From [Eubacterium] cellulosolvens LD2006 (GTDB lineage Bacteria > Bacillota > Clostridia > Lachnospirales > Lachnospiraceae): DNA of 64,000 nucleotides. The stretch lies in the NCBI RefSeq assembly GCF_000621585.1, contig NZ_JHXY01000011.1, positions 1 through 64,000 on the forward strand, written 5' to 3'. Positions 1 through 64,000 of this stretch are shown here, one piece after another. The number at the start of each line of letters is the position of its first letter. Position 1 is the stretch's first letter. The notes under the pieces were generated by a model. It was not told the origin of the DNA. It saw only the letters and a list, made by a program, of their open reading frames with translations, and did not search any database. The position numbers were made by a program, and so were the translations under genes.

Positions 1-197
1 TATTTGATAACAGCGTGAATACGCAGAAGTCTCCTTACTCTGCTTGATTACAGGTGATCTGCCGCGGTCGGTCCTGTCAAGGCCGAAGCCTGGGACAGGT
101 GCCTGCGGCAGCCTTGACAGAGCCGATGACGGCAGATATGGGGTAGACAAGCAGAGTAAGGAGTTCTCTGCCCATGATGGGCATCAAAATACTGCGT
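1..197 (+). ncRNA. putative large structured RNA, rod-like, class unknown
   Basis: A perfect 16-bp inverted repeat pairs 31-46 with 148-163. Inside it lies a symmetric internal loop of about 10 by 10 bases, then an 8-bp stem (ATCTGCCG with CGGCAGAT) and a further 8-10-bp stem (CTGTCAAGG with CCTTGACAG). A small hairpin (GCCCAT/ATGGGC) follows at 169-181. Bases 1-8 can also pair with 182-190, so the structure may extend beyond the left window edge. No convincing reading frame with a ribosome site is present. A long rod with a central bubble resembles 6S RNA architecture, but no 6S sequence signature is recognised. It could also be a DNA palindrome of a repeat element. The strand is arbitrary, since the fold is nearly symmetric. 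Confidence 0.45.
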
Positions 198-318
198 TGA
201 CGAAGTACAGATACATGAATAAGATAAAGTTAATTTAAGCACTATCATTTACCTAACGGGCGGAGTCTCGATTCGCTTAACTGAAGGTTACTTAACGCCG
301 TCAACCAACGAAAAAGGT
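198..318. other. intergenic spacer, no gene seen
   Basis: The stretch between the foldable region and the icd promoter shows no ribosome site followed by a credible reading frame, and no recognised riboswitch motif. Confidence 0.5.
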
Positions 319-347
319 TTGCCCTCGAGTACAGAATTGATTATAAT
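319..347 (+). promoter_or_regulatory. SigA-type promoter of icd
   Basis: TTGCCC at 319-324 and a perfect TATAAT at 342-347 are separated by 17 bases. Transcription would begin near 354, about 70 bases before the chosen icd start. Confidence 0.65.
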
Positions 348-424
348 ATGAGACGTATTCACTTCCGGGCGAAAAAATCTTGTCTGGAATAAGTCAGTTT
401 TGTACGAAAGAGGGAGAGATAGCT

Positions 425-1639
425 ATGGAAAAAATTCAAATGACGACGCCGCTTGTGGAGATGGATGGAGATGAGATGACCAGAATTCTCTGGAAGATGA
501 TTAAGGATGAACTCCTTCTTCCGTTCATTGATCTGAAGACAGAGTATTATGACCTCGGTCTCAAACACAGAGATGAGACAAACGATCAGGTTACAGTAGA
601 TTCTGCCGAGGCAACAAAGAAATACGGCGTTGCTGTTAAGTGTGCGACTATTACACCCAATGCTGCCCGTGTGGAGGAGTACAACCTGAAGAAGATGTGG
701 AAGAGCCCTAACGGAACCATTCGTGCTCTTCTGGATGGTACTGTGTTCCGTACACCGATCATTGTAAAGGGAATTGAGCCGGTGGTTAAAAGCTGGAAGA
801 AGCCAATCACTATCGCCCGTCACGCTTACGGTGATGTTTACAAGAACGTTGAGATTCGTGTACCGCAGGCTGGAAAAGTAGAGCTTGTCTACACATCCGA
901 GGACGGAACCATCGAAAAGAGAGAGACCGTTCATACTTTTGACGGCGCAGGTGTTGTTCAGGGAACACATAATATCGACGCGTCTATCGAGAGCTTTGCA
1001 AGAAGCTGCTTCGAGTATGCGCTCGGAAGAAAAGAAGATCTCTGGTTTGCCACAAAGGATACCATCTCCAAGATCTACGATCACCGTTTCAAAGATGTAT
1101 TCCAGGATCTGTACGACAACGAGTACAAGGAGAAATTCGAGGCTGCAGGAATTACATATTTCTACACACTTATCGATGATGCGGTTGCCCGTATCATGAA
1201 AGCAGAGGGCGGCTTCATCTGGGCATGCAAGAACTACGACGGAGATGTTATGAGCGATATGCTTTCCTCCGCCTTCGGTTCTCTGGCTATGATGACTTCC
1301 GTACTTGTTTCCCCTCAGGGATATTATGAGTACGAGGCAGCACATGGTACTGTTCAGAGACATTACTACAAGCACCTCAAGGGAGAAGAAACATCCACAA
1401 ACTCCGTGGCAACCATCTTTGCATGGACCGGAGCACTCCGTAAGAGAGGCGAGCTGGACAACCTTGTTGAGCTTATCAAATTCGCAGATGCACTGGAGAA
1501 GGCAACCATCGAGACCATCGAGTCCGGAAAGATGACAGGAGATCTGGCGCTGATCACAGAACTTCCGAATCCGACCAAGCTGAATTCTCTGGACTTCATC
1601 AAGGCAATTCGCGAGAACCTCGAGAAGGAACTTGGCTGA
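425..1639 (+). CDS. icd: NADP-dependent isocitrate dehydrogenase
   Basis: Oxidatively decarboxylates isocitrate to 2-oxoglutarate with NADP+, supplying glutamate precursor and NADPH in the cytoplasm. The 404-residue length and the N-terminal [10 protein letters not shown] signature match the dimeric, eukaryote-like NADP-IDH family rather than the E. coli type. The substrate-binding S-P-N-G-T-I-R segment follows near residue 94, and a Y-E-A-A-H-G-T-V nucleotide-site motif lies near residue 303. The reading frame is open from 380, but the ATG at 425 is preceded by AGGGAGAG at good spacing and gives the usual family N-terminus. It is monocistronic, with its own promoter and a strong terminator. 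Confidence 0.95.
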
Positions 1640-1712
1640 TTTACAGAGTGTATGCGTTCTCGTTACTGTTGAGGATATCGAGAATGTGAAGATATAGGTA
1701 TTTTAGATAAGA

Positions 1713-1754
1713 AAGCGGAATTCTCACAAAGTGCATGAGAATCCCGCTTTTTTG
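1713..1754 (+). terminator. rho-independent terminator after icd
   Basis: An AAGCGG-ATTCTCA stem pairs with TGAGAAT-CCCGCTT and is followed by six T residues. Confidence 0.85.
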
Positions 1755-1800
1755 AGTGGTTTCATTTATTGATTATTACATGGCTCAAGTGAAGTGCTCT

Positions 1801-2038
1801 GCGGAAGGCGGCAGAGCATACAAAGCGAACGATAGGAGCGGAGGGTGCTGAACGTCCGGGGGACGTTCGTTTAGCACCGACCGGAGCGGAGCGTAGACGT
1901 GCATGCTTGAGCCCGCTTTGGACAACGCCCGAAGGGCATAAGACAAAGCGGGTGAGTTTGCGAAGAGCACCTGCATTAGGCGGCAGAGCGCTGAGGACGA
2001 GAGCGACGTGTTCGCGTGTATACTCTACCGTCTTCCGC
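1801..2038 (+). ncRNA. structured repeat element, copy 1
   Basis: About 238 bases fold into a closed multi-branch structure. The closing stem GCGGAAG (1801-1807) pairs with CTTCCGC (2032-2038). A hairpin at 1844-1878 pairs GGTGCT with AGCACC and AACGTCC with GGACGTT. A second branch pairs 1912-1920 with 1944-1952 and carries an inner GCCC/GGGC hairpin at 1927-1937. The 3' part, GAGCGCTGAGGACGAGAGCG and following, is near-identical to copy 2 at 15308-15631. Stem sequences differ between the copies by compensatory changes. It lies between the icd terminator and the end of the opposing ABC-F gene. No protein is credible. It may be a non-coding RNA or a mobile palindromic element. Confidence 0.6.
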
Positions 2039-2064
2039 GAGTTCTGTTTTGTGCGTCCATGGAT

Positions 2065-3990
2065 TTACAGCTGCGACGAAACCTCTTCCCACTTCTCGTA
2101 GAGTCCCTCCAGCCTTTCATTGTTCGCTGTCTGTTCTTTGGAGAGTTTCTGGCACTTCGGAAGATCGGTGCCGGTCTCCGGTTTCAGAAATTCTTCGTCG
2201 ATTTCCCGGTTTCTGTCTTCCAGTTCCCCGATTTCTTTTTCGATTTTTTTGATCTCGTTTTCAATCTTGCGGATTCGAGCCTGTTCCTCCTTCTGGGCTT
2301 TCCAGTCCAGTTTGCCGGCTGTGTCGCCTGCCTGATTCGTTTCGGCGCTGTCGTCGGCAGGAGTGGCTGCGTAGATTGCTGTCAGTTCATCTTTTTTCTC
2401 CAGGTAGTAATCATAATTTCCGATGTAGTTTACCAGTGTCCGGTTGTTCAGGTCGATGATTCTGGTTGCGGTCTGGTTGATGAAGTAACGGTCGTGGCTG
2501 ACATAGAGCACGGTTCCGGTGTATTCATTCAGGGCGTCTTCCAGAATCTCCTTGGAGATAATATCCAGATGGTTGGTAGGCTCGTCCAGAATCAGAAGAT
2601 TTGCCTCGGAGAGCATGAGTCTCGCCAGGGATACGCGGCCGCGCTCGCCTCCGGAGAGGGATTTGATGAGCTTGAAGACGTCGTCGTTGGTAAAAAGGAA
2701 GGCGGCCAGGACATTCCGGATCTCTGTATTTGACAGAGTCGGATAGTCATCCGAGATCTGTTCAAAAATGGTCTTGGAGGGATCCAGAAGCTGCTGTTCC
2801 TGATCATAATAACCAATGTGCACTTTGGAACCGAAGGTTACGGTTCCGGCATCAGGCTCCAGAAGTCCTGTGAGGATCTTCAGGATGGTGGACTTACCGG
2901 TACCGTTGTTTCCGATAATGGCGACGCGCTCCCCGCGCTTGATCTCAAAACTCTGATCGGTGAACAGAGGAAGATTCGGGAAGGATTTGGTGAGCCCCTT
3001 TACCGTGAGGACATCTTTTCCACTCTCCGTGCGTGGATGTAGTTCGATGCGCATATCGGCGCTGACTTCTGCCGGTTTTTCGATGAGGTCGATTTTGTCC
3101 AGCATTTTCTCACGGCTCTCCGCGCGCTTGATGGATTTTTCACGGTTGAACTGCTTGAGTTTTGTGATGACTGCTTCCTGGTGTTTGATCTCGTTCTGCT
3201 GTTTGAGCCAGGCGTTGTACTGGGACTTCCGGACGATGGCTTTTTTCTCACTGTAGGCGGAGTAGTTCCCGACAAAGGTCATGGAGCTTCCGTTTTCGAT
3301 CTCCACGACGCGGTTGACGATCCGGTTCAGGAAGTAACGGTCGTGGGAGACGATCAGGACGGTTCCAGCGTAGTTCAGAAGATAGGTCTCCAGCCACTCG
3401 ATGGAGGTGAGATCCAGGTGGTTGGTAGGCTCGTCCAGAAGAAGGACATCCGGCTTTGTGAGCAGGAGCTTGCCGAGAACCACCCGGGTCTTCTGTCCTC
3501 CGGAGAGTGTGGAAAGCCTGCGGTCAAAATCAGCTTCCGCAAAACCAAGACCCTTGAGTACGCCGGTGATCTCGCTCTCAACAGCATAACCGTTCTCCAG
3601 TTCAAAGCGATGACCCAGCTGTGTATATTTTTCCATCACACGGTCGTAGTCGCTGCCGGTGACGTTTTTCATTTGTTCTTCCATGCTGCGCAGTTCCTGT
3701 TCCATATCCAGAACGTACTGACGCGCCTTTTTTACTTCATTGTAGATTGTCTCGTCACCCTCCATCTCCTGATACTGAGCCAGATAGCCCAGTGTTTTTC
3801 CGTGGGTGAGGGTAACTTCGCCGGAATCCGGAGAGAGAGCTCCCGTAATGATTCGGAGAAGTGTGGATTTTCCGGCGCCGTTTACACCGATGAGAGCTGC
3901 CTTGTCGTGCTCCTCCAGGTGAAAGGAGACATCCTTCAGGATGGTCTCGGTGCCGAAAGACTTGCTTATATTCTGACAGGATAAAATCAT
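2065..3990 (-). CDS. ABC-F family ATPase (Uup/YdiF type)
   Basis: A 641-residue soluble protein with two ABC ATPase domains and no membrane segments, the ABC-F layout of proteins that act on the ribosome (translation factors or antibiotic protection). The first Walker A (G-V-N-G-A-G-K-S) is at residues 35-42, with the L-S-G-G-Q signature near 162 and D-E-P-T-N near 186. The second Walker A (G-N-N-G-T-G-K-S) is near 360, with L-S-G-G-E-R after it. A charged interdomain linker sits near 240-300, and a coiled-coil tail fills the last 80 residues or so. The frame is open upstream, but the ATG at 3990 has AGGAGG seven bases before it and gives the family start. It is divergent from rex, an arrangement also seen around B. 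subtilis ydiF. Confidence 0.92.
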   Translation of the reverse strand: MILSCQNISKSFGTETILKDVSFHLEEHDKAALIGVNGAGKSTLLRIITGALSPDSGEVTLTHGKTLGYLAQYQEMEGDETIYNEVKKARQYVLDMEQELRSMEEQMKNVTGSDYDRVMEKYTQLGHRFELENGYAVESEITGVLKGLGFAEADFDRRLSTLSGGQKTRVVLGKLLLTKPDVLLLDEPTNHLDLTSIEWLETYLLNYAGTVLIVSHDRYFLNRIVNRVVEIENGSSMTFVGNYSAYSEKKAIVRKSQYNAWLKQQNEIKHQEAVITKLKQFNREKSIKRAESREKMLDKIDLIEKPAEVSADMRIELHPRTESGKDVLTVKGLTKSFPNLPLFTDQSFEIKRGERVAIIGNNGTGKSTILKILTGLLEPDAGTVTFGSKVHIGYYDQEQQLLDPSKTIFEQISDDYPTLSNTEIRNVLAAFLFTNDDVFKLIKSLSGGERGRVSLARLMLSEANLLILDEPTNHLDIISKEILEDALNEYTGTVLYVSHDRYFINQTATRIIDLNNRTLVNYIGNYDYYLEKKDELTAIYAATPADDSAETNQAGDTAGKLDWKAQKEEQARIRKIENEIKKIEKEIGELEDRNREIDEEFLKPETGTDLPKCQKLSKEQTANNERLEGLYEKWEEVSSQL

Positions 3991-4020
3991 TCTGTTTCCT
4001 CCTATAAATCTGCCCTTCTC

Positions 4021-4048
4021 ATTATACTTGAAATATGACACAAAACAA
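4021..4048 (-). promoter_or_regulatory. SigA-type promoter of the ABC-F gene
   Basis: On the minus strand, TTGTTT (4043-4048) and a perfect TATAAT (4021-4026) are 16 bases apart, about 30 bases upstream of the start codon. Confidence 0.6.
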
Positions 4049-4070
4049 GGACGAGAAAGTCTTTCGAATT

Positions 4071-4088
4071 TTGTGATTTTTCTATCAA
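4071..4088 (+). promoter_or_regulatory. candidate Rex operator upstream of rex
   Basis: TTGTGA-N6-TATCAA is an 18-bp imperfect dyad. Its left half is exact against the Rex half-site TTGTGA, and its right half matches four of six. It sits just upstream of the rex -35 element and between two divergent promoters, so Rex could control both genes. Confidence 0.5.
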
Positions 4089-4093
4089 AGACC

Positions 4094-4122
4094 TTGATAA
4101 GATTTAGACAAAGATATATAAT
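4094..4122 (+). promoter_or_regulatory. SigA-type promoter of rex
   Basis: TTGATA (4094-4099) and a perfect TATAAT (4117-4122) are separated by 17 bases. The predicted transcript has a leader of about 20 bases. Confidence 0.75.
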
Positions 4123-4149
4123 ATATGTAATTTGAACGGAGGGCACCGT

Positions 4150-4803
4150 ATGGGACAGAAAGTAATTTCGAAAGCTGTTATTAAAAGACTCCCCCGATAT
4201 TACCGATATCTCGGAGAACTTCTGGATGCAGGTGTGGAGAGGATTTCTTCCGGTGAACTGAGTCAGCAGATGAAAGTCACTGCATCGCAGATTCGTCAGG
4301 ATCTGAATAATTTCGGCGGATTCGGGCAGCAGGGTTACGGTTACAATGTGTATTATCTTCGGACGGAAATTGCGAAGATCCTCGGTCTTGACCGGCCGCA
4401 CAAGATGATCATCATTGGAGCAGGAAATCTCGGACAGGCACTTGCCAACTACGCAAAGTTCGAGAAGAACAGTTTCCGTGTTGTTGGTCTCTTTGACAAT
4501 AACAAGGCACTTAAGCGGAAGATGGTTAGAGATATCCCGATCATGATGATCGATGAGCTCCCGGCCTTTCTTCAGAAGAATGATGTGGAGATTGCCGCGC
4601 TCACACTTCCGAAGGAGAATGCCATCGACATGGCTCAGATTCTGGTGGAGAACGGAATCCACGCGATCTGGAACTTCGCACACACAGATCTGAATCTGGT
4701 AGTACCGAAGACGGTGGCTGTGCAGAACGTCCACCTCTCAGAGAGCCTGATGCGTCTATCCTATAATCTCAAGACGCTGGAAGAAGAAGGAAAAATCAAA
4801 TAA
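4150..4803 (+). CDS. rex: redox-sensing transcriptional repressor Rex
   Basis: Cytoplasmic repressor that binds DNA when the NADH/NAD+ ratio is low and is released by NADH. In Clostridia it controls fermentation, hydrogenase and redox genes. The 217-residue protein has an N-terminal winged helix (about residues 1-80, with S-A-like helix T-A-S-Q-I-R-Q-D-L) and a Rossmann domain whose G-A-G-N-L-G nucleotide loop is at 90-95. It ends in the swapped C-terminal helix typical of the family. The frame is open from 4132, but the ATG at 4150 has CGGAGGG at ideal distance. A candidate Rex site in its own promoter suggests autoregulation. Confidence 0.96.
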   Translation: MGQKVISKAVIKRLPRYYRYLGELLDAGVERISSGELSQQMKVTASQIRQDLNNFGGFGQQGYGYNVYYLRTEIAKILGLDRPHKMIIIGAGNLGQALANYAKFEKNSFRVVGLFDNNKALKRKMVRDIPIMMIDELPAFLQKNDVEIAALTLPKENAIDMAQILVENGIHAIWNFAHTDLNLVVPKTVAVQNVHLSESLMRLSYNLKTLEEEGKIK

Positions 4804-4846
4804 GATATGATACCTGTTTTGCAGAAGCAGGGCAGAAACAACCGGT

Positions 4847-4916
4847 AAGGGACTGCCGCACGAAAACATAGTAGGTACTTTGTATGTATGCTGCTGTTTC
4901 GCGTGGCAGTCCCTTT
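4847..4916 (+). terminator. terminator after rex
   Basis: A long stem begins AAGGGACTGCC and closes with GGCAGTCCCTT, with a short T tract. The loop is long, about 45 bases, partly paired through CGAAA/TTTCG. Confidence 0.65.
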
Positions 4917-4978
4917 ATTCGTCAAATGTTATACTTTCGTAGTTCATTAAATCAAAGTACTTCGCGGAGGAGACTGAG

Positions 4979-5008
4979 TTGTACTAAGCGAACGCTTGGA
5001 ATTAATAT
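4979..5008 (+). promoter_or_regulatory. possible promoter of nnr
   Basis: TTGTAC and TAATAT are separated by 18 bases, about 48 bases upstream of the start codon. A small AAGCG/CGCTT hairpin lies in the spacer. The match is weak. Confidence 0.3.
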
Positions 5009-5056
5009 CGAATTATCACGTAATAGAGAAAACGTATGCCCGAAAAGGAGGTCACC

Positions 5057-6544
5057 ATGGAACCGATTTTACGTGCCGATCAGCACAAGGAAGCCGATAT
5101 CCGAACCAGTGAAAACGGAATACCCTCTCTGGTTCTGATGGAGAGGGCGGCTCTTGCTGTCGTGGATGTTCTGGAAGAGGAAGAATTTGATCTTTCAGAT
5201 GTGCTTGTCATCTGCGGAACCGGAAACAATGCCGGTGACGGAGCGGCTATTGCGAGAATTCTCACAGAGAGAGGCTATGGCGCCACCGTTTTTGCGGCAG
5301 GGGACGAGGAGAAATACAGCGAACAGATGAAGACGCAGATGATGGTTCTCACGCATTATCCTGTGAAGGTGTTGCGGGGAGAATTTCCGGTCGAAGGTTA
5401 TACATTGATTGTGGACGCCCTGTTCGGGATCGGCATGCACAGGCCGGTGACGGGAAACTATGCGGAGGTTATTGAGGCTGTCAATGACTCTGACCTGCCG
5501 GTTGTTGCTGTGGACATGCCTTCCGGCATTCATACGGACACCGGAGCGGTGTGCGGTGTTGCGGTGAGAGCAGATCTGACAGTCACCTTTACCACGGGCA
5601 AGGCAGGTCTCTATCTGTATCCGGGAGCTGCCTATGCCGGAAGAGTGCTCGTGCGTAAAATCGGAATTCCGGTGGAGGAGGATATGCTCCGGGAATGCCC
5701 CTTGTTTTCTCTGGATGAAACGGACTTGAAACTGCTTCCCGCGAGGGATGAATCCGGAAACAAGGGAACTTTCGGGAAGGTTCTGGTGATTGCCGGCTCC
5801 GAAGAAATCTTCGGAGCCGCATACCTGTCGGCGGCGGCCGCGTTGAAGTCCGGTGCCGGTATGGTGAAGATCTACACCGACGAGAAAAACAGAACGGCGC
5901 TGGCCACTATGCTTCCGGAGGCTTTGCTCTCGGTTTATACGTCCAAAGGCTGGAAGCCGGAAAGTCTGCTGGAAAATCTGAAATGGGCGGATGCTGTGCT
6001 CATCGGACCGGGCCTTGGGACAGGAGAAATTTCGGAAAAAATCCTGACGACATTTCTGAAAAGCGGTTGGAAGAAGACGACAGTGATGGACGCGGATGCA
6101 TTGAATATTCTGGCACGCCATGATGAACTGATCAGCCTCATTGATTTTCCGGTAACTATTACGCCCCACCTGATGGAGATGAGCAGGCTCTGTGATTATT
6201 CTGTTGAAGAAATAAAGAAGGAATTTGTCTATGTGGCGTCAAAGGCTGCGGAAGAATCCGGAGCCTGTGTGGTTCTCAAGGATGCCCGAACTGTAGTCGC
6301 CCTTCCGGATGGACGTTCGTTTCTGAATCTGTCCGGCTGCAGTGCACTGTCGACGGCCGGCAGCGGAGATGTACTGGCGGGAATGATCACGACCCTCACT
6401 ATGCAGCATCCGGATCTTCCGGTGCCGCCCCAGGCACTTGCAGTTTACATTCACGGAAAATGCGGGGAGATGGCGGCAGAAAAGTATTCCGCTGCATCTG
6501 CGACGGCAGGAGATCTGCTTGAATTTATTCACCGTTTTTTGTGA
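5057..6544 (+). CDS. nnr: bifunctional NAD(P)H-hydrate epimerase / ADP-dependent dehydratase
   Basis: Repairs the damaged cofactors NADHX and NADPHX: the N-terminal domain epimerises the R and S hydrates, and the C-terminal domain dehydrates the S form using ADP. The 495-residue protein is the fused form. The YjeF_N epimerase half (about 1-215) shows N-N-A-G-D-G near residue 57. The ribokinase-like dehydratase half shows G-S-E-E near 244, G-P-G-L-G-T-G near 318 and the catalytic G-S-G-D-V-L-A-G-M motif near 435. The ATG at 5057 follows AAGGAGGT by five bases, so it is preferred over the ATG at 5036. Placement after rex fits the local pyridine-nucleotide theme. Confidence 0.94.
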   Translation: MEPILRADQHKEADIRTSENGIPSLVLMERAALAVVDVLEEEEFDLSDVLVICGTGNNAGDGAAIARILTERGYGATVFAAGDEEKYSEQMKTQMMVLTHYPVKVLRGEFPVEGYTLIVDALFGIGMHRPVTGNYAEVIEAVNDSDLPVVAVDMPSGIHTDTGAVCGVAVRADLTVTFTTGKAGLYLYPGAAYAGRVLVRKIGIPVEEDMLRECPLFSLDETDLKLLPARDESGNKGTFGKVLVIAGSEEIFGAAYLSAAAALKSGAGMVKIYTDEKNRTALATMLPEALLSVYTSKGWKPESLLENLKWADAVLIGPGLGTGEISEKILTTFLKSGWKKTTVMDADALNILARHDELISLIDFPVTITPHLMEMSRLCDYSVEEIKKEFVYVASKAAEESGACVVLKDARTVVALPDGRSFLNLSGCSALSTAGSGDVLAGMITTLTMQHPDLPVPPQALAVYIHGKCGEMAAEKYSAASATAGDLLEFIHRFL

Positions 6545-6588
6545 ATCCGTCACCGGAAAACCTCATAATAAATAGGAAGAAACGAATC

Positions 6589-6617
6589 TTGACGGTTATT
6601 TTATTCAGTGCTATATT
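6589..6617 (+). promoter_or_regulatory. SigA-type promoter of yebC
   Basis: TTGACG and TATATT are separated by 17 bases, giving a leader of roughly 65 bases before yebC. Confidence 0.65.
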
Positions 6618-6689
6618 TCTAAGGTGATGATAAAATATGCGTGAACTGTGAAGAGACGCATGAGAAAGACAGAGGAGAGGAAACAAGGT

Positions 6690-7445
6690 ATGTCAGGACA
6701 TTCAAAATTCGCGAATATCAAACACAAGAAAGAGAAGAATGATGCTCAGAAGGGCAAAATTTTTACCATAATCGGACGAGAGATCGTTATTGCTGTAAAG
6801 GCAGGCGGCGCTGATCCGGATAATAACAGCAAACTTCGTGACGTTATCGCAAAGGCAAAGGCAGCAAACATGCCGAACGATACGATCAAACGTGGAATTG
6901 AGAAAGCAGCAGGAGCAGCTTCCGCCGACAACTACGAGCACATCACTTACGAGGGATACGGTCCGGCCGGAGTTGCAGTTATCGTTCAGACGCTGACAGA
7001 CAACAAGAACCGTACCGCTGCGGATGTAAGAAGTGCGTTCTCCAAGGGACACGGAAACATCGGAACACCGGGATGCGTATCCTTCATGTTCGATGAGAAG
7101 GGACAGATCCTGATCGATAAGGAGCAGTTTGAAGATGAGGTTGGAGGAACAGCCGATGATCTCATGATGACAGCCCTCGATGCAGGCGCTGAGGACTTCA
7201 ACGAGTACGAGGATTATTTCGAGGTTCTCACAGATCCGGAATCCTTCTCCGAGGTTCGTGAGAGTCTTGAGAAAGAGAAAATCCCGATGATGGAGGCGGA
7301 CATCGCAATGATTCCGCAGACAAAGACAGCTCTCACAGATGAGACAGATATTGCGAATATGCGCAAGATTCTGGATCTTCTCGACGAGAGCGATGACGTA
7401 CAGAACGTGTACACGAACCTCGACGGAGATATTGACGAGGACTAA
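6690..7445 (+). CDS. yebC: YebC/PmpR family protein (TACO1-like)
   Basis: A 251-residue member of the YebC/TACO1 family, described in other bacteria both as a transcription regulator and as a factor that relieves ribosome stalling at proline runs. The diagnostic start [14 protein letters not shown] is intact. It is followed by the conserved A-K-A-A-N-M-P segment near 55 and the G-P-G-G-(V)-A-like Y-E-G-Y-G-P-A-G-V segment near 90. The acidic third domain closes the protein. The ATG at 6690 follows AGGAGAGG; the upstream in-frame ATG at 6648 would add 14 non-conserved residues. A dedicated promoter sits at 6589. The substrate role here cannot be told from sequence. Confidence 0.93.
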
Positions 7446-7488
7446 ATAACGCATGGATTTTTCGGCGCAGGTCAGCAACTGCAGTCGA

Positions 7489-7532
7489 AGGTCCGCTGCG
7501 GGAAACGCCGGAAGCGGCCTTTCCTTCATTTA
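7489..7532 (+). terminator. weak terminator between yebC and uppP
   Basis: GG(T)CCGCT pairs with AGCGGCC across a 22-base interval and runs into TTTCCTT. The T tract is interrupted. Confidence 0.35.
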
Positions 7533-7559
7533 TAAACAGGGGAGATTGGGGACATACTT

Positions 7560-8432
7560 ATGTCTATAATAGGGGCAATTATCCTGGGAGTGCTGCAGGG
7601 AGTAACAGCATTCTTTCCGGTGAGCAGTTCCGGTCATCTGGTGGTCGTGGGGAGACTGCTGGGGGCCGATGAGGCGGTAAATCTTAGCTATCTGGCTATG
7701 ATGCATATCGGAACACTCATCGCTGTGATCTTCTCGTTCCGGTCGGATTTGTCGAGGGTACTCGCGTCCATGGCCGGAATGTGCGGAGATGTCTTTACAA
7801 ATGTCAGACTGCTTGTAAAGAATTATCGTCATTCCGAGACGGGAGATTATCACAGAATCCTGACAACAAATTATCGCCGGTTTACCGCAATGATGATGAT
7901 TTCCACGCTGACATCCGCTGCCATTTTTCTGGCGCTCCGACCTTTTGCCAGAATGGGAGCGGATAATCTTCTGATTACGGCCACGGGAATGTCGATCACA
8001 GCGCTTACGTTGTTTATTTCATCGTTTACGCGCAACACGGGGAAAAAACCGGCGGGAACCAGAATCAGGGACGCGCTGGTAATCGGAGTCCTGCAGGGAC
8101 TTGCCGTTATGCCGGGGATTTCAAGGCTCGGCATGATCCTCGCGGGAGCGGGGATCTGCGGTTTTTCGAGAAAGTATATGGTGAAATATGCTTTCCTGCT
8201 CAGCATTCCGGCCATCATCGGCGGCGTTTTGACGGAGGGAAGGTTCGGCATGGCATCGATCGCCGCCAACGTCGGCGTCGGGTGCATGATGGCAGGGATT
8301 GTTTTTGCGGCGCTTGTCGGCTGTCTTGTGCTCAGACTATCGCAAAGGGTTTTATCCGGAAAGAGAAGCTGGATATTCAGCTCCTATTGTCTGATCGCAG
8401 GGATCCTGACCATGGTGATATATCTTTTTTGA
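7560..8432 (+). CDS. uppP: UppP/BacA-family undecaprenyl-diphosphatase, divergent active site
   Basis: UppP dephosphorylates undecaprenyl diphosphate in the membrane to recycle the peptidoglycan lipid carrier. The 290-residue protein has seven or eight hydrophobic segments, an F-P-V-S-S-S-G-H-L motif near residue 20-28 and P-G-I-S-R near 183-187. Oddities: the family motif (E/Q)-x-x-x-E-F-x-P reads Q-G-V-T-A-F-F-P, so the second acidic residue (Glu21 in E. coli) is Ala. The P-G-x-S-R-S-G-A-T segment reads P-G-I-S-R-L-G-M-I. The histidine and arginine are kept. It may be a paralogue with altered activity. It is followed after 49 bases by the FtsK gene. GGGGA lies 13 bases before the ATG. Confidence 0.82.
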   Translation: MSIIGAIILGVLQGVTAFFPVSSSGHLVVVGRLLGADEAVNLSYLAMMHIGTLIAVIFSFRSDLSRVLASMAGMCGDVFTNVRLLVKNYRHSETGDYHRILTTNYRRFTAMMMISTLTSAAIFLALRPFARMGADNLLITATGMSITALTLFISSFTRNTGKKPAGTRIRDALVIGVLQGLAVMPGISRLGMILAGAGICGFSRKYMVKYAFLLSIPAIIGGVLTEGRFGMASIAANVGVGCMMAGIVFAALVGCLVLRLSQRVLSGKRSWIFSSYCLIAGILTMVIYLF

Positions 8433-8481
8433 AAGCGACGCGGGAGCTTATAACCGGCATACAGAGTGAGGAGTTGTTTGA

Positions 8482-11271
8482 GTGGCACAGAAAAAGTCAG
8501 TCAGATCCAAGAGCTCGTCTTCGGGCGGAAGCAGGACTTCCGCAAGAGGGCGAAGCAACACAAAAACAAAAAAACAGAGAGAACATGAAGCAGCTGTTGC
8601 GAAAATGCAGGAACAGAAACGGCGACAGCTGATGCTGGATATGGAAGTGATCGTTGCGTTTGTGGCGGCGGTTCTGATTTTCCTGAGTTGTCTCGATACG
8701 GCCGGTGCCGCCGGAAAGATCCTGGGTTCTTTTTTATTTGGAATGTTTGGAATTCCGGCGTTTCTTTTTGCTTTTCTATTCCTGTACATGGCCGTGCTGT
8801 TCATTTCGAACGGAAGATACGCGGATTCCGTACGCATCGCGGTGTCCCTTGCGGGCATCTATGTTTTTCTGTGCTCGTTGTTCCAGCTGATTCTGAAAGG
8901 TTATCTTCGCGGCGCGGATCTGAAAATGATTTACGACAGCTGCAGCACAGAGAAAGCAGGAGGCGGTCTCGTCGGCGGAATGATTGTTCAGTTCTTCGGG
9001 ATGCTTTTCGGAACAGTCGGAGCGTATGTGATTACACTTGCTGCGCTCCTGGTATGCACGATTCTCCTTACACAGAGACCGGTGATCTCCAGTGTCCGGG
9101 AGAAAAAGAAAGCGGCTTATGAAGGAATGACGCCGGAAGAAATTGAACTCGAGAAAGAAAAGAAACGGGTCCTCCGGCAGGAGAAACGTGATGCGGCGAA
9201 AGAAAAGAGGGATCTGGCCGCATCCGTCCGTATGCAGAAGAAAAAACGTCAGCAGGAGGCGAAGCTGATCACGGAACATGCAAAGCTGGTCGAGCCTCAG
9301 AAAATTACGGATACAGGAAACGCGGCTTCCGATCCCGCCGATCTGTTTCAGTTGAAACTCGGCTTTGACGGGGAACCGGACGGGGAAGAGCAGGCGGAGA
9401 AGAAGGACGCAAAACGTTCCGGAGGAAAAGAGACAGAAACCTTTATGGATCCGATGCAGGTATCCGTGGAGGATGCTCCGTCTTCGATCCGTGTGTCGGA
9501 TATACCGGACGATATCATTGACACAGCTGCGCCGGAGCGCGAACTTCCGGATCCGGAAGAAATCGATGATGAGCTTGGTATGGATGAGGTGCCGACCGTC
9601 TTCGGCCGGAAGAGCGTGAAGAAAGAAAGCGCTGCCGCCGGTATTTCGGATATGAAAGAATTGTCTGCCGGAGACGAAGAACCGGAGAATCCTGCTCCGG
9701 AGTCTGTCGCCGAAGGCGAACAGAAGTACGCGAGAAAAGGACGTCCGTCCGTGGGAGAAGTTGAAAAACTCGAAGTAAAAGAAGCGGAAGAGATCAAAGA
9801 GTACATGTTTCCTCCGCTGAATCTGCTGCAGTCTCCGAAGGGAGCCGGCGGCGGAGACACGAAGGACCAGCTCAAGGAGACGGCGTTAAAGCTTCAGCAG
9901 GTGCTTCACACCTTCGGCGTGGAAGTTTCCATCAATCATATCAGCTGCGGACCAACGGTCACAAGGTATGAGCTCACGCCGCAGATGGGTGTAAAAGTCA
10001 GCAAGATCCTGAGCCTTCAGGATGATATCAAGCTGAATCTTGCGGCTGCGGACATCCGAATCGAGGCACCGATTCCGGGGAAGGCTGCCATCGGAATTGA
10101 GGTTCCGAACAAATCCAAGAGCTCTGTTCTTCTTCGTGAGCTTCTGGACACGGACGTTTTCAGGAAACACAAGTCGCCGCTGGCTTTTGCAGTCGGCAAG
10201 GACATTGCGGGACAGCCGGTGATCGGGGATATCGCGAAGATGCCGCATCTTTTGATCGCGGGAGCGACCGGATCCGGTAAGTCTGTCTTCATCAATACGC
10301 TGATCATGAGTATCATCTACAAGGCGAAGCCGGATGACGTGAAGTTCATCATGGTCGACCCGAAGGTCGTGGAACTCTCTGTCTACAACGGTATTCCGCA
10401 CATGCTGATTCCGGTTGTGACAGATCCGAAGAAAGCAGCCGCAGCGCTGAACTGGGCGGTTGCAGAGATGACAGACCGCTATGCGAAGTTTGCGGAACTC
10501 GGTGCGAGAGATGTGAAGAGTTATAATGCGAAGATCGCCACGCTGCCCGACACGGAGGATAAGCCGAGACCGAAGAAGATGTCCCGGATCGTCATCATCG
10601 TCGACGAGCTTGCGGATCTCATGATGGTGGCGCAGAATGAGGTTGAGGACGCGATCTGCCGGCTTGCCCAGCTGGCGCGAGCCTGCGGAATCCATCTTGT
10701 GATTGCGACACAGAGGCCGTCCGTGAATGTCATCACCGGTCTGATCAAGGCAAATATGCCTTCAAGAGTTGCGCTCTCGGTCACCTCCGGCGTGGATTCC
10801 AGAACCATCATCGATATGAACGGAGCGGAGAAACTTCTCGGAAACGGCGATATGCTCTATTATCCGCAGGGTTATCAGAAGCCGGCCAGGCTGCAGGGAG
10901 CTTTTCTCTCAGACGATGAGATCGCGAAGGTTGGAAGATTTCTGAAGGATAACCATCTGCAGGAGGCCGGACAGAATCAGGCGGAGGAGATTCAGAAGCA
11001 GATTGACAGTCACTCTGTCGGCTCCGTCAGCCCGGGGGGTGACGCGATGGATACGGACGAGTATTTCACGGAAGCCGGAAAACTGATCATCAACAAAGAC
11101 AAAGCATCGATCGGAATGCTTCAGAGAGCGTTCCGGATCGGATTCAACAGAGCGGCCAGAATTATGGAACAGCTCTATGACGCGGGAGTTGTCGGGGCGG
11201 AGGAAGGCACGAAACCCCGGAAGGTACTTATGACTATGGAAGAGTTTGATAACTATCTGGAGGAGAACTGA
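8482..11271 (+). CDS. ftsK: FtsK/SpoIIIE DNA translocase
   Basis: Hexameric motor that pumps chromosome ends through the closing septum (FtsK) or into the forespore (SpoIIIE). The 929 residues hold four membrane segments in the first 190, a long charged, low-conservation linker to about 440, and then the motor. Walker A (G-A-T-G-S-G-K-S) is at 594-601 and Walker B (I-I-V-D-E-L-A-D-L-M) near 705. The C-terminal gamma winged helix (I-G-M-L-Q-R-A-F-R-I-G-F) starts near 875. The start is GTG at 8482 with GAGGAG eight bases upstream. The next gene starts two bases after the stop, so the two are probably co-translated. Which of the two roles it serves cannot be fixed from sequence alone. Confidence 0.95.
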   Translation: MAQKKSVRSKSSSSGGSRTSARGRSNTKTKKQREHEAAVAKMQEQKRRQLMLDMEVIVAFVAAVLIFLSCLDTAGAAGKILGSFLFGMFGIPAFLFAFLFLYMAVLFISNGRYADSVRIAVSLAGIYVFLCSLFQLILKGYLRGADLKMIYDSCSTEKAGGGLVGGMIVQFFGMLFGTVGAYVITLAALLVCTILLTQRPVISSVREKKKAAYEGMTPEEIELEKEKKRVLRQEKRDAAKEKRDLAASVRMQKKKRQQEAKLITEHAKLVEPQKITDTGNAASDPADLFQLKLGFDGEPDGEEQAEKKDAKRSGGKETETFMDPMQVSVEDAPSSIRVSDIPDDIIDTAAPERELPDPEEIDDELGMDEVPTVFGRKSVKKESAAAGISDMKELSAGDEEPENPAPESVAEGEQKYARKGRPSVGEVEKLEVKEAEEIKEYMFPPLNLLQSPKGAGGGDTKDQLKETALKLQQVLHTFGVEVSINHISCGPTVTRYELTPQMGVKVSKILSLQDDIKLNLAAADIRIEAPIPGKAAIGIEVPNKSKSSVLLRELLDTDVFRKHKSPLAFAVGKDIAGQPVIGDIAKMPHLLIAGATGSGKSVFINTLIMSIIYKAKPDDVKFIMVDPKVVELSVYNGIPHMLIPVVTDPKKAAAALNWAVAEMTDRYAKFAELGARDVKSYNAKIATLPDTEDKPRPKKMSRIVIIVDELADLMMVAQNEVEDAICRLAQLARACGIHLVIATQRPSVNVITGLIKANMPSRVALSVTSGVDSRTIIDMNGAEKLLGNGDMLYYPQGYQKPARLQGAFLSDDEIAKVGRFLKDNHLQEAGQNQAEEIQKQIDSHSVGSVSPGGDAMDTDEYFTEAGKLIINKDKASIGMLQRAFRIGFNRAARIMEQLYDAGVVGAEEGTKPRKVLMTMEEFDNYLEEN

Positions 11272-11273
11272 TC

Positions 11274-12743
11274 ATGAGGAAATGCACAAGGTGTGGTGCA
11301 GATTTTCCGGATGATGAGCTTATTTGCCCGGTTTGCGGCGAACAGGTTCAGCTCGTTCCCGATTATGTGACGATTGAGACGCATTATCAGGAACATGAGC
11401 TTAAGTTAAAAGAGGAAGAAAAGGCCAGACAGGCGGAGAGGGAGAAACAGGAGGCAATCGAGCGGAGAAAACGCCAGATTCAGCGCAATGTGATCCTCAC
11501 CGTCAGCCTGACTCTGATTGGAGTGATTGTTCTTGTCTGGGTTCTGGTCGGGATCAATCATTCAAGAAAAAACAACTCCTATGATTACCAGTATCAGTGC
11601 GCGGTAGAAGCCTTCGGAAGGGAAGACTACCGGGCGGCGCTCGACTACGCGAACCGGGCGCTGACACTGAAAAAGGGAGACAGGGACGTGCGGGTCCTGA
11701 TTGCAAAAATCTATGATGCCGACGGGAATTCCGGGAAGGCGGCTGACGTTCTGAGTGCACTGATCGATGATTTTCCGAAAGATGAGGAGTGCTATCAGCT
11801 CCTGATCGGGATCTGGAAGAAGGACGGGAAGATTACAGATATCCAGAAACTCCTCCGGAAGTGTCCGTCTGATGAGATTCTTAAGAGGTATGCGGATTAT
11901 CTGCCGGAAGAACCGGAGATTTCACCGGGGGGAGGAGCCTTTGACTCCGAGCAGAGCGTGACCATTCGCACAGATTCGGCAAATGCCGAAATCTACTACA
12001 CGATGGACGGAAGCACGCCGACAGAGAATTCGATGAAGTACACAGGACCATTTGCTGTCAAAGAGGGAGGCACGGTGGTAAAAGCTGTTGTTGTCACCGG
12101 AGTCGGAGCAAAGAGTGAAATCGTGAAAGCAGAGTTCAATATCACGCTTCCCACACCTCCGGAACCTCAGATTGTGCCGAAGTCAGGCACTTACACCCAC
12201 ATGAAGGGGGATGCGGACAAGCAGGCCGATCTCAGCAGGTACTTTGACAAAGACGGCAAACCGAAGAATTCTGTTTCACAGGATGTTGAATCTTCTTCAT
12301 CTTCCGACAAGGATGATGAAAAACATGTGAACCTGATTACGGTTATTGTGCCGGATGGCTATACATGTTATTATTCTTTTGACAAAAAACCGACAAAAGC
12401 AAGCCCAAAATACACAAAACCCGTAAGAATGAGGAAAGGCGAACATGTCTTCTATGCTGTTCTTGCAGGACCGAACGGAAAGCTCGGAAATCCGGCTTCC
12501 GTCACGCTGATCTACAACGAGATCGCGCCGACAGAGACTCCGGCACCGGAGCAGACGGCGAGCGATGTGCTGAATCCCAGTCAGGATGGGTATGGGAGCA
12601 GCTCGGAGGGCGATGATGAAGACGAGCATTCGTCATCATCATCTTCGGATTCAGGGACGGATTCCGGCGGAAAAGATTCCTCCGGAAAAGATTCCTCCGG
12701 TGATGAGTCCGGTTCGGAACGGTCGTCAGAGTCAAAGGATTAA
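11274..12743 (+). CDS. zinc-ribbon, single-pass membrane protein with TPR and CHB_HEX-like domains
   Basis: A 489-residue protein not assignable to a named function. A zinc ribbon with C4, C7, C18 and C21 opens it. A charged helix (about 40-70) and one membrane segment (about 72-96) follow. TPR-like helices lie at about 105-205. Two Y-Y-T-M-D-G-S-T-P / Y-Y-S-F-D-K-K-P modules resemble the C-terminal beta-sandwich of chitobiase (CHB_HEX_C). The last 70 residues are a Ser/Gly/Asp-rich tail. The ribbon would be cytoplasmic and the rest outside. It follows ftsK by two bases, which suggests a division- or envelope-linked role. That is inference from context. Confidence 0.75.
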   Translation: MRKCTRCGADFPDDELICPVCGEQVQLVPDYVTIETHYQEHELKLKEEEKARQAEREKQEAIERRKRQIQRNVILTVSLTLIGVIVLVWVLVGINHSRKNNSYDYQYQCAVEAFGREDYRAALDYANRALTLKKGDRDVRVLIAKIYDADGNSGKAADVLSALIDDFPKDEECYQLLIGIWKKDGKITDIQKLLRKCPSDEILKRYADYLPEEPEISPGGGAFDSEQSVTIRTDSANAEIYYTMDGSTPTENSMKYTGPFAVKEGGTVVKAVVVTGVGAKSEIVKAEFNITLPTPPEPQIVPKSGTYTHMKGDADKQADLSRYFDKDGKPKNSVSQDVESSSSSDKDDEKHVNLITVIVPDGYTCYYSFDKKPTKASPKYTKPVRMRKGEHVFYAVLAGPNGKLGNPASVTLIYNEIAPTETPAPEQTASDVLNPSQDGYGSSSEGDDEDEHSSSSSSDSGTDSGGKDSSGKDSSGDESGSERSSESKD

Positions 12744-12808
12744 TGCCATACTTTTCCCGGGTATGATATTAATAAATTTCTACATTGCAAGTAACAGAGG
12801 AGGTTACC

Positions 12809-13696
12809 ATGTACAAGATTTTGTCTGCAGAAAAGCTGAACGCAGTCATCTACAAAATGGTGGTTGAAGCGCCGCTAGTAGCCAAGCACTGTCTTCCCGG
12901 ACAGTTCATCATCGTCAAAGTAGGTGAAGAGGGCGAGAGAATTCCGCTCACGATCTGCGACTACGACAGAGAGGCAGGAACGATCACGATTGTTTTCCAG
13001 CCGATCGGACAGTCCACACAGAAAATGGCAGAGCTCAAAGCAGGAGATGCTTTCGACGACTTTGTCGGACCGCTCGGACGTCCGTCTGATCTCGTAGAAA
13101 CACCGATTGAGGAACTTAAGAAACGCAAAATGGTATTTATCGCGGGTGGCGTCGGAACCGCTCCGGTATACTGCCAGGTGAAATGGCTTCACGAAAATGG
13201 AATTACTGCAGATGTAATCATTGGTTGCAAGTCTCACGATATCCTCATCATGGAAGAGGACTTCAAGAAGGTGTCCAATCTGTATGTAACCACAGATGAC
13301 GGCTCCTATCAGAGAAAAGGTATGGTAACCCAGTGTCTGTCCGATCTGATCGATAAAGAAGGTAAGAAGTATGACTGGTGCGTAGCCATCGGTCCGATGA
13401 TCATGATGAAGTTCGTCTGCAAGATGACAGAAGAGTACGGAATCCACACAGTAGTCTCCATGAACCCGATCATGGTTGACGGAACAGGTATGTGCGGTGC
13501 CTGCCGTCTCGTTGTCGACGGCCAGGTGAAATTCGCCTGTGTAGACGGTCCGGAGTTTGACGGACACAAGGTGGATTTCGACGGCGCTATGAAGAGAATG
13601 AGAATGTACAAGACGGAAGAGGGCCGTGAGATCCTCAGGAAACAGGAAGGCGATACACACCATGGCGGCTGTGGTCATTGCGGAGGTGACGAATAA
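12809..13696 (+). CDS. nfnA: NfnA/SudB-type ferredoxin-NADP+ reductase small subunit
   Basis: Small subunit of the bifurcating NADH-dependent reduced ferredoxin:NADP+ oxidoreductase, also annotated as sulfide dehydrogenase beta or dihydroorotate-dehydrogenase electron-transfer-like subunit. The 295 residues have an FAD-binding barrel (R-I-P-L-T-I-C near 50), an NAD-binding domain (G-G-V-G-T-A-P-V near 113) and a C-terminal [2Fe-2S] cysteine cluster around 230-250 (M-C-G-A-C-R, then F-A-C-V-D-G-P-E-F). The tail contains an extra H-H-G-G-C-G-H-C-G-G segment. GGAGG stands five bases before the ATG at 12809. The stop overlaps the next start (TAATG), so the pair is translationally coupled. Confidence 0.9.
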   Translation: MYKILSAEKLNAVIYKMVVEAPLVAKHCLPGQFIIVKVGEEGERIPLTICDYDREAGTITIVFQPIGQSTQKMAELKAGDAFDDFVGPLGRPSDLVETPIEELKKRKMVFIAGGVGTAPVYCQVKWLHENGITADVIIGCKSHDILIMEEDFKKVSNLYVTTDDGSYQRKGMVTQCLSDLIDKEGKKYDWCVAIGPMIMMKFVCKMTEEYGIHTVVSMNPIMVDGTGMCGACRLVVDGQVKFACVDGPEFDGHKVDFDGAMKRMRMYKTEEGREILRKQEGDTHHGGCGHCGGDE

Positions 13697-15096
13697 TGGC
13701 AGTGGATATGATGAAAAAAGTACCCGTACGTGAGCAGGAGCCGAAGGTGCGTGCGACAAATTTTGACGAGGTTTGCCTCGGTTATTCTCAGGAAGAAGCC
13801 GTTGAAGAGGCGGCCAGATGTCTGAACTGTAAAAATCCGAAATGTGTAGAGGGATGTCCGGTACACATCAATATTCCGGGATTTATCGAGCAGATCAAGA
13901 CCGGAGATTTCAAGAAAGCATATGACGTCATCAGCGAGTCCAGTTCCCTGCCGGCTGTCTGCGGACGTGTTTGTCCTCAGGAGACACAGTGCGAGCAGAG
14001 ATGTATCCGCGGCATCAAGGGTGAGGCTGTATCCATCGGTAAGCTCGAGAGATTCACAGCCGACTGGGCAAAAGAGAATGGCGTAAAACCTACTCCGGCC
14101 GCAGAGAAAAATGGTCACAAGGTAGCTGTCATCGGAGCGGGCCCTGCAGGACTTACCTGCGCCGGCGACCTCGCGAAACTCGGATACGATGTTACCATCT
14201 ATGAGGCGCTCCACAAAGCCGGCGGCGTTCTTGCCTACGGTATTCCGGAGTTCCGTCTTCCGAAAGACAAAGTTGTAGAGAAAGAGATCGAGAACGTAAG
14301 AAGCCTCGGCGTAAAGATCGAGACGGATGCTGTCATTGGTCAGGCTACAACCGTGGACGAGCTCATGAATGAGGAAGGTTTCGAGGCTGTCTTCATCGGT
14401 TCCGGTGCAGGACTTCCGAGATTCATGAACATTCCGGGCGAGACAGCGCTCGGTGTATTCTCTGCGAATGAGTTCCTTACAAGAAACAATCTGATGAAGG
14501 CATACCGCGACGATTACTACACACCGATCCACAGAGGAAAGAAAGTGGTTGTAGTCGGCGGCGGTAACGTAGCGATGGACGCTGCCCGCACGGCACTCCG
14601 TCTCGGCGCTGAGGTACATATTGTTTACCGTCGTTCCGAGGAAGAGCTTCCGGCTCGTCGAGAGGAAGTTCATCACGCAAAAGAAGAGGGCATCATTTTT
14701 GATCTTCTCACAAACCCGGTAGAGATCATCGAGGACGAAGAGACCGGATGGGTAAAGGCAATCAAGTGTATCCGCATGGAGCTTGGCGAGCCGGATGCCT
14801 CCGGAAGACGCAGCCCGGTTGAGATTGAGGGATCCGAGTTCATCATCGACTGTGATACAGTAATCATGTCCCTTGGTACATCACCGAACCCGCTGATCTC
14901 TTCCACAACCGTGGGACTCGACATCAACAAGAGAAAATGTATCATTGCTGATGAAGAGAACGGAAAGACGACCAAAGAGGGCGTATTTGCCGGCGGTGAC
15001 GCAGTGACAGGAGCTGCAACAGTTATCCTCGCTATGGGCGCAGGAAAAGCTGCAGCCAAGGGAATTGATGAGTTTATCAAATCCCAAAATGCCTGA
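13696..15096 (+). CDS. nfnB: NfnB/GltD-like NADPH-dependent large subunit
   Basis: Large subunit of NfnAB, which couples exergonic NADP+ reduction by NADH to reduced ferredoxin in anaerobes. The 466-residue protein is GltD-like. Two N-terminal [4Fe-4S] cysteine sets are visible: C42, C45, C50 and C54, then C89, C93, C99 and C103. An FAD loop (G-A-G-P-A-G-L) is near 147 and the NADP loop (G-G-G-N-V-A-M-D) near 290. The end carries the second FAD segment, G-G-D-A-V-T-G-A-A. Alternatives are glutamate synthase small subunit or homotetrameric SudA. The coupled upstream nfnA makes NfnB the best call. Confidence 0.9.
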   Translation: MAVDMMKKVPVREQEPKVRATNFDEVCLGYSQEEAVEEAARCLNCKNPKCVEGCPVHINIPGFIEQIKTGDFKKAYDVISESSSLPAVCGRVCPQETQCEQRCIRGIKGEAVSIGKLERFTADWAKENGVKPTPAAEKNGHKVAVIGAGPAGLTCAGDLAKLGYDVTIYEALHKAGGVLAYGIPEFRLPKDKVVEKEIENVRSLGVKIETDAVIGQATTVDELMNEEGFEAVFIGSGAGLPRFMNIPGETALGVFSANEFLTRNNLMKAYRDDYYTPIHRGKKVVVVGGGNVAMDAARTALRLGAEVHIVYRRSEEELPARREEVHHAKEEGIIFDLLTNPVEIIEDEETGWVKAIKCIRMELGEPDASGRRSPVEIEGSEFIIDCDTVIMSLGTSPNPLISSTTVGLDINKRKCIIADEENGKTTKEGVFAGGDAVTGAATVILAMGAGKAAAKGIDEFIKSQNA

Positions 15097-15103
15097 TTGA
15101 TTT

Positions 15104-15158
15104 ACGAGGCGGTCTGAGAAGGTCTGCGATTGCAGACTTTTCCGGATGGCCTCGTTTT
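15104..15158 (+). terminator. terminator after nfnAB
   Basis: ACGAGGC at the left pairs with GCCTCGT at the right, with an internal GTCTGC/GCAGAC hairpin, followed by a T-rich tail. From here to 15307 no gene or recognised motif is seen. Confidence 0.7.
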
Positions 15159-15307
15159 CTGTCTTTTAGAAAAATGCTTCGTGCGATGAACTCCCCGTTG
15201 GAGTGTGGCGCAGTAGAGACCTGCCAGATTCTTTGATATGTGCCAGGTTATTGATCCTTTTACATGATATCAAGGATGAAGAGATCAAAGTGACATATAC
15301 ATAATTA

Positions 15308-15631
15308 CCGCGGCAGGAACAGAGTCATGCAAAGCGAACACTTGGAAGCGAAGGGTGCTGAACGTCCGGGGGACGTTCGTTTAGCACCGACCGTAGCAGT
15401 GCGGAGACCGAAGCGCGAGTATAGCAGCGGGTGCGGCGCTGAACGTCCGGGGGACGTTCGTTTAGCGCGGACCGTAGCGGAGCGAAGACGTCCATGTTTG
15501 AGCGCACTTTGTACATCGCCCGAAGGGCATTTGAACAAAGTGCGTGAGTTTTGGCGAAGCACCCGCAATAAGCGACGGAGCGCTGAGGACGAGAGCGACG
15601 TGTTCGCGTGTATGCTCTGGTTCTGCCGCGG
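15308..15631 (+). ncRNA. structured repeat element, copy 2
   Basis: About 324 bases related to 1801-2038. The closing stem CCGCGGCAG (15308-15316) pairs with CTGCCGCGG (15623-15631). The AACGTCC/GGACGTT hairpin occurs twice, at 15354-15388 and 15435-15469, so one module is duplicated relative to copy 1. The next branch pairs 15503-15512 with 15535-15544 and holds GCCC/GGGC at 15518-15528. Relative to copy 1 the stems carry paired substitutions (for example CCCGCTTTG/CAAAGCGGG against CGCACTTTG/CAAAGTGCG). It ends 43 bases before rlmH and might be part of that transcript's leader. A reading frame runs through it into rlmH but has no ribosome site and is not credible as protein. Confidence 0.6.
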
Positions 15632-15674
15632 AAAGTCGAATACAAAATACTTTAGATTGCAAACAGGGGCATAT

Positions 15675-16154
15675 ATGAAAATAACAGTTGCATGTGTAGG
15701 AAAAATCAAAGAAAAATATCTGACTGCGGGAATTGCCGAGTATGCCAAGCGGCTTGGCAGGTACTGCACACTGAAGATTGCGGAGGTGGCGGATGAGAAG
15801 ACGCCGGACGGCGCCTCGGAAGCTCTGGAGAAAGCAATCAAGGTCAAAGAGGGTGAGAGGCTTCTGAAAGTGATTCCGGATAATGCCTATGTCGTTGCCC
15901 TTGCCATCGATGGCGATATGCTTGATTCCGTGCAGCTCTCCGAGAAGATCGCGGATCTCACTGTCCGTGGCGTGAGCCATATCGTCTTTGTGATCGGCGG
16001 CTCCCTGGGTCTGGCTGACGAGGTGCTCTCGAGGGCGGATATGAAACTCAGTTTTTCGAAGATGACGTTTCCGCACCAGCTCATGCGGATGATCCTTCTG
16101 GAGCAGATCTACCGGAGTTTCCGCATTCAGAATCATGAGCCATACCATAAGTAA
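15675..16154 (+). CDS. rlmH: 23S rRNA pseudouridine-1915 N3-methyltransferase RlmH
   Basis: SPOUT-class methyltransferase that modifies pseudouridine 1915 in helix 69 of 23S rRNA, acting on assembled 70S ribosomes. The 159-residue length is exactly typical. The trefoil-knot SAM site is visible as I-G-G-S-L-G-L near residue 106, and the conserved C-terminal Q-I-Y-R-S-F-R-I...H-E-P-Y-H-K is complete. The ATG at 15675 is preceded by AGGGG and gives the family start M-K-I-T-V. The longer in-frame extension back to 15327 is translation of the structured repeat and is rejected. Confidence 0.96.
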   Translation: MKITVACVGKIKEKYLTAGIAEYAKRLGRYCTLKIAEVADEKTPDGASEALEKAIKVKEGERLLKVIPDNAYVVALAIDGDMLDSVQLSEKIADLTVRGVSHIVFVIGGSLGLADEVLSRADMKLSFSKMTFPHQLMRMILLEQIYRSFRIQNHEPYHK

Positions 16155-16183
16155 AGAAACAGTAGTGGCAAATTTCCCGAAAT

Positions 16184-16210
16184 AGAGTAAAATAAACTCT
16201 GAGTGTTTTT
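16184..16210 (+). terminator. weak terminator after rlmH
   Basis: AGAGT/ACTCT is a five-base-pair stem followed closely by a run of six T residues. Confidence 0.4.
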
Positions 16211-16310
16211 TATGGCAGGCGCGATATGTTATCGGGAATGATGAGCAATTCTTGAGTGATATGAAGAACCTGCCGCCCAAAGAGAACAGGATAGGAAGGT
16301 AGCAGAGGCA

Positions 16311-17375
16311 TTGGCGGTTATTGAAGAAATCATGCAGATTCCTGCAGAGTACGAGAAGAGCGTATTCGGGCAGTTTGATGAAAATATCAAGAAGATTGAG
16401 CGGGCGCTGTCCGTGACACTGATTTGCAGAGAGGGAACCCTCCGTGTCGTCGGACCCGAGGGCAATGTGAAGTGCACGAGACATATGCTCGAGCAGCTCT
16501 CGGAGCTCGCGAAGCGTGGAAATGAGATCACGGAGCAGAACGTGAATTATATGATCTCCCTGGCAATGGAGTCGAAGGAGACGGATGTGCTGGAGCTGGA
16601 CAGAGATCTCATCTGTCATACGATCAACGGCCGTCCGGTCAAACCGAAGACACTCGGTCAGAAGGAATATGTGGACGCGATCCGCAACCACATGATCACC
16701 TTCGGTCTGGGACCGGCCGGTACCGGAAAGACCTATCTCGCGATGGCTATGGCGATCACCGCGTTCCGCAACGACGAGGTCGGCAGGATCATTCTCACAC
16801 GTCCCGCCATCGAGGCCGGCGAGAAACTCGGCTTTCTTCCGGGTGATCTGCAGAGTAAAATCGACCCCTATCTGCGTCCCCTCTACGACGCCCTCTACCA
16901 GATCATGGGTGCGGAGAGTTTCCAGAAAAATATGGAAAAAGGTCTGATCGAAGTGGCGCCTCTCGCCTACATGCGAGGACGGACGCTCGATAATGCCTAT
17001 ATCATTCTCGACGAGGCGCAGAACACGACGCCGGCACAGATGAAGATGTTCCTCACCCGTATCGGTTTCGGATCCAAGGTCATCATCACCGGAGATATGA
17101 CGCAGAAGGATCTCGGAGCCTCCGTTACCTCCGGACTGGATATCGCGGAGAAGGTCATCCGGAACGTCGAGGGTGTTGCCTTCTGCGAGCTGACCAGCCG
17201 CGACGTCGTTCGTCATCCGCTGGTGCAGAGGATTGTCGAGGCGTATGAAACATATGAGAAAAAGTCCGCGAAGAAAGTCCGTCGATCCGCTTCGGAGGTT
17301 CCGAAGGAGTACACGGAAATCGACAAGAAGGCGGAAGGTCGAAGAAAAGCCAGAAGCAGAAAGGCGGAATCATGA
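16311..17375 (+). CDS. phoH: PhoH-family ATPase
   Basis: PhoH-like P-loop NTPase, linked to RNA metabolism through its constant pairing with ybeY. The function is not firmly known. The 354 residues show an N-terminal KH-like region, Walker A (G-P-A-G-T-G-K-T) near 134 and Walker B (Y-I-I-L-D-E-A-Q-N) near 231. The conserved F-L-T-R-I-G-F-G-S and I-T-G-D segments follow. The tail is basic (K/R-rich after 325). The start is TTG at 16311 with AGGAAGGT ten bases upstream. An internal ATG at 16332 is possible. It overlaps ybeY by four bases (ATGA), so the two are translationally coupled. Confidence 0.92.
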   Translation: MAVIEEIMQIPAEYEKSVFGQFDENIKKIERALSVTLICREGTLRVVGPEGNVKCTRHMLEQLSELAKRGNEITEQNVNYMISLAMESKETDVLELDRDLICHTINGRPVKPKTLGQKEYVDAIRNHMITFGLGPAGTGKTYLAMAMAITAFRNDEVGRIILTRPAIEAGEKLGFLPGDLQSKIDPYLRPLYDALYQIMGAESFQKNMEKGLIEVAPLAYMRGRTLDNAYIILDEAQNTTPAQMKMFLTRIGFGSKVIITGDMTQKDLGASVTSGLDIAEKVIRNVEGVAFCELTSRDVVRHPLVQRIVEAYETYEKKSAKKVRRSASEVPKEYTEIDKKAEGRRKARSRKAES

Positions 17376-17917
17376 CGATCAATCTGGAAAACGAGCAGAA
17401 GCTGGAAATTCCTTTTAATTATGAGGAGATGGCCGGGCAGATTGTTGAGAAGATTCTCGATGAAGAGAAATGTCCCTATGAGGCGGAGGTGAGCATTACC
17501 TTCGTGGATGATGAAGAGATCCGCCGTGTAAACAGAGAATTTCGTGACATCGACAAGGTAACGGATGTTCTTTCGTTTCCCGTCACCCAGTTTACACCAC
17601 CGGCGGATTTTTCGATTCTGGAGGACGACGAGGCGGCGGCAGACAGCTTTGATCCGGAGACCGGCGAGCTGCAGCTCGGGGACATTCTGATTTCCGTGAG
17701 CCGGGCGGCGAAGCAGGCGGAGGAGTACGGTCATTCGCTGAAGAGGGAGATCGGTTTTCTCATCGCCCACAGTATGCTCCACCTGATCGGCTATGACCAT
17801 ATGACAGAGGAAGAGGCAGCTGTCATGGAGGAAAAACAGGCAAAGTACCTGAGCGACCTCGGAATCACCAGAGACAGCGAGCTGCCGGACGGCGGACTGA
17901 GGACAGACAGACATTGA
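17372..17917 (+). CDS. ybeY: rRNA maturation endoribonuclease YbeY
   Basis: Zinc-dependent endoribonuclease involved in 16S rRNA 3' maturation and ribosome quality control. The 181-residue protein carries the H-x3-H-x5-H metal motif as H-S-M-L-H-L-I-G-Y-D-H near residue 131, with Ser in place of the usual Gly after the first His. The conserved D-x-x-T-D-V-L-S-F-P segment is near 63. It sits between phoH and the folate enzyme gene, overlapping both by one to four bases. Confidence 0.94.
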   Translation: MTINLENEQKLEIPFNYEEMAGQIVEKILDEEKCPYEAEVSITFVDDEEIRRVNREFRDIDKVTDVLSFPVTQFTPPADFSILEDDEAAADSFDPETGELQLGDILISVSRAAKQAEEYGHSLKREIGFLIAHSMLHLIGYDHMTEEEAAVMEEKQAKYLSDLGITRDSELPDGGLRTDRH

Positions 17918-18522
17918 TGGAAGCGAACGAAAAAAAAGAGATACGAAGGATCGTTCTTGAGCGGCGCCGTCAGATGCAGGACAGGGATGTCCTTTGCCGG
18001 AGCAGAGAAATCTTCCGGAAAGTCGAGGAGTCTTCGGAGTACCGGAGGACGGATGCTGTCTTTGTCTACATGGATGTTAGGCATGAAGTAATGACCGGTG
18101 AATTCATCGAAAGAGCACTTCGCGACGGAAAAAAGGTGGCGGTTCCGAAAGTCGATGGGAACCGGATGAATTTCCTGTACATCTCGTCGACGGACGACTG
18201 CAGACCCGGAAAGATGGGGATTCCCGAGCCGTTCGCGGATGCTGGAACAGGACACGACCTTCAAAACGCGGATGCGGATGAGACGGCGTTGATGATCCTC
18301 CCCGGAGTGGCTTTCGACTCTTCATGCCGGCGCGTTGGCTACGGAGGCGGATATTACGACCGGTATCTTGCGGAGCACAGGTTTCACCCGACCGTTGCCG
18401 TCGCCTTTGATGAACAGATTTTTGACCGCGTGCCCGGCGACGCACATGACATCTGCCCGCAGACGATCATCACGCCGACACGCGTTTTTGTCTCACAGAA
18501 AATTGCTCCGCATTCCCTATGA
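17917..18522 (+). CDS. 5-formyltetrahydrofolate cyclo-ligase
   Basis: ATP-dependent conversion of 5-formyl-THF to 5,10-methenyl-THF, salvaging folate. The 201 residues include the N-terminal R-R-Q-M basic nucleotide region and P-G-V-A-F-D near residue 129. The family signature G-Y-G-G-G-Y-Y-D-R-Y-L follows near 143. The ATG at 17917 overlaps the ybeY stop (TGATG). It is the third gene of a tightly packed operon. Confidence 0.93.
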   Translation: MEANEKKEIRRIVLERRRQMQDRDVLCRSREIFRKVEESSEYRRTDAVFVYMDVRHEVMTGEFIERALRDGKKVAVPKVDGNRMNFLYISSTDDCRPGKMGIPEPFADAGTGHDLQNADADETALMILPGVAFDSSCRRVGYGGGYYDRYLAEHRFHPTVAVAFDEQIFDRVPGDAHDICPQTIITPTRVFVSQKIAPHSL

Positions 18523-18742
18523 GACAAAACGCTCCGCTTAGATGCGCAGCTCGCAGATGGGAAGATCGCTTCGCGATTCTGCTCGCGCGCCAAAGTCCTG
18601 CGGCGCTCCCCTCAGGAGTGAGGGACTGGGGGAGCCGAAGTCCGCTTGCGGACTTTGTTCTAATAATTGCAGTGCCGTAGTATAAGATATTCTCTCCCGA
18701 ATAGTCGACATATATCGGTGAGTTAGGAAAGGATAGGAAGTA
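18523..18742 (+). promoter_or_regulatory. foldable spacer before miaB with alternative hairpins
   Basis: CAAAGTCC (18591-18598) can pair with GGACTTTG (18650-18657), enclosing a GCTCCCC/GGGGAGC hairpin at 18605-18635. Alternatively AAGTCCGC (18638-18645) pairs with GCGGACTT (18648-18655), a compact terminator-like hairpin followed by TGTTCT. The two folds exclude each other. This could be an attenuator or just a repeat remnant. TATAAG at about 18682 may be a -10 element for miaB. Confidence 0.35.
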
Positions 18743-20206
18743 ATGGAAACAAACAAAGTATACGAAGAAATCATCAGCAAAATGGACCTCTGCGCGCCTG
18801 CGCCGGAAGAGGAGCCGTACAGACAGTACTACTTTATCGGACGGGCGAGAAAAGCGCTGGCAGAGGTGGAAGAAAAACTCGGAAGAAAGCTGACCTTTCA
18901 CGTCGCGACCTTCGGTTGTCAGATGAACGCCCGGGATTCCGAGAAACTTCGCGGTATCCTCGAGGAGATCGGATACGAGCCGACGGATACCGAGGAGGCT
19001 GATCTGGTGCTCTACAACACCTGCACGGTCCGCGAGAACGCCAACACAAAGGTCTACGGAAGACTCGGCGGACTTCATTCGTGGAAGAAAAAGAATCCGC
19101 ATATGATGATCGGTCTCTGCGGCTGCATGATGCAGGAGGAGCACGTGGTAAAAACCCTCAGGGAGAAGTATCGCTTTGTAAACCTGATCTTCGGCACGCA
19201 CAACATCTATAAGCTTGCGGAGCTTATGTCCCGCGCACTGGAACATCCGCAGGATATGATTGTCGATATACAGCAGAAGACCGACCTCATGGTGGAGCAG
19301 CTTCCGGTTGACCGCACCTACAAATTCAAATCCGGCGTCAACATTATGTACGGCTGCAACAACTTCTGCAGCTACTGTATTGTTCCCTATGTGCGCGGTC
19401 GTGAAAAGAGCCGTGAGCCGATTGATATTCTCCGGGAGATTGAGCAGCTTGTCGAGGACGGCGTCATCGAAGTCATGCTTCTCGGTCAGAACGTCAACTC
19501 CTACGGAAAAACGCTGGAGAACAAGGTGAGCTTTGCGGAACTTCTCGAGTCGGTGGCAGGAATCGAAGGTCTTCGCCGCGTGCGCTTCATGACGAGCCAT
19601 CCGAAGGATCTCTCGGACGATCTGATCGCTGTGATGGCGAAATACCCGGACAGGATCTGTCCGCACCTTCACCTTCCGCTGCAGTCCGGAAGTTCGAGAC
19701 TACTGAAGAGCATGAACCGGAGATACACGAAGGAGTCCTATCTGGAACTCGTCGACAAGATACGCGCGGCTATGCCGGAGATCAGTCTGACTACAGATAT
19801 TATTGTCGGCTATCCGGGCGAGACCGAGGAGGATTTCCTCGAGACCATGGACGTCGTCGAGAAAGTACGTTATGACAGTGCGTTTACCTTTATCTACTCC
19901 AAGAGAAGCGGAACACCTGCGGCCGAGATGGATGATCAGGTGCCGGAGGACGTTGTCAAAGACCGTTTCAACCGTCTCCTTCTTCTGGTTCAGAAAATCG
20001 GCAGAGAGCAGACCGGACGTTTTGAGGGGCAGGTAAAAGAGGTTCTCGTGGAGCATGTGAATGAGCAGGATCCCGGTCTTGTGACGGGAAGAATGGATAA
20101 CAACTCCGTGGTTCATTTCCCGGGAGACGCATCGCTGATCGGTCAGATCGTGAAGGTGAAACTCGACAAATGTCACGGCTTTTACTATCTGGGAACACAG
20201 GCATAA
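18743..20206 (+). CDS. miaB: tRNA-2-methylthio-N6-dimethylallyladenosine synthase MiaB
   Basis: Radical-SAM methylthiotransferase that adds the ms2 group to i6A37 of tRNAs. The 487 residues contain the three N-terminal cluster cysteines (F-G-C-Q-M-N, Y-N-T-C-T-V, C-G-C-M). The radical-SAM motif C-N-N-F-C-S-Y-C lies near residue 205, and a TRAM domain closes the protein (last 65 residues or so). An extra segment of about 35 residues precedes the methylthiotransferase domain, as in other Clostridia. Its partner enzyme MiaA is encoded 5 kb downstream, with mutS and mutL between them. Confidence 0.96.
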   Translation: METNKVYEEIISKMDLCAPAPEEEPYRQYYFIGRARKALAEVEEKLGRKLTFHVATFGCQMNARDSEKLRGILEEIGYEPTDTEEADLVLYNTCTVRENANTKVYGRLGGLHSWKKKNPHMMIGLCGCMMQEEHVVKTLREKYRFVNLIFGTHNIYKLAELMSRALEHPQDMIVDIQQKTDLMVEQLPVDRTYKFKSGVNIMYGCNNFCSYCIVPYVRGREKSREPIDILREIEQLVEDGVIEVMLLGQNVNSYGKTLENKVSFAELLESVAGIEGLRRVRFMTSHPKDLSDDLIAVMAKYPDRICPHLHLPLQSGSSRLLKSMNRRYTKESYLELVDKIRAAMPEISLTTDIIVGYPGETEEDFLETMDVVEKVRYDSAFTFIYSKRSGTPAAEMDDQVPEDVVKDRFNRLLLLVQKIGREQTGRFEGQVKEVLVEHVNEQDPGLVTGRMDNNSVVHFPGDASLIGQIVKVKLDKCHGFYYLGTQA

Positions 20207-20224
20207 GAGAGGGGAATGTAAGGT

Positions 20225-22861
20225 ATGGCACTTTCACCGATGATGCAGGACTACATCTCCACAAAGGAAGAATATAAGGACTGTGTTGTTTTTTACCGTG
20301 TCGGCGACTTTTACGAGATGTTCTTTGACGACGCGAAACAGGTCTCCGAGGAACTGGAACTGACGCTGACCGGAAAGGACTGCGGCCTCGAGGAGAGGGC
20401 TCCGATGTGCGGAATCCCTTATCACGCCGCGGATACCTATATCACGAAACTGGTGGATCTCGGACACAAGGTTGCGATCTGCGAGCAGGTCGAGGATCCG
20501 AAGAACGCGAAGGGTCTTGTCAAAAGGGAAGTCATCCGTGTGGTTACCCCGGGAACAATTCTCTCCGCGGAGGAACTCGACGAGACAAAGAACAACTACA
20601 TCATGAGTATCGTCTGTATGGCGGACCGCTTCGGCGTATCGCTGGCGGATATCACGACGGGGCAGTGTATGGTCTGTGAGATGGATACCGAGGCCAGACT
20701 TCTCGATGAGATTCAGAAGTTTATGCCGGCGGAAATTGTCTGCAACCAGTCGCTGATGGTGTCCGGCGTCGATACCGATGAGCTTCGTTCCAGATTCCGC
20801 ATCGCCGTCACTGCACTCGAGGATTATTATTTCGACGATGAAAACTGCCGGAAGATCCTGAAGAAGCATTTCCATGTCTCCGATATGAAGGGACTGGGAA
20901 TCGAGGATTTCAACTGCGGTACGATTGCGGCCGGCGCTCTGTTTAACTATCTCTATGAGACGCAGAAGACGAACATGGAGCAGATGACGGGCATCACTCC
21001 GTATTTTTCCGACCGGTATATGCTTTTGGACAGTTCCACGAGACGAAACCTGGAACTTGTCGAGACGCTTCGGGAAAAACAGAAACGAGGCTCTCTTCTC
21101 GGCGTTCTGGACCGGACGAAGACCGCGATGGGCGCCCGCATGCTCCGCAGTTTTGTCGAGCAGCCGCTCATCAATAAAGAGGAGATCGAGAAGCGGCTCA
21201 CGGCTGTCGAGGAACTCGTCCGTATGCCGATGATCCGCGACGAGATCCGGGAATATCTGCAGCCGGTCTATGACCTGGAGCGTCTGGCCAGCCGGATCAC
21301 CTATCAGAGCGCGAATCCCAGGGATCTGATCGCGTTCAAGACGTCCCTGGAGATGCTTCCGTTTATCCGGCAGCTGCTCACAGGCTTTGCCGGAGAACAG
21401 CTTGCAGAGATCCGCGGGAATCTCGATCCGCTGGAGGATCTGTATGACGCCGTACAGGCGGCGATCATCGATGATCCGCCGCTTGCCATGAAAGATGGCG
21501 GTATCATCCGGGACGGATACAACGAGATGGTCGACAGCTTCCGCGAGGCAAAGAAAAACGGACAGAAATGGCTGTCGGATCTCGAGGCGGAGGAGAGGGA
21601 AAAGACCGGGATCAAGACCCTTCGCGTCAAATACAGCAGAGTTTTCGGTTACTGCATCGAAGTCACCAATTCATTCAAGGACAGGGTGCCGGAAGAGTAT
21701 ATGCGCAAGCAGACGCTGACCGGTTCCGAACGCTATACAACGGTTCGTTTAAAAGAAATCGAGGAACAGATTGTCGGAGCCGAGGACAGACTCAGTTCTC
21801 TGGAGTATGAGCTTTTCTCAGAAGTGCGCAATACCATCGCGGCGAATGTGGCCAGAGTGCAGAAGACCGCACAGGCGATTGCCGCGCTGGACGTATTCTG
21901 CTCCTTTGCCTATGTCAGTGAGCGGAACCGGTATGTGCGTCCGAAACTCAACAAGAGCGGAAAACTCGACATCAAAGAAGGAAGACATCCGGTGGTGGAG
22001 CGCATGATTCCGGATGATCTCTTCATTGCCAACGACACCTACCTGGATCAGAGCGATCACAGAGTAGCTGTCATCACCGGACCGAACATGGCCGGAAAGT
22101 CGACCTACATGCGACAGAGCGCATTGATCGTACTCATGGCGCAGATCGGCTGTTTCGTGCCGGCCACGTCCGCGAACATCGGAATCGTCGACCGTATTTT
22201 TACCAGAGTCGGCGCTTCGGATGATCTGGCAAGCGGCCAGTCCACCTTTATGGTGGAGATGAGCGAGGTGGCGAACATCCTCCGCAACGCGACCGGCAAC
22301 AGCCTTCTGATTCTCGACGAGATCGGTAGAGGAACCAGTACCTTTGACGGCCTGGCGATAGCCTGGGCTGTCACGGAGTTTGTCGCCGACACAAAGAAGA
22401 TCGGAGCGAAGACACTTTTCGCGACTCACTACCATGAACTCACCGAGCTCGAGGGAAAGATCGCGGGCGTTCACAATTACTGCATCGCCGTCAAGGAAAA
22501 GGGAGACGACATCGTCTTTCTCCGGAAGATTGTACAGGGCGGCGCGGACAAGAGCTACGGTATTCAGGTGGCAAGACTGGCCGGCGTACCCGAGGTCGTG
22601 CTCGCGAGGGCGAAGGATCTCGTGGAGCAGCTCTCGAAGGCCGATATCACGGCAGCCGTCAGCGATATCGCGTCGGCAAAGAAAAAATCGAAACCGACAC
22701 ATTACGACACGGTGGATATGCAGCAGATGTCCCTGTTCGACACCAAAGACGACAACAAGATCATTGACGAGATCAAAGAACTTGATATATCCACGATGAC
22801 CCCTCTGGAGGCGATGAATGTGCTCTATCACCTTCAGAGCGAAGTGAAAAACAGGTGGTAA
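20225..22861 (+). CDS. mutS: DNA mismatch repair ATPase MutS
   Basis: Recognises mismatches and small loops and starts repair with MutL. The 878 residues contain the mismatch-reading F-Y-E-M-F motif near residue 29 and a connector and lever region. The ABC-type ATPase follows: Walker A G-P-N-M-A-G-K-S near 620, D-E-I-G-R-G-T-S near 699, and A-T-H-Y-H-E-L. The C-terminal helix-turn-helix and a Q-M-S-L-F beta-clamp-like motif near 836 are present. It starts 18 bases after miaB and is followed by mutL after 9 bases. Confidence 0.97.
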   Translation: MALSPMMQDYISTKEEYKDCVVFYRVGDFYEMFFDDAKQVSEELELTLTGKDCGLEERAPMCGIPYHAADTYITKLVDLGHKVAICEQVEDPKNAKGLVKREVIRVVTPGTILSAEELDETKNNYIMSIVCMADRFGVSLADITTGQCMVCEMDTEARLLDEIQKFMPAEIVCNQSLMVSGVDTDELRSRFRIAVTALEDYYFDDENCRKILKKHFHVSDMKGLGIEDFNCGTIAAGALFNYLYETQKTNMEQMTGITPYFSDRYMLLDSSTRRNLELVETLREKQKRGSLLGVLDRTKTAMGARMLRSFVEQPLINKEEIEKRLTAVEELVRMPMIRDEIREYLQPVYDLERLASRITYQSANPRDLIAFKTSLEMLPFIRQLLTGFAGEQLAEIRGNLDPLEDLYDAVQAAIIDDPPLAMKDGGIIRDGYNEMVDSFREAKKNGQKWLSDLEAEEREKTGIKTLRVKYSRVFGYCIEVTNSFKDRVPEEYMRKQTLTGSERYTTVRLKEIEEQIVGAEDRLSSLEYELFSEVRNTIAANVARVQKTAQAIAALDVFCSFAYVSERNRYVRPKLNKSGKLDIKEGRHPVVERMIPDDLFIANDTYLDQSDHRVAVITGPNMAGKSTYMRQSALIVLMAQIGCFVPATSANIGIVDRIFTRVGASDDLASGQSTFMVEMSEVANILRNATGNSLLILDEIGRGTSTFDGLAIAWAVTEFVADTKKIGAKTLFATHYHELTELEGKIAGVHNYCIAVKEKGDDIVFLRKIVQGGADKSYGIQVARLAGVPEVVLARAKDLVEQLSKADITAAVSDIASAKKKSKPTHYDTVDMQQMSLFDTKDDNKIIDEIKELDISTMTPLEAMNVLYHLQSEVKNRW

Positions 22862-22870
22862 GGCAAGAAT

Positions 22871-25384
22871 ATGAGATCGATTGAAGTACTCGATAAACAG
22901 ACGATTGACCAGATTGCCGCCGGCGAAGTTGTAGAGCGGCCGGCGTCTGTGATCAAGGAGCTCACGGAGAACGCGATCGACGCGGGTGCCACGGCGGTGA
23001 CGATTGAGATCCGCGACGGCGGAACAACCTTCATGCGGATCACGGACAACGGCGCGGGCATTCCGGCGGATCAGATAAAAAAGGCCTTTCTTCGCCACGC
23101 GACCAGCAAGATCCGGAAGGCGGAGGATCTGGTAAACATCGCCTCCCTCGGTTTCCGCGGAGAGGCTCTCTCGAGTATCTCCGCCGTTGCGCAGGTGGAA
23201 TGTATCACCAAGACGCCCGAGGCACTGACCGGCGTCCGCTACTGCATCGAGGGCGGCGTGGAAAAAGAGTATGAGGAGATCGGCGCGCCCGGGGGCACGA
23301 CGTTTATCATCCGCAATCTCTTCTTCAATACGCCGGCCAGGGCGAAGTTTTTGAAATCCCCGGTGACCGAGGGAAATCATGTGAGCTCCTTTGTCGAGGA
23401 GCTGGCGCTCTCACATCCGGAAATCTCGTTCAAATACATCCAGAACGGGCAGAACAAACTCTACACGAGTGGAAACGGAAATCTCAAAGAGATCGTCTAT
23501 CAGATTTTCGGTAGAGACCTCACGAGGGAACTGGTGGCTGTCGACCAGCAGACGGAGCTGATGCATGTGCACGGCTTCATCGGCAATCCGAATGTCGCCA
23601 GAGGAAACCGCGCCTTTGAGAACTATTTTATCAACGGCAGATATGTGAAGAACAAGGTGATTGCGAAAGCGATCGAGGACGCTTATCACGGCTTTCTGAT
23701 GCAGCACAAATATCCGTTTACCCTTCTGTATCTGGATATTGTGAGTGAGAAGGTCGATGTCAATGTTCATCCCCAGAAGCTGGAGGTTCGAATCTCCGAT
23801 CAGGAGGGCGTGTATCATCAGCTCTGCCTGACGATTCAGAATGCCCTGATGAACCGCGAGAGGATTCCGGAGGTTCCGGTCGGAAGAGAGAATCCGGAAG
23901 CCGCAAGACGAAAAGAGAGAGAACGGCTTTCCCGGATGAACCGAGGTGTTCCGGAGCCCTTCGAGGGAAACCACCGGTCTGCGTTGGCCGCATCGTCCGG
24001 CCGGGGGGATGCTTCCGTTTCCGGGGCAGGTTCCGCAGCCGGGGCGATTCCGTCTTCGCCGCTGGACGCGCTTCAGAAGAGAGGTGAGGGAACGGAGAAC
24101 AGATCGATTCCTTCGTCACCGTTGGACGCGCTTCCCAGAAGAGGCGTGGAAACGGAGAACAGATCGATTCCTTCGTCACCGTTGGACGCGCTTCCCAGAA
24201 GAGGCGTGGAAACAGAGAACAGAGCGATCCTGGCATCGCCGCTGGATGCGCTTCCCGGAAGAAACGAAGGTTCGGGGGCGGATCTGATTCCCGAGATTCC
24301 CGGATCACCGCTGGATTTGCTTCCTAAGCGAACAGAAGCTGCGACAGATGTATCGTTGGCTCAGTCGGGAATCGTCGATGAGCCTTCCGCTGTATCGGAA
24401 GATCGCTCTGCCGACAGCCGTGTAACCGGCGGTGGATCGCTCTCTGTCGACAGTGCGGCAACCGGCAGCAGTGGATCGCTCTCTGCCGACAGTGCGGCAA
24501 CCGGCAGCGGGGAAGCGCTCTCTGCCGACAGCCGTGCAACCGGCAACGGTGGATCGATCTACCTCGACAGCAGGGCAACCGGCAGCAAAGAAACGATCTA
24601 CACTGACAGCGGAGCAACCGGCAGTTGTGAATTACGGGAGAGTTCTGCTTCCTACACGGGAAATGAGGGGCCGGAAACATCCGGATCCAAAGAGAGCTCC
24701 GGAGAGGATTCCCTGCGCGAAGCCGGGAACCCGGCAGGTAAGGTCAGCGGCCGGAAACCGGAGCAGCTGAATCTTTTTGAGGAGGACAAGGTTCTCTCCG
24801 AGCAGGCGAGACAGATGTTCCGGTTGATCGGTCAGGTGTTTGATACCTACTGGCTGATCGAATACAGGGATGCTCTCTACATCATCGACCAGCATGCGGC
24901 TCACGAGAAAGTGAACTACGAGCGGATGATGAAGGACTACCGGGAGAAAACGATTCACTCCCAGATGCTCTATCCTTCGATCGTTCTCGACCTGAGCAGA
25001 CGGGAGGCACAGCTTCTGGAGTCCAATCTCAAGGCCTTTGAGGATCTCGGATTTGAGGTGGAGTCTTTCGGAGGAAATTCGTTCAAGATCAACGCCGTGC
25101 CGGCGAATCTCTATTCCGTCGCCTCGGACGAGTTGTTTATGCAGATCCTTGCGGAGCTGGAGAGTCTCGGAGAGATTTCCCCGAAGCTGATTCCGGAGAA
25201 ACTGGCGTCGATGTCCTGCAAGGCAGCGGTGAAGGGAAACAATACCCTCTCCGTACCGGAGGCAAACGCGCTGATCGATGAGCTGCTGACGCTGGAGAAT
25301 CCCTACAACTGTCCGCACGGAAGACCGACCATCGTATCCATGACCAGATACGAGATGGATAAGAAATTCAAGAGAATTGTCTGA
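22871..25384 (+). CDS. mutL: DNA mismatch repair endonuclease MutL with repeat-expanded linker
   Basis: Couples mismatch recognition by MutS to strand nicking. The 837 residues are unusually long; 600-680 is common in the phylum. The GHKL ATPase (1 to about 330) shows E-N-A-I-D-A-G and D-N-G-A-G-I. The C-terminal endonuclease domain shows D-Q-H-A-A-H-E-K-V-N-Y-E near 675 and C-P-H-G-R-P-T near 815, so it is the nicking type. The extra length is a linker (about 345-620). One part is built from five near-20-residue units of the form I-P-S-S-P-L-D-A-L-P. The other part is built from 12-14-residue units like S-A-D-S-A-A-T-G-S-G. Frame and key residues are intact. Confidence 0.95.
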   Translation: MRSIEVLDKQTIDQIAAGEVVERPASVIKELTENAIDAGATAVTIEIRDGGTTFMRITDNGAGIPADQIKKAFLRHATSKIRKAEDLVNIASLGFRGEALSSISAVAQVECITKTPEALTGVRYCIEGGVEKEYEEIGAPGGTTFIIRNLFFNTPARAKFLKSPVTEGNHVSSFVEELALSHPEISFKYIQNGQNKLYTSGNGNLKEIVYQIFGRDLTRELVAVDQQTELMHVHGFIGNPNVARGNRAFENYFINGRYVKNKVIAKAIEDAYHGFLMQHKYPFTLLYLDIVSEKVDVNVHPQKLEVRISDQEGVYHQLCLTIQNALMNRERIPEVPVGRENPEAARRKERERLSRMNRGVPEPFEGNHRSALAASSGRGDASVSGAGSAAGAIPSSPLDALQKRGEGTENRSIPSSPLDALPRRGVETENRSIPSSPLDALPRRGVETENRAILASPLDALPGRNEGSGADLIPEIPGSPLDLLPKRTEAATDVSLAQSGIVDEPSAVSEDRSADSRVTGGGSLSVDSAATGSSGSLSADSAATGSGEALSADSRATGNGGSIYLDSRATGSKETIYTDSGATGSCELRESSASYTGNEGPETSGSKESSGEDSLREAGNPAGKVSGRKPEQLNLFEEDKVLSEQARQMFRLIGQVFDTYWLIEYRDALYIIDQHAAHEKVNYERMMKDYREKTIHSQMLYPSIVLDLSRREAQLLESNLKAFEDLGFEVESFGGNSFKINAVPANLYSVASDELFMQILAELESLGEISPKLIPEKLASMSCKAAVKGNNTLSVPEANALIDELLTLENPYNCPHGRPTIVSMTRYEMDKKFKRIV
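24044..24335 (+). repeat. 60-bp tandem repeat inside mutL
   Basis: Five consecutive units of about 60 bases encode S-P-L-D-A-L-P-R-R-type blocks. The two units at 24106-24225 are nearly identical over 60 bases, which points to recent duplication. The outer units are degenerate. Confidence 0.85.
24412..24640 (+). repeat. 36-42-bp degenerate tandem repeat inside mutL
   Basis: Six units with a core of gacagc-gcaaccggcagc encode (S/T/L)-D-S-x-A-T-G-S-x-x-(S/T) blocks. They differ in length and sequence, unlike the cleaner array just upstream. Confidence 0.75.
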
Positions 25385-25432
25385 GAAATAAACAAAGGGA
25401 TTGCAAAAAGCGATCCGGGAAGGATGTGCCGG

Positions 25433-26395
25433 ATGGAGACGGAAAAAAAGAAAGTAATCGTGCTCACAGGACCCACGGCTGTGGGAAAGACGAAGTTGTC
25501 GATCGGTCTTGCGAAAGCGGTAAACGGAGCGATCGTCTCGGCGGATTCGATGCAGGTGTACCGGCACATGGACATCGGTTCTGCAAAAATCAAAAAAGAG
25601 GAAATGCAGGGGGTCGACCACTATCTGATCGACGTACTGGATCCGGAGGAGGACTTCAATGTTTATCTCTTTCAGAAAATGGCCAAGGAGGCCATGGAGG
25701 AGATCTGGAGTCAGGGAAAAGTTCCGATCATTACGGGAGGAACCGGCTTCTACATTCAGGCGGTTCTCCGGGATATTGAGTTCTCGGAGAACGACGGAAA
25801 ATCAGAGGAGCGGGAACGATATGAAAAGCTCGCCGAAGAGAAGGGCGCGGAGTATCTTCACGCCCTTCTGACCCGGAGAGATCCCGCAGCGGCAGAGCAG
25901 ATCCACGCGCACAACATCAAGCGTGTGATCCGCGCGCTGGAGTACTACGACCAGACCGGAGAGAAGATCTCGGAGCACAACGAGGAGCAGCGGGAGAAGG
26001 AATCCCCCTATACCTATCTCTACTTCGTTCTCAACGACGAGAGAAGCCGCCTCTATGAGCGGATCGACCGCCGTGTGGATGAGATGATCGAAGAGGGACT
26101 GGTTGACGAGGTGCGTTCCCTGATGGAGCGCGGGCTCACGGAGGATCAGGTGTCGATGAAGGGACTGGGATATAAGGAACTGTTTCCCTACCTTCGCGGC
26201 GAGTGTTCCCTTGCGGAGGCCGTCGAGATCATCAAGCGGGATACGCGGCACTTCGCGAAGAGACAGATCACCTGGTTTAAGAGAGAAGGCGAGATCATCT
26301 GGATCAACAAGGATGATTTCGATTATGACGAAGATGCGATTCTGGAGTATCTGCTAATGCTCTGGAGAGCGAAAGAAAGGAATCAGAAGAAATGA
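25433..26395 (+). CDS. miaA: tRNA dimethylallyltransferase MiaA
   Basis: Transfers the dimethylallyl group to A37 of tRNAs reading UNN codons, forming the substrate of MiaB. The 320 residues start at the ATG at 25433, which has GGGAAGG nine bases upstream; the ATG at 25424 is too close to that site. The P-loop G-P-T-A-V-G-K-T lies near residue 12, the D-S-M-Q-V-Y-R catalytic segment near 35, and G-G-T-G-F-Y near 95. It overlaps the next gene by four bases. Confidence 0.95.
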   Translation: METEKKKVIVLTGPTAVGKTKLSIGLAKAVNGAIVSADSMQVYRHMDIGSAKIKKEEMQGVDHYLIDVLDPEEDFNVYLFQKMAKEAMEEIWSQGKVPIITGGTGFYIQAVLRDIEFSENDGKSEERERYEKLAEEKGAEYLHALLTRRDPAAAEQIHAHNIKRVIRALEYYDQTGEKISEHNEEQREKESPYTYLYFVLNDERSRLYERIDRRVDEMIEEGLVDEVRSLMERGLTEDQVSMKGLGYKELFPYLRGECSLAEAVEIIKRDTRHFAKRQITWFKREGEIIWINKDDFDYDEDAILEYLLMLWRAKERNQKK

Positions 26396-27681
26396 CAGAA
26401 GCACAGTTGAAGATGTATGAGAGTCTGGGAATCGGGGAGAAGACGGTTCGTTTTTGTGAGGAGATTACGGATTCTCTTCGGGAGAGATTCGAGAACATCG
26501 ACCGGATGGCAGAGTACAATCAGCTCAAAGTTGTCCGCGCGATGCAGAAGGCCCGTGTCAGTGAGGCCTGCCTCAATCCGTCGACCGGATACGGATACAA
26601 CGATATCGGAAGAGACACGCTGGAACAAGTGTACGCGGCCGCATTTGAGACGGAGGACGCCCTTGTCCGTCCACTCATCGCCTGCGGTACCCACGCGCTG
26701 GGAATCGCGCTTGCCGGCAATCTTCGTCCCGGCGACGTGCTTCTCTCGCCGGCAGGAAAACCCTACGATACGCTGGAGGAGGTCATCGGCATCCGCGAGT
26801 CCAGAGGATCTCTCGCCGAGTACGGCATTTCTTACCGTCAGGTGGATCTGCTTCCGGACGACAGCTTCGACTATGAGGGAATCCGTGAAGCGTTAAAGGA
26901 TCCGAAGATCCGTCTGGCCACAATTCAGAGATCCAAGGGGTATCAGACAAGACATACTTTTTCCGTGGACGAGATCGGTGAGCTGATTCACTTCATCAAG
27001 GAGATCCGTCCGGACGTGATCTGTATGGTGGACAACTGCTACGGTGAATTTGTCGAGGAGAAGGAGCCGACACAGGTCGGCGCTGATCTGATGGTCGGAT
27101 CCCTGATCAAGAACCCCGGCGGCGGACTTGCTCCCATCGGCGGCTATATCGTCGGAAAGAAGGAGTACGTGGAGAACGCGGCCTACCGTTTGACGACGCC
27201 GGGACTCGGAAAAGAGGTCGGAGCCTCCCTTGGCACAAACCGCACCTTCTATCAGGGCTTCTTCATGGCACCGACCGTTGTGGCAGCAGCTCTCAAGAGC
27301 GCGATCTTCGCGGCAAATGTCTATGAAAAACTCGGCTTTGCGGTTGTGCCGAATTCCACAGAAGAGCGGCACGATATCATACAGGCCGTGACTTTCGGTA
27401 AGCCGGAGGGAGTGATCGCGTTCTGCCAGGGAATCCAGGCAGCGGCTCCGGTGGACAGCTATCTGACGCCGGAACCCTGGCCGATGCCCGGATACGACGC
27501 AGACGTGATTATGGCCGCAGGGGCCTTCGTGTCCGGTTCCTCGATCGAGCTCTCGGCAGACGGTCCGATCAAGCCGCCGTACGCCGTTTATTTTCAGGGC
27601 GGCCTCACCTGGCAGCACGGAAAACTCGGTATCATGATGAGCCTTCAGAAGGTTGTGGACGCGGGACTTGTCACCCTCTGA
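26392..27681 (+). CDS. methionine gamma-lyase-like PLP protein (aluminium-resistance family)
   Basis: A 429-residue PLP-dependent fold-type I protein of the YnbB / Alu_resist family, usually annotated as methionine gamma-lyase family protein. The substrate is not established. The probable PLP lysine lies in G-S-L-I-K-N-P-G-G near residue 240, after a D-N-C-Y-G-E-F segment that matches the cofactor-binding aspartate. The C-terminal F-Q-G-G-L-T-W-Q-H-G-K family motif is present. Its start overlaps the miaA stop (ATGA). In B. subtilis the homologue ynbB also lies close to miaA. Confidence 0.88.
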   Translation: MTEAQLKMYESLGIGEKTVRFCEEITDSLRERFENIDRMAEYNQLKVVRAMQKARVSEACLNPSTGYGYNDIGRDTLEQVYAAAFETEDALVRPLIACGTHALGIALAGNLRPGDVLLSPAGKPYDTLEEVIGIRESRGSLAEYGISYRQVDLLPDDSFDYEGIREALKDPKIRLATIQRSKGYQTRHTFSVDEIGELIHFIKEIRPDVICMVDNCYGEFVEEKEPTQVGADLMVGSLIKNPGGGLAPIGGYIVGKKEYVENAAYRLTTPGLGKEVGASLGTNRTFYQGFFMAPTVVAAALKSAIFAANVYEKLGFAVVPNSTEERHDIIQAVTFGKPEGVIAFCQGIQAAAPVDSYLTPEPWPMPGYDADVIMAAGAFVSGSSIELSADGPIKPPYAVYFQGGLTWQHGKLGIMMSLQKVVDAGLVTL

Positions 27682-27860
27682 TGCATTTTTTCGGACACGG
27701 GCGGTTCGATTGCTTGTAAGGAGGTGTTGTCAGGAATGCCTCGTTTAAAGCTTTTCGGATAGAGGCGCTTCGATCACAGAAAGATCGTCTGCTGCCGATG
27801 AATACACCACAGGAAAAATGACAAATTTGAAACACACGAACGATAAGGAGAGGGAGAGCG
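27682..27860 (+). other. intergenic spacer with an orphan ribosome-site-like sequence
   Basis: AAGGAGGTG at about 27718 is followed by a frame of only 7-12 codons. No terminator or clear promoter is seen. It is probably the leader of the following flavoprotein gene. Confidence 0.3.
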
Positions 27861-29120
27861 ATGGCAGACAGCGTTCTGGTGGTCGGAGGAGGACCCTCCG
27901 GATTGATGGCCGCGATCACGGCGGCGAGAGTCGGAGCAAAGGTCACCGTGCTTGAGGCAAATGAAAAGCCCGGCAGAAAACTGCTGGCGACAGGTAATGG
28001 AAAATGCAATCTGACAAACATGCGGATGGATCCGTCTGTCTATCGCGGAAATGACACGAAGTTCATCCAAAAGGTCATCGCTCATTACGATCAGGAGCAG
28101 GTTCTTGCGTTTTTTTCCGAGATCGGACTGGCGACGATCAACAAGGCCGGCTGGATTTATCCGAGAACGGAGCAGGCCTCTTCCGTTCTTGATCTGCTTT
28201 TGATGGAAGCCACGGATCTGAAAATCAAGATCAAGACGAAGGAGAAGGTCGAAAAGATCTACAAAGAGCTGACGCCGGAGGGGAAAAGCGCCTTCGTCGT
28301 GAAGACGGGCACCTGGCAGTACATCGCGGACACGGTGGTGATCGCGTGCGGAAGTCCGGCGTCTTCGGTTCGGGGGGCGTCCGATGATGTCAATGCGTTT
28401 GCCGATTTTTTCCAGATCCGCAGGGAGGAATTTCTTCCTGCACTCGTCCCGTTGAAGGTGAAAGGGGATTTCACCGGCAAGTGGGCCGGGATACGGACAC
28501 ACGCCAGCGTGACGCTGGTGGTGAACGGAAAAAAGATTGCCAAGGACACCGGCGAACTTCAACTCACCGAGTACGGCATCTCGGGCATTCCGGTCTTTCA
28601 GATCAGCCGGTTTGCCGTCCACGCCTGCCGGGAAAAATCGCTCGTGGAAGCTGTCCTCAACTTTTTCCCGGAGTGGACGGAGGAAGAACTGAGAGACGAA
28701 CTGGCGACAAGGGTGGAAAACCGTCCGGACAAATCCCTGTCGCAGATGCTCGTCGGTCTTCTCCCGGACAAGCTGATTCCGATTTTTATTGCACAGCTTT
28801 CCGGAGGGCAGTCCGGTGCCGGCACGAGAAATCTCTCCGCCGGACAGCTCAGTGACTGGCTGACCCGCGCCGCATACCGCCTTCGCCATTTCAAGGTAAA
28901 AATCACCGGCGCCGCCTCTCTCGGCCAGGCGCAGATCTGCTCGGGAGGCATTCTTGCGGAAGAATTGAAGGAATCAATGGAGAGCAAAAGCATTTCCGGG
29001 CTGTTTTTCTGCGGGGAGAGCGTCGACGCGGACGGACCCTGCGGAGGATATAATCTCCAGTGGGCGTGGTCCAGCGGTTATACGGCCGGCATCAGCGCCG
29101 CGTACAAGGGAAGATGTTGA
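27861..29120 (+). CDS. HI0933/BaiN-family FAD-dependent oxidoreductase
   Basis: A 419-residue flavoprotein of the HI0933-like family, which includes the bile-acid-modifying BaiN but is mostly of unknown substrate. The FAD dinucleotide loop G-G-G-P-S-G-L is at residues 8-14. The family hallmark G-R-K-L-L-A-T-G-N-G-K-C-N-L-T-N is near 38-53, and the C-terminal F-F-C-G-E-S-V-D-A-D-G-P-C-G-G-Y-N motif is intact. GGAGAGGGAGAG precedes the ATG. A second flavoprotein gene follows after 25 bases. Confidence 0.88.
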   Translation: MADSVLVVGGGPSGLMAAITAARVGAKVTVLEANEKPGRKLLATGNGKCNLTNMRMDPSVYRGNDTKFIQKVIAHYDQEQVLAFFSEIGLATINKAGWIYPRTEQASSVLDLLLMEATDLKIKIKTKEKVEKIYKELTPEGKSAFVVKTGTWQYIADTVVIACGSPASSVRGASDDVNAFADFFQIRREEFLPALVPLKVKGDFTGKWAGIRTHASVTLVVNGKKIAKDTGELQLTEYGISGIPVFQISRFAVHACREKSLVEAVLNFFPEWTEEELRDELATRVENRPDKSLSQMLVGLLPDKLIPIFIAQLSGGQSGAGTRNLSAGQLSDWLTRAAYRLRHFKVKITGAASLGQAQICSGGILAEELKESMESKSISGLFFCGESVDADGPCGGYNLQWAWSSGYTAGISAAYKGRC

Positions 29121-29145
29121 TGAGAAAGAAGGATGGAGGAAAACG

Positions 29146-30756
29146 ATGCTGCAGATATCACAGCTCAAACTGCCGGTGACGCATACAGAGGGGGCGCTAA
29201 GAGAAAAGGCGGCCTCTGTTCTTCGTGTCGACCCGGAGGAGATTCGGCGACTGGTGATCCGGAAGCGTTCCATCGACGCGCGAGACAAGAAGGATCTTCG
29301 TTTTGTGTACACCGTGCAGGCGGAGGTTTCGCATGAGAAGAAGGTACTGTCCGGCTGCAGGAGCAGACTGGTGACACGCGGGGAGGAGAAGAAATACCGC
29401 TTTCCAAAAGCCGGAGAACGGGAGGCGGAGCATCCGCCGCTGATCATCGGCAGCGGTCCGGCCGGACTGTTCTGCGCCTACATGCTCGCGAAACACGGCT
29501 ACCGTCCGATCCTTCTCGAGCGGGGAGATTCGGCTTCTGTCCGGAGAGCTGCGGTGGATCGTTTCTGGGAGAGCGGAGAACTTGACACGGAATCCAATGT
29601 GCAGTTCGGAGAAGGAGGAGCCGGAACTTTTTCCGACGGAAAACTGAACACAGGCGTCAAGGACAAGTACGGGAGAAACCACGAGGTACTGGATATTTTT
29701 GTTCGAGCGGGAGCGTCGGAGGAAATTCTCTACGACGCGAAACCTCATCTCGGCACGGATCAGCTCGTGCAGATCGTCGAGCGCATGCGGGAGATGATTA
29801 TCTCCTGGGGCGGACAGGTGCATTTCCGTGAGAAGGTGACGGATTTCGATATCCGCGACGGAAAGATCCGGGGCGTCCGCTGCGCGGGGGGAAAGGAATA
29901 TCCGGCCGAGCAGGTGGTTCTCGCCATCGGGCATTCCGCCAGAGATACGTTCGAAAAACTGGCGCAGCTTCCAATTCTCATGCAGGCAAAACCGTTCGCG
30001 GTGGGACTTCGCGTGGAACATCCGCAGGCGATGATCAATGCGGATCAGTACGGACCGGCCGCACCGGCTTTTCTCGGCGCGGCGCCCTATAAACTGACGA
30101 AGACGCTCGGAAACGGCAGAGGCGTCTATTCCTTCTGTATGTGTCCGGGAGGTTACGTGGTCAACGCGTCTTCGGAAGAAGGAATGACGGCCGTCAATGG
30201 CATGAGTTATCAGGCAAGAGATTCCGCGAACGCCAACAGCGCCATCGTTGTCACGGTCGGTCCGGAGGATTTTGCCACGGCCGGACGGAATGAGGGCAAT
30301 CCGGTACTTGCCGGCATGCATTTCCAGCGAAAGCTCGAGCGTGCGGCCTATGCGACCGGCAGCGGGGAAGTGCCGGTGCAGCGGTTCGAGGATTTCTGCA
30401 AAAACAGAACCGGCGGTTCCGGTGAGATAAAACCCTGTATCCGTGGAAAATACCGCTTTGCAAATGTGAGAGAAATCCTCCCGGAAGAGATCGCGTTCTC
30501 TCTTCAGGAGGGAATCACATCTTTTGATTCCAGAATCCCGGGATTTGCTTCCGGCGAGGCCCTTCTTTCCGGCGTGGAGAGCAGGACTTCTTCTCCGGTC
30601 CGGATTGTCCGGGACGATGAGACGCTGATGAGTACCGTGGAGGGACTGTATCCGTGCGGCGAGGGTGCGGGCTATGCCGGAGGAATTACATCCGCCGCCA
30701 TGGACGGACTGAAGATCGCGGAGAAGATCGCCTCTCTGTATAAACCTTTCCGGTAG
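29146..30756 (+). CDS. COG2509-type FAD-dependent dehydrogenase
   Basis: A 536-residue protein of the widespread but uncharacterised family of FAD-dependent dehydrogenases (COG2509). An N-terminal ferredoxin-like domain (about 1-90) precedes the FAD loop I-I-G-S-G-P-A-G-L near 100. The G-G-A-G-T-F-S-D-G-K-L motif is near 160, and G-E-G-A-G-Y-A-G-G-I near 505. It is probably co-transcribed with the preceding flavoprotein. GGAGGAAAACG gives the start. No substrate can be inferred. Confidence 0.87.
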   Translation: MLQISQLKLPVTHTEGALREKAASVLRVDPEEIRRLVIRKRSIDARDKKDLRFVYTVQAEVSHEKKVLSGCRSRLVTRGEEKKYRFPKAGEREAEHPPLIIGSGPAGLFCAYMLAKHGYRPILLERGDSASVRRAAVDRFWESGELDTESNVQFGEGGAGTFSDGKLNTGVKDKYGRNHEVLDIFVRAGASEEILYDAKPHLGTDQLVQIVERMREMIISWGGQVHFREKVTDFDIRDGKIRGVRCAGGKEYPAEQVVLAIGHSARDTFEKLAQLPILMQAKPFAVGLRVEHPQAMINADQYGPAAPAFLGAAPYKLTKTLGNGRGVYSFCMCPGGYVVNASSEEGMTAVNGMSYQARDSANANSAIVVTVGPEDFATAGRNEGNPVLAGMHFQRKLERAAYATGSGEVPVQRFEDFCKNRTGGSGEIKPCIRGKYRFANVREILPEEIAFSLQEGITSFDSRIPGFASGEALLSGVESRTSSPVRIVRDDETLMSTVEGLYPCGEGAGYAGGITSAAMDGLKIAEKIASLYKPFR

Positions 30757-30795
30757 TTCTGACGGCCCGGACTGTCCTGCACGCGCATCGCCCAC

Positions 30796-30824
30796 TTTTG
30801 TTTTGGGGCGATGTGTGCTACAAT
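30796..30824 (+). promoter_or_regulatory. possible promoter of radC
   Basis: TTTTGT and TACAAT are separated by 17 bases. The -35 match is poor, but the position, about 54 bases before radC, fits. Confidence 0.4.
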
Positions 30825-30877
30825 TGTCAATTACAGGATATTCCCGGCCGGTTTGGCAGAACCGGAAGGGAGTTTAT

Positions 30878-31582
30878 ATGAATTACAATCTGAAAACGAT
30901 GAAAGCGATGCCGCAGGAGGAACGTCCCTATGAGAAATGCATCGAACAGGGGCCGGAGCACTTGAGCGACGCGGAGCTTCTTGCGGTTCTTCTCAGAACA
31001 GGAAGAAAAAACTGTTCCGCCCTGGAGCTCGCGGATGAGATTCTTCACCTCTGTCCGTTTGAGAGCGGCGTGACAGGACTTCTTCACCTGAACTTTCAGC
31101 AGCTGCGGGAGGTGCGGGGGATCGGTGATGTGAAGGCAGTCGAGATTCTCTGTCTCGGAGAACTGTCGAGGCGGATCGCGAAGCGACAGGTGCGCAGGAG
31201 AATCTGTTTTTCGTCTCCCTCCGGCGTGGCGGAGTACTATGTCGAATCCCTCCGGTATGAGGAGCAGGAAGTGGTCTGCGCCGTTATGCTCGATACGAAG
31301 AATCATCTTCTCGGGGAGGCGGAGGTTTTTCGGGGGACAGTGAACCAGTCCCTGATTTCGCCCAGAGAATTATTTCTCGCGGCACTGTCCTTTCATGCGG
31401 TTTCGTTTATTCTTGTACACAATCATCCGAGCGGAGATCCGTCTCCGAGCGGTGAAGATCAGGCGGTTACAGCACGGATTCTTGGCGCTGGGGAGTTGCT
31501 CGGAATCCGGCTCGTCGACCATATCATCATCGGCGACGGAGAATATTTCAGCTTTATGGAACATGGTCTGCTTGCTGAATGA
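30878..31582 (+). CDS. radC: RadC/JAB-domain protein
   Basis: Named DNA repair protein RadC, although its role is unresolved. The 234 residues contain a helix-hairpin-helix-like region (V-R-G-I-G-D-V-K near 82) and the JAMM metal motif H-N-H-P-S-G-D-P-S-P-S-G-E-D near 182. The ATG at 30878 follows GGAAGGGA and gives the standard N-terminus; a longer frame from 30803 has no ribosome site. It directly precedes mreB, the conserved order in many bacteria. Confidence 0.92.
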   Translation: MNYNLKTMKAMPQEERPYEKCIEQGPEHLSDAELLAVLLRTGRKNCSALELADEILHLCPFESGVTGLLHLNFQQLREVRGIGDVKAVEILCLGELSRRIAKRQVRRRICFSSPSGVAEYYVESLRYEEQEVVCAVMLDTKNHLLGEAEVFRGTVNQSLISPRELFLAALSFHAVSFILVHNHPSGDPSPSGEDQAVTARILGAGELLGIRLVDHIIIGDGEYFSFMEHGLLAE

Positions 31583-31599
31583 AGTAAGGGGTTATCGAA

Positions 31600-32622
31600 A
31601 TGAATTATCACCATGTGTTCGGAATTGATATGGGCACCGGCCAGGTCAAGATCTATGATCAGGCGGATGATAGTATCAAAAAAGAAATGAATATGGTAGC
31701 CGTCAGGAATAAAGATACGGTCTTTGCAGTGGGAAACCAGGCGTACGATATGTTCGAGAAGACACCCGAAAATATCGAGATTATCACGCCTCTCGGCAAC
31801 GGCCGTATTAATAATGTCCTGATGATGGAGGCAGTTCTTCACACGCTGCTCGGCCGCTGCTCCGAATCGGTCGGCATGAGCCCGATTCTGTATTTTTCCG
31901 TTCCGGTGGACATGACGGAGATCGAGCGCCGCGCCTACACAACGATCGCCTGTAAAGGCCGATTCCGGAAGGCAAAGGTATTTATGGTAGAGAAGCCGAT
32001 TGCGGACGCGATCACGTTCGGAATTCCGCTGCAGACCACCGAGGGCTGTGTCCTTGTGAATATCGGCGCCCAGTGTACGGAGGTGTCTGTGATTGCGGAC
32101 AGAAGAGTGATCATCAGCAGCACCATCCCGGTCGGCGGACAGACGTTTTCTTACGCCATCGTGGAGGGCATCCGGAGAAAAAACAACTTCCTTGTGAGCA
32201 CACGGACGGCGCAGAGACTGAAGATCACGCTCACGAGTCTCGATGAAGAACTTCACGAGGGCTGCAAGGTGACCGGTATCGACACGGCGAACGGCCTGCC
32301 GAGAGACGGCATCGTGTCCTCCGCGAATGTGACCGCCTGCGTGGAGGAGAAAGTAGAAGAGATCGCGGCAGAACTGATTCGTATCCTCGAGAGAATCCCG
32401 CCGCAGGTTCGGATCAATGCTCTTTCGAAGGGCATCTATTTCACAGGTGGAAGTATGCGGATTCCCGGTATCCGGGAATACTTCGCGTACAGGCTCGGCT
32501 GTCCGGTCATTGTTTCCGGACACTATGAGATGAGCACGATCTACGGACTGAAGGATATCATCAACAACGACAGGCTGCAGCACTGGGCCTACATCCCGGG
32601 AAAGAAGACGAGAGAAAGATGA
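31600..32622 (+). CDS. mreB: rod-shape-determining actin homologue MreB
   Basis: Membrane-associated actin-like ATPase that organises side-wall synthesis. The 340-residue protein shows phosphate-1 (G-I-D-M-G-T-G) at the N-terminus, the phosphate-2 region (V-N-I-G-A-Q-C-T-E-V) near 150, and F-T-G-G-S-M near 283. The phosphate-1 loop differs from the usual G-I-D-L-G-T-x-N, so it may be an MreB paralogue such as Mbl. It is the first gene of mreBCD-mrdA-rodA-dac and overlaps mreC by four bases. Confidence 0.93.
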   Translation: MNYHHVFGIDMGTGQVKIYDQADDSIKKEMNMVAVRNKDTVFAVGNQAYDMFEKTPENIEIITPLGNGRINNVLMMEAVLHTLLGRCSESVGMSPILYFSVPVDMTEIERRAYTTIACKGRFRKAKVFMVEKPIADAITFGIPLQTTEGCVLVNIGAQCTEVSVIADRRVIISSTIPVGGQTFSYAIVEGIRRKNNFLVSTRTAQRLKITLTSLDEELHEGCKVTGIDTANGLPRDGIVSSANVTACVEEKVEEIAAELIRILERIPPQVRINALSKGIYFTGGSMRIPGIREYFAYRLGCPVIVSGHYEMSTIYGLKDIINNDRLQHWAYIPGKKTRER

Positions 32623-33668
32623 AAAATATCGGTACACATATAAAGAGCAGAAATCTTCTGGTTGTTCTCACGATTATCTGTCTGGCTGTCATCATGCTGA
32701 CGGCGAACAAGGTGATCACGGTAGAGCCGCTTCGAAACGCGGCAGGCACACTGATCGTTCCGTTTCAGACGGGGCTCAACCGCGTCGGCGAGGTCCTGAA
32801 CGGACAGAGGATCGGAGCGAAAAACGCGCGCGAACTCGCGGCGGAGAACGAGAAACTGAAAAAGAAGGTGTCCCAGCTCGAGGAGCAGAACACGATTCTT
32901 GAGGAAAATACAAAAGAACTCGATGATCTGCGCAAACTCTATCAGCTCGACAGCGATTACTCCAGTTATGATAAGGTGGCCGCTGAGGTCATCGCCAAGG
33001 ATCCCGGAAACTGGTACAGCACATTTACCATCAATAAGGGAAGCAAAGACGGCATCAGGAAGAATATGAACGTCATTGCGGACGGCGGACTGGCCGGAAT
33101 CGTGACCGATGTCGGAAGAAACTGGGCGAAGGTGAGAAGCATCATCGACGACGACAACAATGTCAGCGCCATGGTTCTTGCCACGACGGAGAACTGTATT
33201 GTCACCGGCGATCTCTCTCTCTACGCGTCAGGGAAACTGTCTCTTGGTCAGCTCAAGTCCGACGGACAGACGAGTGTCGGGGACAGGGTGGTCACATCCA
33301 ACATCAGCTCCCGGTATCTGCCCGGTATTCTCATCGGCTATGTGGATTCGATTGAAGAAGATTCGAATCATCTGACAAAGAACGGATATATCCTTCCGGT
33401 TGTGGACTTTAAGAGAATCAACCACGTATTTGTCATTCTGTCTTTAAAGGAGAGCGGTGACGGAAGTACGACGGACGATGATCTGGCGGCGGCAAAACCC
33501 TCCGCAGTTCCGGAGGCCGGTGCTGTTTCCGGGGCGCCATCTGCGACTCCAACCTCTGTGCCTGCATCTCCGGATACCGCAAACGGAGACGCTGACATCG
33601 CCGTGGAAAACGGAGAAGAAGGCACGGAACAGACGCAGGGGTCACCGGATGCGGGGACCGGAGAATAA
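32619..33668 (+). CDS. mreC: rod-shape-determining protein MreC
   Basis: Bitopic scaffold of the elongasome, with a short cytoplasmic tail, one membrane helix (about 13-32), a coiled coil (about 65-105) and the paired beta-barrel domain. The 349 residues end in an Ala/Pro/Thr-rich, acidic extension of about 75 residues that is not part of the fold and is probably disordered outside the cell. It starts inside the mreB stop (ATGA). Confidence 0.93.
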   Translation: MKNIGTHIKSRNLLVVLTIICLAVIMLTANKVITVEPLRNAAGTLIVPFQTGLNRVGEVLNGQRIGAKNARELAAENEKLKKKVSQLEEQNTILEENTKELDDLRKLYQLDSDYSSYDKVAAEVIAKDPGNWYSTFTINKGSKDGIRKNMNVIADGGLAGIVTDVGRNWAKVRSIIDDDNNVSAMVLATTENCIVTGDLSLYASGKLSLGQLKSDGQTSVGDRVVTSNISSRYLPGILIGYVDSIEEDSNHLTKNGYILPVVDFKRINHVFVILSLKESGDGSTTDDDLAAAKPSAVPEAGAVSGAPSATPTSVPASPDTANGDADIAVENGEEGTEQTQGSPDAGTGE

Positions 33669-33683
33669 GGAGCGGCCGGTACG

Positions 33684-34211
33684 ATGAAAAGAGGAGTCAT
33701 ATTTTTTCTGATTATTTTCGGGACGTTCGTCCTTCAGACAGTTCTCGGAAATCTGCTGCCGGACAACGTCGCGACGCCGAATCTGCTGCTGATTCTCTCT
33801 GTGTCCATGGGCTTTATGAGAGGAAAGAAATCCGGCATGTGGACCGGGCTTGTGAGCGGTCTGTTCGTTGATCTCTTTTTCGGGAACGTCTTCGGCGTAA
33901 ACGCCCTGCTTCTGATGTATGTCGGCTATCTGAGCGGAATGATGTACAAGATGTTTTTTGACAACGATATCCGCGTTCCGATGGTCGCGGTGGCCGCCGC
34001 GGACCTGTGTTACAACATAGCCTTTTTCGTGGTGAATTTTGCGATTCACCACAGACTGAAAATCGGCGCGTATCTGACGGGAACCATCCTGCCGGAGGTT
34101 GTAAGTTCGATTATTTTTACAATTGGTTTTTACTGGATCTATTACTGGCTCAACAAGAAAATTGTGGCCGGTGAACTGGAGGAAGAACAGTCACCATGGT
34201 TAAGAAGATAA
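33684..34211 (+). CDS. mreD: rod-shape-determining protein MreD
   Basis: Integral membrane partner of MreC with five or six hydrophobic helices in 175 residues, normal for the family. Sequence identity in MreD is low, so the call rests on size, topology and position between mreC and mrdA. It overlaps the PBP2 gene by 16 bases. Confidence 0.9.
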   Translation: MKRGVIFFLIIFGTFVLQTVLGNLLPDNVATPNLLLILSVSMGFMRGKKSGMWTGLVSGLFVDLFFGNVFGVNALLLMYVGYLSGMMYKMFFDNDIRVPMVAVAAADLCYNIAFFVVNFAIHHRLKIGAYLTGTILPEVVSSIIFTIGFYWIYYWLNKKIVAGELEEEQSPWLRR

Positions 34212-37156
34212 GGAAGAAGATACGGAAGAGACTGACCTTTTTTTTCGGGCAGAGAAATCTTGTACTTCTTGTGGTGTTCGGAATGTTGTCCGCCATTCTG
34301 GCCGGCCGGCTTTTTGAACTGCAGATATTGAACGGACAGTATTACACGGATTCCTTTACGGTAAAAACGACTGCGACGCGTATGATCAAGAGCAGCCGCG
34401 GCAATATCTATGACTGTACGGGAAAGCTTCTTGCGTACAATCAGCTGGCCAACAATGTCACGATGGAGGACAACGGCAGTTATGATACCACGCGGGAGAA
34501 AAATCTTACGCTGAACGGGGAAATCCGGGCGCTGACGAAGATGATCCGGAAGAACGGGGACAAGCTGGCGCACGATTTCCACATCGTTGTCGGCGAGGAC
34601 GGAAAATACGCGTTCGACACGGAGAATGAAGTGACGCTTGCCAGATTCCGCGCGGACGTCTACGGCTACGCGACGATTGACGAGCTGAAGAGCAGCGAGG
34701 CTTCCGCCGGTGCCGCGAAAATCATGAAGGATCTCTGTTCGGAGGATTTTTTCCAGCTGGAAGACTCAGAGGAACCGATTACCGCGAAAGAAAAGGAAAC
34801 ATACGGTCTTCCGGATTCCTACGACAGGCAGGAGGCACTGGACATTGTCATCGTCCGTTATCAGCTGAAACTTGTTACCTATCAGAGATATATGGCGGTC
34901 ACGGTGGCGCAGAATGTATCGGAACAGACTGTCGCGGACGTGCGTGAGAATCAGGAACTTCTTCGCGGCGTGGACGTGACGGAGGACTATATCCGCGTCT
35001 ACAACAGCTCCGAGGCTCTCTCGCCGATCCTCGGATACACGGGACGCCCCTCCCAGGAGGAGCTTGAGAAACTCCAGAGCAAAAACAAGAAAAAAAACTA
35101 TTCCAGCAGCTCCGTCATCGGAAAGGCCGGAATTGAGCAGTATATGGAGACGACCCTGCAGGGAACCGACGGAAGCGAAGAAGTGACCGTCGACAATCTG
35201 GGGAAGGTTGTCGCAGAGAATGAAAAGTCGAGAAAAGACCCGGTCAAGGGGGACGATGTCTACCTGACCATCGACAGTGAGCTGCAGAACGCCTGCTATC
35301 GGATTCTGGAGCAGCGAATTGCCGGCGTCCTCGTGAAGAATCTCACGGACGCGAAAAAAATTGACGCGAAGGAACTTGCGGACAACGATACGATGGCCGT
35401 CGCGAGTTACGACTGTTACAATGCGATGATCAAGAACAACATCATCGACACCTCCCGGTTTTCAGAGGAAAGTGCAACCGTGACCGAGCAGCAGATGTAT
35501 AACAGTCTGACACAGCGGGAGGAGCAGATTTTCGCCTGGTTCACGGAACAGATGAACAGCGCCTCGCCGACGCCCTACAAGGACCTTTCCGACGCGCAGA
35601 AGAGCTATGTCGATTACATCCTCGACGACTATCTCACCGATCAGTGTGAGATTCTCAACGAGAACAACATCAATACCGACGATACTACCTATCAGGCACT
35701 GTACAAATCCGAGACGATCAGTCCTGCGGAGTATCTGCGCTATGTGGCGAACAGCGGATGGGTAAACGTGACCGCTCTTCCGAAGAACAAGTCTTCCTAC
35801 CTTACGTCCGAGGAGATTTTTCAGGCACTCGTGAAATACGTGACCGGACACATTGCCGACAACAGAGGCTTTGAGAAAATTGTGTATTACTACATGCTTA
35901 TGGACGGCATCGTCACGCCGACGCAGATTATGCAGTGCCTCTACGACCAGGGCGTGCTCTCGACGGACGACGGCGTTTACAATAGTTTTGCGACCGGTCA
36001 GATGACGCCCTATGATCTCATGGTCAACAAGATCAGCGGACTTCAGATTACACCGGCGATGCTCGCCCTCGATCCGTGTTCCGCGTCCATCGTGATCGCG
36101 GATCCGAAGACCGGGGACGTGAAAGCCTGCGTCACCTATCCGGGTTATGACAACAACCGTTTGGCGAATGAGATGGACGTTGACTATTTCAACCGGCTGA
36201 ACGAGGATCTCTCCACGCCTTTCTACAACAAGGCGACGCAGCAGCTGACCGCGCCCGGCTCTACCTACAAGATGGTCATGGCGGCGGCCGGTATGGATAA
36301 AAACCTGATCGACGAATATGAAGGGATCAACTGTACCGGTATCTTCGGAAAAGACCTGGACTTTCTCAGTGATCAGGACCGTGTGCACTGCTGGAACAAG
36401 AACGGTCACGGACTGCTCAATGTGATCAGTGCGCTTGAAAATTCCTGTAACGTCTTTTTCTGTACGGTTGCCATCCGTCTCGGCGAAGACAAAAAAGGAA
36501 ACTACGCCCAGGCGAGAGCACTTGAACAGGAACAGAAGTATTCTGCCATGTTCGGTCTCGACAAGACGACCGGTATTCAGACGCCGGAGTCGGAGCCGCA
36601 CGTGACGGACGATATGGCGATTCCGTCTTCTATCGGACAGGGAACGCATCAGTACACGACGACCCAGCTCGTCCGGTATGTGGCTGCCATTGCGAACAAG
36701 GGCAAGGTCAACAACCTTTCTCTCGTCCAGAGAGTGACGGATGCGGACGGAACAACCATCAAAAAACACTCGACAAAGACGATCGCGACGACATCTTTTA
36801 AGGACAATGTCTGGGACGCGATCTATCAGGGAATGTTTAACGCAGTGTCGAATGATACGGTCTGGTCGGGCTTTGACAGCAGCATCACGGTCCGGGCGAA
36901 GACGGGAACCGCACAGGAGTCCATGCTCCGTCCCGACCACGCGCTCGCGGTCGGTTTTACGCAGTCATCCGACAGTGACAGAAAATACGGCGACGTGGCG
37001 TTTGCCGTCCGGATTGCGAACGGATATTCCTCGAGAAACGCCTCGCTGATTGCGAGAGACGCCCTGAATTATTACTTTAATCTGAAACCGGAAGAGCAGG
37101 TGCTGACCGGAGCCGCCAACACGGAAGGCATTCAGAAACTGGTAGTGGCCGATTAA
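34196..37156 (+). CDS. mrdA: penicillin-binding protein 2 (elongation transpeptidase)
   Basis: Class B PBP that crosslinks side-wall peptidoglycan with RodA. The 986 residues are long for PBP2. One membrane helix lies at about 17-37 and a pedestal/dimerisation domain follows. A region of about 250 residues (about 375-620) with no recognised motif is inserted before the transpeptidase. The catalytic S-T-Y-K lies near 685, S-C-N near 750 and K-T-G-T near 901. Long PBP2 forms of this kind occur in Clostridia. GGAGGAAG lies upstream of the ATG within mreD. Confidence 0.94.
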   Translation: MVKKIRKKIRKRLTFFFGQRNLVLLVVFGMLSAILAGRLFELQILNGQYYTDSFTVKTTATRMIKSSRGNIYDCTGKLLAYNQLANNVTMEDNGSYDTTREKNLTLNGEIRALTKMIRKNGDKLAHDFHIVVGEDGKYAFDTENEVTLARFRADVYGYATIDELKSSEASAGAAKIMKDLCSEDFFQLEDSEEPITAKEKETYGLPDSYDRQEALDIVIVRYQLKLVTYQRYMAVTVAQNVSEQTVADVRENQELLRGVDVTEDYIRVYNSSEALSPILGYTGRPSQEELEKLQSKNKKKNYSSSSVIGKAGIEQYMETTLQGTDGSEEVTVDNLGKVVAENEKSRKDPVKGDDVYLTIDSELQNACYRILEQRIAGVLVKNLTDAKKIDAKELADNDTMAVASYDCYNAMIKNNIIDTSRFSEESATVTEQQMYNSLTQREEQIFAWFTEQMNSASPTPYKDLSDAQKSYVDYILDDYLTDQCEILNENNINTDDTTYQALYKSETISPAEYLRYVANSGWVNVTALPKNKSSYLTSEEIFQALVKYVTGHIADNRGFEKIVYYYMLMDGIVTPTQIMQCLYDQGVLSTDDGVYNSFATGQMTPYDLMVNKISGLQITPAMLALDPCSASIVIADPKTGDVKACVTYPGYDNNRLANEMDVDYFNRLNEDLSTPFYNKATQQLTAPGSTYKMVMAAAGMDKNLIDEYEGINCTGIFGKDLDFLSDQDRVHCWNKNGHGLLNVISALENSCNVFFCTVAIRLGEDKKGNYAQARALEQEQKYSAMFGLDKTTGIQTPESEPHVTDDMAIPSSIGQGTHQYTTTQLVRYVAAIANKGKVNNLSLVQRVTDADGTTIKKHSTKTIATTSFKDNVWDAIYQGMFNAVSNDTVWSGFDSSITVRAKTGTAQESMLRPDHALAVGFTQSSDSDRKYGDVAFAVRIANGYSSRNASLIARDALNYYFNLKPEEQVLTGAANTEGIQKLVVAD

Positions 37157-37174
37157 GCCCCGCGGAGAGTACAG

Positions 37175-38341
37175 ATGATAAGATTATATAAAATCAAAGA
37201 CTACAATTTCATACTGGTGCTTCTTCTGGCTATGATCAGCGTCATGGGTATTCTGCTGGTCGGCTCGGCGAATGCCGATCTTCAGAGCAGGCAGATCGGA
37301 GGAGTAGTCTTCGGATTTCTTGTGATGATCGGCATTTCGCTGATCGATTACAGCTGGCTGCTGCATTTCTATCTGCCGGTATATCTGGTCAATCTCGGAC
37401 TGCTGTTTCTGGTTATCATCTTCGGAGTAACAAGACTCGGAGCCGCGCGATGGATCACAATCGGTGGTTTTCAGTTTCAGCCGACGGAGCTCTCAAAGAT
37501 TCTTCTCATTCTTTTTTTCTCGATGTACTTCATGATCCATAAATCGGAGCTGAGTACCTGGAGGAGAATTTTCCGTTCGCTTCTGTATCTGGGACTGCCG
37601 CTCTTTATGATCCTCAACCAGCCGGATCTGAAGAATACGATTACGATGACGATCGTTTTTTCCTGCATGTACTTCGCGGCGGGACTCAGCTACCGGAAGA
37701 TCGGGCTGATCGTCATGGTCATTGTGCCGCTGGTCGTGGGAGCTGTTTTTCTGATTGTAAAAACGGATCTTCCGATCATCGATGACTATCAGAAGAAGAG
37801 GGTTATGACCTTCCTCAATCCGGAGGACGATGAGTATTCGGAGTCGGCGATGCAGCAGCAGAATTCGGTTATGGCGATCGGCTCCGGCCGCTTCAGCGGA
37901 AAGGGATTGAACAACAACGAGGTCTCTACAGCGAACAAGGGGAATTTTGTTGCTGAGATTCAGAACGACTTTATTTTTGCCGTTGCCGGCGAGGAACTCG
38001 GGTTTGCGGGCTGTATCGGAATCGTTGTGCTTTTGTTCCTTATCATCTTCCAGTGTTTTCAGACGGGGAAGAGAGCGAAGGACAAGGCGGGCAGTCTGTT
38101 CTGTTACGGAATCGGCACGCTCATCGCCGTGCAGAGCTTCATCAATATCAGCGTGGCGACGGGAATCCTCCCGAATACGGGAACGACGCTCCCCTTTGTC
38201 AGCTATGGACTCACATCCCTGGTGAGTCTCTTCATCGGTATGGGAATTGTTCTGAACATCAGTCTGCAGCGAAAACAATACTATGATTACGGAGGTGAAT
38301 ATATCTATGAAGGAGAGACGTATAAGCCGGAAGAGACGTAG
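37175..38341 (+). CDS. rodA: SEDS glycosyltransferase RodA
   Basis: Peptidoglycan polymerase of the elongasome with ten predicted membrane segments in 388 residues. Family marks include G-A-A-R-W-I near 89, Q-P-T-E-L-S-K near 104 and G-E-E-L-G-F-A-G near 272. The last marks, P-N-T-G-T-T-L-P-F-V-S-Y-G, are near 333. FtsW is the alternative, but position after PBP2 supports RodA. Its 3' end overlaps the next gene by 35 bases. Confidence 0.94.
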   Translation: MIRLYKIKDYNFILVLLLAMISVMGILLVGSANADLQSRQIGGVVFGFLVMIGISLIDYSWLLHFYLPVYLVNLGLLFLVIIFGVTRLGAARWITIGGFQFQPTELSKILLILFFSMYFMIHKSELSTWRRIFRSLLYLGLPLFMILNQPDLKNTITMTIVFSCMYFAAGLSYRKIGLIVMVIVPLVVGAVFLIVKTDLPIIDDYQKKRVMTFLNPEDDEYSESAMQQQNSVMAIGSGRFSGKGLNNNEVSTANKGNFVAEIQNDFIFAVAGEELGFAGCIGIVVLLFLIIFQCFQTGKRAKDKAGSLFCYGIGTLIAVQSFINISVATGILPNTGTTLPFVSYGLTSLVSLFIGMGIVLNISLQRKQYYDYGGEYIYEGETYKPEET

Positions 38342-39341
38342 GCAGATCCTCCTGCTGCGCAATGTGGCGATCGCACTGGCTGTCATTCTCGTCATCGGAA
38401 TTATTCTGATCCGCGTTGTTTTCGTGAACGGGAGGACGCTCGATGTCTCAGCCGGATATCAGGTCGAAGTACACAACGGAGCGGAGGAACTCTCGGAATT
38501 CCGTCTGGCCTCGGCGGACGGTTTCGCGCAGACGCTCGTGGCCTGCGGCGAGGAGGAACACACGAATCTGATCAGCCTGTCTTCCGACACGGAGAAAGCT
38601 CTTCTGTTCAATATCGATGAACAGGAGGCGGTCTGTGCGACCGGCATCTACGAGAGGATCTATCCGGCGAGTCTGACAAAAATCATGACGGCTCTTCTCT
38701 GCGTGGAAAACGGAGATCTGGAGCAGGCGGTCGTCATGAAGGACACGGATTTTGAACTCGGCGAGGGCGCGCAGGTTTCACAGCTGGATGTCGGCGACAC
38801 CGTGAAGCTTGGAGATCTTCTGAATCTCGTTCTTGTCTACTCGTCAAACGACGCCTCCAAGGCCGTTGCGAGAACCATCGGCGGCTCGGAGGAAAACTTT
38901 GTCAATATGATGAATCAGAAGGCCCAGAGTCTCGGTATGACGGGAACGCATTTCGCGAACCCGCACGGTCTTCACGAGGAAGCGCATTACACAACCCTCT
39001 ATGACATTTATCTTATGATGAATTACGCGTACAAACTGCCGGGCTTCTCCGAGGCCGCGTCGAAGGATTCCACGGAGATCCATGTGTCTCCGGCTGCAGG
39101 AAACGCCTATACCTTTATCGCGAATTCGACGGATGAATACTTTACCGGCATTTACTCGCTTCCGCAGAATGTGACGGTGCTGGCAAGTAAGACCGGAACA
39201 ACCGACGAGGCGGGCTCCTGCCTGTCACTGGTGGTACAGAACAACTACGGCGTCAAGTATATCGCGGTCGTCACGGGAGCGCTGAACAAGGACAATCTGT
39301 ACACGGATATGTCCGCGCTTTTGAATCTAATTAATACTTAA
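38307..39341 (+). CDS. D-alanyl-D-alanine carboxypeptidase (DacF/PBP5-like)
   Basis: Trims the terminal D-Ala from peptidoglycan side chains (S11 family). The 344 residues include an N-terminal membrane anchor/signal segment (about 14-33), the active S-L-T-K near 120, S-S-N near 178 and K-T-G-T near 296. The ATG at 38307 follows GGAGGTGAATATATCT, inside the rodA reading frame. A C-terminal membrane-anchoring domain, common in PBP5, is absent, so the N-terminal helix probably anchors it. Confidence 0.92.
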   Translation: MKERRISRKRRRQILLLRNVAIALAVILVIGIILIRVVFVNGRTLDVSAGYQVEVHNGAEELSEFRLASADGFAQTLVACGEEEHTNLISLSSDTEKALLFNIDEQEAVCATGIYERIYPASLTKIMTALLCVENGDLEQAVVMKDTDFELGEGAQVSQLDVGDTVKLGDLLNLVLVYSSNDASKAVARTIGGSEENFVNMMNQKAQSLGMTGTHFANPHGLHEEAHYTTLYDIYLMMNYAYKLPGFSEAASKDSTEIHVSPAAGNAYTFIANSTDEYFTGIYSLPQNVTVLASKTGTTDEAGSCLSLVVQNNYGVKYIAVVTGALNKDNLYTDMSALLNLINT

Positions 39342-39344
39342 CCC

Positions 39345-39373
39345 TTGCCATTCTTGTGGAAATACACTATAAT
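39345..39373 (+). promoter_or_regulatory. SigA-type promoter of the P-loop gene
   Basis: TTGCCA and a perfect TATAAT are 17 bases apart, giving a leader of about 85 bases. Confidence 0.75.
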
Positions 39374-39462
39374 TAAAACAAGAACTTCAAAAGAATTTGT
39401 CTAAAAAACACAATTTTTAGTATGTTCTGAGTTCATTAACACAGGTCAAGGAGGACATGGCT

Positions 39463-39888
39463 ATGGTTCAGTTAATTGTAGGCGAAAAGGGAAAAGGTAA
39501 GACAAAATATATTCTCGATAAAGTAAACAATACTGTAAAAGAAGCGGAAGGCAGCATTGTTTACCTGGACAAGAGTGCGAAACATATGCTTGAGCTCAAC
39601 AACAAAATCCGTCTGATTGATGTATCCGCTTATCCGCTCAGAAACAGCGACGAGTTCGTCGGTTTCATCTGCGGCATCATCTCACAGAATCGCGACATCG
39701 AACAGATGTATCTGGATGGTTTCCTGAAGCTCTCCAGGCTCGACGAGAATCTGGCACAGATCCCGGAATGCGTATCTCAGCTTGACGCGATCAGTACGAA
39801 ATACGGCGTTGATTTCATCATCAGCCTTTCCATGAACAAAGATGACCTTGCAGACGATCTGCGGGATAAAGTTCTCCTGGCACTGTAA
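39463..39888 (+). CDS. small P-loop protein of unknown function
   Basis: A 141-residue protein with a clean Walker A (G-E-K-G-K-G-K-T-K) at about residues 7-15. No obvious Walker B aspartate pair or other domain is seen. Homologues in Clostridia are sometimes labelled PilT-like, but the protein is far too short for that. AAGGAGG is two bases from the first ATG (39457) and eight from the second (39463), so the second is chosen. It has its own consensus promoter and a strong terminator, so it is a stand-alone gene. Confidence 0.75.
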   Translation: MVQLIVGEKGKGKTKYILDKVNNTVKEAEGSIVYLDKSAKHMLELNNKIRLIDVSAYPLRNSDEFVGFICGIISQNRDIEQMYLDGFLKLSRLDENLAQIPECVSQLDAISTKYGVDFIISLSMNKDDLADDLRDKVLLAL

Positions 39889-39935
39889 TTTTATATTTTA
39901 TAAATTCATCGGGAATGAATAAACAGAAAATAGAC

Positions 39936-39975
39936 AGAGGGTCTGTCGCGCAAGGACGCGGCAGACCCTCTTTGT
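39936..39975 (+). terminator. terminator after the P-loop gene
   Basis: AGAGGGTCTG-T-CGCG pairs with CGCGGCAGACCCTCT and runs into TTTGT. Confidence 0.85.
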
Positions 39976-40036
39976 ATAGCGCTTTGAATATGGTGCGGAA
40001 TGCGGGAGGACAGCCTCCTGCGGACATGGTTGAAAC

Positions 40037-40065
40037 TTGTATTCATACTTCTTAAATGGTAAAAT
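40037..40065 (+). promoter_or_regulatory. promoter of the HlyD-like gene
   Basis: TTGTAT and TAAAAT are separated by 17 bases. Predicted transcription near 40072 supports the GTG start at 40095 over the ATG at 40056. Confidence 0.6.
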
Positions 40066-40094
40066 ACAGGAAGTTTGAAATGAGGAGGAAAATT

Positions 40095-41420
40095 GTGAAC
40101 CGGAACAAAGAAGGACTCAGTATCGACATCGGTACGCTGATCTTCGGCGCGATTTTTTTATATATTGTGATTTCCGCCGTCATCTATCTGACGACGCCCC
40201 GCGTGACATCCTATATGGTTACGTCCGGTACGCTGTCGAATAACGTCACCTATACCGCTATTGCGATCCGAGACGAGACACTTGTCTATTCGCCGTCCGG
40301 CGGATATGTCAATTATTATGTACAGAGCGGACAGAAGGCTTCGAAAAATGACATTGTATGCGGGATTACGGACAGCAGACCGGCGACGTCGGCGAAAGAC
40401 ATGACGCAGGAGGATCTCTCCCAGGTTCGTTCGCTGGCTTCGAAGTTTACCAAAGTCTACCGCTCGTCCGCCTTTGATGAGGTATACAACCTGAAGTATT
40501 CGCTCAGTACGCAGGCGGAGGTGAAGACGGTGACCGGAGCGGTTTCGGGAAACGCTGTGACAGCGGAAAGGGACGGCGTGATCTCCTATGTGACAGACGG
40601 AATGGAGGAACTCGACGCGCACAAGGTTAAGCCTGAGGATTTTTCTCTCGCAGGATATAACAGCAAGATTCTCAGATCCGACGATACGGTCAGCACAGGT
40701 GATCCTGTCTACAAGATCATCGGAGACGATACCTGGCAGCTTGTTTTTGTCCTCTCCGAAAGTGTGTATTCCTCTCTCAAGAATGCAAACTATGTCAAAG
40801 TCCGTTTTGAGCAGGATGAGGTCACGGAGAACGGTGAGTTCGAGACCTTTGAAAAAGACAATGTGTATTACGGAATCGTCACCCTTCACAGCGGAATGGT
40901 CCGCTACTGCAACGAGAGAATGCTTCGCATTGAGCTTCTCACGAACACAGAGAAGGGACTGAAGATTCCGATCTCATCGATCGTCACCAAAGAGTTTTAC
41001 AAGATACCGGCGGACTTCCTTCTTGCCAGCGGAAACGGCTTTTGCAGAATGGTCAAGGATAAAAAAACAGGGGAAGACCGGAATGAAATTGTGGAGACAG
41101 ATCTGTACGCCCTCGTAAAAGGAAAAGACGGAAGGGAATACTATTGTGTCGAAAAGGACGCTTTCAGCGAAGGTGATATCCTGATCAAGGAGGATTCGAG
41201 TTCGACGTTTAAAATCGGACCGGAGATTTCTCTGGAGGGCGTCTACTGTATCAACCGGAGTTATGCCCAGTTCCGTAAGATTGAGGAGATTGATCAGAAC
41301 AATGAGTTCTGTCTGGTGAAGCCCGACTCATCCTACGGCATTTCCCAGTATGATTACATCGTCCGGGACGGTGACAGCGTGGATGAATCGCAGATCCTGA
41401 AAGTACGGCACGAATCCTGA
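40095..41420 (+). CDS. HlyD-like single-pass membrane protein next to yggS-sepF
   Basis: A 441-residue protein with one N-terminal membrane helix (about 13-33) and a large outer domain. The beta-rich biotinyl-lipoyl-like segment (V-T-Y-T-A-I-A-I-R-D-E-T near 50) resembles HlyD-type adaptor proteins. No partner transporter is present. Position directly before yggS and sepF suggests an envelope or division role, which is inference. GTG at 40095 has GAGGAGG six bases upstream and a matching promoter; the ATG at 40056 has no ribosome site and lies in the promoter. Confidence 0.75.
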   Translation: MNRNKEGLSIDIGTLIFGAIFLYIVISAVIYLTTPRVTSYMVTSGTLSNNVTYTAIAIRDETLVYSPSGGYVNYYVQSGQKASKNDIVCGITDSRPATSAKDMTQEDLSQVRSLASKFTKVYRSSAFDEVYNLKYSLSTQAEVKTVTGAVSGNAVTAERDGVISYVTDGMEELDAHKVKPEDFSLAGYNSKILRSDDTVSTGDPVYKIIGDDTWQLVFVLSESVYSSLKNANYVKVRFEQDEVTENGEFETFEKDNVYYGIVTLHSGMVRYCNERMLRIELLTNTEKGLKIPISSIVTKEFYKIPADFLLASGNGFCRMVKDKKTGEDRNEIVETDLYALVKGKDGREYYCVEKDAFSEGDILIKEDSSSTFKIGPEISLEGVYCINRSYAQFRKIEEIDQNNEFCLVKPDSSYGISQYDYIVRDGDSVDESQILKVRHES

Positions 41421-41488
41421 TACGGAATCTGCAGGTGATGTACCAGATAGGATTACAGGATAGAAAGAAGGAAGTGGAGGAATACGTC

Positions 41489-42181
41489 ATGTTGACGGAG
41501 AACTATGATGCTGTTTGGAAGAATATAAAGGATTCCTGTGAAAAAGCCGGCCGGGATGCGTCGGAGGTGACGCTGATTGCGGTCAGCAAGACAAAGCCGG
41601 AGGAGGACATCCGAGAGCTGTATGACCACGGTGTGAGAGACTTCGGAGAGAATTATATTCAGGAACTCAGAGAGAAACATGAGCACCTTCCCTCGGACAT
41701 CCGCTGGCATATGATCGGACATCTTCAGCGGAACAAAGTCAAGTATATTGCGGAGTATGTAACCATGATTCACGCTGTGGATACTCTCGAGCTCGCGAAA
41801 ACAATCGAAAAGGAGGCGGCGAAGCACGACCGTGTGATTCCGGTTCTGATTGAGGTAAATGTCGCCGGTGAGGAGAGTAAATTCGGCGTCACGCCGGAGG
41901 AGACGCCGGCGTTCGTAAAAGAGATTGCAAAACTTCCGCACGTGCATGTTTCCGGCCTGATGACCAGTGCTCCTTTTGTGGAAAATGCTGAAGAAAACAG
42001 GTGGGTTTTTGAGAAGCTTCACGAATTGAGTGTTGACATTGCTGCGCAAAACATTGATAATGTTACTATGCGTGTCCTGAGTATGGGGATGACGAATGAT
42101 TACAATGTTGCTGTAGAAGAAGGAGCTACGTTGGTGCGTGTAGGAACTGCGGTCTTTGGGGCGAGGGACTACAGCAAATGA
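41489..42181 (+). CDS. yggS: YggS/YlmE-family PLP homeostasis protein
   Basis: PLP-binding alanine-racemase-fold protein without racemase activity that keeps pyridoxal phosphate and amino-acid pools balanced. The 230 residues contain the PLP lysine in A-V-S-K-T-K near 38 and F-G-E-N-Y-I-Q-E near 58. H-M-I-G-H-L-Q-R-N-K near 80 and the C-terminal phosphate loop S-M-G-M-T-N-D-Y complete the pattern. The ATG at 41489 has GGAGG eight bases upstream. It is linked to sepF as in most Firmicutes. Confidence 0.93.
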   Translation: MLTENYDAVWKNIKDSCEKAGRDASEVTLIAVSKTKPEEDIRELYDHGVRDFGENYIQELREKHEHLPSDIRWHMIGHLQRNKVKYIAEYVTMIHAVDTLELAKTIEKEAAKHDRVIPVLIEVNVAGEESKFGVTPEETPAFVKEIAKLPHVHVSGLMTSAPFVENAEENRWVFEKLHELSVDIAAQNIDNVTMRVLSMGMTNDYNVAVEEGATLVRVGTAVFGARDYSK

Positions 42182-42200
42182 GATTAGGAGAAGATAATTC

Positions 42201-42797
42201 ATGAAGATTGTTGATAAGATTCTCGCTGCAGTAAATTTAGACAGTGATTATGATGACGATGAAGAATTCTTTGACGATGAGGAAGGCGTTGAGTTAGAAG
42301 AAGACAGCAAAAAGGAAAGCCTTTTCTCTAAGAAGAAATTCGGCGGTAGAAAATCAAATCACGAGGATGACTTCGATGATCTGGAATCAAAGGAACCGTT
42401 AAGAAAATCTTCAGACAGTCAGATGGCAAGAATGAATCGTCCGGCCGCAAGACCGGCAGTCAGCAATAAAGTAACGCCGATCAGAAGAAAGAGTTCCACT
42501 GTCACATCCGGCGGAATGGAAGTGTGTGTCATCAAGCCTACAAAGGTGGAGGATTATCGTGAGATCGCGGATACACTTCTGTCCGGCTGTACCGTTGTCC
42601 TGAATCTTGAGGGCAATGACGTGGACGATGCGCAGCGCATCATCGATCTTTCATCCGGTTCCTGTTACGCGATCGGAGGAGGTCTGCAGAAGGTATCCAG
42701 TTATATCTTTATTCTGACGCCTTCGAATGTGGAAATATCAGGTGATATTCAGGATCTTCTGAACGGAGCAGTTCCGTCCATGAGAACATCGTTTTAA
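42201..42797 (+). CDS. sepF: cell division protein SepF
   Basis: FtsZ-bundling membrane-anchored division protein. The 198 residues have a short amphipathic N-terminus (M-K-I-V-D-K-I-L-A-A-V), an acidic, flexible middle and the C-terminal SepF core with L-E-G-N-D-V-D-D-A-Q-R near 135-145. The acidic linker is somewhat long. It follows yggS by 19 bases with AGGAGA upstream. Confidence 0.93.
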   Translation: MKIVDKILAAVNLDSDYDDDEEFFDDEEGVELEEDSKKESLFSKKKFGGRKSNHEDDFDDLESKEPLRKSSDSQMARMNRPAARPAVSNKVTPIRRKSSTVTSGGMEVCVIKPTKVEDYREIADTLLSGCTVVLNLEGNDVDDAQRIIDLSSGSCYAIGGGLQKVSSYIFILTPSNVEISGDIQDLLNGAVPSMRTSF

Positions 42798-42819
42798 CGG
42801 ATCTATATGCGTACTATCG

Positions 42820-42852
42820 AAGGGTGTCAGAGGAATCTGATGCCCTTTGTTG
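42820..42852 (+). terminator. terminator after sepF
   Basis: AAGGG-TGTCAGA pairs with TCTGATG-CCCTT and is followed by TGTTGTGTT. Confidence 0.65.
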
Positions 42853-42853
42853 T

Positions 42854-42884
42854 GTTATAGAAATTCCGGAGGAATTTCTATAAC
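42854..42884. repeat. perfect 14-bp inverted repeat
   Basis: GTTATAGAAATTCC and its exact complement are separated by GGA. The right arm contains GGAGG across the loop. No T tract follows, so it is not a typical terminator. Function unknown. Confidence 0.7.
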
Positions 42885-43002
42885 TTCTTATCAGGAAACC
42901 GCAACGGGATTTCCGTATACAACCGCGCCTGCAGAATAACCATACGAGCGATGAGCAGAGGCTTTTCATTCGCGTCCGGCGCAAGAATGAGGGAGGTATA
43001 AA

Positions 43003-44109
43003 ATGGAAGCTGTAACTGTAAGCAGAAAAAGAGAGGGTGTGGAATTTTCCTACCGGATTCGCTGGGAAAAGGATTTTGAAGCACTTGCCGACAGCATCAG
43101 GGACGTGGATGGGCTGAGACCGAACAAGATCTGTATCGTCTCGGACAGCAACGTTGCGCCTCTTTACATGGATAAGGTGAAGTGTGCGCTGGAAGGTCTC
43201 GGCGTGAGCGTTTTTTCCTGGATCTTCCCCGCGGGGGAGGAGAGTAAGAATCTCGAGACCGTGAACGGACTGTACCGTTTTCTGATCGAGAACCACTTCG
43301 AGAGAAAGGATCTGCTGGCTGCCCTCGGCGGAGGTGTCTGCGGTGACCTCACAGGCTTCGCGGCGGCTACTTATCTTCGCGGCATCGATTTCATTCAGAT
43401 TCCGACCACACTGCTCGCCCAGGTGGACAGCAGTGTCGGCGGAAAAACGGGCGTTGATTTCGAGCAGTATAAGAACATGGTGGGAGCCTTCCATCAGCCT
43501 CGCCTCGTATACATGAATATGAGCACGCTGGAGACGCTTCCGGAGGATCAGTTTATCTCCGGCATGGGTGAGGTCGTAAAAAGCGCTGAGATCCGCAGTG
43601 AGGAGCTGATGCGCTGGATCGAGGAACACACAGAGGAGATTCGTAAGCGTGAGGTGACAGCTATGTCCCATCTGATTCGAGAGTGCTGTCTGATCAAGGC
43701 CGGCGTTGTCGAGGAGGATCCGACCGAGAAGGGACTTCGCGCGATTCTCAACTTCGGACACACCCTCGGCCATGCAATCGAGAAATGCAGAAACTTCGAG
43801 CTTCTGCACGGACAGTGCGTGGGAATCGGAATTGCGGGAGCGGCATGGCTCTCCCTGAAGAAGGGCATGATCTCGGAAGAGGATTACAAACGCATCATCG
43901 ATCTGAATCTCGCCTTCGGACTTCCTGTAGATGTCACCGGCCTTGATGCCGATCAGATACTTCAGGCATCTAAAAACGACAAGAAAATGCAGGAGGGAAA
44001 GATCAAATTCATTCTTCTGGGCGGCATCGGAAACGCGGTCATCGACACTTCGCTGACAGATGAAGATCTTCTTCGGGCATCCGAAAAACTGATTGTCAAA
44101 GCAGACTGA
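43003..44109 (+). CDS. aroB: 3-dehydroquinate synthase
   Basis: Second step of the shikimate pathway: converts DAHP to 3-dehydroquinate with NAD+ and zinc. The 368 residues show the NAD-binding G-G-G-V-x-G-D-L segment near 108, the conserved L-A-Q-V-D-S-S-V-G-G-K-T near 136, and the metal-site N-F-G-H-T-L-G-H-A-I-E near 249. GGAGG is seven bases before the ATG. It stands alone here, with no other aromatic pathway gene in the window. Confidence 0.95.
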   Translation: MEAVTVSRKREGVEFSYRIRWEKDFEALADSIRDVDGLRPNKICIVSDSNVAPLYMDKVKCALEGLGVSVFSWIFPAGEESKNLETVNGLYRFLIENHFERKDLLAALGGGVCGDLTGFAAATYLRGIDFIQIPTTLLAQVDSSVGGKTGVDFEQYKNMVGAFHQPRLVYMNMSTLETLPEDQFISGMGEVVKSAEIRSEELMRWIEEHTEEIRKREVTAMSHLIRECCLIKAGVVEEDPTEKGLRAILNFGHTLGHAIEKCRNFELLHGQCVGIGIAGAAWLSLKKGMISEEDYKRIIDLNLAFGLPVDVTGLDADQILQASKNDKKMQEGKIKFILLGGIGNAVIDTSLTDEDLLRASEKLIVKAD

Positions 44110-44122
44110 AGCTTTATTATAA

Positions 44123-44154
44123 CGTTCGCGCATAGACCGGTTTATGCGTGAACG
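44123..44154. repeat. 12-bp inverted repeat upstream of lspA
   Basis: CGTTCGCGCATA pairs with TATGCGTGAACG (one G-T pair) around an eight-base loop. A TATAAC sequence lies immediately before it. It could be an operator or leader hairpin. Confidence 0.55.
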
Positions 44155-44181
44155 ACAGAACAAAGACAAAGGAGTTCACAT

Positions 44182-44766
44182 ATGCAGGATTTACATCAGG
44201 AGAAGAAAACGGAGGAGCAGGTGCTGGAAGAACAAATGGAAGTTACCGAACCCGGAAGAAGGGGCGCGGTCAGCTGGATCCGGATCGCCGTATCGGTTGC
44301 CCTTCTCGTGGTACTTGATCAGTTTTCCAAGTATCTTGCTGTCACCGGGCTTTCAGGCAAAGATCCGCTTGTCCTGATTGACGGTGTACTGGATCTCGTT
44401 TATCTCGAAAATCACGGAGCAGCGTTCAGCATGCTCCAGAATCAGCAGTGGTTCTTTTATATCCTCACCTGTGTCTTTTTCGCGTTATCGGTTGTCGTGC
44501 TCTACAGACTGCCTCAGAGCGCCAAATACCGGCCGTTGATGATCAGCGTGGTCATCCTTGTGGCGGGAGCTGCCGGAAACTTCATCGACAGAGTTGTGAA
44601 CCGTTATGTCATCGATTTCATCTACTTTGAGCTGATCAATTTCCCGGTTTTCAATGTGGCGGATATCTATGTGACAGTCGGAGTCCTGATACTGATTGTT
44701 CTTATGATCTTCCGGTACAGCGATGATGATTTAAAAATTCTGTTCAGAACCGGAAAGAAAGGCTGA
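44182..44766 (+). CDS. lspA: lipoprotein signal peptidase II
   Basis: Aspartyl peptidase that cleaves signal peptides of diacylated prolipoproteins in the membrane. The 194 residues have four hydrophobic helices preceded by a hydrophilic, acidic extension of about 30 residues that is absent from most LspA. The family marks are N-H-G-A-A-F-S near 75, the catalytic N-F-I-D-R near 134 and F-N-V-A-D near 156. AAGGAG precedes the ATG. rluD follows, the usual lspA-rluD pair. Confidence 0.94.
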   Translation: MQDLHQEKKTEEQVLEEQMEVTEPGRRGAVSWIRIAVSVALLVVLDQFSKYLAVTGLSGKDPLVLIDGVLDLVYLENHGAAFSMLQNQQWFFYILTCVFFALSVVVLYRLPQSAKYRPLMISVVILVAGAAGNFIDRVVNRYVIDFIYFELINFPVFNVADIYVTVGVLILIVLMIFRYSDDDLKILFRTGKKG

Positions 44767-44873
44767 GCTGCATGTCTGTGGAAAGACGGCGGCCGGAAAT
44801 GTCCGGGATGCTCTTACGCAGGCGCAGGGCTGCGTCTGAAGGCGAACAACACGAAAGGGGAATGGAAGCTGTC

Positions 44874-45794
44874 ATGGAAAAACTGACATTTGCGGTTGAG
44901 ACAGGGGACGAGGGCGTCCGCGTGGACGCCTATCTATCCGCACAGATCGACCGGATGTCCCGCTCCTACATACAGAAGATCCTGAAACAGGGCGGCGTTC
45001 TCGTGAACGGGAAAGAGGTAAAATCGAATTACAAAGTTTCTGAGGACGACCGGATCGAGATTGAAATTCCGGAGAACGAGGAACTCGATATCGAGGCGGA
45101 AGATATTCCGTTGGACATCCTCTACGAGGATGACGACGTTCTGATCGTCAACAAGCCGAAGGATATGGTCGTTCATCCTGCGGCCGGGCATTATGAGCAC
45201 ACACTGGTAAATGCGCTTCTCTATCACTGCAGAGACCGGCTCTCCGGCATCAACGGTGTGATGCGGCCGGGAATCGTTCACCGGATCGACAAGGATACGA
45301 CAGGCGCTCTGGTGATCTGTAAGAACGACACGGCACATCAGTCCCTCGCCGCCCAGCTTGCGGTGCACAGCATCACGAGACGGTACCGGGCGATTGTCTC
45401 CGGTAATTTCAAAGAGGAAACTTTTACCGTAGAGGGAAACATCGGAAGATCTTCCAATGACCGGAAGAAGATGGCCGTTGTAGGGTCTGACAAAGGCAAA
45501 CATGCCGTCACCCATGTCAAAGTTCTTCAGAACCTCAAAGGCTATGCCTACGTCGAATGTGAGCTTGAGACGGGACGCACCCATCAGATTCGTGTGCATA
45601 TGGCGCACATCGGACACCCGCTGCTGGGTGATGAAATCTACGGCCCGAAGAAATGTCCGGTCAAGGGTCTTCAGGGGCAGACACTTCACGCGATGGTGCT
45701 CGGCTTCGAACATCCGACAACAAAGGAATATGTCGAGTTCACGGCGCCGCTGCCGGAGTACTTTGAGGAACTCGTGCGGAAGCTGGGAAAGTAG
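44874..45794 (+). CDS. rluD: 23S rRNA pseudouridine synthase, RluD family
   Basis: Converts specific uridines of 23S rRNA to pseudouridine. The 306 residues contain an N-terminal S4-like domain (about 12-75) and the catalytic H-R-I-D-K-D-T-T-G near 137 with its aspartate. L-E-T-G-R-T-H-Q-I-R-V-H lies near 225. The start is uncertain: ATG at 44862 is one base from AAAGGGG and ATG at 44874 is thirteen bases away; the latter gives the family N-terminus. The frame is open back to 44772. Confidence 0.92.
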   Translation: MEKLTFAVETGDEGVRVDAYLSAQIDRMSRSYIQKILKQGGVLVNGKEVKSNYKVSEDDRIEIEIPENEELDIEAEDIPLDILYEDDDVLIVNKPKDMVVHPAAGHYEHTLVNALLYHCRDRLSGINGVMRPGIVHRIDKDTTGALVICKNDTAHQSLAAQLAVHSITRRYRAIVSGNFKEETFTVEGNIGRSSNDRKKMAVVGSDKGKHAVTHVKVLQNLKGYAYVECELETGRTHQIRVHMAHIGHPLLGDEIYGPKKCPVKGLQGQTLHAMVLGFEHPTTKEYVEFTAPLPEYFEELVRKLGK

Positions 45795-45821
45795 GCCCTT
45801 TTTTTATGATATAAAAATGCT

Positions 45822-45873
45822 GATATCAAAAAAAAAAAAAATGATATCTATCAATATTCTCTTTCTCTATAAT
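45822..45873 (+). promoter_or_regulatory. dyad with oligo-A loop and TATAAT before the small peptide gene
   Basis: GATATCA (45822-45828) and TGATATC (45842-45848) flank a run of 14 A residues. TATAAT at 45868-45873 is a likely -10 element about 40 bases before the peptide start. No good -35 is seen, so an activator may be needed. Confidence 0.4.
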
Positions 45874-45913
45874 AAAACCAGATCTATCTATGAACAGAAA
45901 TGGGGGAAATGAA

Positions 45914-46069
45914 ATGAGAGAGTATGTAGAGGCTAACCTGGTTGTTGACTTCTTCGAGGGAACAGTGGCAGAGATCATTACTGATTCTGATGAAGATTAT
46001 GATATCGCTCCTTGCGGAATGCCACCATGCCGTGGAGAAGATGATGGACCAATCTTGTTTTGGGATTGA
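45914..46069 (+). CDS. 51-residue acidic, lysine-free small protein; candidate peptide precursor
   Basis: ATG at 45914 follows GGGGGAAATGAA, and the frame ends in TGA at 46067. The N-terminal half looks helical (M-R-E-Y-V-E-A-N-L-V-V-D-F-F-E). It continues with an acidic stretch (D-S-D-E-D-Y-D) and a short tail with C-G-M-P-P-C-R-G and an ending of I-L-F-W-D. There is no lysine and at least 14 Asp/Glu. The leader-plus-Cys-core look recalls ribosomally made, modified peptides, but no maturation enzyme, protease or exporter is nearby. A terminator follows at 46138. Its AT-rich setting matches the downstream secreted protein rather than the core genes. Confidence 0.55.
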   Translation: MREYVEANLVVDFFEGTVAEIITDSDEDYDIAPCGMPPCRGEDDGPILFWD

Positions 46070-46379
46070 AATATGGTTGAACTATGGTCGGAGTGAAAAC
46101 TAAGGTTTTCGATTTCATTAAACAAAGAGGTTTATGGCGGTCAGCAGAGATCAAGTTCTCTGCCGGCCGTTTTTTTGAATAATATGTAAGCAAAGAAAAT
46201 GGTATGTACATCTGTGACACAGAATACTTGTAAAATTATTTAAATAATAACACAAAAACCAAATGACATAGCATGAAACCAAATATATATATATATATAT
46301 CTGAGATCAACGCTCATACTGTTGATAAATATTTTTTACTCGCTGACAGTTTATTTGCACATCAAGAGAAGGAGGAAGT
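46070..46379 (+). other. AT-rich spacer between small peptide gene and CHAP gene
   Basis: Holds the terminator at 46138-46176 and then an AT-rich stretch with an (AT)n run near 46283-46300. No convincing gene. The promoter of the downstream gene is probably within it, but no unambiguous -35/-10 pair stands out. Confidence 0.5.
46138..46176 (+). terminator. terminator after the small peptide gene
   Basis: CGGTC-GCAGAGA pairs with TCTCTGC-CGGCCG (one mismatch), followed by seven T residues. Confidence 0.75.
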
Positions 46380-48353
46380 ATGTTGCGGAGTATAAAAAGT
46401 CTTATAAGGACAGTTTTGTCATTGGTATTGGCCACAGTGCTTTTGTTTGCGGTAAATATTCCGGTTTCAGCGGCTACGACTTGTAATCATACGCTGGGTG
46501 AGTCTATTTCATGGTTGGAGTCTAACATTGGAAAAAAACTGGATGCTGATGGAGTATATCCTGGACAGTGCGTAGACTTAGTTATGAAGTACTATGACTA
46601 TCTGGTTGGAAACCACAGTGGAGTAACGGGAAATGCAAGAGATTATGCGACCAACAAGGTTCCGGCGGGCTTCACCCGGATAAAAGGTGCCAGCATTCAG
46701 CCGGGAGATATCGGCATTGTAACTTCCGGGGAATGGGGGCATGTGTGGATTCAGGGATATGATGGGTACTCCTATCATCAGAATTACAGCGGAAAACTTT
46801 ATGTCACCAAGCAAAGAAATTATAACGCATCGGGATATTGGGGAGTCATTCGCCCAAATTTCAAGTCCAATACTTCCACTGTCGAGATTCCTGGAGCAGG
46901 TGCTTCCGTTCCATTCGGATATTATAGGATTCGGAGTGCTATTGATGCAAACTACTATTTAGACATGGATACTGATAATATTATAAAAAATGATGGAACA
47001 ATCCTTCATTTGTATAAATATACCGGTAAGGCGGATCAGGTGTTTGATGTAGAACCACAATCGAATGGATATTACCATCTTAGCTATAATAATCAAAACA
47101 ATTATAAATACGTAGAGAATGACGGGTATCAAGGAGCAATTCCATTTTTGCATGGATGGAGACAGGAGAGAGCGGCATTTGCCGACTATGTCATTGAGCA
47201 AACAGATGACGGATACTTCTACATCAGAGCAAGAAAAAGCGGATTGTATCTGGATGTGAAGGATGGTGTCGTAAAGAACGCGCAAGAAGTGAGACTTTGG
47301 CCGGGAAATGGAGCAAAAGCTCAAAAGTGGTTTTTTGAAGCGGTTCCCGCATGGTATGGAAAAACCATGAACGAGGGAAACTACTATATTGCATCTGCCT
47401 TAAACTCCAATATGGTTTTACAGGTAAAAGACGGAGTAAAAAACGGCTCAAATGTTACGATTGGAACAAAGAAAAATAGCAATAATCAGCTCTTCACTGT
47501 GAAATATCTGGGAGATGGCTGTTATACGATATCGTTATACGGTACCAATCATAATCTGGATGTCACAAATGCAAACAGATCAAGAGGTGCGAATGTCCAG
47601 CTGTATCAAAATGACGGAACCGTTGCTCAAAAGTGGAGTATTAGTAGAGCGCCTGGGAATTCACGTGTTATTTTGACAAGTGTATGCGGTGGACATTGTC
47701 TTGATGTTTCGGGCGGTGCTGCAAACGAAGGTACAAATGTTCAAGTATGGACACCTCATTCTGCTGCGCCTGAACAATGGATTTTTATACCGGCAACGCC
47801 CGCGGCGACGGCAACGCCTAAACCGACGGCAACACCAAAGCCAACCGCTAAACCAACCGCTAAGCCAACCGCAACTCCTAAACCGTCATCAACACGTAAG
47901 CCTACGCCGACAACTTCACCGAATTCAAAAGATGTGTCGTTCGTTGAAATGCTGAGATTATATCATCCGGTTACCAAAGAACATTTCTATACTGCTTCTG
48001 CACATGAGAAGGATGTGTTAGTCAGCAGGGGTTGGAAATATGAAGGAATCGGTTGGCGCGCGCCGGAAAAATCGAATACACCGGTTTACCGTCTTTATAA
48101 TCCGCTCTTACGAGACCATCATTATACGACAGATGCCCATGAAAAAGATGTTCTGTCATCGAAATACGGTTGGAAGTATGAGGGCATTGGATGGTATTCT
48201 GATGACGCAAAAGGAACTCCTCTGTATCGAAGGTACTGCCCGCTCCTTAAGACAGGTGCTCACCATTACACAACAGCGGTAAATGAAGCGAAGCACCTTG
48301 TATCTGTAGGTTGGAAAGATGAAGGAATCGCTTGGTATGGATTAAGTATGTAA
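46380..48353 (+). CDS. secreted CHAP amidase with ricin-type lectin and DUF5648 repeats
   Basis: A 657-residue secreted modular protein. A signal peptide (1 to about 31, ending V-S-A-A) is followed by a CHAP domain (about 35-160) with the catalytic G-Q-C-V-D near 61 and a histidine in W-G-H-V-W near 121. This domain normally cleaves peptidoglycan cross-bridges or stem peptides. Beta-trefoil ricin-like lectin segments fill about 180-470. A Pro/Thr/Lys linker of A-T-P-K-P-T units (about 478-515) leads to three L-Y-(H/N)-P-...-H-(F/H)-Y-T repeats like DUF5648. Base use is visibly more AT-rich than in neighbouring genes, suggesting transfer. AAGGAGG precedes the ATG. Confidence 0.88.
   Translation: MLRSIKSLIRTVLSLVLATVLLFAVNIPVSAATTCNHTLGESISWLESNIGKKLDADGVYPGQCVDLVMKYYDYLVGNHSGVTGNARDYATNKVPAGFTRIKGASIQPGDIGIVTSGEWGHVWIQGYDGYSYHQNYSGKLYVTKQRNYNASGYWGVIRPNFKSNTSTVEIPGAGASVPFGYYRIRSAIDANYYLDMDTDNIIKNDGTILHLYKYTGKADQVFDVEPQSNGYYHLSYNNQNNYKYVENDGYQGAIPFLHGWRQERAAFADYVIEQTDDGYFYIRARKSGLYLDVKDGVVKNAQEVRLWPGNGAKAQKWFFEAVPAWYGKTMNEGNYYIASALNSNMVLQVKDGVKNGSNVTIGTKKNSNNQLFTVKYLGDGCYTISLYGTNHNLDVTNANRSRGANVQLYQNDGTVAQKWSISRAPGNSRVILTSVCGGHCLDVSGGAANEGTNVQVWTPHSAAPEQWIFIPATPAATATPKPTATPKPTAKPTAKPTATPKPSSTRKPTPTTSPNSKDVSFVEMLRLYHPVTKEHFYTASAHEKDVLVSRGWKYEGIGWRAPEKSNTPVYRLYNPLLRDHHYTTDAHEKDVLSSKYGWKYEGIGWYSDDAKGTPLYRRYCPLLKTGAHHYTTAVNEAKHLVSVGWKDEGIAWYGLSM
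47810..47925 (+). repeat. Pro-Thr-Lys linker repeat in the CHAP gene
   Basis: Short tandem units (aaaccnacngcnacncct and variants) encode A-T-P-K-P-T / A-K-P-T, a flexible, probably surface-exposed linker. Confidence 0.8.
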
Positions 48354-48385
48354 AAGAAGTGAAATTGATACATTAATGATAGTAG

Positions 48386-48420
48386 CAGTCAGCAGGGAGG
48401 AGGCTCTTTGCTGACTGTTT
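48386..48420 (+). terminator. terminator after the CHAP gene
   Basis: CAGTCAGCA pairs with TGCTGACTG across a 13-15-base loop, then TTTGTG. From here to the next promoter no other feature is seen. Confidence 0.65.
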
Positions 48421-48546
48421 GTGCGTTTTGACATTATAGAAAACTTTAGTACAAAAAGAGTTACGTTTTAGTTTTACATATTCCGACAAAATAGCCAATA
48501 ATCAAGTGGAAATTCGCGAATTCATGTGCATTTTTTTGATTCCGTA

Positions 48547-48555
48547 TGTTATAAT
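48547..48555 (+). promoter_or_regulatory. extended -10 promoter element
   Basis: TGT directly before a perfect TATAAT (48550-48555) forms an extended -10, about 60 bases before the kinase-like gene. Confidence 0.6.
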
Positions 48556-48614
48556 GTATACAGAAAATAACACTGGCTATATCCGTCAGGAACGTGATAG
48601 AGGAGGGCACCTTT

Positions 48615-49268
48615 ATGAAGACGATTATCAGTATCGGACGTGAATTTGGAAGTGGAGGTCATCTGATCGGAAAAAAAGTCGCTGAAAAACTCGGAATTCC
48701 TTTCTATGACAAAGAACTTTTAGAGCGTGCCGCAAAGGACAGCGGACTCTGCAAAGAGATTTTTGAAAATCAGGATGAAAGACCGACGAACAGCTTTCTG
48801 TATTCCCTTGTCATGGATACCTACAGCTTCGGTTATTCCTCCAATGTGATGAATGATATGCCCCTGAATCAGAAAGTCTTCCTGGCTCAGTTTGAGAGCA
48901 TCAAGAAGCTCGCAGCCGAAGGTCCCTGCGTAATTATCGGAAGATGCGCGGATTACGCACTCGAGGAAGATCCGAATCTTCTGAGTGTCTTCATCCATGC
49001 GGATATCGACACAAGAGTTCGAAGAATCGCGAATATCTACGGGCTGAAAGCCAATAAGGCCAGAGACAGGATCAAGAAGAACGACAAGAGCAGATCCAGT
49101 TACTACAACTACTACACCAGTAAAGAATGGGGCTCCGTCGACAGCTATGATCTTTCCATCAACAGCGCGAAATACGGCATCGACGGCGCAGCCGAGATGA
49201 TTATCCGCGCCGTGATGATCAAAGAGAATGGAACCGAAAAGAGTATCGTGGATACACGAGAAGAATAA
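48615..49268 (+). CDS. cytidylate kinase-like family protein
   Basis: A 217-residue P-loop protein of the Cytidylate_kin_2 family, frequent in Clostridia. The true substrate is unknown. It begins I-S-I-G-R-E-F-G-S-G-G-H-L-I-G-K, where the glycine-rich loop replaces the classic Walker A of CMP kinase. A mobile R-x-x-x-R segment (V-R-R-I-A-N) follows near 136. The ATG at 48615 has GAGGAGG eight bases upstream. It stands alone, with its own promoter and terminator. Confidence 0.88.
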   Translation: MKTIISIGREFGSGGHLIGKKVAEKLGIPFYDKELLERAAKDSGLCKEIFENQDERPTNSFLYSLVMDTYSFGYSSNVMNDMPLNQKVFLAQFESIKKLAAEGPCVIIGRCADYALEEDPNLLSVFIHADIDTRVRRIANIYGLKANKARDRIKKNDKSRSSYYNYYTSKEWGSVDSYDLSINSAKYGIDGAAEMIIRAVMIKENGTEKSIVDTREE

Positions 49269-49292
49269 ATAGGACTATACCGGATTATGTGT

Positions 49293-49326
49293 AATCCCGC
49301 CGGACGCGAAAGCCCGGCGGGATTTT
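49293..49326 (+). terminator. terminator between the kinase-like gene and the recombinase gene
   Basis: ATCCCGCCGG pairs with CCGGCGGGAT, followed by five T residues on the plus strand. Confidence 0.85.
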
Positions 49327-49381
49327 TGCGGTCCATGAATTATTAAAATCAAGCGTTGTAAAGGCCAGCGTATATGGGCAA

Positions 49382-50452
49382 TCAGTCTTCGTCACTGCGA
49401 AGATGCACCGCTTTGGCTGCAGAGCGCCGTCTCATGTCGCTCATGGCCGCGTAGTGGCGTTTTGTCGTGTTGACGTCTTTGTGTCCGAGGACGTCGGCCA
49501 CAAGGTAGATATCGCCCGTCTCGCGGTACAGAGCGGTACCGTAGGTGCTGCGAAGTTTGTGAGGCGTAATTTTCTTGGTGGTTGTAATTCTGGAAGTGTA
49601 TTTCTTTACGAGATTCTCTACGGTCTTGACATTGATACGCCGCCTCTGGGCGGAATAGAAGAGAGCGTGCTCGTGTCCCGCCTGCGGCGTGACGCCGGCG
49701 CGCTCTGTTTCAATATATGTCCTTAGCGCAGATTCAACCTCGGCGCCGAAATATACCATCATCTCATTTCCGCCTTTCCGGAAGACTTTGATTCCGTTAT
49801 TCCGGAAATCCACATCCTCAAGATCCAGACCGACACATTCCGAAACACGGATGCCGGTTCCAAGGAGCAAGGTAATGATCGCCGTATCACGCAATTTGGT
49901 TTTCTCCCAGTAGGAACGCTGATGCGGACTTAATTCTTCTCCACAGGACTCGACGAAATCTAGAAGATCCGCAACTTCGTCGGCATCCAGACGGATAATT
50001 TCTTTTTCATGAAGCTTCGGCATGTCGACAAGGACGGTCGGATTCGTCCGGATCATTTCATGCTTGTAATAATAGGCGTAAAAGACACGAAGCGCCGACA
50101 TTTTCTGTTTGATGCCTTTTTCTCCGTTGGTGACATATTCATCGGCGTCCGCGGACTTGTAGGCCTTCAGATAGTCCATATATTCCTCCAGATCAAGAGC
50201 TGTAACCTTGTCCAGATCTTCAAGTGTCAAATCACGGATAGACCGGTTCTTGTAGACCGGATTTGACCGGATCAGAAAGTCGAAAAAGATCCGGATGGCA
50301 TAGGCATATTTGAGCGTTGTATTTGCGGACCTGGTGTTGGAACTTGCCCGGAAAAAATCCCTGGCGAAGGGAGGCATCGTAGCGAGAACCTCGCGAAGCT
50401 TTAATGTATTGTCAATGTCACGCTGTTCGTGGTAAGTTGTGCGTTTATCCAT
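49382..50452 (-). CDS. XerC/D-like tyrosine recombinase
   Basis: Site-specific recombinase of 356 residues with an N-terminal SAM-like DNA-binding domain (about 30-165) and a complete catalytic domain. The residues seen are R in G-T-G-I-R-V-S-E, H-K-L-R in P-H-K-L-R-S-T-Y-G, and H and Y in L-G-H-K-D-V-N-T-T-K-R-H-Y. No prophage, integron or attachment site is adjacent, so it is probably a chromosomal Xer-type enzyme. The start is ATG at 50452 with CGGAGAT seven bases upstream; the open frame above it is not conserved-looking. Its promoter has perfect consensus hexamers. Confidence 0.92.
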   Translation of the reverse strand: MDKRTTYHEQRDIDNTLKLREVLATMPPFARDFFRASSNTRSANTTLKYAYAIRIFFDFLIRSNPVYKNRSIRDLTLEDLDKVTALDLEEYMDYLKAYKSADADEYVTNGEKGIKQKMSALRVFYAYYYKHEMIRTNPTVLVDMPKLHEKEIIRLDADEVADLLDFVESCGEELSPHQRSYWEKTKLRDTAIITLLLGTGIRVSECVGLDLEDVDFRNNGIKVFRKGGNEMMVYFGAEVESALRTYIETERAGVTPQAGHEHALFYSAQRRRINVKTVENLVKKYTSRITTTKKITPHKLRSTYGTALYRETGDIYLVADVLGHKDVNTTKRHYAAMSDMRRRSAAKAVHLRSDED

Positions 50453-50640
50453 GAAAAAAATCTCCGTTAGCTGTATCGGTAACTGAATAAAACAGAATTG
50501 AATAAAAACAGATTGCATAAAAAACAGGCATCGATAGTCATCAAAAAACGGAATAACCTTGAAATAACTATGGCATGGCCTGAATCCATGACCAACTATA
50601 CGAAAAACCTGCGTTTTCCGAATAGTTGCATTATACATCT

Positions 50641-50669
50641 ATTATACTTACGAGAATTACGTTTGTCAA
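50641..50669 (-). promoter_or_regulatory. consensus SigA promoter of the recombinase gene
   Basis: On the minus strand, perfect TTGACA (50664-50669) and perfect TATAAT (50641-50646) are exactly 17 bases apart. Confidence 0.85.
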
Positions 50670-50824
50670 TTCATCCATCGTGTTGATTGGCAAAGTATTG
50701 TCCATGGAGAGCTTGCAGCCGCTTCGCTTCCACAAGACCTTGAAAAGAAGTTATTCCAACACACGGATTGTTTTGTTTTACCCGGCGGTAAGAAAACAAA
50801 TTGTAATTATAGAATTACAGATGT

Positions 50825-50866
50825 GAACCGGCCGGCATAAGGGAGGTGCCGACCGGTTCTGATTTT
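50825..50866 (+). terminator. GC-rich hairpin, possible terminator
   Basis: GAACCGG-CGGCA pairs with TGCCG-CCGGTTC, followed on the plus strand by TGATTTT. The neighbouring genes are both on the minus strand, so its role is unclear. Confidence 0.45.
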
Positions 50867-50978
50867 GGGTAAATATAGGTAATTGAGTATATATTACAAG
50901 AGTTAAGGGGTAACTCGTTGCAACCGGAAAAACAAATGGATTCCATCACGAAAATACAATGTGATCCGAATATCGGCT

Positions 50979-51341
50979 TTACGGCTTATATTCTGTGGAA
51001 TAATACGGAACCAGCAGATACTGTCCGGGGATCACCTGATTGCCGGACAAATGATTGATGCTGCGAACTTCATCGATATAATCATAAGAATCGTTATATT
51101 CACTGCTCATGTATTCCTGGGCGATGGACCACAGGGTATCGCCGGAATGAACAGCTACAGATGTGTAATACTTGTAGGTTGGAACGTCCATACGATCGGC
51201 GTCGGTCTTGTGTGCAGTGATGGAAAGAACGACAGCTGATGTAATGAGGATACTTACGAGAACAAGAAGTATGCTACGGATTCTGGCCTCTCGTCTCAGG
51301 CGCGCGATTCTGCGCTCTCTTCTATTCCGATTACTCTGCAT
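50979..51341 (-). CDS. LysM membrane protein, YneA-like SOS division inhibitor candidate
   Basis: A 120-residue protein with a basic N-terminus, one membrane helix (about 22-44) and a C-terminal LysM domain (S-V-A-V-H-S-G-D-T-L-W-S-I-A near 62-75). Size, layout and divergent position beside lexA match B. subtilis YneA, which halts division during SOS. YneA similarity outside LysM is low, so the function is inferred. The promoter carries TTGACA-N17-TATACT with two LexA boxes just downstream (51410-51434), strong evidence for SOS control. GGGGG lies ahead of the ATG. Confidence 0.85.
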   Translation of the reverse strand: MQSNRNRRERRIARLRREARIRSILLVLVSILITSAVVLSITAHKTDADRMDVPTYKYYTSVAVHSGDTLWSIAQEYMSSEYNDSYDYIDEVRSINHLSGNQVIPGQYLLVPYYSTEYKP

Positions 51342-51409
51342 CTCTCATTCCCCCTATCATGCATAAATGTCAGATCACTTACATTATCATGTGTTAATCT
51401 TCAGAAACA

Positions 51410-51434
51410 GAACGACTGTTCAGAACGCCTGTTC
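51410..51434. promoter_or_regulatory. two tandem LexA operators
   Basis: GAAC-GACT-GTTC (51410-51421) and GAAC-GCCT-GTTC (51423-51434) both match the Gram-positive SOS box core GAAC-N4-GTTC exactly, with one base between them. They lie just downstream of the LysM gene's predicted start of transcription. Confidence 0.85.
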
Positions 51435-51447
51435 GATCTATGAACTG

Positions 51448-51476
51448 AGTATAGTACGGAAATGGAAATGTGTCAA
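51448..51476 (-). promoter_or_regulatory. SigA promoter of the LysM gene
   Basis: Minus-strand TTGACA (51471-51476) and TATACT (51448-51453) are 17 bases apart. Transcription would start near 51441, right at the LexA boxes. Confidence 0.8.
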
Positions 51477-51485
51477 CAGAAAAAC

Positions 51486-51497
51486 GAAAATTTGTTC
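51486..51497. promoter_or_regulatory. third, imperfect LexA box
   Basis: GAAA-ATTT-GTTC has one mismatch in the core, but keeps the flanking C and G of the extended consensus. It lies about 12 bases upstream of the lexA -35 element. Confidence 0.5.
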
Positions 51498-51508
51498 GGA
51501 ATATGTGT

Positions 51509-51537
51509 TTGTTTTTTCATCTCTCCTGTGCTACAAT
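51509..51537 (+). promoter_or_regulatory. promoter of lexA
   Basis: TTGTTT and TACAAT are separated by 17 bases, about 60 bases before the lexA start. Confidence 0.65.
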
Positions 51538-51595
51538 GTTTGAAGAAAATGAGGATCAGATGTATTCTTTTTGTTATAAAGGGAGTTTATGTTAT

Positions 51596-52270
51596 ATGGC
51601 TGAAAAGGGAAGAATTAGTAAGAAACAGCAGGAAATACTGAATTATCTCAAGAAAGAAATTCTGCTCAGAGGTTTTCCTCCGTCGGTGCGCGAGATCTGT
51701 GAGGCGGTCAGCCTGAAGTCCACTTCTTCTGTTCACGCGCATCTGGAATCGCTGGAGAAGAACGGTTATATTCGCAAAGACGCGACGAAACCTCGTGCGA
51801 TCGAAATTCTGGATGATGATTTCCGTGAGGAGAGAATCCGCAGGCTCACGCCGGATGTCGTCACAGACAATTCGACTCCAAGTGAGTTCCAGCAGGTACC
51901 TGTGATCGGTAACGTTGCCGCCGGACAGCCGCTTCTGGCCGTGGAAGCTGTGGAATCCTACTTCCCGGTTCCTGTCAGCAAGCTTCCGAACGCGCAGACC
52001 TTTATGCTCCGTGTTCGCGGAGAAAGTATGATCAACGCCGGTATTCTTGACGGAGATCTCGTTCTTGTCAAACAGCAGGAAACAGCGTCCAACGGCGAAA
52101 TGGTAGTTGCTTTGATCGATGATTCCGCGACGGTGAAGACCTTCTATCGCGAGAAGGATCATATTCGTCTCCAGCCGGAGAATGACAATATGGATCCGAT
52201 CATCGTCACACCGGATCAGCAGTTCAAGATCCTCGGTCTTGTGATCGGCGTGATGAGGTTCTTCCTGTAA
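51596..52270 (+). CDS. lexA: LexA repressor
   Basis: Self-cleaving repressor of the SOS regulon. The 224 residues have a winged helix-turn-helix (about 1-65, P-P-S-V-R-E-I with S-T-S-S-V-H-A-H-L) and an S24 peptidase domain. The Ala-Gly cleavage site in N-V-A-A-G-Q-P is near 107, the nucleophile in G-E-S-M near 143 and the general-base lysine in A-T-V-K-T near 181. ATG at 51596 follows AAGGGAG by ten bases. The frame extends to 51470, overlapping the promoter, so the longer form is rejected. Confidence 0.96.
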   Translation: MAEKGRISKKQQEILNYLKKEILLRGFPPSVREICEAVSLKSTSSVHAHLESLEKNGYIRKDATKPRAIEILDDDFREERIRRLTPDVVTDNSTPSEFQQVPVIGNVAAGQPLLAVEAVESYFPVPVSKLPNAQTFMLRVRGESMINAGILDGDLVLVKQQETASNGEMVVALIDDSATVKTFYREKDHIRLQPENDNMDPIIVTPDQQFKILGLVIGVMRFFL

Positions 52271-52290
52271 TTCTTCTGTAATTCGGTAAT

Positions 52291-52319
52291 TAAGTTTACA
52301 TAAAATAATTATGTAAACT
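52291..52319. repeat. perfect 12-bp inverted repeat after lexA
   Basis: AAGTTTACATAA and its exact complement surround AATAA. No T tract follows on either strand. It may be a protein-binding dyad or an upstream mRNA-stabilising hairpin. Confidence 0.65.
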
Positions 52320-52368
52320 TATGCGGAAATATGTGCTATTCTATGATACATGAAAATGGATTAGAATG

Positions 52369-52398
52369 AAAAGACCGCGGCAATGCCGCGGTCTTTTT
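52369..52398. terminator. bidirectional terminator between lexA and rsfS
   Basis: AAAAGACCGCGG pairs with CCGCGGTCTTTTT, so it has a T tract on both strands. It fits the convergent genes. Confidence 0.9.
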
Positions 52399-52490
52399 CT
52401 ATACAAATTCAAAATGGTCAGAGTCTGATTAAATATATCTGTAACAAAGCGTGTATGACATGTTCCGTCTGTTCCGTTCGGTACTATATT

Positions 52491-52844
52491 TTACTTAAGA
52501 TTCTCTTTCTCCACGAGCTTTCCGTCTCTCCAGATTCTCTCGATGTCATAGAACAGGCGGTTCTCCTCATCGAAGAGGTGAACGATGATGTCGCCGAAGT
52601 CCATGAGAATCCAGTTTGCGTTCTGGTATCCCTCCGTGTTTTTGACTTCGCATCCTGCTCTTCCGAGCGCTTCATCGACGGAATCTGCCATAGCCTGTAC
52701 CTGGTTTCTGTTGGAACCGCTTGCGATGATGAAGTAATCGGCGATGGTGGAAATATCGGAAATATCAAGGATTTTTACATCCAGAGCTTTTTTGTCTTCC
52801 AGTGCTGCGACAGCAAGTGCTGCCATTTCTTTTGCTTCAGGCAT
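52491..52844 (-). CDS. rsfS: ribosome silencing factor RsfS
   Basis: Binds ribosomal protein uL14 and blocks subunit joining under starvation. The 117 residues contain the D-I-S-D-I-S-T-I-A-D-Y-F-I-I-A-S-G core near 27-43 and the conserved W-I-L-M-D-F-G-D-I-I-V-H-L-F near 78-91. It is the last gene of the obg-yhbY-nadD-yqeK-rsfS minus-strand run. Confidence 0.95.
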   Translation of the reverse strand: MPEAKEMAALAVAALEDKKALDVKILDISDISTIADYFIIASGSNRNQVQAMADSVDEALGRAGCEVKNTEGYQNANWILMDFGDIIVHLFDEENRLFYDIERIWRDGKLVEKENLK

Positions 52845-52886
52845 AGTTTCCTCTCCTTTTTGGGTTCGTTGTTATATGTAAGAATA

Positions 52887-53489
52887 TCAGATGGCAGTTT
52901 CTCTTCCGCGGATCAGCTTTTTGTAATAGGAATAGGCGCTGAGTGTCGTGTGATCCATGGATTTCGGATTCTCGCTGAGATAGTCCACCGTGTCCCGAAG
53001 GATCTGGTACATGCACTGATCAATGTCCGAAAAAGCCAGTTTCCGGATCTCGGCGAGGTTCGGCTGTTTCTCACGGTTCGGTTCGATGTAGTCCGAGACA
53101 AAGACGATCTTCTCGAGAAGCGTCATGGCCGGGCGTCCGGTTGTGTGCCAGGTGATGGCATCCAGAATGGCCTGATCGTCACAGCCGTACTCTTTTTTTG
53201 CCAGATAGGCACCGAGCTTTGCGTGAAGAAGCACCGGGTGTTCAATCTCAAATTCAGAGACCTCTATCTTTTTCTTTTTGCAGATTTCGATTTTCTCGCT
53301 GTTTGGAATGCACTTGGCGCAGTCGTGGAGCAACCCGCCCATACGTGCCTGATTGAGGTCGGCGCCGTGTACCATGGCGAGCGCGCACGCAGTGTAGGTT
53401 ACGCCCATCGTGTGGCGATAGCGGTTCTCTGTCAGTTCTTTCTTAAGCTTCTCTTCAATTTCAGCCCAGATCGATTTTGTCTTTCCCAT
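52887..53489 (-). CDS. yqeK: symmetrical Ap4A hydrolase YqeK (HD domain)
   Basis: HD-domain phosphohydrolase that splits Ap4A into two ADP. The 200 residues show H-T-M-G-V near 26, the H-D in G-L-L-H-D-C-A-K near 53, and downstream metal histidines in H-A-K-L-G-A and W-H-T-T-G. ATG at 53489 has AAGGAG close upstream; the 16-residue longer frame lacks support. Position between nadD and rsfS is the classic Firmicutes arrangement. Confidence 0.94.
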   Translation of the reverse strand: MGKTKSIWAEIEEKLKKELTENRYRHTMGVTYTACALAMVHGADLNQARMGGLLHDCAKCIPNSEKIEICKKKKIEVSEFEIEHPVLLHAKLGAYLAKKEYGCDDQAILDAITWHTTGRPAMTLLEKIVFVSDYIEPNREKQPNLAEIRKLAFSDIDQCMYQILRDTVDYLSENPKSMDHTTLSAYSYYKKLIRGRETAI

Positions 53490-53594
53490 ATGCTGCTCCT
53501 TTATTCTCATTACATCGTTCTTTAATAAGCGGACCAAATCGCACTCACCGGCAAGTGTTCGGTGGATTTGCCCGGGGTTGATGCGAACGATGTA

Positions 53595-54212
53595 CTAGAC
53601 ACGATAAAGTGATTTTTCCTGTATGTAAGTCAGGACGGAGTCCGGGATGTAATATCTGACGGATGCTCCGGTTCCTACAAGTTCACGGAGATGCTGAGAA
53701 GAAATGTCGAGATTCGGTGTATCGAGCCGGAGGAAATCTCCGTGATACTGCTCGCGCCGTCTCATAAGCAGAGATTCGAAGTCTCCGCTGCTCATCTGAT
53801 TTCTTGTTGCGACGACCAGATGAGCGGCCTGTGCGACACGCTCCGGCTTCATCCAGGTGTCGAAATCCACGAGGGAATCGGCTCCCATGATGAAATAGAA
53901 CTCGCAGTCCGGATGCTTTTCATTCAGCTCCTCCAGAAGGAGATAGGTGTAACTGTAGCCCTCTTCCTTCATATCGAGCAGCGATAGGTCGAAGTGGGGA
54001 TTTCCCCCGATCGCCCGTCGGATCATCTCGACGCGATCCTCATCACTCGCGCGTCCCGTTCGGTTACGCTTGTGCGGGGGATTGCCGGCCGGCATATAGA
54101 GTACCTGATCCAGCTGAAGCTGCCGGAAGGCTTCTTCGCCGAGGATCAGATGACCGATATGAATCGGGTCAAAGGTTCCGCCCATGATGCCAATCTTTCT
54201 TCTCTGTGTCAT
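53595..54212 (-). CDS. nadD: nicotinate-nucleotide adenylyltransferase
   Basis: Adenylates nicotinate mononucleotide in NAD synthesis. The 205 residues begin with G-G-T-F-D-P-I-H-I-G-H-L (residues 11-22), the nucleotidyltransferase phosphate loop, and P-P-H-K near 45. The second conserved segment reads I-S-S-Q-H-L-R, where I-S-S-T-x-I-R is usual. It starts five bases downstream of yhbY. Confidence 0.95.
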   Translation of the reverse strand: MTQRRKIGIMGGTFDPIHIGHLILGEEAFRQLQLDQVLYMPAGNPPHKRNRTGRASDEDRVEMIRRAIGGNPHFDLSLLDMKEEGYSYTYLLLEELNEKHPDCEFYFIMGADSLVDFDTWMKPERVAQAAHLVVATRNQMSSGDFESLLMRRREQYHGDFLRLDTPNLDISSQHLRELVGTGASVRYYIPDSVLTYIQEKSLYRV

Positions 54213-54217
54213 GCTTC

Positions 54218-54511
54218 TTATTTCGGGAGTACGATTTTGCGGTCGTCGCCCTGTCCTTCTTTGTAAAGTACGATTTTCTTTCCGATGATCTGAACAACCT
54301 GTGATTTGGTGCGTTCTGCGAGCATCTGAGCCATTTCTTTCGGATCATCCATGCAGTTCTGCAGAATGCCGATTTTGATCAGTTCGCGGGCGATCAGAGC
54401 CTCACGCACGTTCTCAGTGAGTTCCGGTGTCACGCCGCTCTTTCCGATGTGCAGAATCGCGTTTTCTTTCATTGCAAGGCTTTTCAGGTAAGCTCTCTGT
54501 TTGCTTGTCAT
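54218..54511 (-). CDS. yhbY: YhbY-family RNA-binding protein
   Basis: CRM-domain RNA-binding protein associated with the pre-50S subunit. The 97 residues begin M-T-S-K-Q-R-A-Y-L-K and contain H-I-G-K-S-G-V-T near 22. GGAGAAAG precedes the ATG at 54511; the extra 15 residues of the open frame are not conserved. A foldable leader at 54553-54603 lies upstream. Confidence 0.93.
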   Translation of the reverse strand: MTSKQRAYLKSLAMKENAILHIGKSGVTPELTENVREALIARELIKIGILQNCMDDPKEMAQMLAERTKSQVVQIIGKKIVLYKEGQGDDRKIVLPK

Positions 54512-54552
54512 ATATTTCTTTCTCCGGTTTCCAGGCCCTTGAGGCCTTTTTG

Positions 54553-54603
54553 ACACGGGGAAAAATCATGGCCGACGGAACGGACATAACTTCCCCGTAC
54601 GTG
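54553..54603 (-). promoter_or_regulatory. leader hairpin between obg and yhbY
   Basis: ACACGGGGAA pairs with TTCCCCGTACGTGT with an inner GCCGACGGAACGGAC hairpin. It could be a weak terminator or processing site inside the operon; its orientation is uncertain. Confidence 0.3.
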
Positions 54604-54625
54604 TTTTATGTCGGTTAACTGCTGC

Positions 54626-55924
54626 TTATTTATAATATTCAAAATGGAGGCCGTACATGCGGACGGTGTCTCCGTCTTTGATACCGGCTTCCTCCAGATC
54701 ATTGAGAATGCCGCTGTCCTTCAGGAATTTCTGGAAGAACTGGAAGCCCTTCTCGGAATCCAGATTGGTGTAACCGAGCATCTTGTCGATCTTCGGTCCC
54801 TCTACGATGAAGGTATGAGGATCATCCGGATCGATCTCAACGGTGTAAGGAAGGTTCTCCTCAACCAGCATCTCTTCCGGATCGAACTCAGGAACGAAGA
54901 TCTGTTCGTCTTTCGGGATCTCGTCCAGACGGTTCTGCACGTAGTACAGCAGCTCTTTGAGTCCCTTGCCGGTTGCGGCGGAAATCGGGAATACCCGGTA
55001 GCCCTTGGGCTCGAACTCTTTTCGGATTTTCTCGACCGGATCCTCCTCGCCCTCTTCCGTGAAGATGAGATCGGTCTTATTTGCCGCAATGACCTGCGGC
55101 AGGTTTGCCAGTCTCTCGCTGTAACGGGAGAGCTCGTTGTTGATCTTGTAGATGTCCTCGATCGGATCTCGTCCCTCGGATCCGGCCGCGTCTACTTCGT
55201 GAATGAGCATCCGGCATCTCTCGATGTGTCGGAGGAACTCGTCACCGAGACCGGCTCCCTCGGAGGCTCCTTCGATCAGTCCCGGGATATCCGCGATGAC
55301 AAAGCCGTTGCATCCCTCCACATCGACAACGCCGAGGTTCGGCACAAGTGTCGTAAAATGGTAGGCTGCGATCTTCGGCTGCGCGTTACTTACTCTGGAC
55401 AGGAAGGTCGATTTTCCTACGCTCGGGAAGCCGACCAGACCGACGTCCGCGATGAGCTTGAGTTCCAGTCTTACTTCGAGTTCGCGGGAAGGCTGTCCCG
55501 GCTGGGCGAATTTCGGCACCTGCATGGTCGGTGTGGCGAAATTCATATTTCCTTTTCCTCCGCGTCCGCCCTTCAGGATGACCTGTCGTTTGTTATCGCC
55601 GGACATATCGGCGATGACTTTTCCGGAGGCGGCGTCCATGATGACGGTGCCCTCCGGAACTTTCAGGATGATGTCCTGGCCGTCCTTGCCGTGGCAGCGT
55701 TTCTTTCCGCCCTCCTGACCGTCGCCGGCCTTGAATTTATATTTGTGACGGAAAGCCGCAAGTGTATTGAGACCCTCGTCGACTTCGAACACAATGCTTC
55801 CGCCATTGCCGCCGTCTCCGCCATCCGGACCGCCGGCCGCAACATATTTCTCACGGCGGAAGCTCACGTGTCCGTCTCCGCCTTTTCCAGAAACAATAGC
55901 GATTTTTGCACGATCTGCAAACAT
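54626..55924 (-). CDS. obg: GTPase Obg (CgtA)
   Basis: Essential GTPase of 50S assembly and stringent or developmental control. The 432 residues have the glycine-rich Obg fold (1-158, G-G-P-D-G-G-D-G-G-N-G-G), a G domain with G-F-P-S-V-G-K-S-T near 165 and N-K-T-D near 283, and the C-terminal OCT domain (about 350-425). ATG at 55924 follows AGAGGTG; the open frame above it is not part of the family. Located beside rpmA as usual, but separated by a terminator. Confidence 0.96.
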   Translation of the reverse strand: MFADRAKIAIVSGKGGDGHVSFRREKYVAAGGPDGGDGGNGGSIVFEVDEGLNTLAAFRHKYKFKAGDGQEGGKKRCHGKDGQDIILKVPEGTVIMDAASGKVIADMSGDNKRQVILKGGRGGKGNMNFATPTMQVPKFAQPGQPSRELEVRLELKLIADVGLVGFPSVGKSTFLSRVSNAQPKIAAYHFTTLVPNLGVVDVEGCNGFVIADIPGLIEGASEGAGLGDEFLRHIERCRMLIHEVDAAGSEGRDPIEDIYKINNELSRYSERLANLPQVIAANKTDLIFTEEGEEDPVEKIRKEFEPKGYRVFPISAATGKGLKELLYYVQNRLDEIPKDEQIFVPEFDPEEMLVEENLPYTVEIDPDDPHTFIVEGPKIDKMLGYTNLDSEKGFQFFQKFLKDSGILNDLEEAGIKDGDTVRMYGLHFEYYK

Positions 55925-56229
55925 GATTTTTTCACCTCTGTAATGGTACAAACTGTCAGTTTCCAGTGGGATGCCGCTCTCTCCGCTCACCTCTGCATGC
56001 CCTTGCCGCGCCCGGCCGGATGCAGAAATAAGTCAAAGGTAAACCCTCTTCATGAAGAAAGCAACTTATATAGCGGACGCAAAGATGTGCGGTCTGCGGA
56101 TGAGTGATCGAAGTTCGATTCCGCCCGCGGATGTTGTTCCGTCTGTTATATAAATTGCCTTCAGTTATTTGACCTTCTATTCCAAAAGAGGAGCCATCAC
56201 CTCGTGACAGCCCCTCTAATGTTCATAAA
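55925..56229. other. spacer between rpmA and obg
   Basis: Contains the rpmA terminator. A TATATAA sequence on the minus strand near 56070 could be the obg -10 element. No gene seen. Confidence 0.4.
56184..56217 (-). terminator. terminator after rpmA
   Basis: On the minus strand AGAGGGGCTGTCAC pairs with GTGATGGCTCCTCT, followed by TTTT. Confidence 0.8.
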
Positions 56230-56523
56230 TTATTCAGCTGCTTCAGCCTGCGGAATTACAGAACAAATCTTTCTGTCTCTTCCTTTTCTCGAAAATCTGA
56301 CAACACCGTCAACAAGTGCGAAAAGTGTGTCATCTTTTCCGAGACCTACATTCAGACCTGGATGAATATGAGTTCCACGCTGTCTGTAAAGGATGTTTCC
56401 GGCTTTAACGAACTGTCCGTCTGCTCTCTTGGCACCAAGTCTCTTGGACTCAGAATCACGGCCGTTCTTTGTGGAACCTACTCCCTTTTTATGAGCGAAG
56501 AACTGAAGATTTAACTTCATCAT
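56230..56523 (-). CDS. rpmA: 50S ribosomal protein bL27 (Prp-processed precursor)
   Basis: The N-terminus of bL27 reaches the peptidyl-transferase centre. The 97-residue precursor begins [14 protein letters not shown]. The nine or ten residues before A-H-K-K-G form the Firmicutes extension removed by the protease Prp after F-F. The conserved S-T-K-N-G-R-D-S and G-x-x-I-x-R-Q-R-G-T segments follow. ATG at 56520 is an equally possible start. prp lies immediately upstream. Confidence 0.95.
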
Positions 56524-56526
56524 TTC

Positions 56527-56859
56527 TTACACCTCCATGAAATTAACATCGACGAAATCCTTATAGGCGTCTTCTTCCTGCATATCGGAAAGAGTCTGCG
56601 CAAGTGACTTCAGCAGAAGTTCCGCGTCATGACTGATTTCTCCCTTGAGAGAAAAATGAATCACGGCGTTCTCTTCATCGGCAGAACTGTCTGCATCCTG
56701 CGATGTGAATCGCTCGACCGAATTGATCGTGTGAATCACAAGAGCCGATACAGCGGCACAGACGATATCCTCGCCCGCCTCGGCATAGCCGGCATGATCT
56801 GCTGCTTCGAAGCCTGTCAGTTGTCCGTTCCGATTCTGATAAAAAGTAACCCTAGTCAT
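56527..56859 (-). CDS. prp: ribosomal-processing cysteine protease Prp
   Basis: Cleaves the N-terminal extension of bL27, an essential step in Firmicutes that have it. The 110 residues hold the catalytic pair H22 and C34 in D-H-A-G-Y-A-E-A-G-E-D-I-V-C. The gene sits between rplU and rpmA, three bases from rpmA. The matching cleavage site in the downstream rpmA confirms the pair. Confidence 0.95.
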   Translation of the reverse strand: MTRVTFYQNRNGQLTGFEAADHAGYAEAGEDIVCAAVSALVIHTINSVERFTSQDADSSADEENAVIHFSLKGEISHDAELLLKSLAQTLSDMQEEDAYKDFVDVNFMEV

Positions 56860-56884
56860 TTCGATTTGACTTCAGACATTATAC

Positions 56885-57193
56885 TTAAGCGTTGATCTTG
56901 TTGATCTGTACTTTTGTATACTCCTGTCTATGGCCGTTTTTCTTGTGATAGCCAGTCTTTCTCTTGTACTTGTAAACGATAACTTTCTTAGCTTTTCCGT
57001 TAGCAAGAACAGTAGCCTCAACAGAAGCTTTTGCTGCGTCGTCGCCAACTTTGATCGCTGCGTCATCGCGTACTGCAAGTACCTGATCGAAAGTTACTTT
57101 GTCGCCGGCCTCAGCTCCGAGTTTCTCAACACGGATAACATCACCCTCGGCTACTTTGTACTGTTTACCACCAGTTGCAATAATAGCGTACAT
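56885..57193 (-). CDS. rplU: 50S ribosomal protein bL21
   Basis: Ribosomal protein of the large subunit, 102 residues, starting [12 protein letters not shown]. The C-terminal [20 protein letters not shown] family motif is intact. ATG at 57193 has GGAGGTG six bases upstream; the three-residue longer start lacks one. It is the first gene of rplU-prp-rpmA. Confidence 0.96.
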
Positions 57194-57280
57194 ATAGGAC
57201 ACCTCCTACTTTCTTAAAACTCGCCAGATTCGGTGACCGTTTACACGGTACTTAGACCCCTCTGCGCGGCATACTTCCAT
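57194..57280 (-). promoter_or_regulatory. candidate L21 leader RNA
   Basis: The 87-base leader of rplU contains an ACCGTGTAAACGGT hairpin and a segment (CTGGCGAGTTTTAAG) before the ribosome site. Position and size suit the Firmicutes L21 leader, but a covariance search is needed to confirm it. Confidence 0.4.
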
Positions 57281-57309
57281 ATTATTACATGGATAGAAAA
57301 GATTGTCAA
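57281..57309 (-). promoter_or_regulatory. promoter of rplU-prp-rpmA
   Basis: Minus-strand TTGACA (57304-57309) and AATAAT (57281-57286) are 17 bases apart. Confidence 0.65.
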
Positions 57310-57378
57310 CGAAAAATATGATTTAGGACTCAAAAAAGAATGTCGCTTGGGTGACAGAGAGCTTTTCGGAATTTTCTA

Positions 57379-58257
57379 TCACAAAACGATCTTGTGGCTG
57401 ACCGTAACCGCAAGACTTCCCGGTCCGATGTGGCAGCCGACAACCAGGGACAGTGGATCACCGGTGATCTCATAGCCCGGGAATGCAGCTTTCAACTCCT
57501 CTTCCCACTCTTTGACATCTTCCGGTGCGTCTCCCTCGGAGTAGGCGTATCGGATGACTGCTTCGCCCTTATCGGTAAAGTCCTTGAAACGCCCCTCCAT
57601 ATCTTTGCGGATGGCGTCGATCATGGTCTTCTTTGCCTGTCTGGCACCGCGGCATTTGGCGAAGGCGTCGAGCTTCTCTCCCTGAATCTGAAGAACCGGC
57701 TTGATGTGGAGAACACTGCCGATCAGCGCTGCCGCCGGAGTGACACGGCCTCCTTTTTTCAGGAATTTCAACGTATCTACCATGATATAGATGCTGGAAT
57801 TGAATTTCTCCTCCTCCAGTTTTTCACGGATCTGTGCCGCGCTCCATCCGTTGTAGGAAAGATAGAGGGCGTCCTCGACGGACTGACGCATGGTGACGGA
57901 GATGCGCTGATTGTTGATGACTTCCACCCTTCCGTCATAATCCCCGGCGAGAAGTCGTGCCGTCTGATAGGAATTGGAAAGACCGCTGGAAAGCGGAATG
58001 TAAACAAGCTCGTCGTTCTCCTCAAGAACCCTGTCCCAGAGCTCAGTAACCTCTGCGGGCGCAGGCTGGGATGTGGAGACGCTGATCTCCGGATCCTCAA
58101 GCATCTCAAAGAATTCTTTCTGAGTGATATCGATGTCTTCGCGAACGAGTTTATCATTGATCAGGAAGGCCATCGGAAGGACATAGACGCCCAGTTCCTT
58201 TGCCTGATCCTGTGTGATACCGCAGTTACTGTCTGTGACTACAGCGACTTTTCTCAT
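57379..58257 (-). CDS. DegV-family fatty-acid-binding protein
   Basis: A 292-residue DegV/FakB-type protein that binds a fatty acid and usually presents it to the kinase FakA. The N-terminal V-V-T-D-S-N-C-G-I is the ligand-binding DegV motif. V-S-T-S-Q-P-A-P near 60 and I-P-L-S-S-G-L-S-N-S near 88 are also present. Strong family match, but the acyl preference is unknown and fakA is not in the window. Confidence 0.92.
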   Translation of the reverse strand: MRKVAVVTDSNCGITQDQAKELGVYVLPMAFLINDKLVREDIDITQKEFFEMLEDPEISVSTSQPAPAEVTELWDRVLEENDELVYIPLSSGLSNSYQTARLLAGDYDGRVEVINNQRISVTMRQSVEDALYLSYNGWSAAQIREKLEEEKFNSSIYIMVDTLKFLKKGGRVTPAAALIGSVLHIKPVLQIQGEKLDAFAKCRGARQAKKTMIDAIRKDMEGRFKDFTDKGEAVIRYAYSEGDAPEDVKEWEEELKAAFPGYEITGDPLSLVVGCHIGPGSLAVTVSHKIVL

Positions 58258-58294
58258 ACCGTGTAAAACCTCCTGAGGTTAGTGCTGGAAAAAA

Positions 58295-59287
58295 TTATCC
58301 GATGACTGCATCCGTGAAAATGAGCATCAGACCAACAAATAAAATAATAACGGTTGGCACAATGATTTGCAAGAGTGTCTTGCGTTCCTTACCGCGCACA
58401 ACAAAGCCCGGTTTGATCACAGACTCCGATCTTCGGATCAGCCAGCAGCCGGTGTAAATCAGGATCGGCACGGGTAGGCCGTAAAAAACAAGAGTGACGC
58501 CTACAGTGCCGGCAGAGATATGATAGTTCTTCAGAAGCTGCGCTGCGGTATTCACGGAAATTGCTTGCCTGGCCAAAAGACTTGCGCCGATCAGAAGGAA
58601 GTTATACAGGAAATGCAGCAGCATCGTGTAAAAAATATTGTCGGTCTCCAGCATGATCCAGGCCGCAATCACGCCCATCAGGATGGGCATCGACCAGCGC
58701 ACCGGCGAGATGTGAAAGACGCCGAACAGGATGCCGGTAAGTGCCATGATCAAAGGCCTCGAGCGGAAAGAATTTTTCAATCCGCGGAAGATCACGCCCC
58801 GGTGAAGGATCTCCTCGGTGACCGCCGGCGCCAGTGTAGTGCTGATCAGCATCAGAAGAACGGAACCGCCCGAGAGCATGCTTGTGCTGATGTCTTCCGA
58901 GGCCGAGATGGTCTGGTTCGGAAACAGCCAGAGCGTGACCATGGAGATGGCCTGGGCCGCAAGAAAGAAAGAAATCAGAAGAACGAAGATTCCTCCGATG
59001 CCGGCCCCCTTCGGTTTCCGGAACGGGAGAACCGAACGAATGCTGTTTTTCATCAGGACGATGAAAAGAAGGCTGGCGATCACGAAGAAAATCAGCTCAG
59101 ACGTCATATTGGCGAACTGCGGACTGGGTATCAGACCGTACACGAACCTGCCGGAAAACAGGAAGGCAAGCGTCGTCAGAACCGCGAAGATCAGGGACTG
59201 CCAGAACCGGATCGGCCCTCTTTTGAACCACTCCCGCTTCATATGACGCGGTTTTGAATTTGCAATACTGCTGTAAGGAATTTCCAT
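58295..59287 (-). CDS. CPBP-family intramembrane metalloprotease
   Basis: A 330-residue membrane protein with about eight helices. The CAAX/Abi motifs are complete: E-E-I-L-H-R near 160, F-G-V-F-H near 185 and H-F-L-Y-N near 225. Members process prenylated or other membrane proteins or serve in bacteriocin immunity; no substrate is indicated here. ATG at 59287 is used. A TTG nine bases upstream has better spacing from GGGGAG. It lies between RNase E/G and DegV genes. Confidence 0.87.
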   Translation of the reverse strand: MEIPYSSIANSKPRHMKREWFKRGPIRFWQSLIFAVLTTLAFLFSGRFVYGLIPSPQFANMTSELIFFVIASLLFIVLMKNSIRSVLPFRKPKGAGIGGIFVLLISFFLAAQAISMVTLWLFPNQTISASEDISTSMLSGGSVLLMLISTTLAPAVTEEILHRGVIFRGLKNSFRSRPLIMALTGILFGVFHISPVRWSMPILMGVIAAWIMLETDNIFYTMLLHFLYNFLLIGASLLARQAISVNTAAQLLKNYHISAGTVGVTLVFYGLPVPILIYTGCWLIRRSESVIKPGFVVRGKERKTLLQIIVPTVIILFVGLMLIFTDAVIG

Positions 59288-59316
59288 AGTACTCAATACT
59301 CTCCCCTGTAAATATG

Positions 59317-60495
59317 TCACCGGCATCCCGGTGCATTCTGCTGCTCCGCGAGAGAGCGGCGGACTTTTCGTCTGGTGATCTCCATAATGTCCAGCGCGGT
59401 GAGATCGATCACTTTTGTAGAGACGACATCTCTTGACACATAGCTTTGCATCAGGGAGATGAGCTCCTCTCTCTCCCCGGGATCTTTCATACTGATGAAA
59501 TCAATGAGAATCGTGCCGGAGAGCTGGCGGAGACGGATCTGTCTCGCGCTCTCTTCGGCTGCCTCCGCATTTGTCATTTTCACCAGCGCACGGTAGTCTT
59601 TGTTGCCGGAATACCGGCCGGAGTTGACGTCGATGACACAGAAGGCCTCGGTCTGTTCAATGACAAGGAAGCCGCCGGACTTTAGCCATACCCGTTTTGC
59701 CGTGAGTTCCGTGAACAGCGTCGTCAGATTGTAGACGCGAAAGAGCTCGACCATCTTGTCATCGTAGAGTTCCAAAGCGACACGATTCCCGGGATCGACC
59801 CGCTTCAGAAAATTACCTGTCTCGGAATATATCTCCGGCAGATCGGTCACGATTCGCTTCAGATGGCTGAAGGAACACTGCCGGATCATGCGGATCCATT
59901 CCGGATCTTCCGTGTACAGGCAGGTACCGGTGGTCCGGCTTTGGCCGTAAGCCGTGATATACGTCATCTGTTCCGCCAGCTGCTTCCACTCCGCCGTGAG
60001 CTCATTCTCTCCCGCTTCCGCCGCATTGGTGCGGATGATCACGCCAAAGGAGGAGTCAAACAATGGTTTGAGAAGCTTCTTCAGACGGCTTCGGTCTTCC
60101 TCATGAAGCTTTCTGGAAAAATTCATCGTGCGCTTTCCGGAGGTGAAGACCAGCCAGCGGCCGGCGAGATTGACGTTCATGGTCAGTCGTGGGAGTTTCT
60201 GTTTGAGAGCCTCTTTCTCGACCTGAACGATCACCGAGTCACCTTCGTGGATCGTTGTGAGCTCCTTGTCCGTGAGCGGCAGATATCCGCTCTGCTCACC
60301 GGTAAAGCGTACAAAGGCGGCTGCGAGACTCTTCTGAATCTTCTCGACTCTTCCTGTGTAGACGTTTCCGAGGAGAGTCTTCTCTCCGGCAGGCGTCAGG
60401 CAGAATTCCGCCGGTTTCCCGTCCTCATACAGGACGGTGGCTATGGTTTCCTTTCCGTTCGCCGGAAAAGCGGCGACAACGATTTTCTGTTCCAT
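59317..60495 (-). CDS. rng: ribonuclease E/G, short form
   Basis: Endoribonuclease of mRNA and rRNA processing. The 392 residues contain the S1 domain (about 35-110), the catalytic D in V-I-D-V-N-S-G-R-Y near 286, and the second D in I-L-I-D-F near 329. The protein stops just after E-I-T-R-R-K-V-R-R-S-L, where RNase E/G normally continues into the CPxCxG zinc link. That link and the small domain are absent, as seen in some Clostridia. Its start overlaps the upstream stop (TGATG). Confidence 0.9.
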   Translation of the reverse strand: MEQKIVVAAFPANGKETIATVLYEDGKPAEFCLTPAGEKTLLGNVYTGRVEKIQKSLAAAFVRFTGEQSGYLPLTDKELTTIHEGDSVIVQVEKEALKQKLPRLTMNVNLAGRWLVFTSGKRTMNFSRKLHEEDRSRLKKLLKPLFDSSFGVIIRTNAAEAGENELTAEWKQLAEQMTYITAYGQSRTTGTCLYTEDPEWIRMIRQCSFSHLKRIVTDLPEIYSETGNFLKRVDPGNRVALELYDDKMVELFRVYNLTTLFTELTAKRVWLKSGGFLVIEQTEAFCVIDVNSGRYSGNKDYRALVKMTNAEAAEESARQIRLRQLSGTILIDFISMKDPGEREELISLMQSYVSRDVVSTKVIDLTALDIMEITRRKVRRSLAEQQNAPGCR

Positions 60496-61271
60496 CAGAA
60501 TTCCTTTCCGAGAGCGTCGAGAGCGACAAGCTTTCTCGCTCCCTCTTCTCCGAGATCGGCGTAGATATTGTTTCGGTGAATCAGGATCGCATTGTCCGGA
60601 ATTTCAAAGCCGGCGTGAGCCGCGAAGGCCTGTACCACGAGATCCGGTTTCAGGTTGTGGACGCTTCCGGTGGCCAGAGTCATGCGGAAGGCGATGCGCT
60701 CCGCCTCCACGCCTGCCGGGTGGTTCTCGAGGGTCGCGTCATCCAGTTGGATCATACGGAGTTTGTAGATCCATGGGTGGATGTCTACTTCGGCCTCGCT
60801 TCTCTTGGTCTTTCGCATGACTTTGATCTCCGGAAGATCCATAAAGTCCGCGAGCTTCTCCTTGAGATGATCCGGGAAGGATACGCGTCCCTTCCGGAAG
60901 CTGACGGTGTAGTCGGCGGCCGCAACGACGGTCATACCCTTGGAGGCTTTTGTCTCCGGGATCTGCACGACGCTCTCGACGGTGATGCCGTCGGCCATCT
61001 GTTTATTCAGAAGCTCGAGAAAGGACACGGAATTGATGCCTGCCTGAGCCATGCCCTCGTCTTTGAGATCCAGATCAAAGTATTCGCCGGAGCTTGTCTT
61101 GCCGACGCCCAGAGGCGCCGCAAAGGACATCAGCATGTGGGGGCTGAAGCCGGTGGAAAGGGCAAAGGGAAGTTCTGCGCGGCGCAGAGCCTTCTGGAAA
61201 TATCTCATAACGTCCAGATGTCCGATGAATTTGAGGCATCCGGTTTTGGTGAATTTAACTCTTACTCTCAA
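60495..61271 (-). CDS. DUF2344 / TIGR03936 radical-SAM-linked protein
   Basis: A 258-residue protein of the family always found beside the TIGR03960 radical-SAM protein; its function is unknown. Conserved blocks are R-V-K-F-T-K-T-G-x-L-K-F-I-G-H-L-D near the start and L-S-T-G-F-S-P-H near 45. The likely start is TTG at 61271, with AAGGAGG eight bases upstream inside the preceding gene. ATG further up at 61340 would overlap that gene by 86 bases. It is coupled to rng by a one-base overlap. Confidence 0.88.
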   Translation of the reverse strand: MRVRVKFTKTGCLKFIGHLDVMRYFQKALRRAELPFALSTGFSPHMLMSFAAPLGVGKTSSGEYFDLDLKDEGMAQAGINSVSFLELLNKQMADGITVESVVQIPETKASKGMTVVAAADYTVSFRKGRVSFPDHLKEKLADFMDLPEIKVMRKTKRSEAEVDIHPWIYKLRMIQLDDATLENHPAGVEAERIAFRMTLATGSVHNLKPDLVVQAFAAHAGFEIPDNAILIHRNNIYADLGEEGARKLVALDALGKEF

Positions 61272-63123
61272 CGCAGACGCCTCCTTTGTATGCGGTGCAG
61301 CCGCAGGCGTTGCAGGCCTGACGGCAGTTCGGTGTGACAACGGCCTGCTGTGCCTTCTCCCATTCGCGGATCAGGAATTTCTTCGACACGCCGCAGTCCA
61401 GAAGATCCCAGGGAAGGATTTCGTCGATGCTGCGGGCTCTTGCCGTGTAGAAATACGGATCGATGCCGGTCTTCGCAAAGGCCTCGTTCCATTTCTCCCG
61501 GTCGAAATTCTCCGTCCAGGCGTCGAAAATACAGCCGCTGTTGTAAGCCTCCTCGATGGCAGCCGCCACGCGGCGGTCACCTCTGGCCAGAACGCCCTCC
61601 AGCTCGGAGACGTAGGCGTCGTGATAGGTGTAGCGGATGCTCTTCTGGTTCGGCATGGCGCGCACTTCATCCTTGACCATATGCGCCTTGTCCAGGAATT
61701 CCTGTTCCGTGTTCATCGGAGCCCACTGGAACGGTGTGAAAGGCTTGGGTACAAAGAAGGAGCTGCTGGCGGTGATGGAGATCTTGCCCACGCGCTCTTC
61801 TTTCGGAATGTTATCGTAGTAACACTCGGCAACTCTCTGGCACAGATGGGCGATATCCCTGATATCCTCTTCCGTCTCACCCGGATGGCCGAGCATGAAG
61901 TAGAATTTCACCTTGTTCCAGCCGCCCTTGAAGGCCTCAAGGGCGCCGTTCATGATATTTTCTTCCGTGATGCCCTTGTTGATGACGTTGCGCATCCGTT
62001 GGGAACCGGCCTCGGCGGCAAAGGTGAGACTGCTCTTCTTGACATCCTGCACCTTGGACATGATGTCAAGGGAGAAGGCGTCGATTCGAAGGGACGGAAG
62101 GGAAATGTTGATTCCCTTTTCCTTGCAGATCTCGATCAGGAAATTCAATAGTTCGTCGAGCTGCGAGTAGTCGGAACTCGAGAGGGAACTTAAGGTGATC
62201 TCATCGTAGCCGGTGTTTTTCAGCATGATCTCCGCCTGTTTCTTCAGCTTTTCCACGTTTTTCTCGCGGAGCGGCCGGTAGAGCATTCCCGCCTGACAGA
62301 AACGGCAGCCGCGGATACAGCCTCGCTGAATTTCAAGAACCACACGGTCCTGGGTAGCCTGGATATAGGGAACAACAGGGGCATCCGGATAGCTGACATT
62401 GCTGAAGTCCATGACGATCTGCTTGGTGATCTTCTCAGGCACGGAGTCGTCGACGCGTCCCAGGGATGACAGGGTTCCGTCCTCGCCGTAGGTGCAGTTA
62501 TAGAACTGCGGCACGTAGAGTCCCCTGATGTTGGCCGCGCGGCGCAGGAATTCTTTTCTGGACATTCCGGTGGCTTTCTTCATCTTGTAGAGGACGAAGA
62601 GATCGTCGTAGGCGATTTCGCCCTCTCCGATATAGAAGAGGTCGAAAAACTCTGCGATCGGTTCCGGATTGTACGTACACGGACCTCCGCCGATGACGAT
62701 CGGATCATCTTCCTTCCGGTCTGTGGCGTGCAGCGGAATCTTCGAGAGATCCAGAATCTGAAGGATGTTTGTGTAGCACATCTCATACTGGATCGTGATT
62801 CCGAGAAAGTCGAAATCGTGGATTGGATCCTGGGATTCCAGGGCAAAGAGCGGAAGGTTCTGCTCCCGCATGACCTTGTCGAGATCCGGCCAGGGAGAAT
62901 AGACTCTCTCGCACCAGATATCGTCTCTCTTATTGAACATGTCATAGAGGATCTGAATCCCGAGGTGGGACATTCCGATCTCGTACACGTCCGGGAAACA
63001 CATGGCAAAACGGATGTCAACGGAAGATGGATCCTTCATCACCGAGTTGACCTCGTTGCCGATATAACGCTCCGGTTTTTCGATATTCATCAGAATATCG
63101 TCATCTAAAGCAAGTTTGCGCAT
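61255..63123 (-). CDS. TIGR03960 family B12-binding-like radical-SAM protein
   Basis: A 622-residue radical-SAM protein of unknown function. An N-terminal cobalamin-binding-like region precedes the cluster motif C-I-R-G-C-R-F-C near 270. A terminal cysteine-rich tail (C-R-Q-A-C-N-A-C-G-C) may bind another cluster. The set TIGR03960, TIGR03936, rng and rplU is conserved across Clostridia and points to an rRNA- or translation-related role, which is inference. AAGAGG precedes the ATG. Confidence 0.9.
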   Translation of the reverse strand: MRKLALDDDILMNIEKPERYIGNEVNSVMKDPSSVDIRFAMCFPDVYEIGMSHLGIQILYDMFNKRDDIWCERVYSPWPDLDKVMREQNLPLFALESQDPIHDFDFLGITIQYEMCYTNILQILDLSKIPLHATDRKEDDPIVIGGGPCTYNPEPIAEFFDLFYIGEGEIAYDDLFVLYKMKKATGMSRKEFLRRAANIRGLYVPQFYNCTYGEDGTLSSLGRVDDSVPEKITKQIVMDFSNVSYPDAPVVPYIQATQDRVVLEIQRGCIRGCRFCQAGMLYRPLREKNVEKLKKQAEIMLKNTGYDEITLSSLSSSDYSQLDELLNFLIEICKEKGINISLPSLRIDAFSLDIMSKVQDVKKSSLTFAAEAGSQRMRNVINKGITEENIMNGALEAFKGGWNKVKFYFMLGHPGETEEDIRDIAHLCQRVAECYYDNIPKEERVGKISITASSSFFVPKPFTPFQWAPMNTEQEFLDKAHMVKDEVRAMPNQKSIRYTYHDAYVSELEGVLARGDRRVAAAIEEAYNSGCIFDAWTENFDREKWNEAFAKTGIDPYFYTARARSIDEILPWDLLDCGVSKKFLIREWEKAQQAVVTPNCRQACNACGCTAYKGGVCVESKS

Positions 63124-63184
63124 AGTTACCTCTTGTCTGTTTGTTGTTTGGTGAAAAAAATGAAGGGTGCATCCGAAAACAGAT

Positions 63185-63217
63185 AAAAGGGACTGTCATA
63201 TGTTGCGGCAGCCCCTT
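63185..63217 (-). terminator. terminator after the hydrogenase-like gene
   Basis: On the minus strand AAGGGGCTGCC pairs with CAGTCCCTT across a short loop, followed by TTAT. Confidence 0.65.
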
Positions 63218-63227
63218 GAACATTTTT

Positions 63228-64000
63228 TTATTTGTTTTCAGCTTCTCTTGCGGCTTTCTCCGCTTTCTCGGCCTCCGGCTCGATCCATGTCTTGTGAATG
63301 ATATCGTCGCGGAACATGGAGAATTTATCCATCGGATACTGTTTCAGGTTTTCAAGAACCTTTCGTCCGTCGGCCTGTTTGAGAAGAACCTCGCGGGCCT
63401 TGAGGGTCTCGGACTCGGTTCTGTGCTTGGAAGGTCCGCCGACGCATCCGCCCGGACAAACCATACCTTCGACGAAATCCTCCGGAAGTTTTCCGAATTG
63501 CAGAAGGGTGAGGGCTTTGCGGCACTCATCGCCTCCGGCGCATTTGCGAAGACTGATGTCGTTCGTGTCAACGCCTCTCTCTTCCATACATTCGATAACG
63601 GCTTTGGCTACGCCGCCGGATGTTGCGAAACGTTTGCCGAAGATGGAGGATTCCTGGTACTGATCCTCGCACGGCTTTAATTCAACGTCCTTCGAGCGGA
63701 GGAACGCGCGGAATTCTCCGTAGGTCAGAACGTAATCGGCGTTTTCTGCTACCAGCTCTTTATCGGCGGCCTCGGATTTCTTGGCGATACACGGTCCGAT
63801 AAAGACGGTGATACATCCCGGATGTGTGGCTTTCAGATATCTGGAAATCGCGCACATCGGAGAGACAACCGATGACATGTTGTTTTTATACAAATCCGGG
63901 AAATGCTTGCGGAGCATATTGATGAACGCCGGGCAACAGCTGGTCGTCATCTTTCTGCCGGCTTCTTTCGCCTCGCTCCACTCCTCGGACTCGTAAGCTG
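63228..64000 (-). CDS. [FeFe]-hydrogenase-like protein, 3' part only
   Basis: The C-terminal 256 residues of a gene that runs off the right edge (in frame to base 64000). H-cluster motifs are visible: T-S-C-C-P-A-F (L1), F-I-G-P-C-I-A-K-K (L2) and E-G-M-V-C-P-G-G-C-V-G-G-P (L3). All three cysteine-bearing motifs are complete, so it could bind an H-cluster. The L2 form with G-P-C-I-A-K-K is typical of the B or C/D hydrogenase groups rather than the classic group A, so a sensory or non-classical role is possible. The tail is Ala/Glu/Lys-rich. Confidence 0.85.
   Translation of the reverse strand, partial: AYESEEWSEAKEAGRKMTTSCCPAFINMLRKHFPDLYKNNMSSVVSPMCAISRYLKATHPGCITVFIGPCIAKKSEAADKELVAENADYVLTYGEFRAFLRSKDVELKPCEDQYQESSIFGKRFATSGGVAKAVIECMEERGVDTNDISLRKCAGGDECRKALTLLQFGKLPEDFVEGMVCPGGCVGGPSKHRTESETLKAREVLLKQADGRKVLENLKQYPMDKFSMFRDDIIHKTWIEPEAEKAEKAAREAENK

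Follow-up and report, generated by a model that had tools for sequence, protein, structure and literature searches.

In the sections of its description consulted, the BOX element of Streptococcus pneumoniae is a modular intergenic repeat whose boxB hairpin occurs in zero to several copies, and which combines a stable fold and an excess between convergent genes with the lack of a transposase of its own (PMC3049150). REP and CGTC-tagged repeats and REPINs are presented, in the part of PMC3733652 consulted, as intergenic palindromes of 20–40 bp that carry a tag tetranucleotide and form head-to-head dimers, the CGTC-type palindromic repeats being without known transposase. Template switching between inverted repeats is described, in the portions consulted, as homogenising arms and inverting spacers (PMC8604942), and as accounting for compensatory changes of several bases and for inverted loops in RNA genes (PMC8794818). 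Here we analyse a repeat, element A, first noticed as two copies in the window (the whole stretch of 64,000 nucleotides of [Eubacterium] cellulosolvens LD2006 DNA that was studied). It is probably a palindromic DNA repeat, dispersed and non-autonomous, that belongs to Lachnospiraceae and whose arms are kept matched by template switching. No description of the family was found in the open literature searched, and it is apparently undescribed so far.

Copy 1 spans 1801–2038 of the window on the plus strand, between the converging genes for isocitrate dehydrogenase (380–1639, +) and an ABC-F ATPase (2065–4734, −). Its closing stem P1 pairs GCGGAAG (1801–1807) with CTTCCGC (2032–2038) and encloses a single H module (1844–1898, a 35-nt hairpin followed by a 20-nt tail), an apical arm (1912–1952) formed by CCCGCTTTG at 1912–1920 and CAAAGCGGG at 1944–1952, and the 3′ half of the conserved core loop, TTAGGCGGCAGAGCGCT (1976–1992). 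The 5′ half of the core motif is missing, and by comparison with copies bearing two H modules, the sequence of copy 1 looks like the outcome of a deletion between two H modules or a fusion of two H units. Copy 2 (15308–15631, +) lies downstream of a glutamate synthase-like gene (13696–15096) and upstream of the gene for RlmH, a 23S rRNA methyltransferase (15675–16154, +). Its P1 pairs CCGCGGCAG (15308–15316) with CTGCCGCGG (15623–15631), and it carries a first H module with GGTGCT/AGCACC (15354–15408; hairpin 15354–15388), a second with GGCGCT/AGCGCG (15435–15489; hairpin 15435–15469), an apical arm (15503–15544) of CGCACTTTG (15503–15511) and CAAAGTGCG (15536–15544), and the 3′ half of the core loop, AATAAGCGACGGAGCGCT (15567–15584), all on the plus strand. 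Elsewhere in the window, two in-register direct-repeat blocks (24045–24284 and 24430–24631, with 60-nt and 39-nt units) are probably repeats inside a coding region.

Both copies are hairpin rods with paired closing stems specific to each locus. Their folds are far better than those of dinucleotide shuffles (copy 1: z −6.54, 0 of 200 shuffles as good; copy 2: z −8.03, 0 of 100), and both match R1, a covariance model trained on ten other copies of the window genome with copies 1 and 2 left out (115.3 bits, E 6.5e-31, and 110 bits, E 2e-29, respectively; these E-values are rough). The earlier note had reported two structured copies diverging by paired substitutions in three stems. The copies and the quoted stems are indeed there, and the paired divergence holds for the closing stem (GCGGAAG/CTTCCGC against the two P1 arms of copy 2) and for the branch that forms the apical arm. 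The third difference, GGTGCT/AGCACC against GCGCT/AGCGC, really compares two different H hairpins, and because copy 2 has both H types and copy 1 only one, it is no clean one-site compensatory change.

Read in the A sense, the element is an unbranched rod in which variable, nearly perfect stems surround three conserved unpaired motifs. From the outside inward, the locus-specific closing stem is followed by a stem around AGAGYATAC/GTATRCTCT, an internal loop with AACGATAGG opposite GACGTGT, another stem, the core loop with CGAGCATAG opposite AATAGGCGGCG[C/G]AG, a free stem, and the third unpaired motif, TGTYTGAG opposite GAGTTTG, beyond which lies the apical hairpin. Across 94 hits the conserved letters are confined almost wholly to the loops, some of those in the core having been pre-set by the pattern used to collect the copies, and the stems use all four Watson-Crick pairs. 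The element spans 170–325 nt between arm ends, its ends vary from species to species, and five copies (L010, L016, the second copy of L027, L028 and L031) have a different inner arm. G280 is an AT-rich genome; its A stems are AT-rich too, and the loop motifs, by reading, are still recognisable.

The supposition that the two copies belong to a multi-copy family was borne out: many more were found in the genome and in related Lachnospiraceae. Element A occupies 43 places in the 3.3-Mb window genome, a total that merges BLAST pieces with 35 matches of a second model, R2, and in which two entries include fragments; three places where H lies in a different repeat, B, are not counted, and one A split by B counts as one. 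Within the bacterial family, R1 finds the element in at least 7 of 150 genomes and R2 in at least 38 of 299 (38 of 298 genera, window genome included); these are lower bounds, with 15 and 8 candidates per genome scored under strict filters, and some training loci of R2 come from genomes later searched. Outside the family, a phylum-wide sample of 299 genomes, a few of them belonging to the same family, gave only two weak matches (G365, E 6.2e-7; G449, E 1.4e-4). The core pattern occurs in 87 stretches in named genomes, and among the 80 listed, 78 come from Lachnospiraceae, Blautia, Eubacterium or other Eubacteriales MAGs; R1 matches these 78 and not the two proteobacterial ones (L131 and L191), which were left out of all counts for lack of a model match. 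Copy 1 had no BLAST match among plasmids and phages, and exact patterns for the short-arm core and for H each found 0 viral contigs.

Covariation, which the earlier note had proposed to look for, is strong. In the alignment fitted to the model, 96.2% of cells are paired, 45 of 52 pairs show double changes, and the covariation score is 0.653 against at most 0.085 in slid controls; a MAFFT alignment, A1, also covaries (25 of 57 pairs; 0.345 against at most 0.110). Extreme pairing and covariation in both alignments, together with free stems bearing conserved loops, the classic look of a functional RNA, speak for copies that are genes for a structured non-coding RNA, in which a transcribed rod would bind a protein or ligand through its loops and its fold would be selected. 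We consider this unlikely.

If an A-strand RNA is selected, its stems are expected to hold more G.T than A.C mismatches. In mismatch-neutral alignments, obtained after 57 of 164 candidate elements had been dropped for arms that failed to pair, the outer arms of 107 elements hold 39 G.T and 27 A.C, a ratio that depends on the flank rule (47:45 when looser, 27:20 when stricter), and the inner stems of 100 elements hold 5 and 4. Taken together, 44 against 31 (p 0.17) is near symmetry, with no clear strand preference. By comparison, 54 terminator-like hairpins from the same DNA have 19 G.T against 5 A.C (p 0.007). These controls were chosen by a rule different from that used for A, and the difference between the two ratios is not decisive; the G.T rate per Watson-Crick pair, 0.65% in A against 3.7% in the control hairpins (about six-fold), is the firmer comparison. 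The model-fitted alignment, which itself favours G.U, gives 60 G.T against 35 A.C in the free stems (p 0.013) and a strong G.T excess at loop-side pairs (67:11, 16:0 and 33:2). This excess leans towards RNA or towards one strand, and it keeps the RNA explanation alive despite the bias of the alignment.

Further observations count against an RNA gene. Among co-directional neighbours, A points the same way as the genes in 9 cases and the opposite way in 8, so its direction is independent of theirs, and insertions of H are tolerated at three places. At gathering score, Rfam has no match over element A in the window or in 10 loci of other genomes, and for copy 1 nothing credible was found over the element at E up to 10. 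In one MAG, an A copy is preceded, at a distance of about 200 nt, by a GA-cis RNA (RF02987; L147 3216–3298).

Orthologous sites reveal how the arms change. Two loci that are orthologous by one flank (L124/L134) show no difference in 110 alignment columns that run through the core, and in their outer arms whole blocks have changed and 2-nt insertions on one arm have a counterpart on the other. In the related genome G012, the closing stem at the copy 2 site is the same but encloses an inverted body, and a second inverted body, with a changed closing stem, is seen in L242/L261. Inversion is thus found at 2 of 6 comparable orthologous sites, those without it being L119/L254, L197/L201, L124/L134 and L244/L263; paralogous Lapin pairs, one-sided L247 pairs and pairs about 70% identical were left out of the comparison. 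L244/L263, once a candidate for a flipped body, is really a head-to-head copy added next to one with an internal deletion. In G012 the copy 2 site is also split over two contigs (L240 on C63 and L241 on C4) with differing partner arms, the result of either an A-mediated rearrangement or a break in the assembly. At the copy 1 site in G012 only the arms remain, the interior having been deleted between 5-bp repeats. Near-equal G.T and A.C, changes of whole blocks and indels that are paired across the arms, and inverted bodies together are better explained by template switching in DNA than by selection on RNA; the earlier argument that pair-preserving divergence indicates selection on an RNA fold is therefore unsupported. 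Ordinary recombination between A copies could be an alternative source of the inverted or replaced bodies.

As we picture it for a non-autonomous DNA repeat, polymerase template switching would copy one arm from the other, so that stems stay perfect, and would thereby produce both the paired changes that resemble compensation and the inversions of the body. Arm correction alone would erase the loops, so their retention calls for selection on the fold and for something that recognises it. The unpaired motifs are retained in 38 sampled genera whose base compositions differ widely, a pattern of sequence that would imply recognition of a fold, as DNA or as RNA. A cellular enzyme acting in trans may read the conserved motifs in DNA that is folded or extruded, and would move single A elements or head-to-head pairs; copies would survive best close to gene ends. 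To our knowledge no mobilising enzyme for element A has been described. A distinctly improbable variant is a new class of mobile element whose core is recognised and copied in its folded form, be it RNA or an extruded DNA hairpin; hairpin-primed copying would then give perfect arms and flip-flop inversion at once, through an enzyme common in Lachnospiraceae.

The alternative raised in the earlier note, a palindromic mobile element, gains support from near-identical copies at unrelated sites, which indicate that element A spreads. Three copies in G280 are 97.2–99.6% identical over 237–252 bp and three in G335 are 97.7–99.6% identical over 243–260 bp, and in both genomes the similarity stops sharply. 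The end motifs of these copies are far more frequent than reversed-pattern controls (50 against 1 and 102 against 12), and most of the places opened in the two genomes hold other small palindromes, which in some cases are A lacking the core; none holds a gene-bearing unit. Direct repeats of 3–8 nt that would mark target duplication show no excess in 64 elements, whose ends, taken from the pairing, may be a few bases off, and no clean empty site was found. Around 171 recorded positions, which include repeat sightings of one site in overlapping loci, no transposase-like neighbour recurs among the 568 stop-to-stop ORFs that lie up to 2.5 kb away; the groups of neighbouring ORFs read as common superfamilies (transporters, kinases) or as ORFs derived from A. 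In G280 (L394–L402) there are many palindromes of 50–110 bp with GACAAACGCATGAAT ends, some of which are core-deleted A, and in G335 (L403–L407) unrelated palindromes stand in arrays with GTATAC/GTATAG junctions and end motifs common with A there.

Close pairs of A have a marked polarity: of 23 with gaps up to 700 bp, counted by hand in at least 8 genomes and with partial fragments beside elements excluded as dimers, 20 are head-to-head (5′-5′), 3 are tandem and 0 are 3′-3′, and in several species the two partners belong to different subtypes. This arrangement, an intergenic palindrome in head-to-head dimers without target duplication, would suit a repeat of the REP/REPIN type with a REP-associated tyrosine transposase (Y1, RAYT) as its mover, and the A pairs of one species, UBA4348, sit in repeats whose ends resemble hairpin-tipped GGGGACAGTCC sequences, which may be like RAYT-type ends. 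The distribution of the enzyme makes such a mover very unlikely. No Y1_Tnp (PF01797) match was found in 12 of 30 carrier genomes, among them G320, a single contig with 33 copies, and G335, which has near-identical copies; as a general mover Y1/RAYT is refuted, unless the gene was recently lost from these carriers. In the window genome the only full-length Y1 gene stands in a 3.4-kb locus without A, A is several-fold longer than REP, and its orientation shows no replication-strand bias (15 of 28; 42 of 73).

Strand and gene context were counted for 28 of the 43 places in the window genome, with neighbours called by coding score, and no gene-like ORF spans any of the 28 copies; in another genome (L099), A overlaps the end of an ORF. 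The arrangement is co-directional for 17 copies, convergent for 10 and divergent for 1, compared with 116, 13 and 19 of the 148 A-free gaps of 60 nt or more, an excess between convergent genes (10 of 28 against 13 of 148, p 0.0006) with a divergent deficit at p 0.21. One copy in the window genome adjoins recA. The convergent excess, with A often within 50 nt of a gene end, is what a bidirectional transcription terminator or a stabiliser of mRNA 3′ ends would show, which as the main role of A is extremely improbable: a T-run after the stem is not consistent at 64 ends, A is also found where the flanking genes all run on one strand, as with addA and addB (L098) or adk and secY (L107, window genome), the G.T content of A differs from that of terminator-like hairpins, and the conserved loops are left unexplained.

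The H module (55 nt, its hairpin and tail as in copy 1) has up to three insertion places in A, and some copies have no H. Of the 22 H hairpins in the window genome, assigned by reading, 19 lie inside A and 3 inside repeat B, and in other genomes of the family H stands outside A (L037–L044) with its inner stem altered on both sides. At one site orthologous between G000 and G012 the A bodies are nearly identical except that H is present in G012, with no target duplication beside it; the 5′ flank there is hardly alignable. In L039 and L041, H adjoins tRNA genes, next to duplicated tRNA 3′ sequence. Repeat B (L032, L033 and L016, in the window genome outside the window) is about 200 bp long with AGTATA-type inverted ends; at three places H sits midway along it, and one A copy is interrupted by a B.

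Element A forms a large family of repeats among bacteria that make up a dominant group in the gut, and its fold is kept over 38 sampled genera. It also serves as a warning, for covariation this strong is usually taken to prove a functional RNA, yet stem evolution here looks largely DNA-driven. A reader of the conserved loops, if found, could reveal a new mobilising or hairpin-processing enzyme.

By analogy, we would call element A closest to BOX in build and to REP and MITEs in behaviour. As far as the consulted text on BOX extends (PMC3049150), the two are alike in architecture only: both are composite and modular, with a stable fold, an excess between convergent genes and no transposase of their own, whereas A differs in sequence and fold, spans many genera, combines three conserved unpaired motifs with perfect arms that are long and vary by locus, and carries H at separate positions, not as a tandem array. 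Like the REP and REPIN sequences of the part of PMC3733652 consulted, A is an intergenic palindrome in many copies with inverted dimers (20 of 23 close pairs); unlike them, it measures roughly 180–360 bp, has no end tag constant across species, and lacks RAYT in 12 of 30 carriers. With MITEs it shares short, non-coding, dispersed near-identical copies with terminal inverted repeats, and, in G280 and G335, end motifs common to many other small palindromes; it departs from them in showing no target duplication and, among the neighbours and opened places covered, no autonomous partner, in ends that are inconstant between species, and in a conserved core that sits in the middle of the element. Its matched arms, multi-base paired changes and inverted spacers are as predicted by template-switch mutation, which is a mutation process and not an element family, and in the consulted parts of PMC8604942 and PMC8794818 the inverted spacers of yeast measure 2–5 bp, against some 100–300 nt in A. 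Two features that define REPIN/RAYT and one that defines MITEs were not found in it, and we set element A apart as a new family that is BOX-, REP- and MITE-like.
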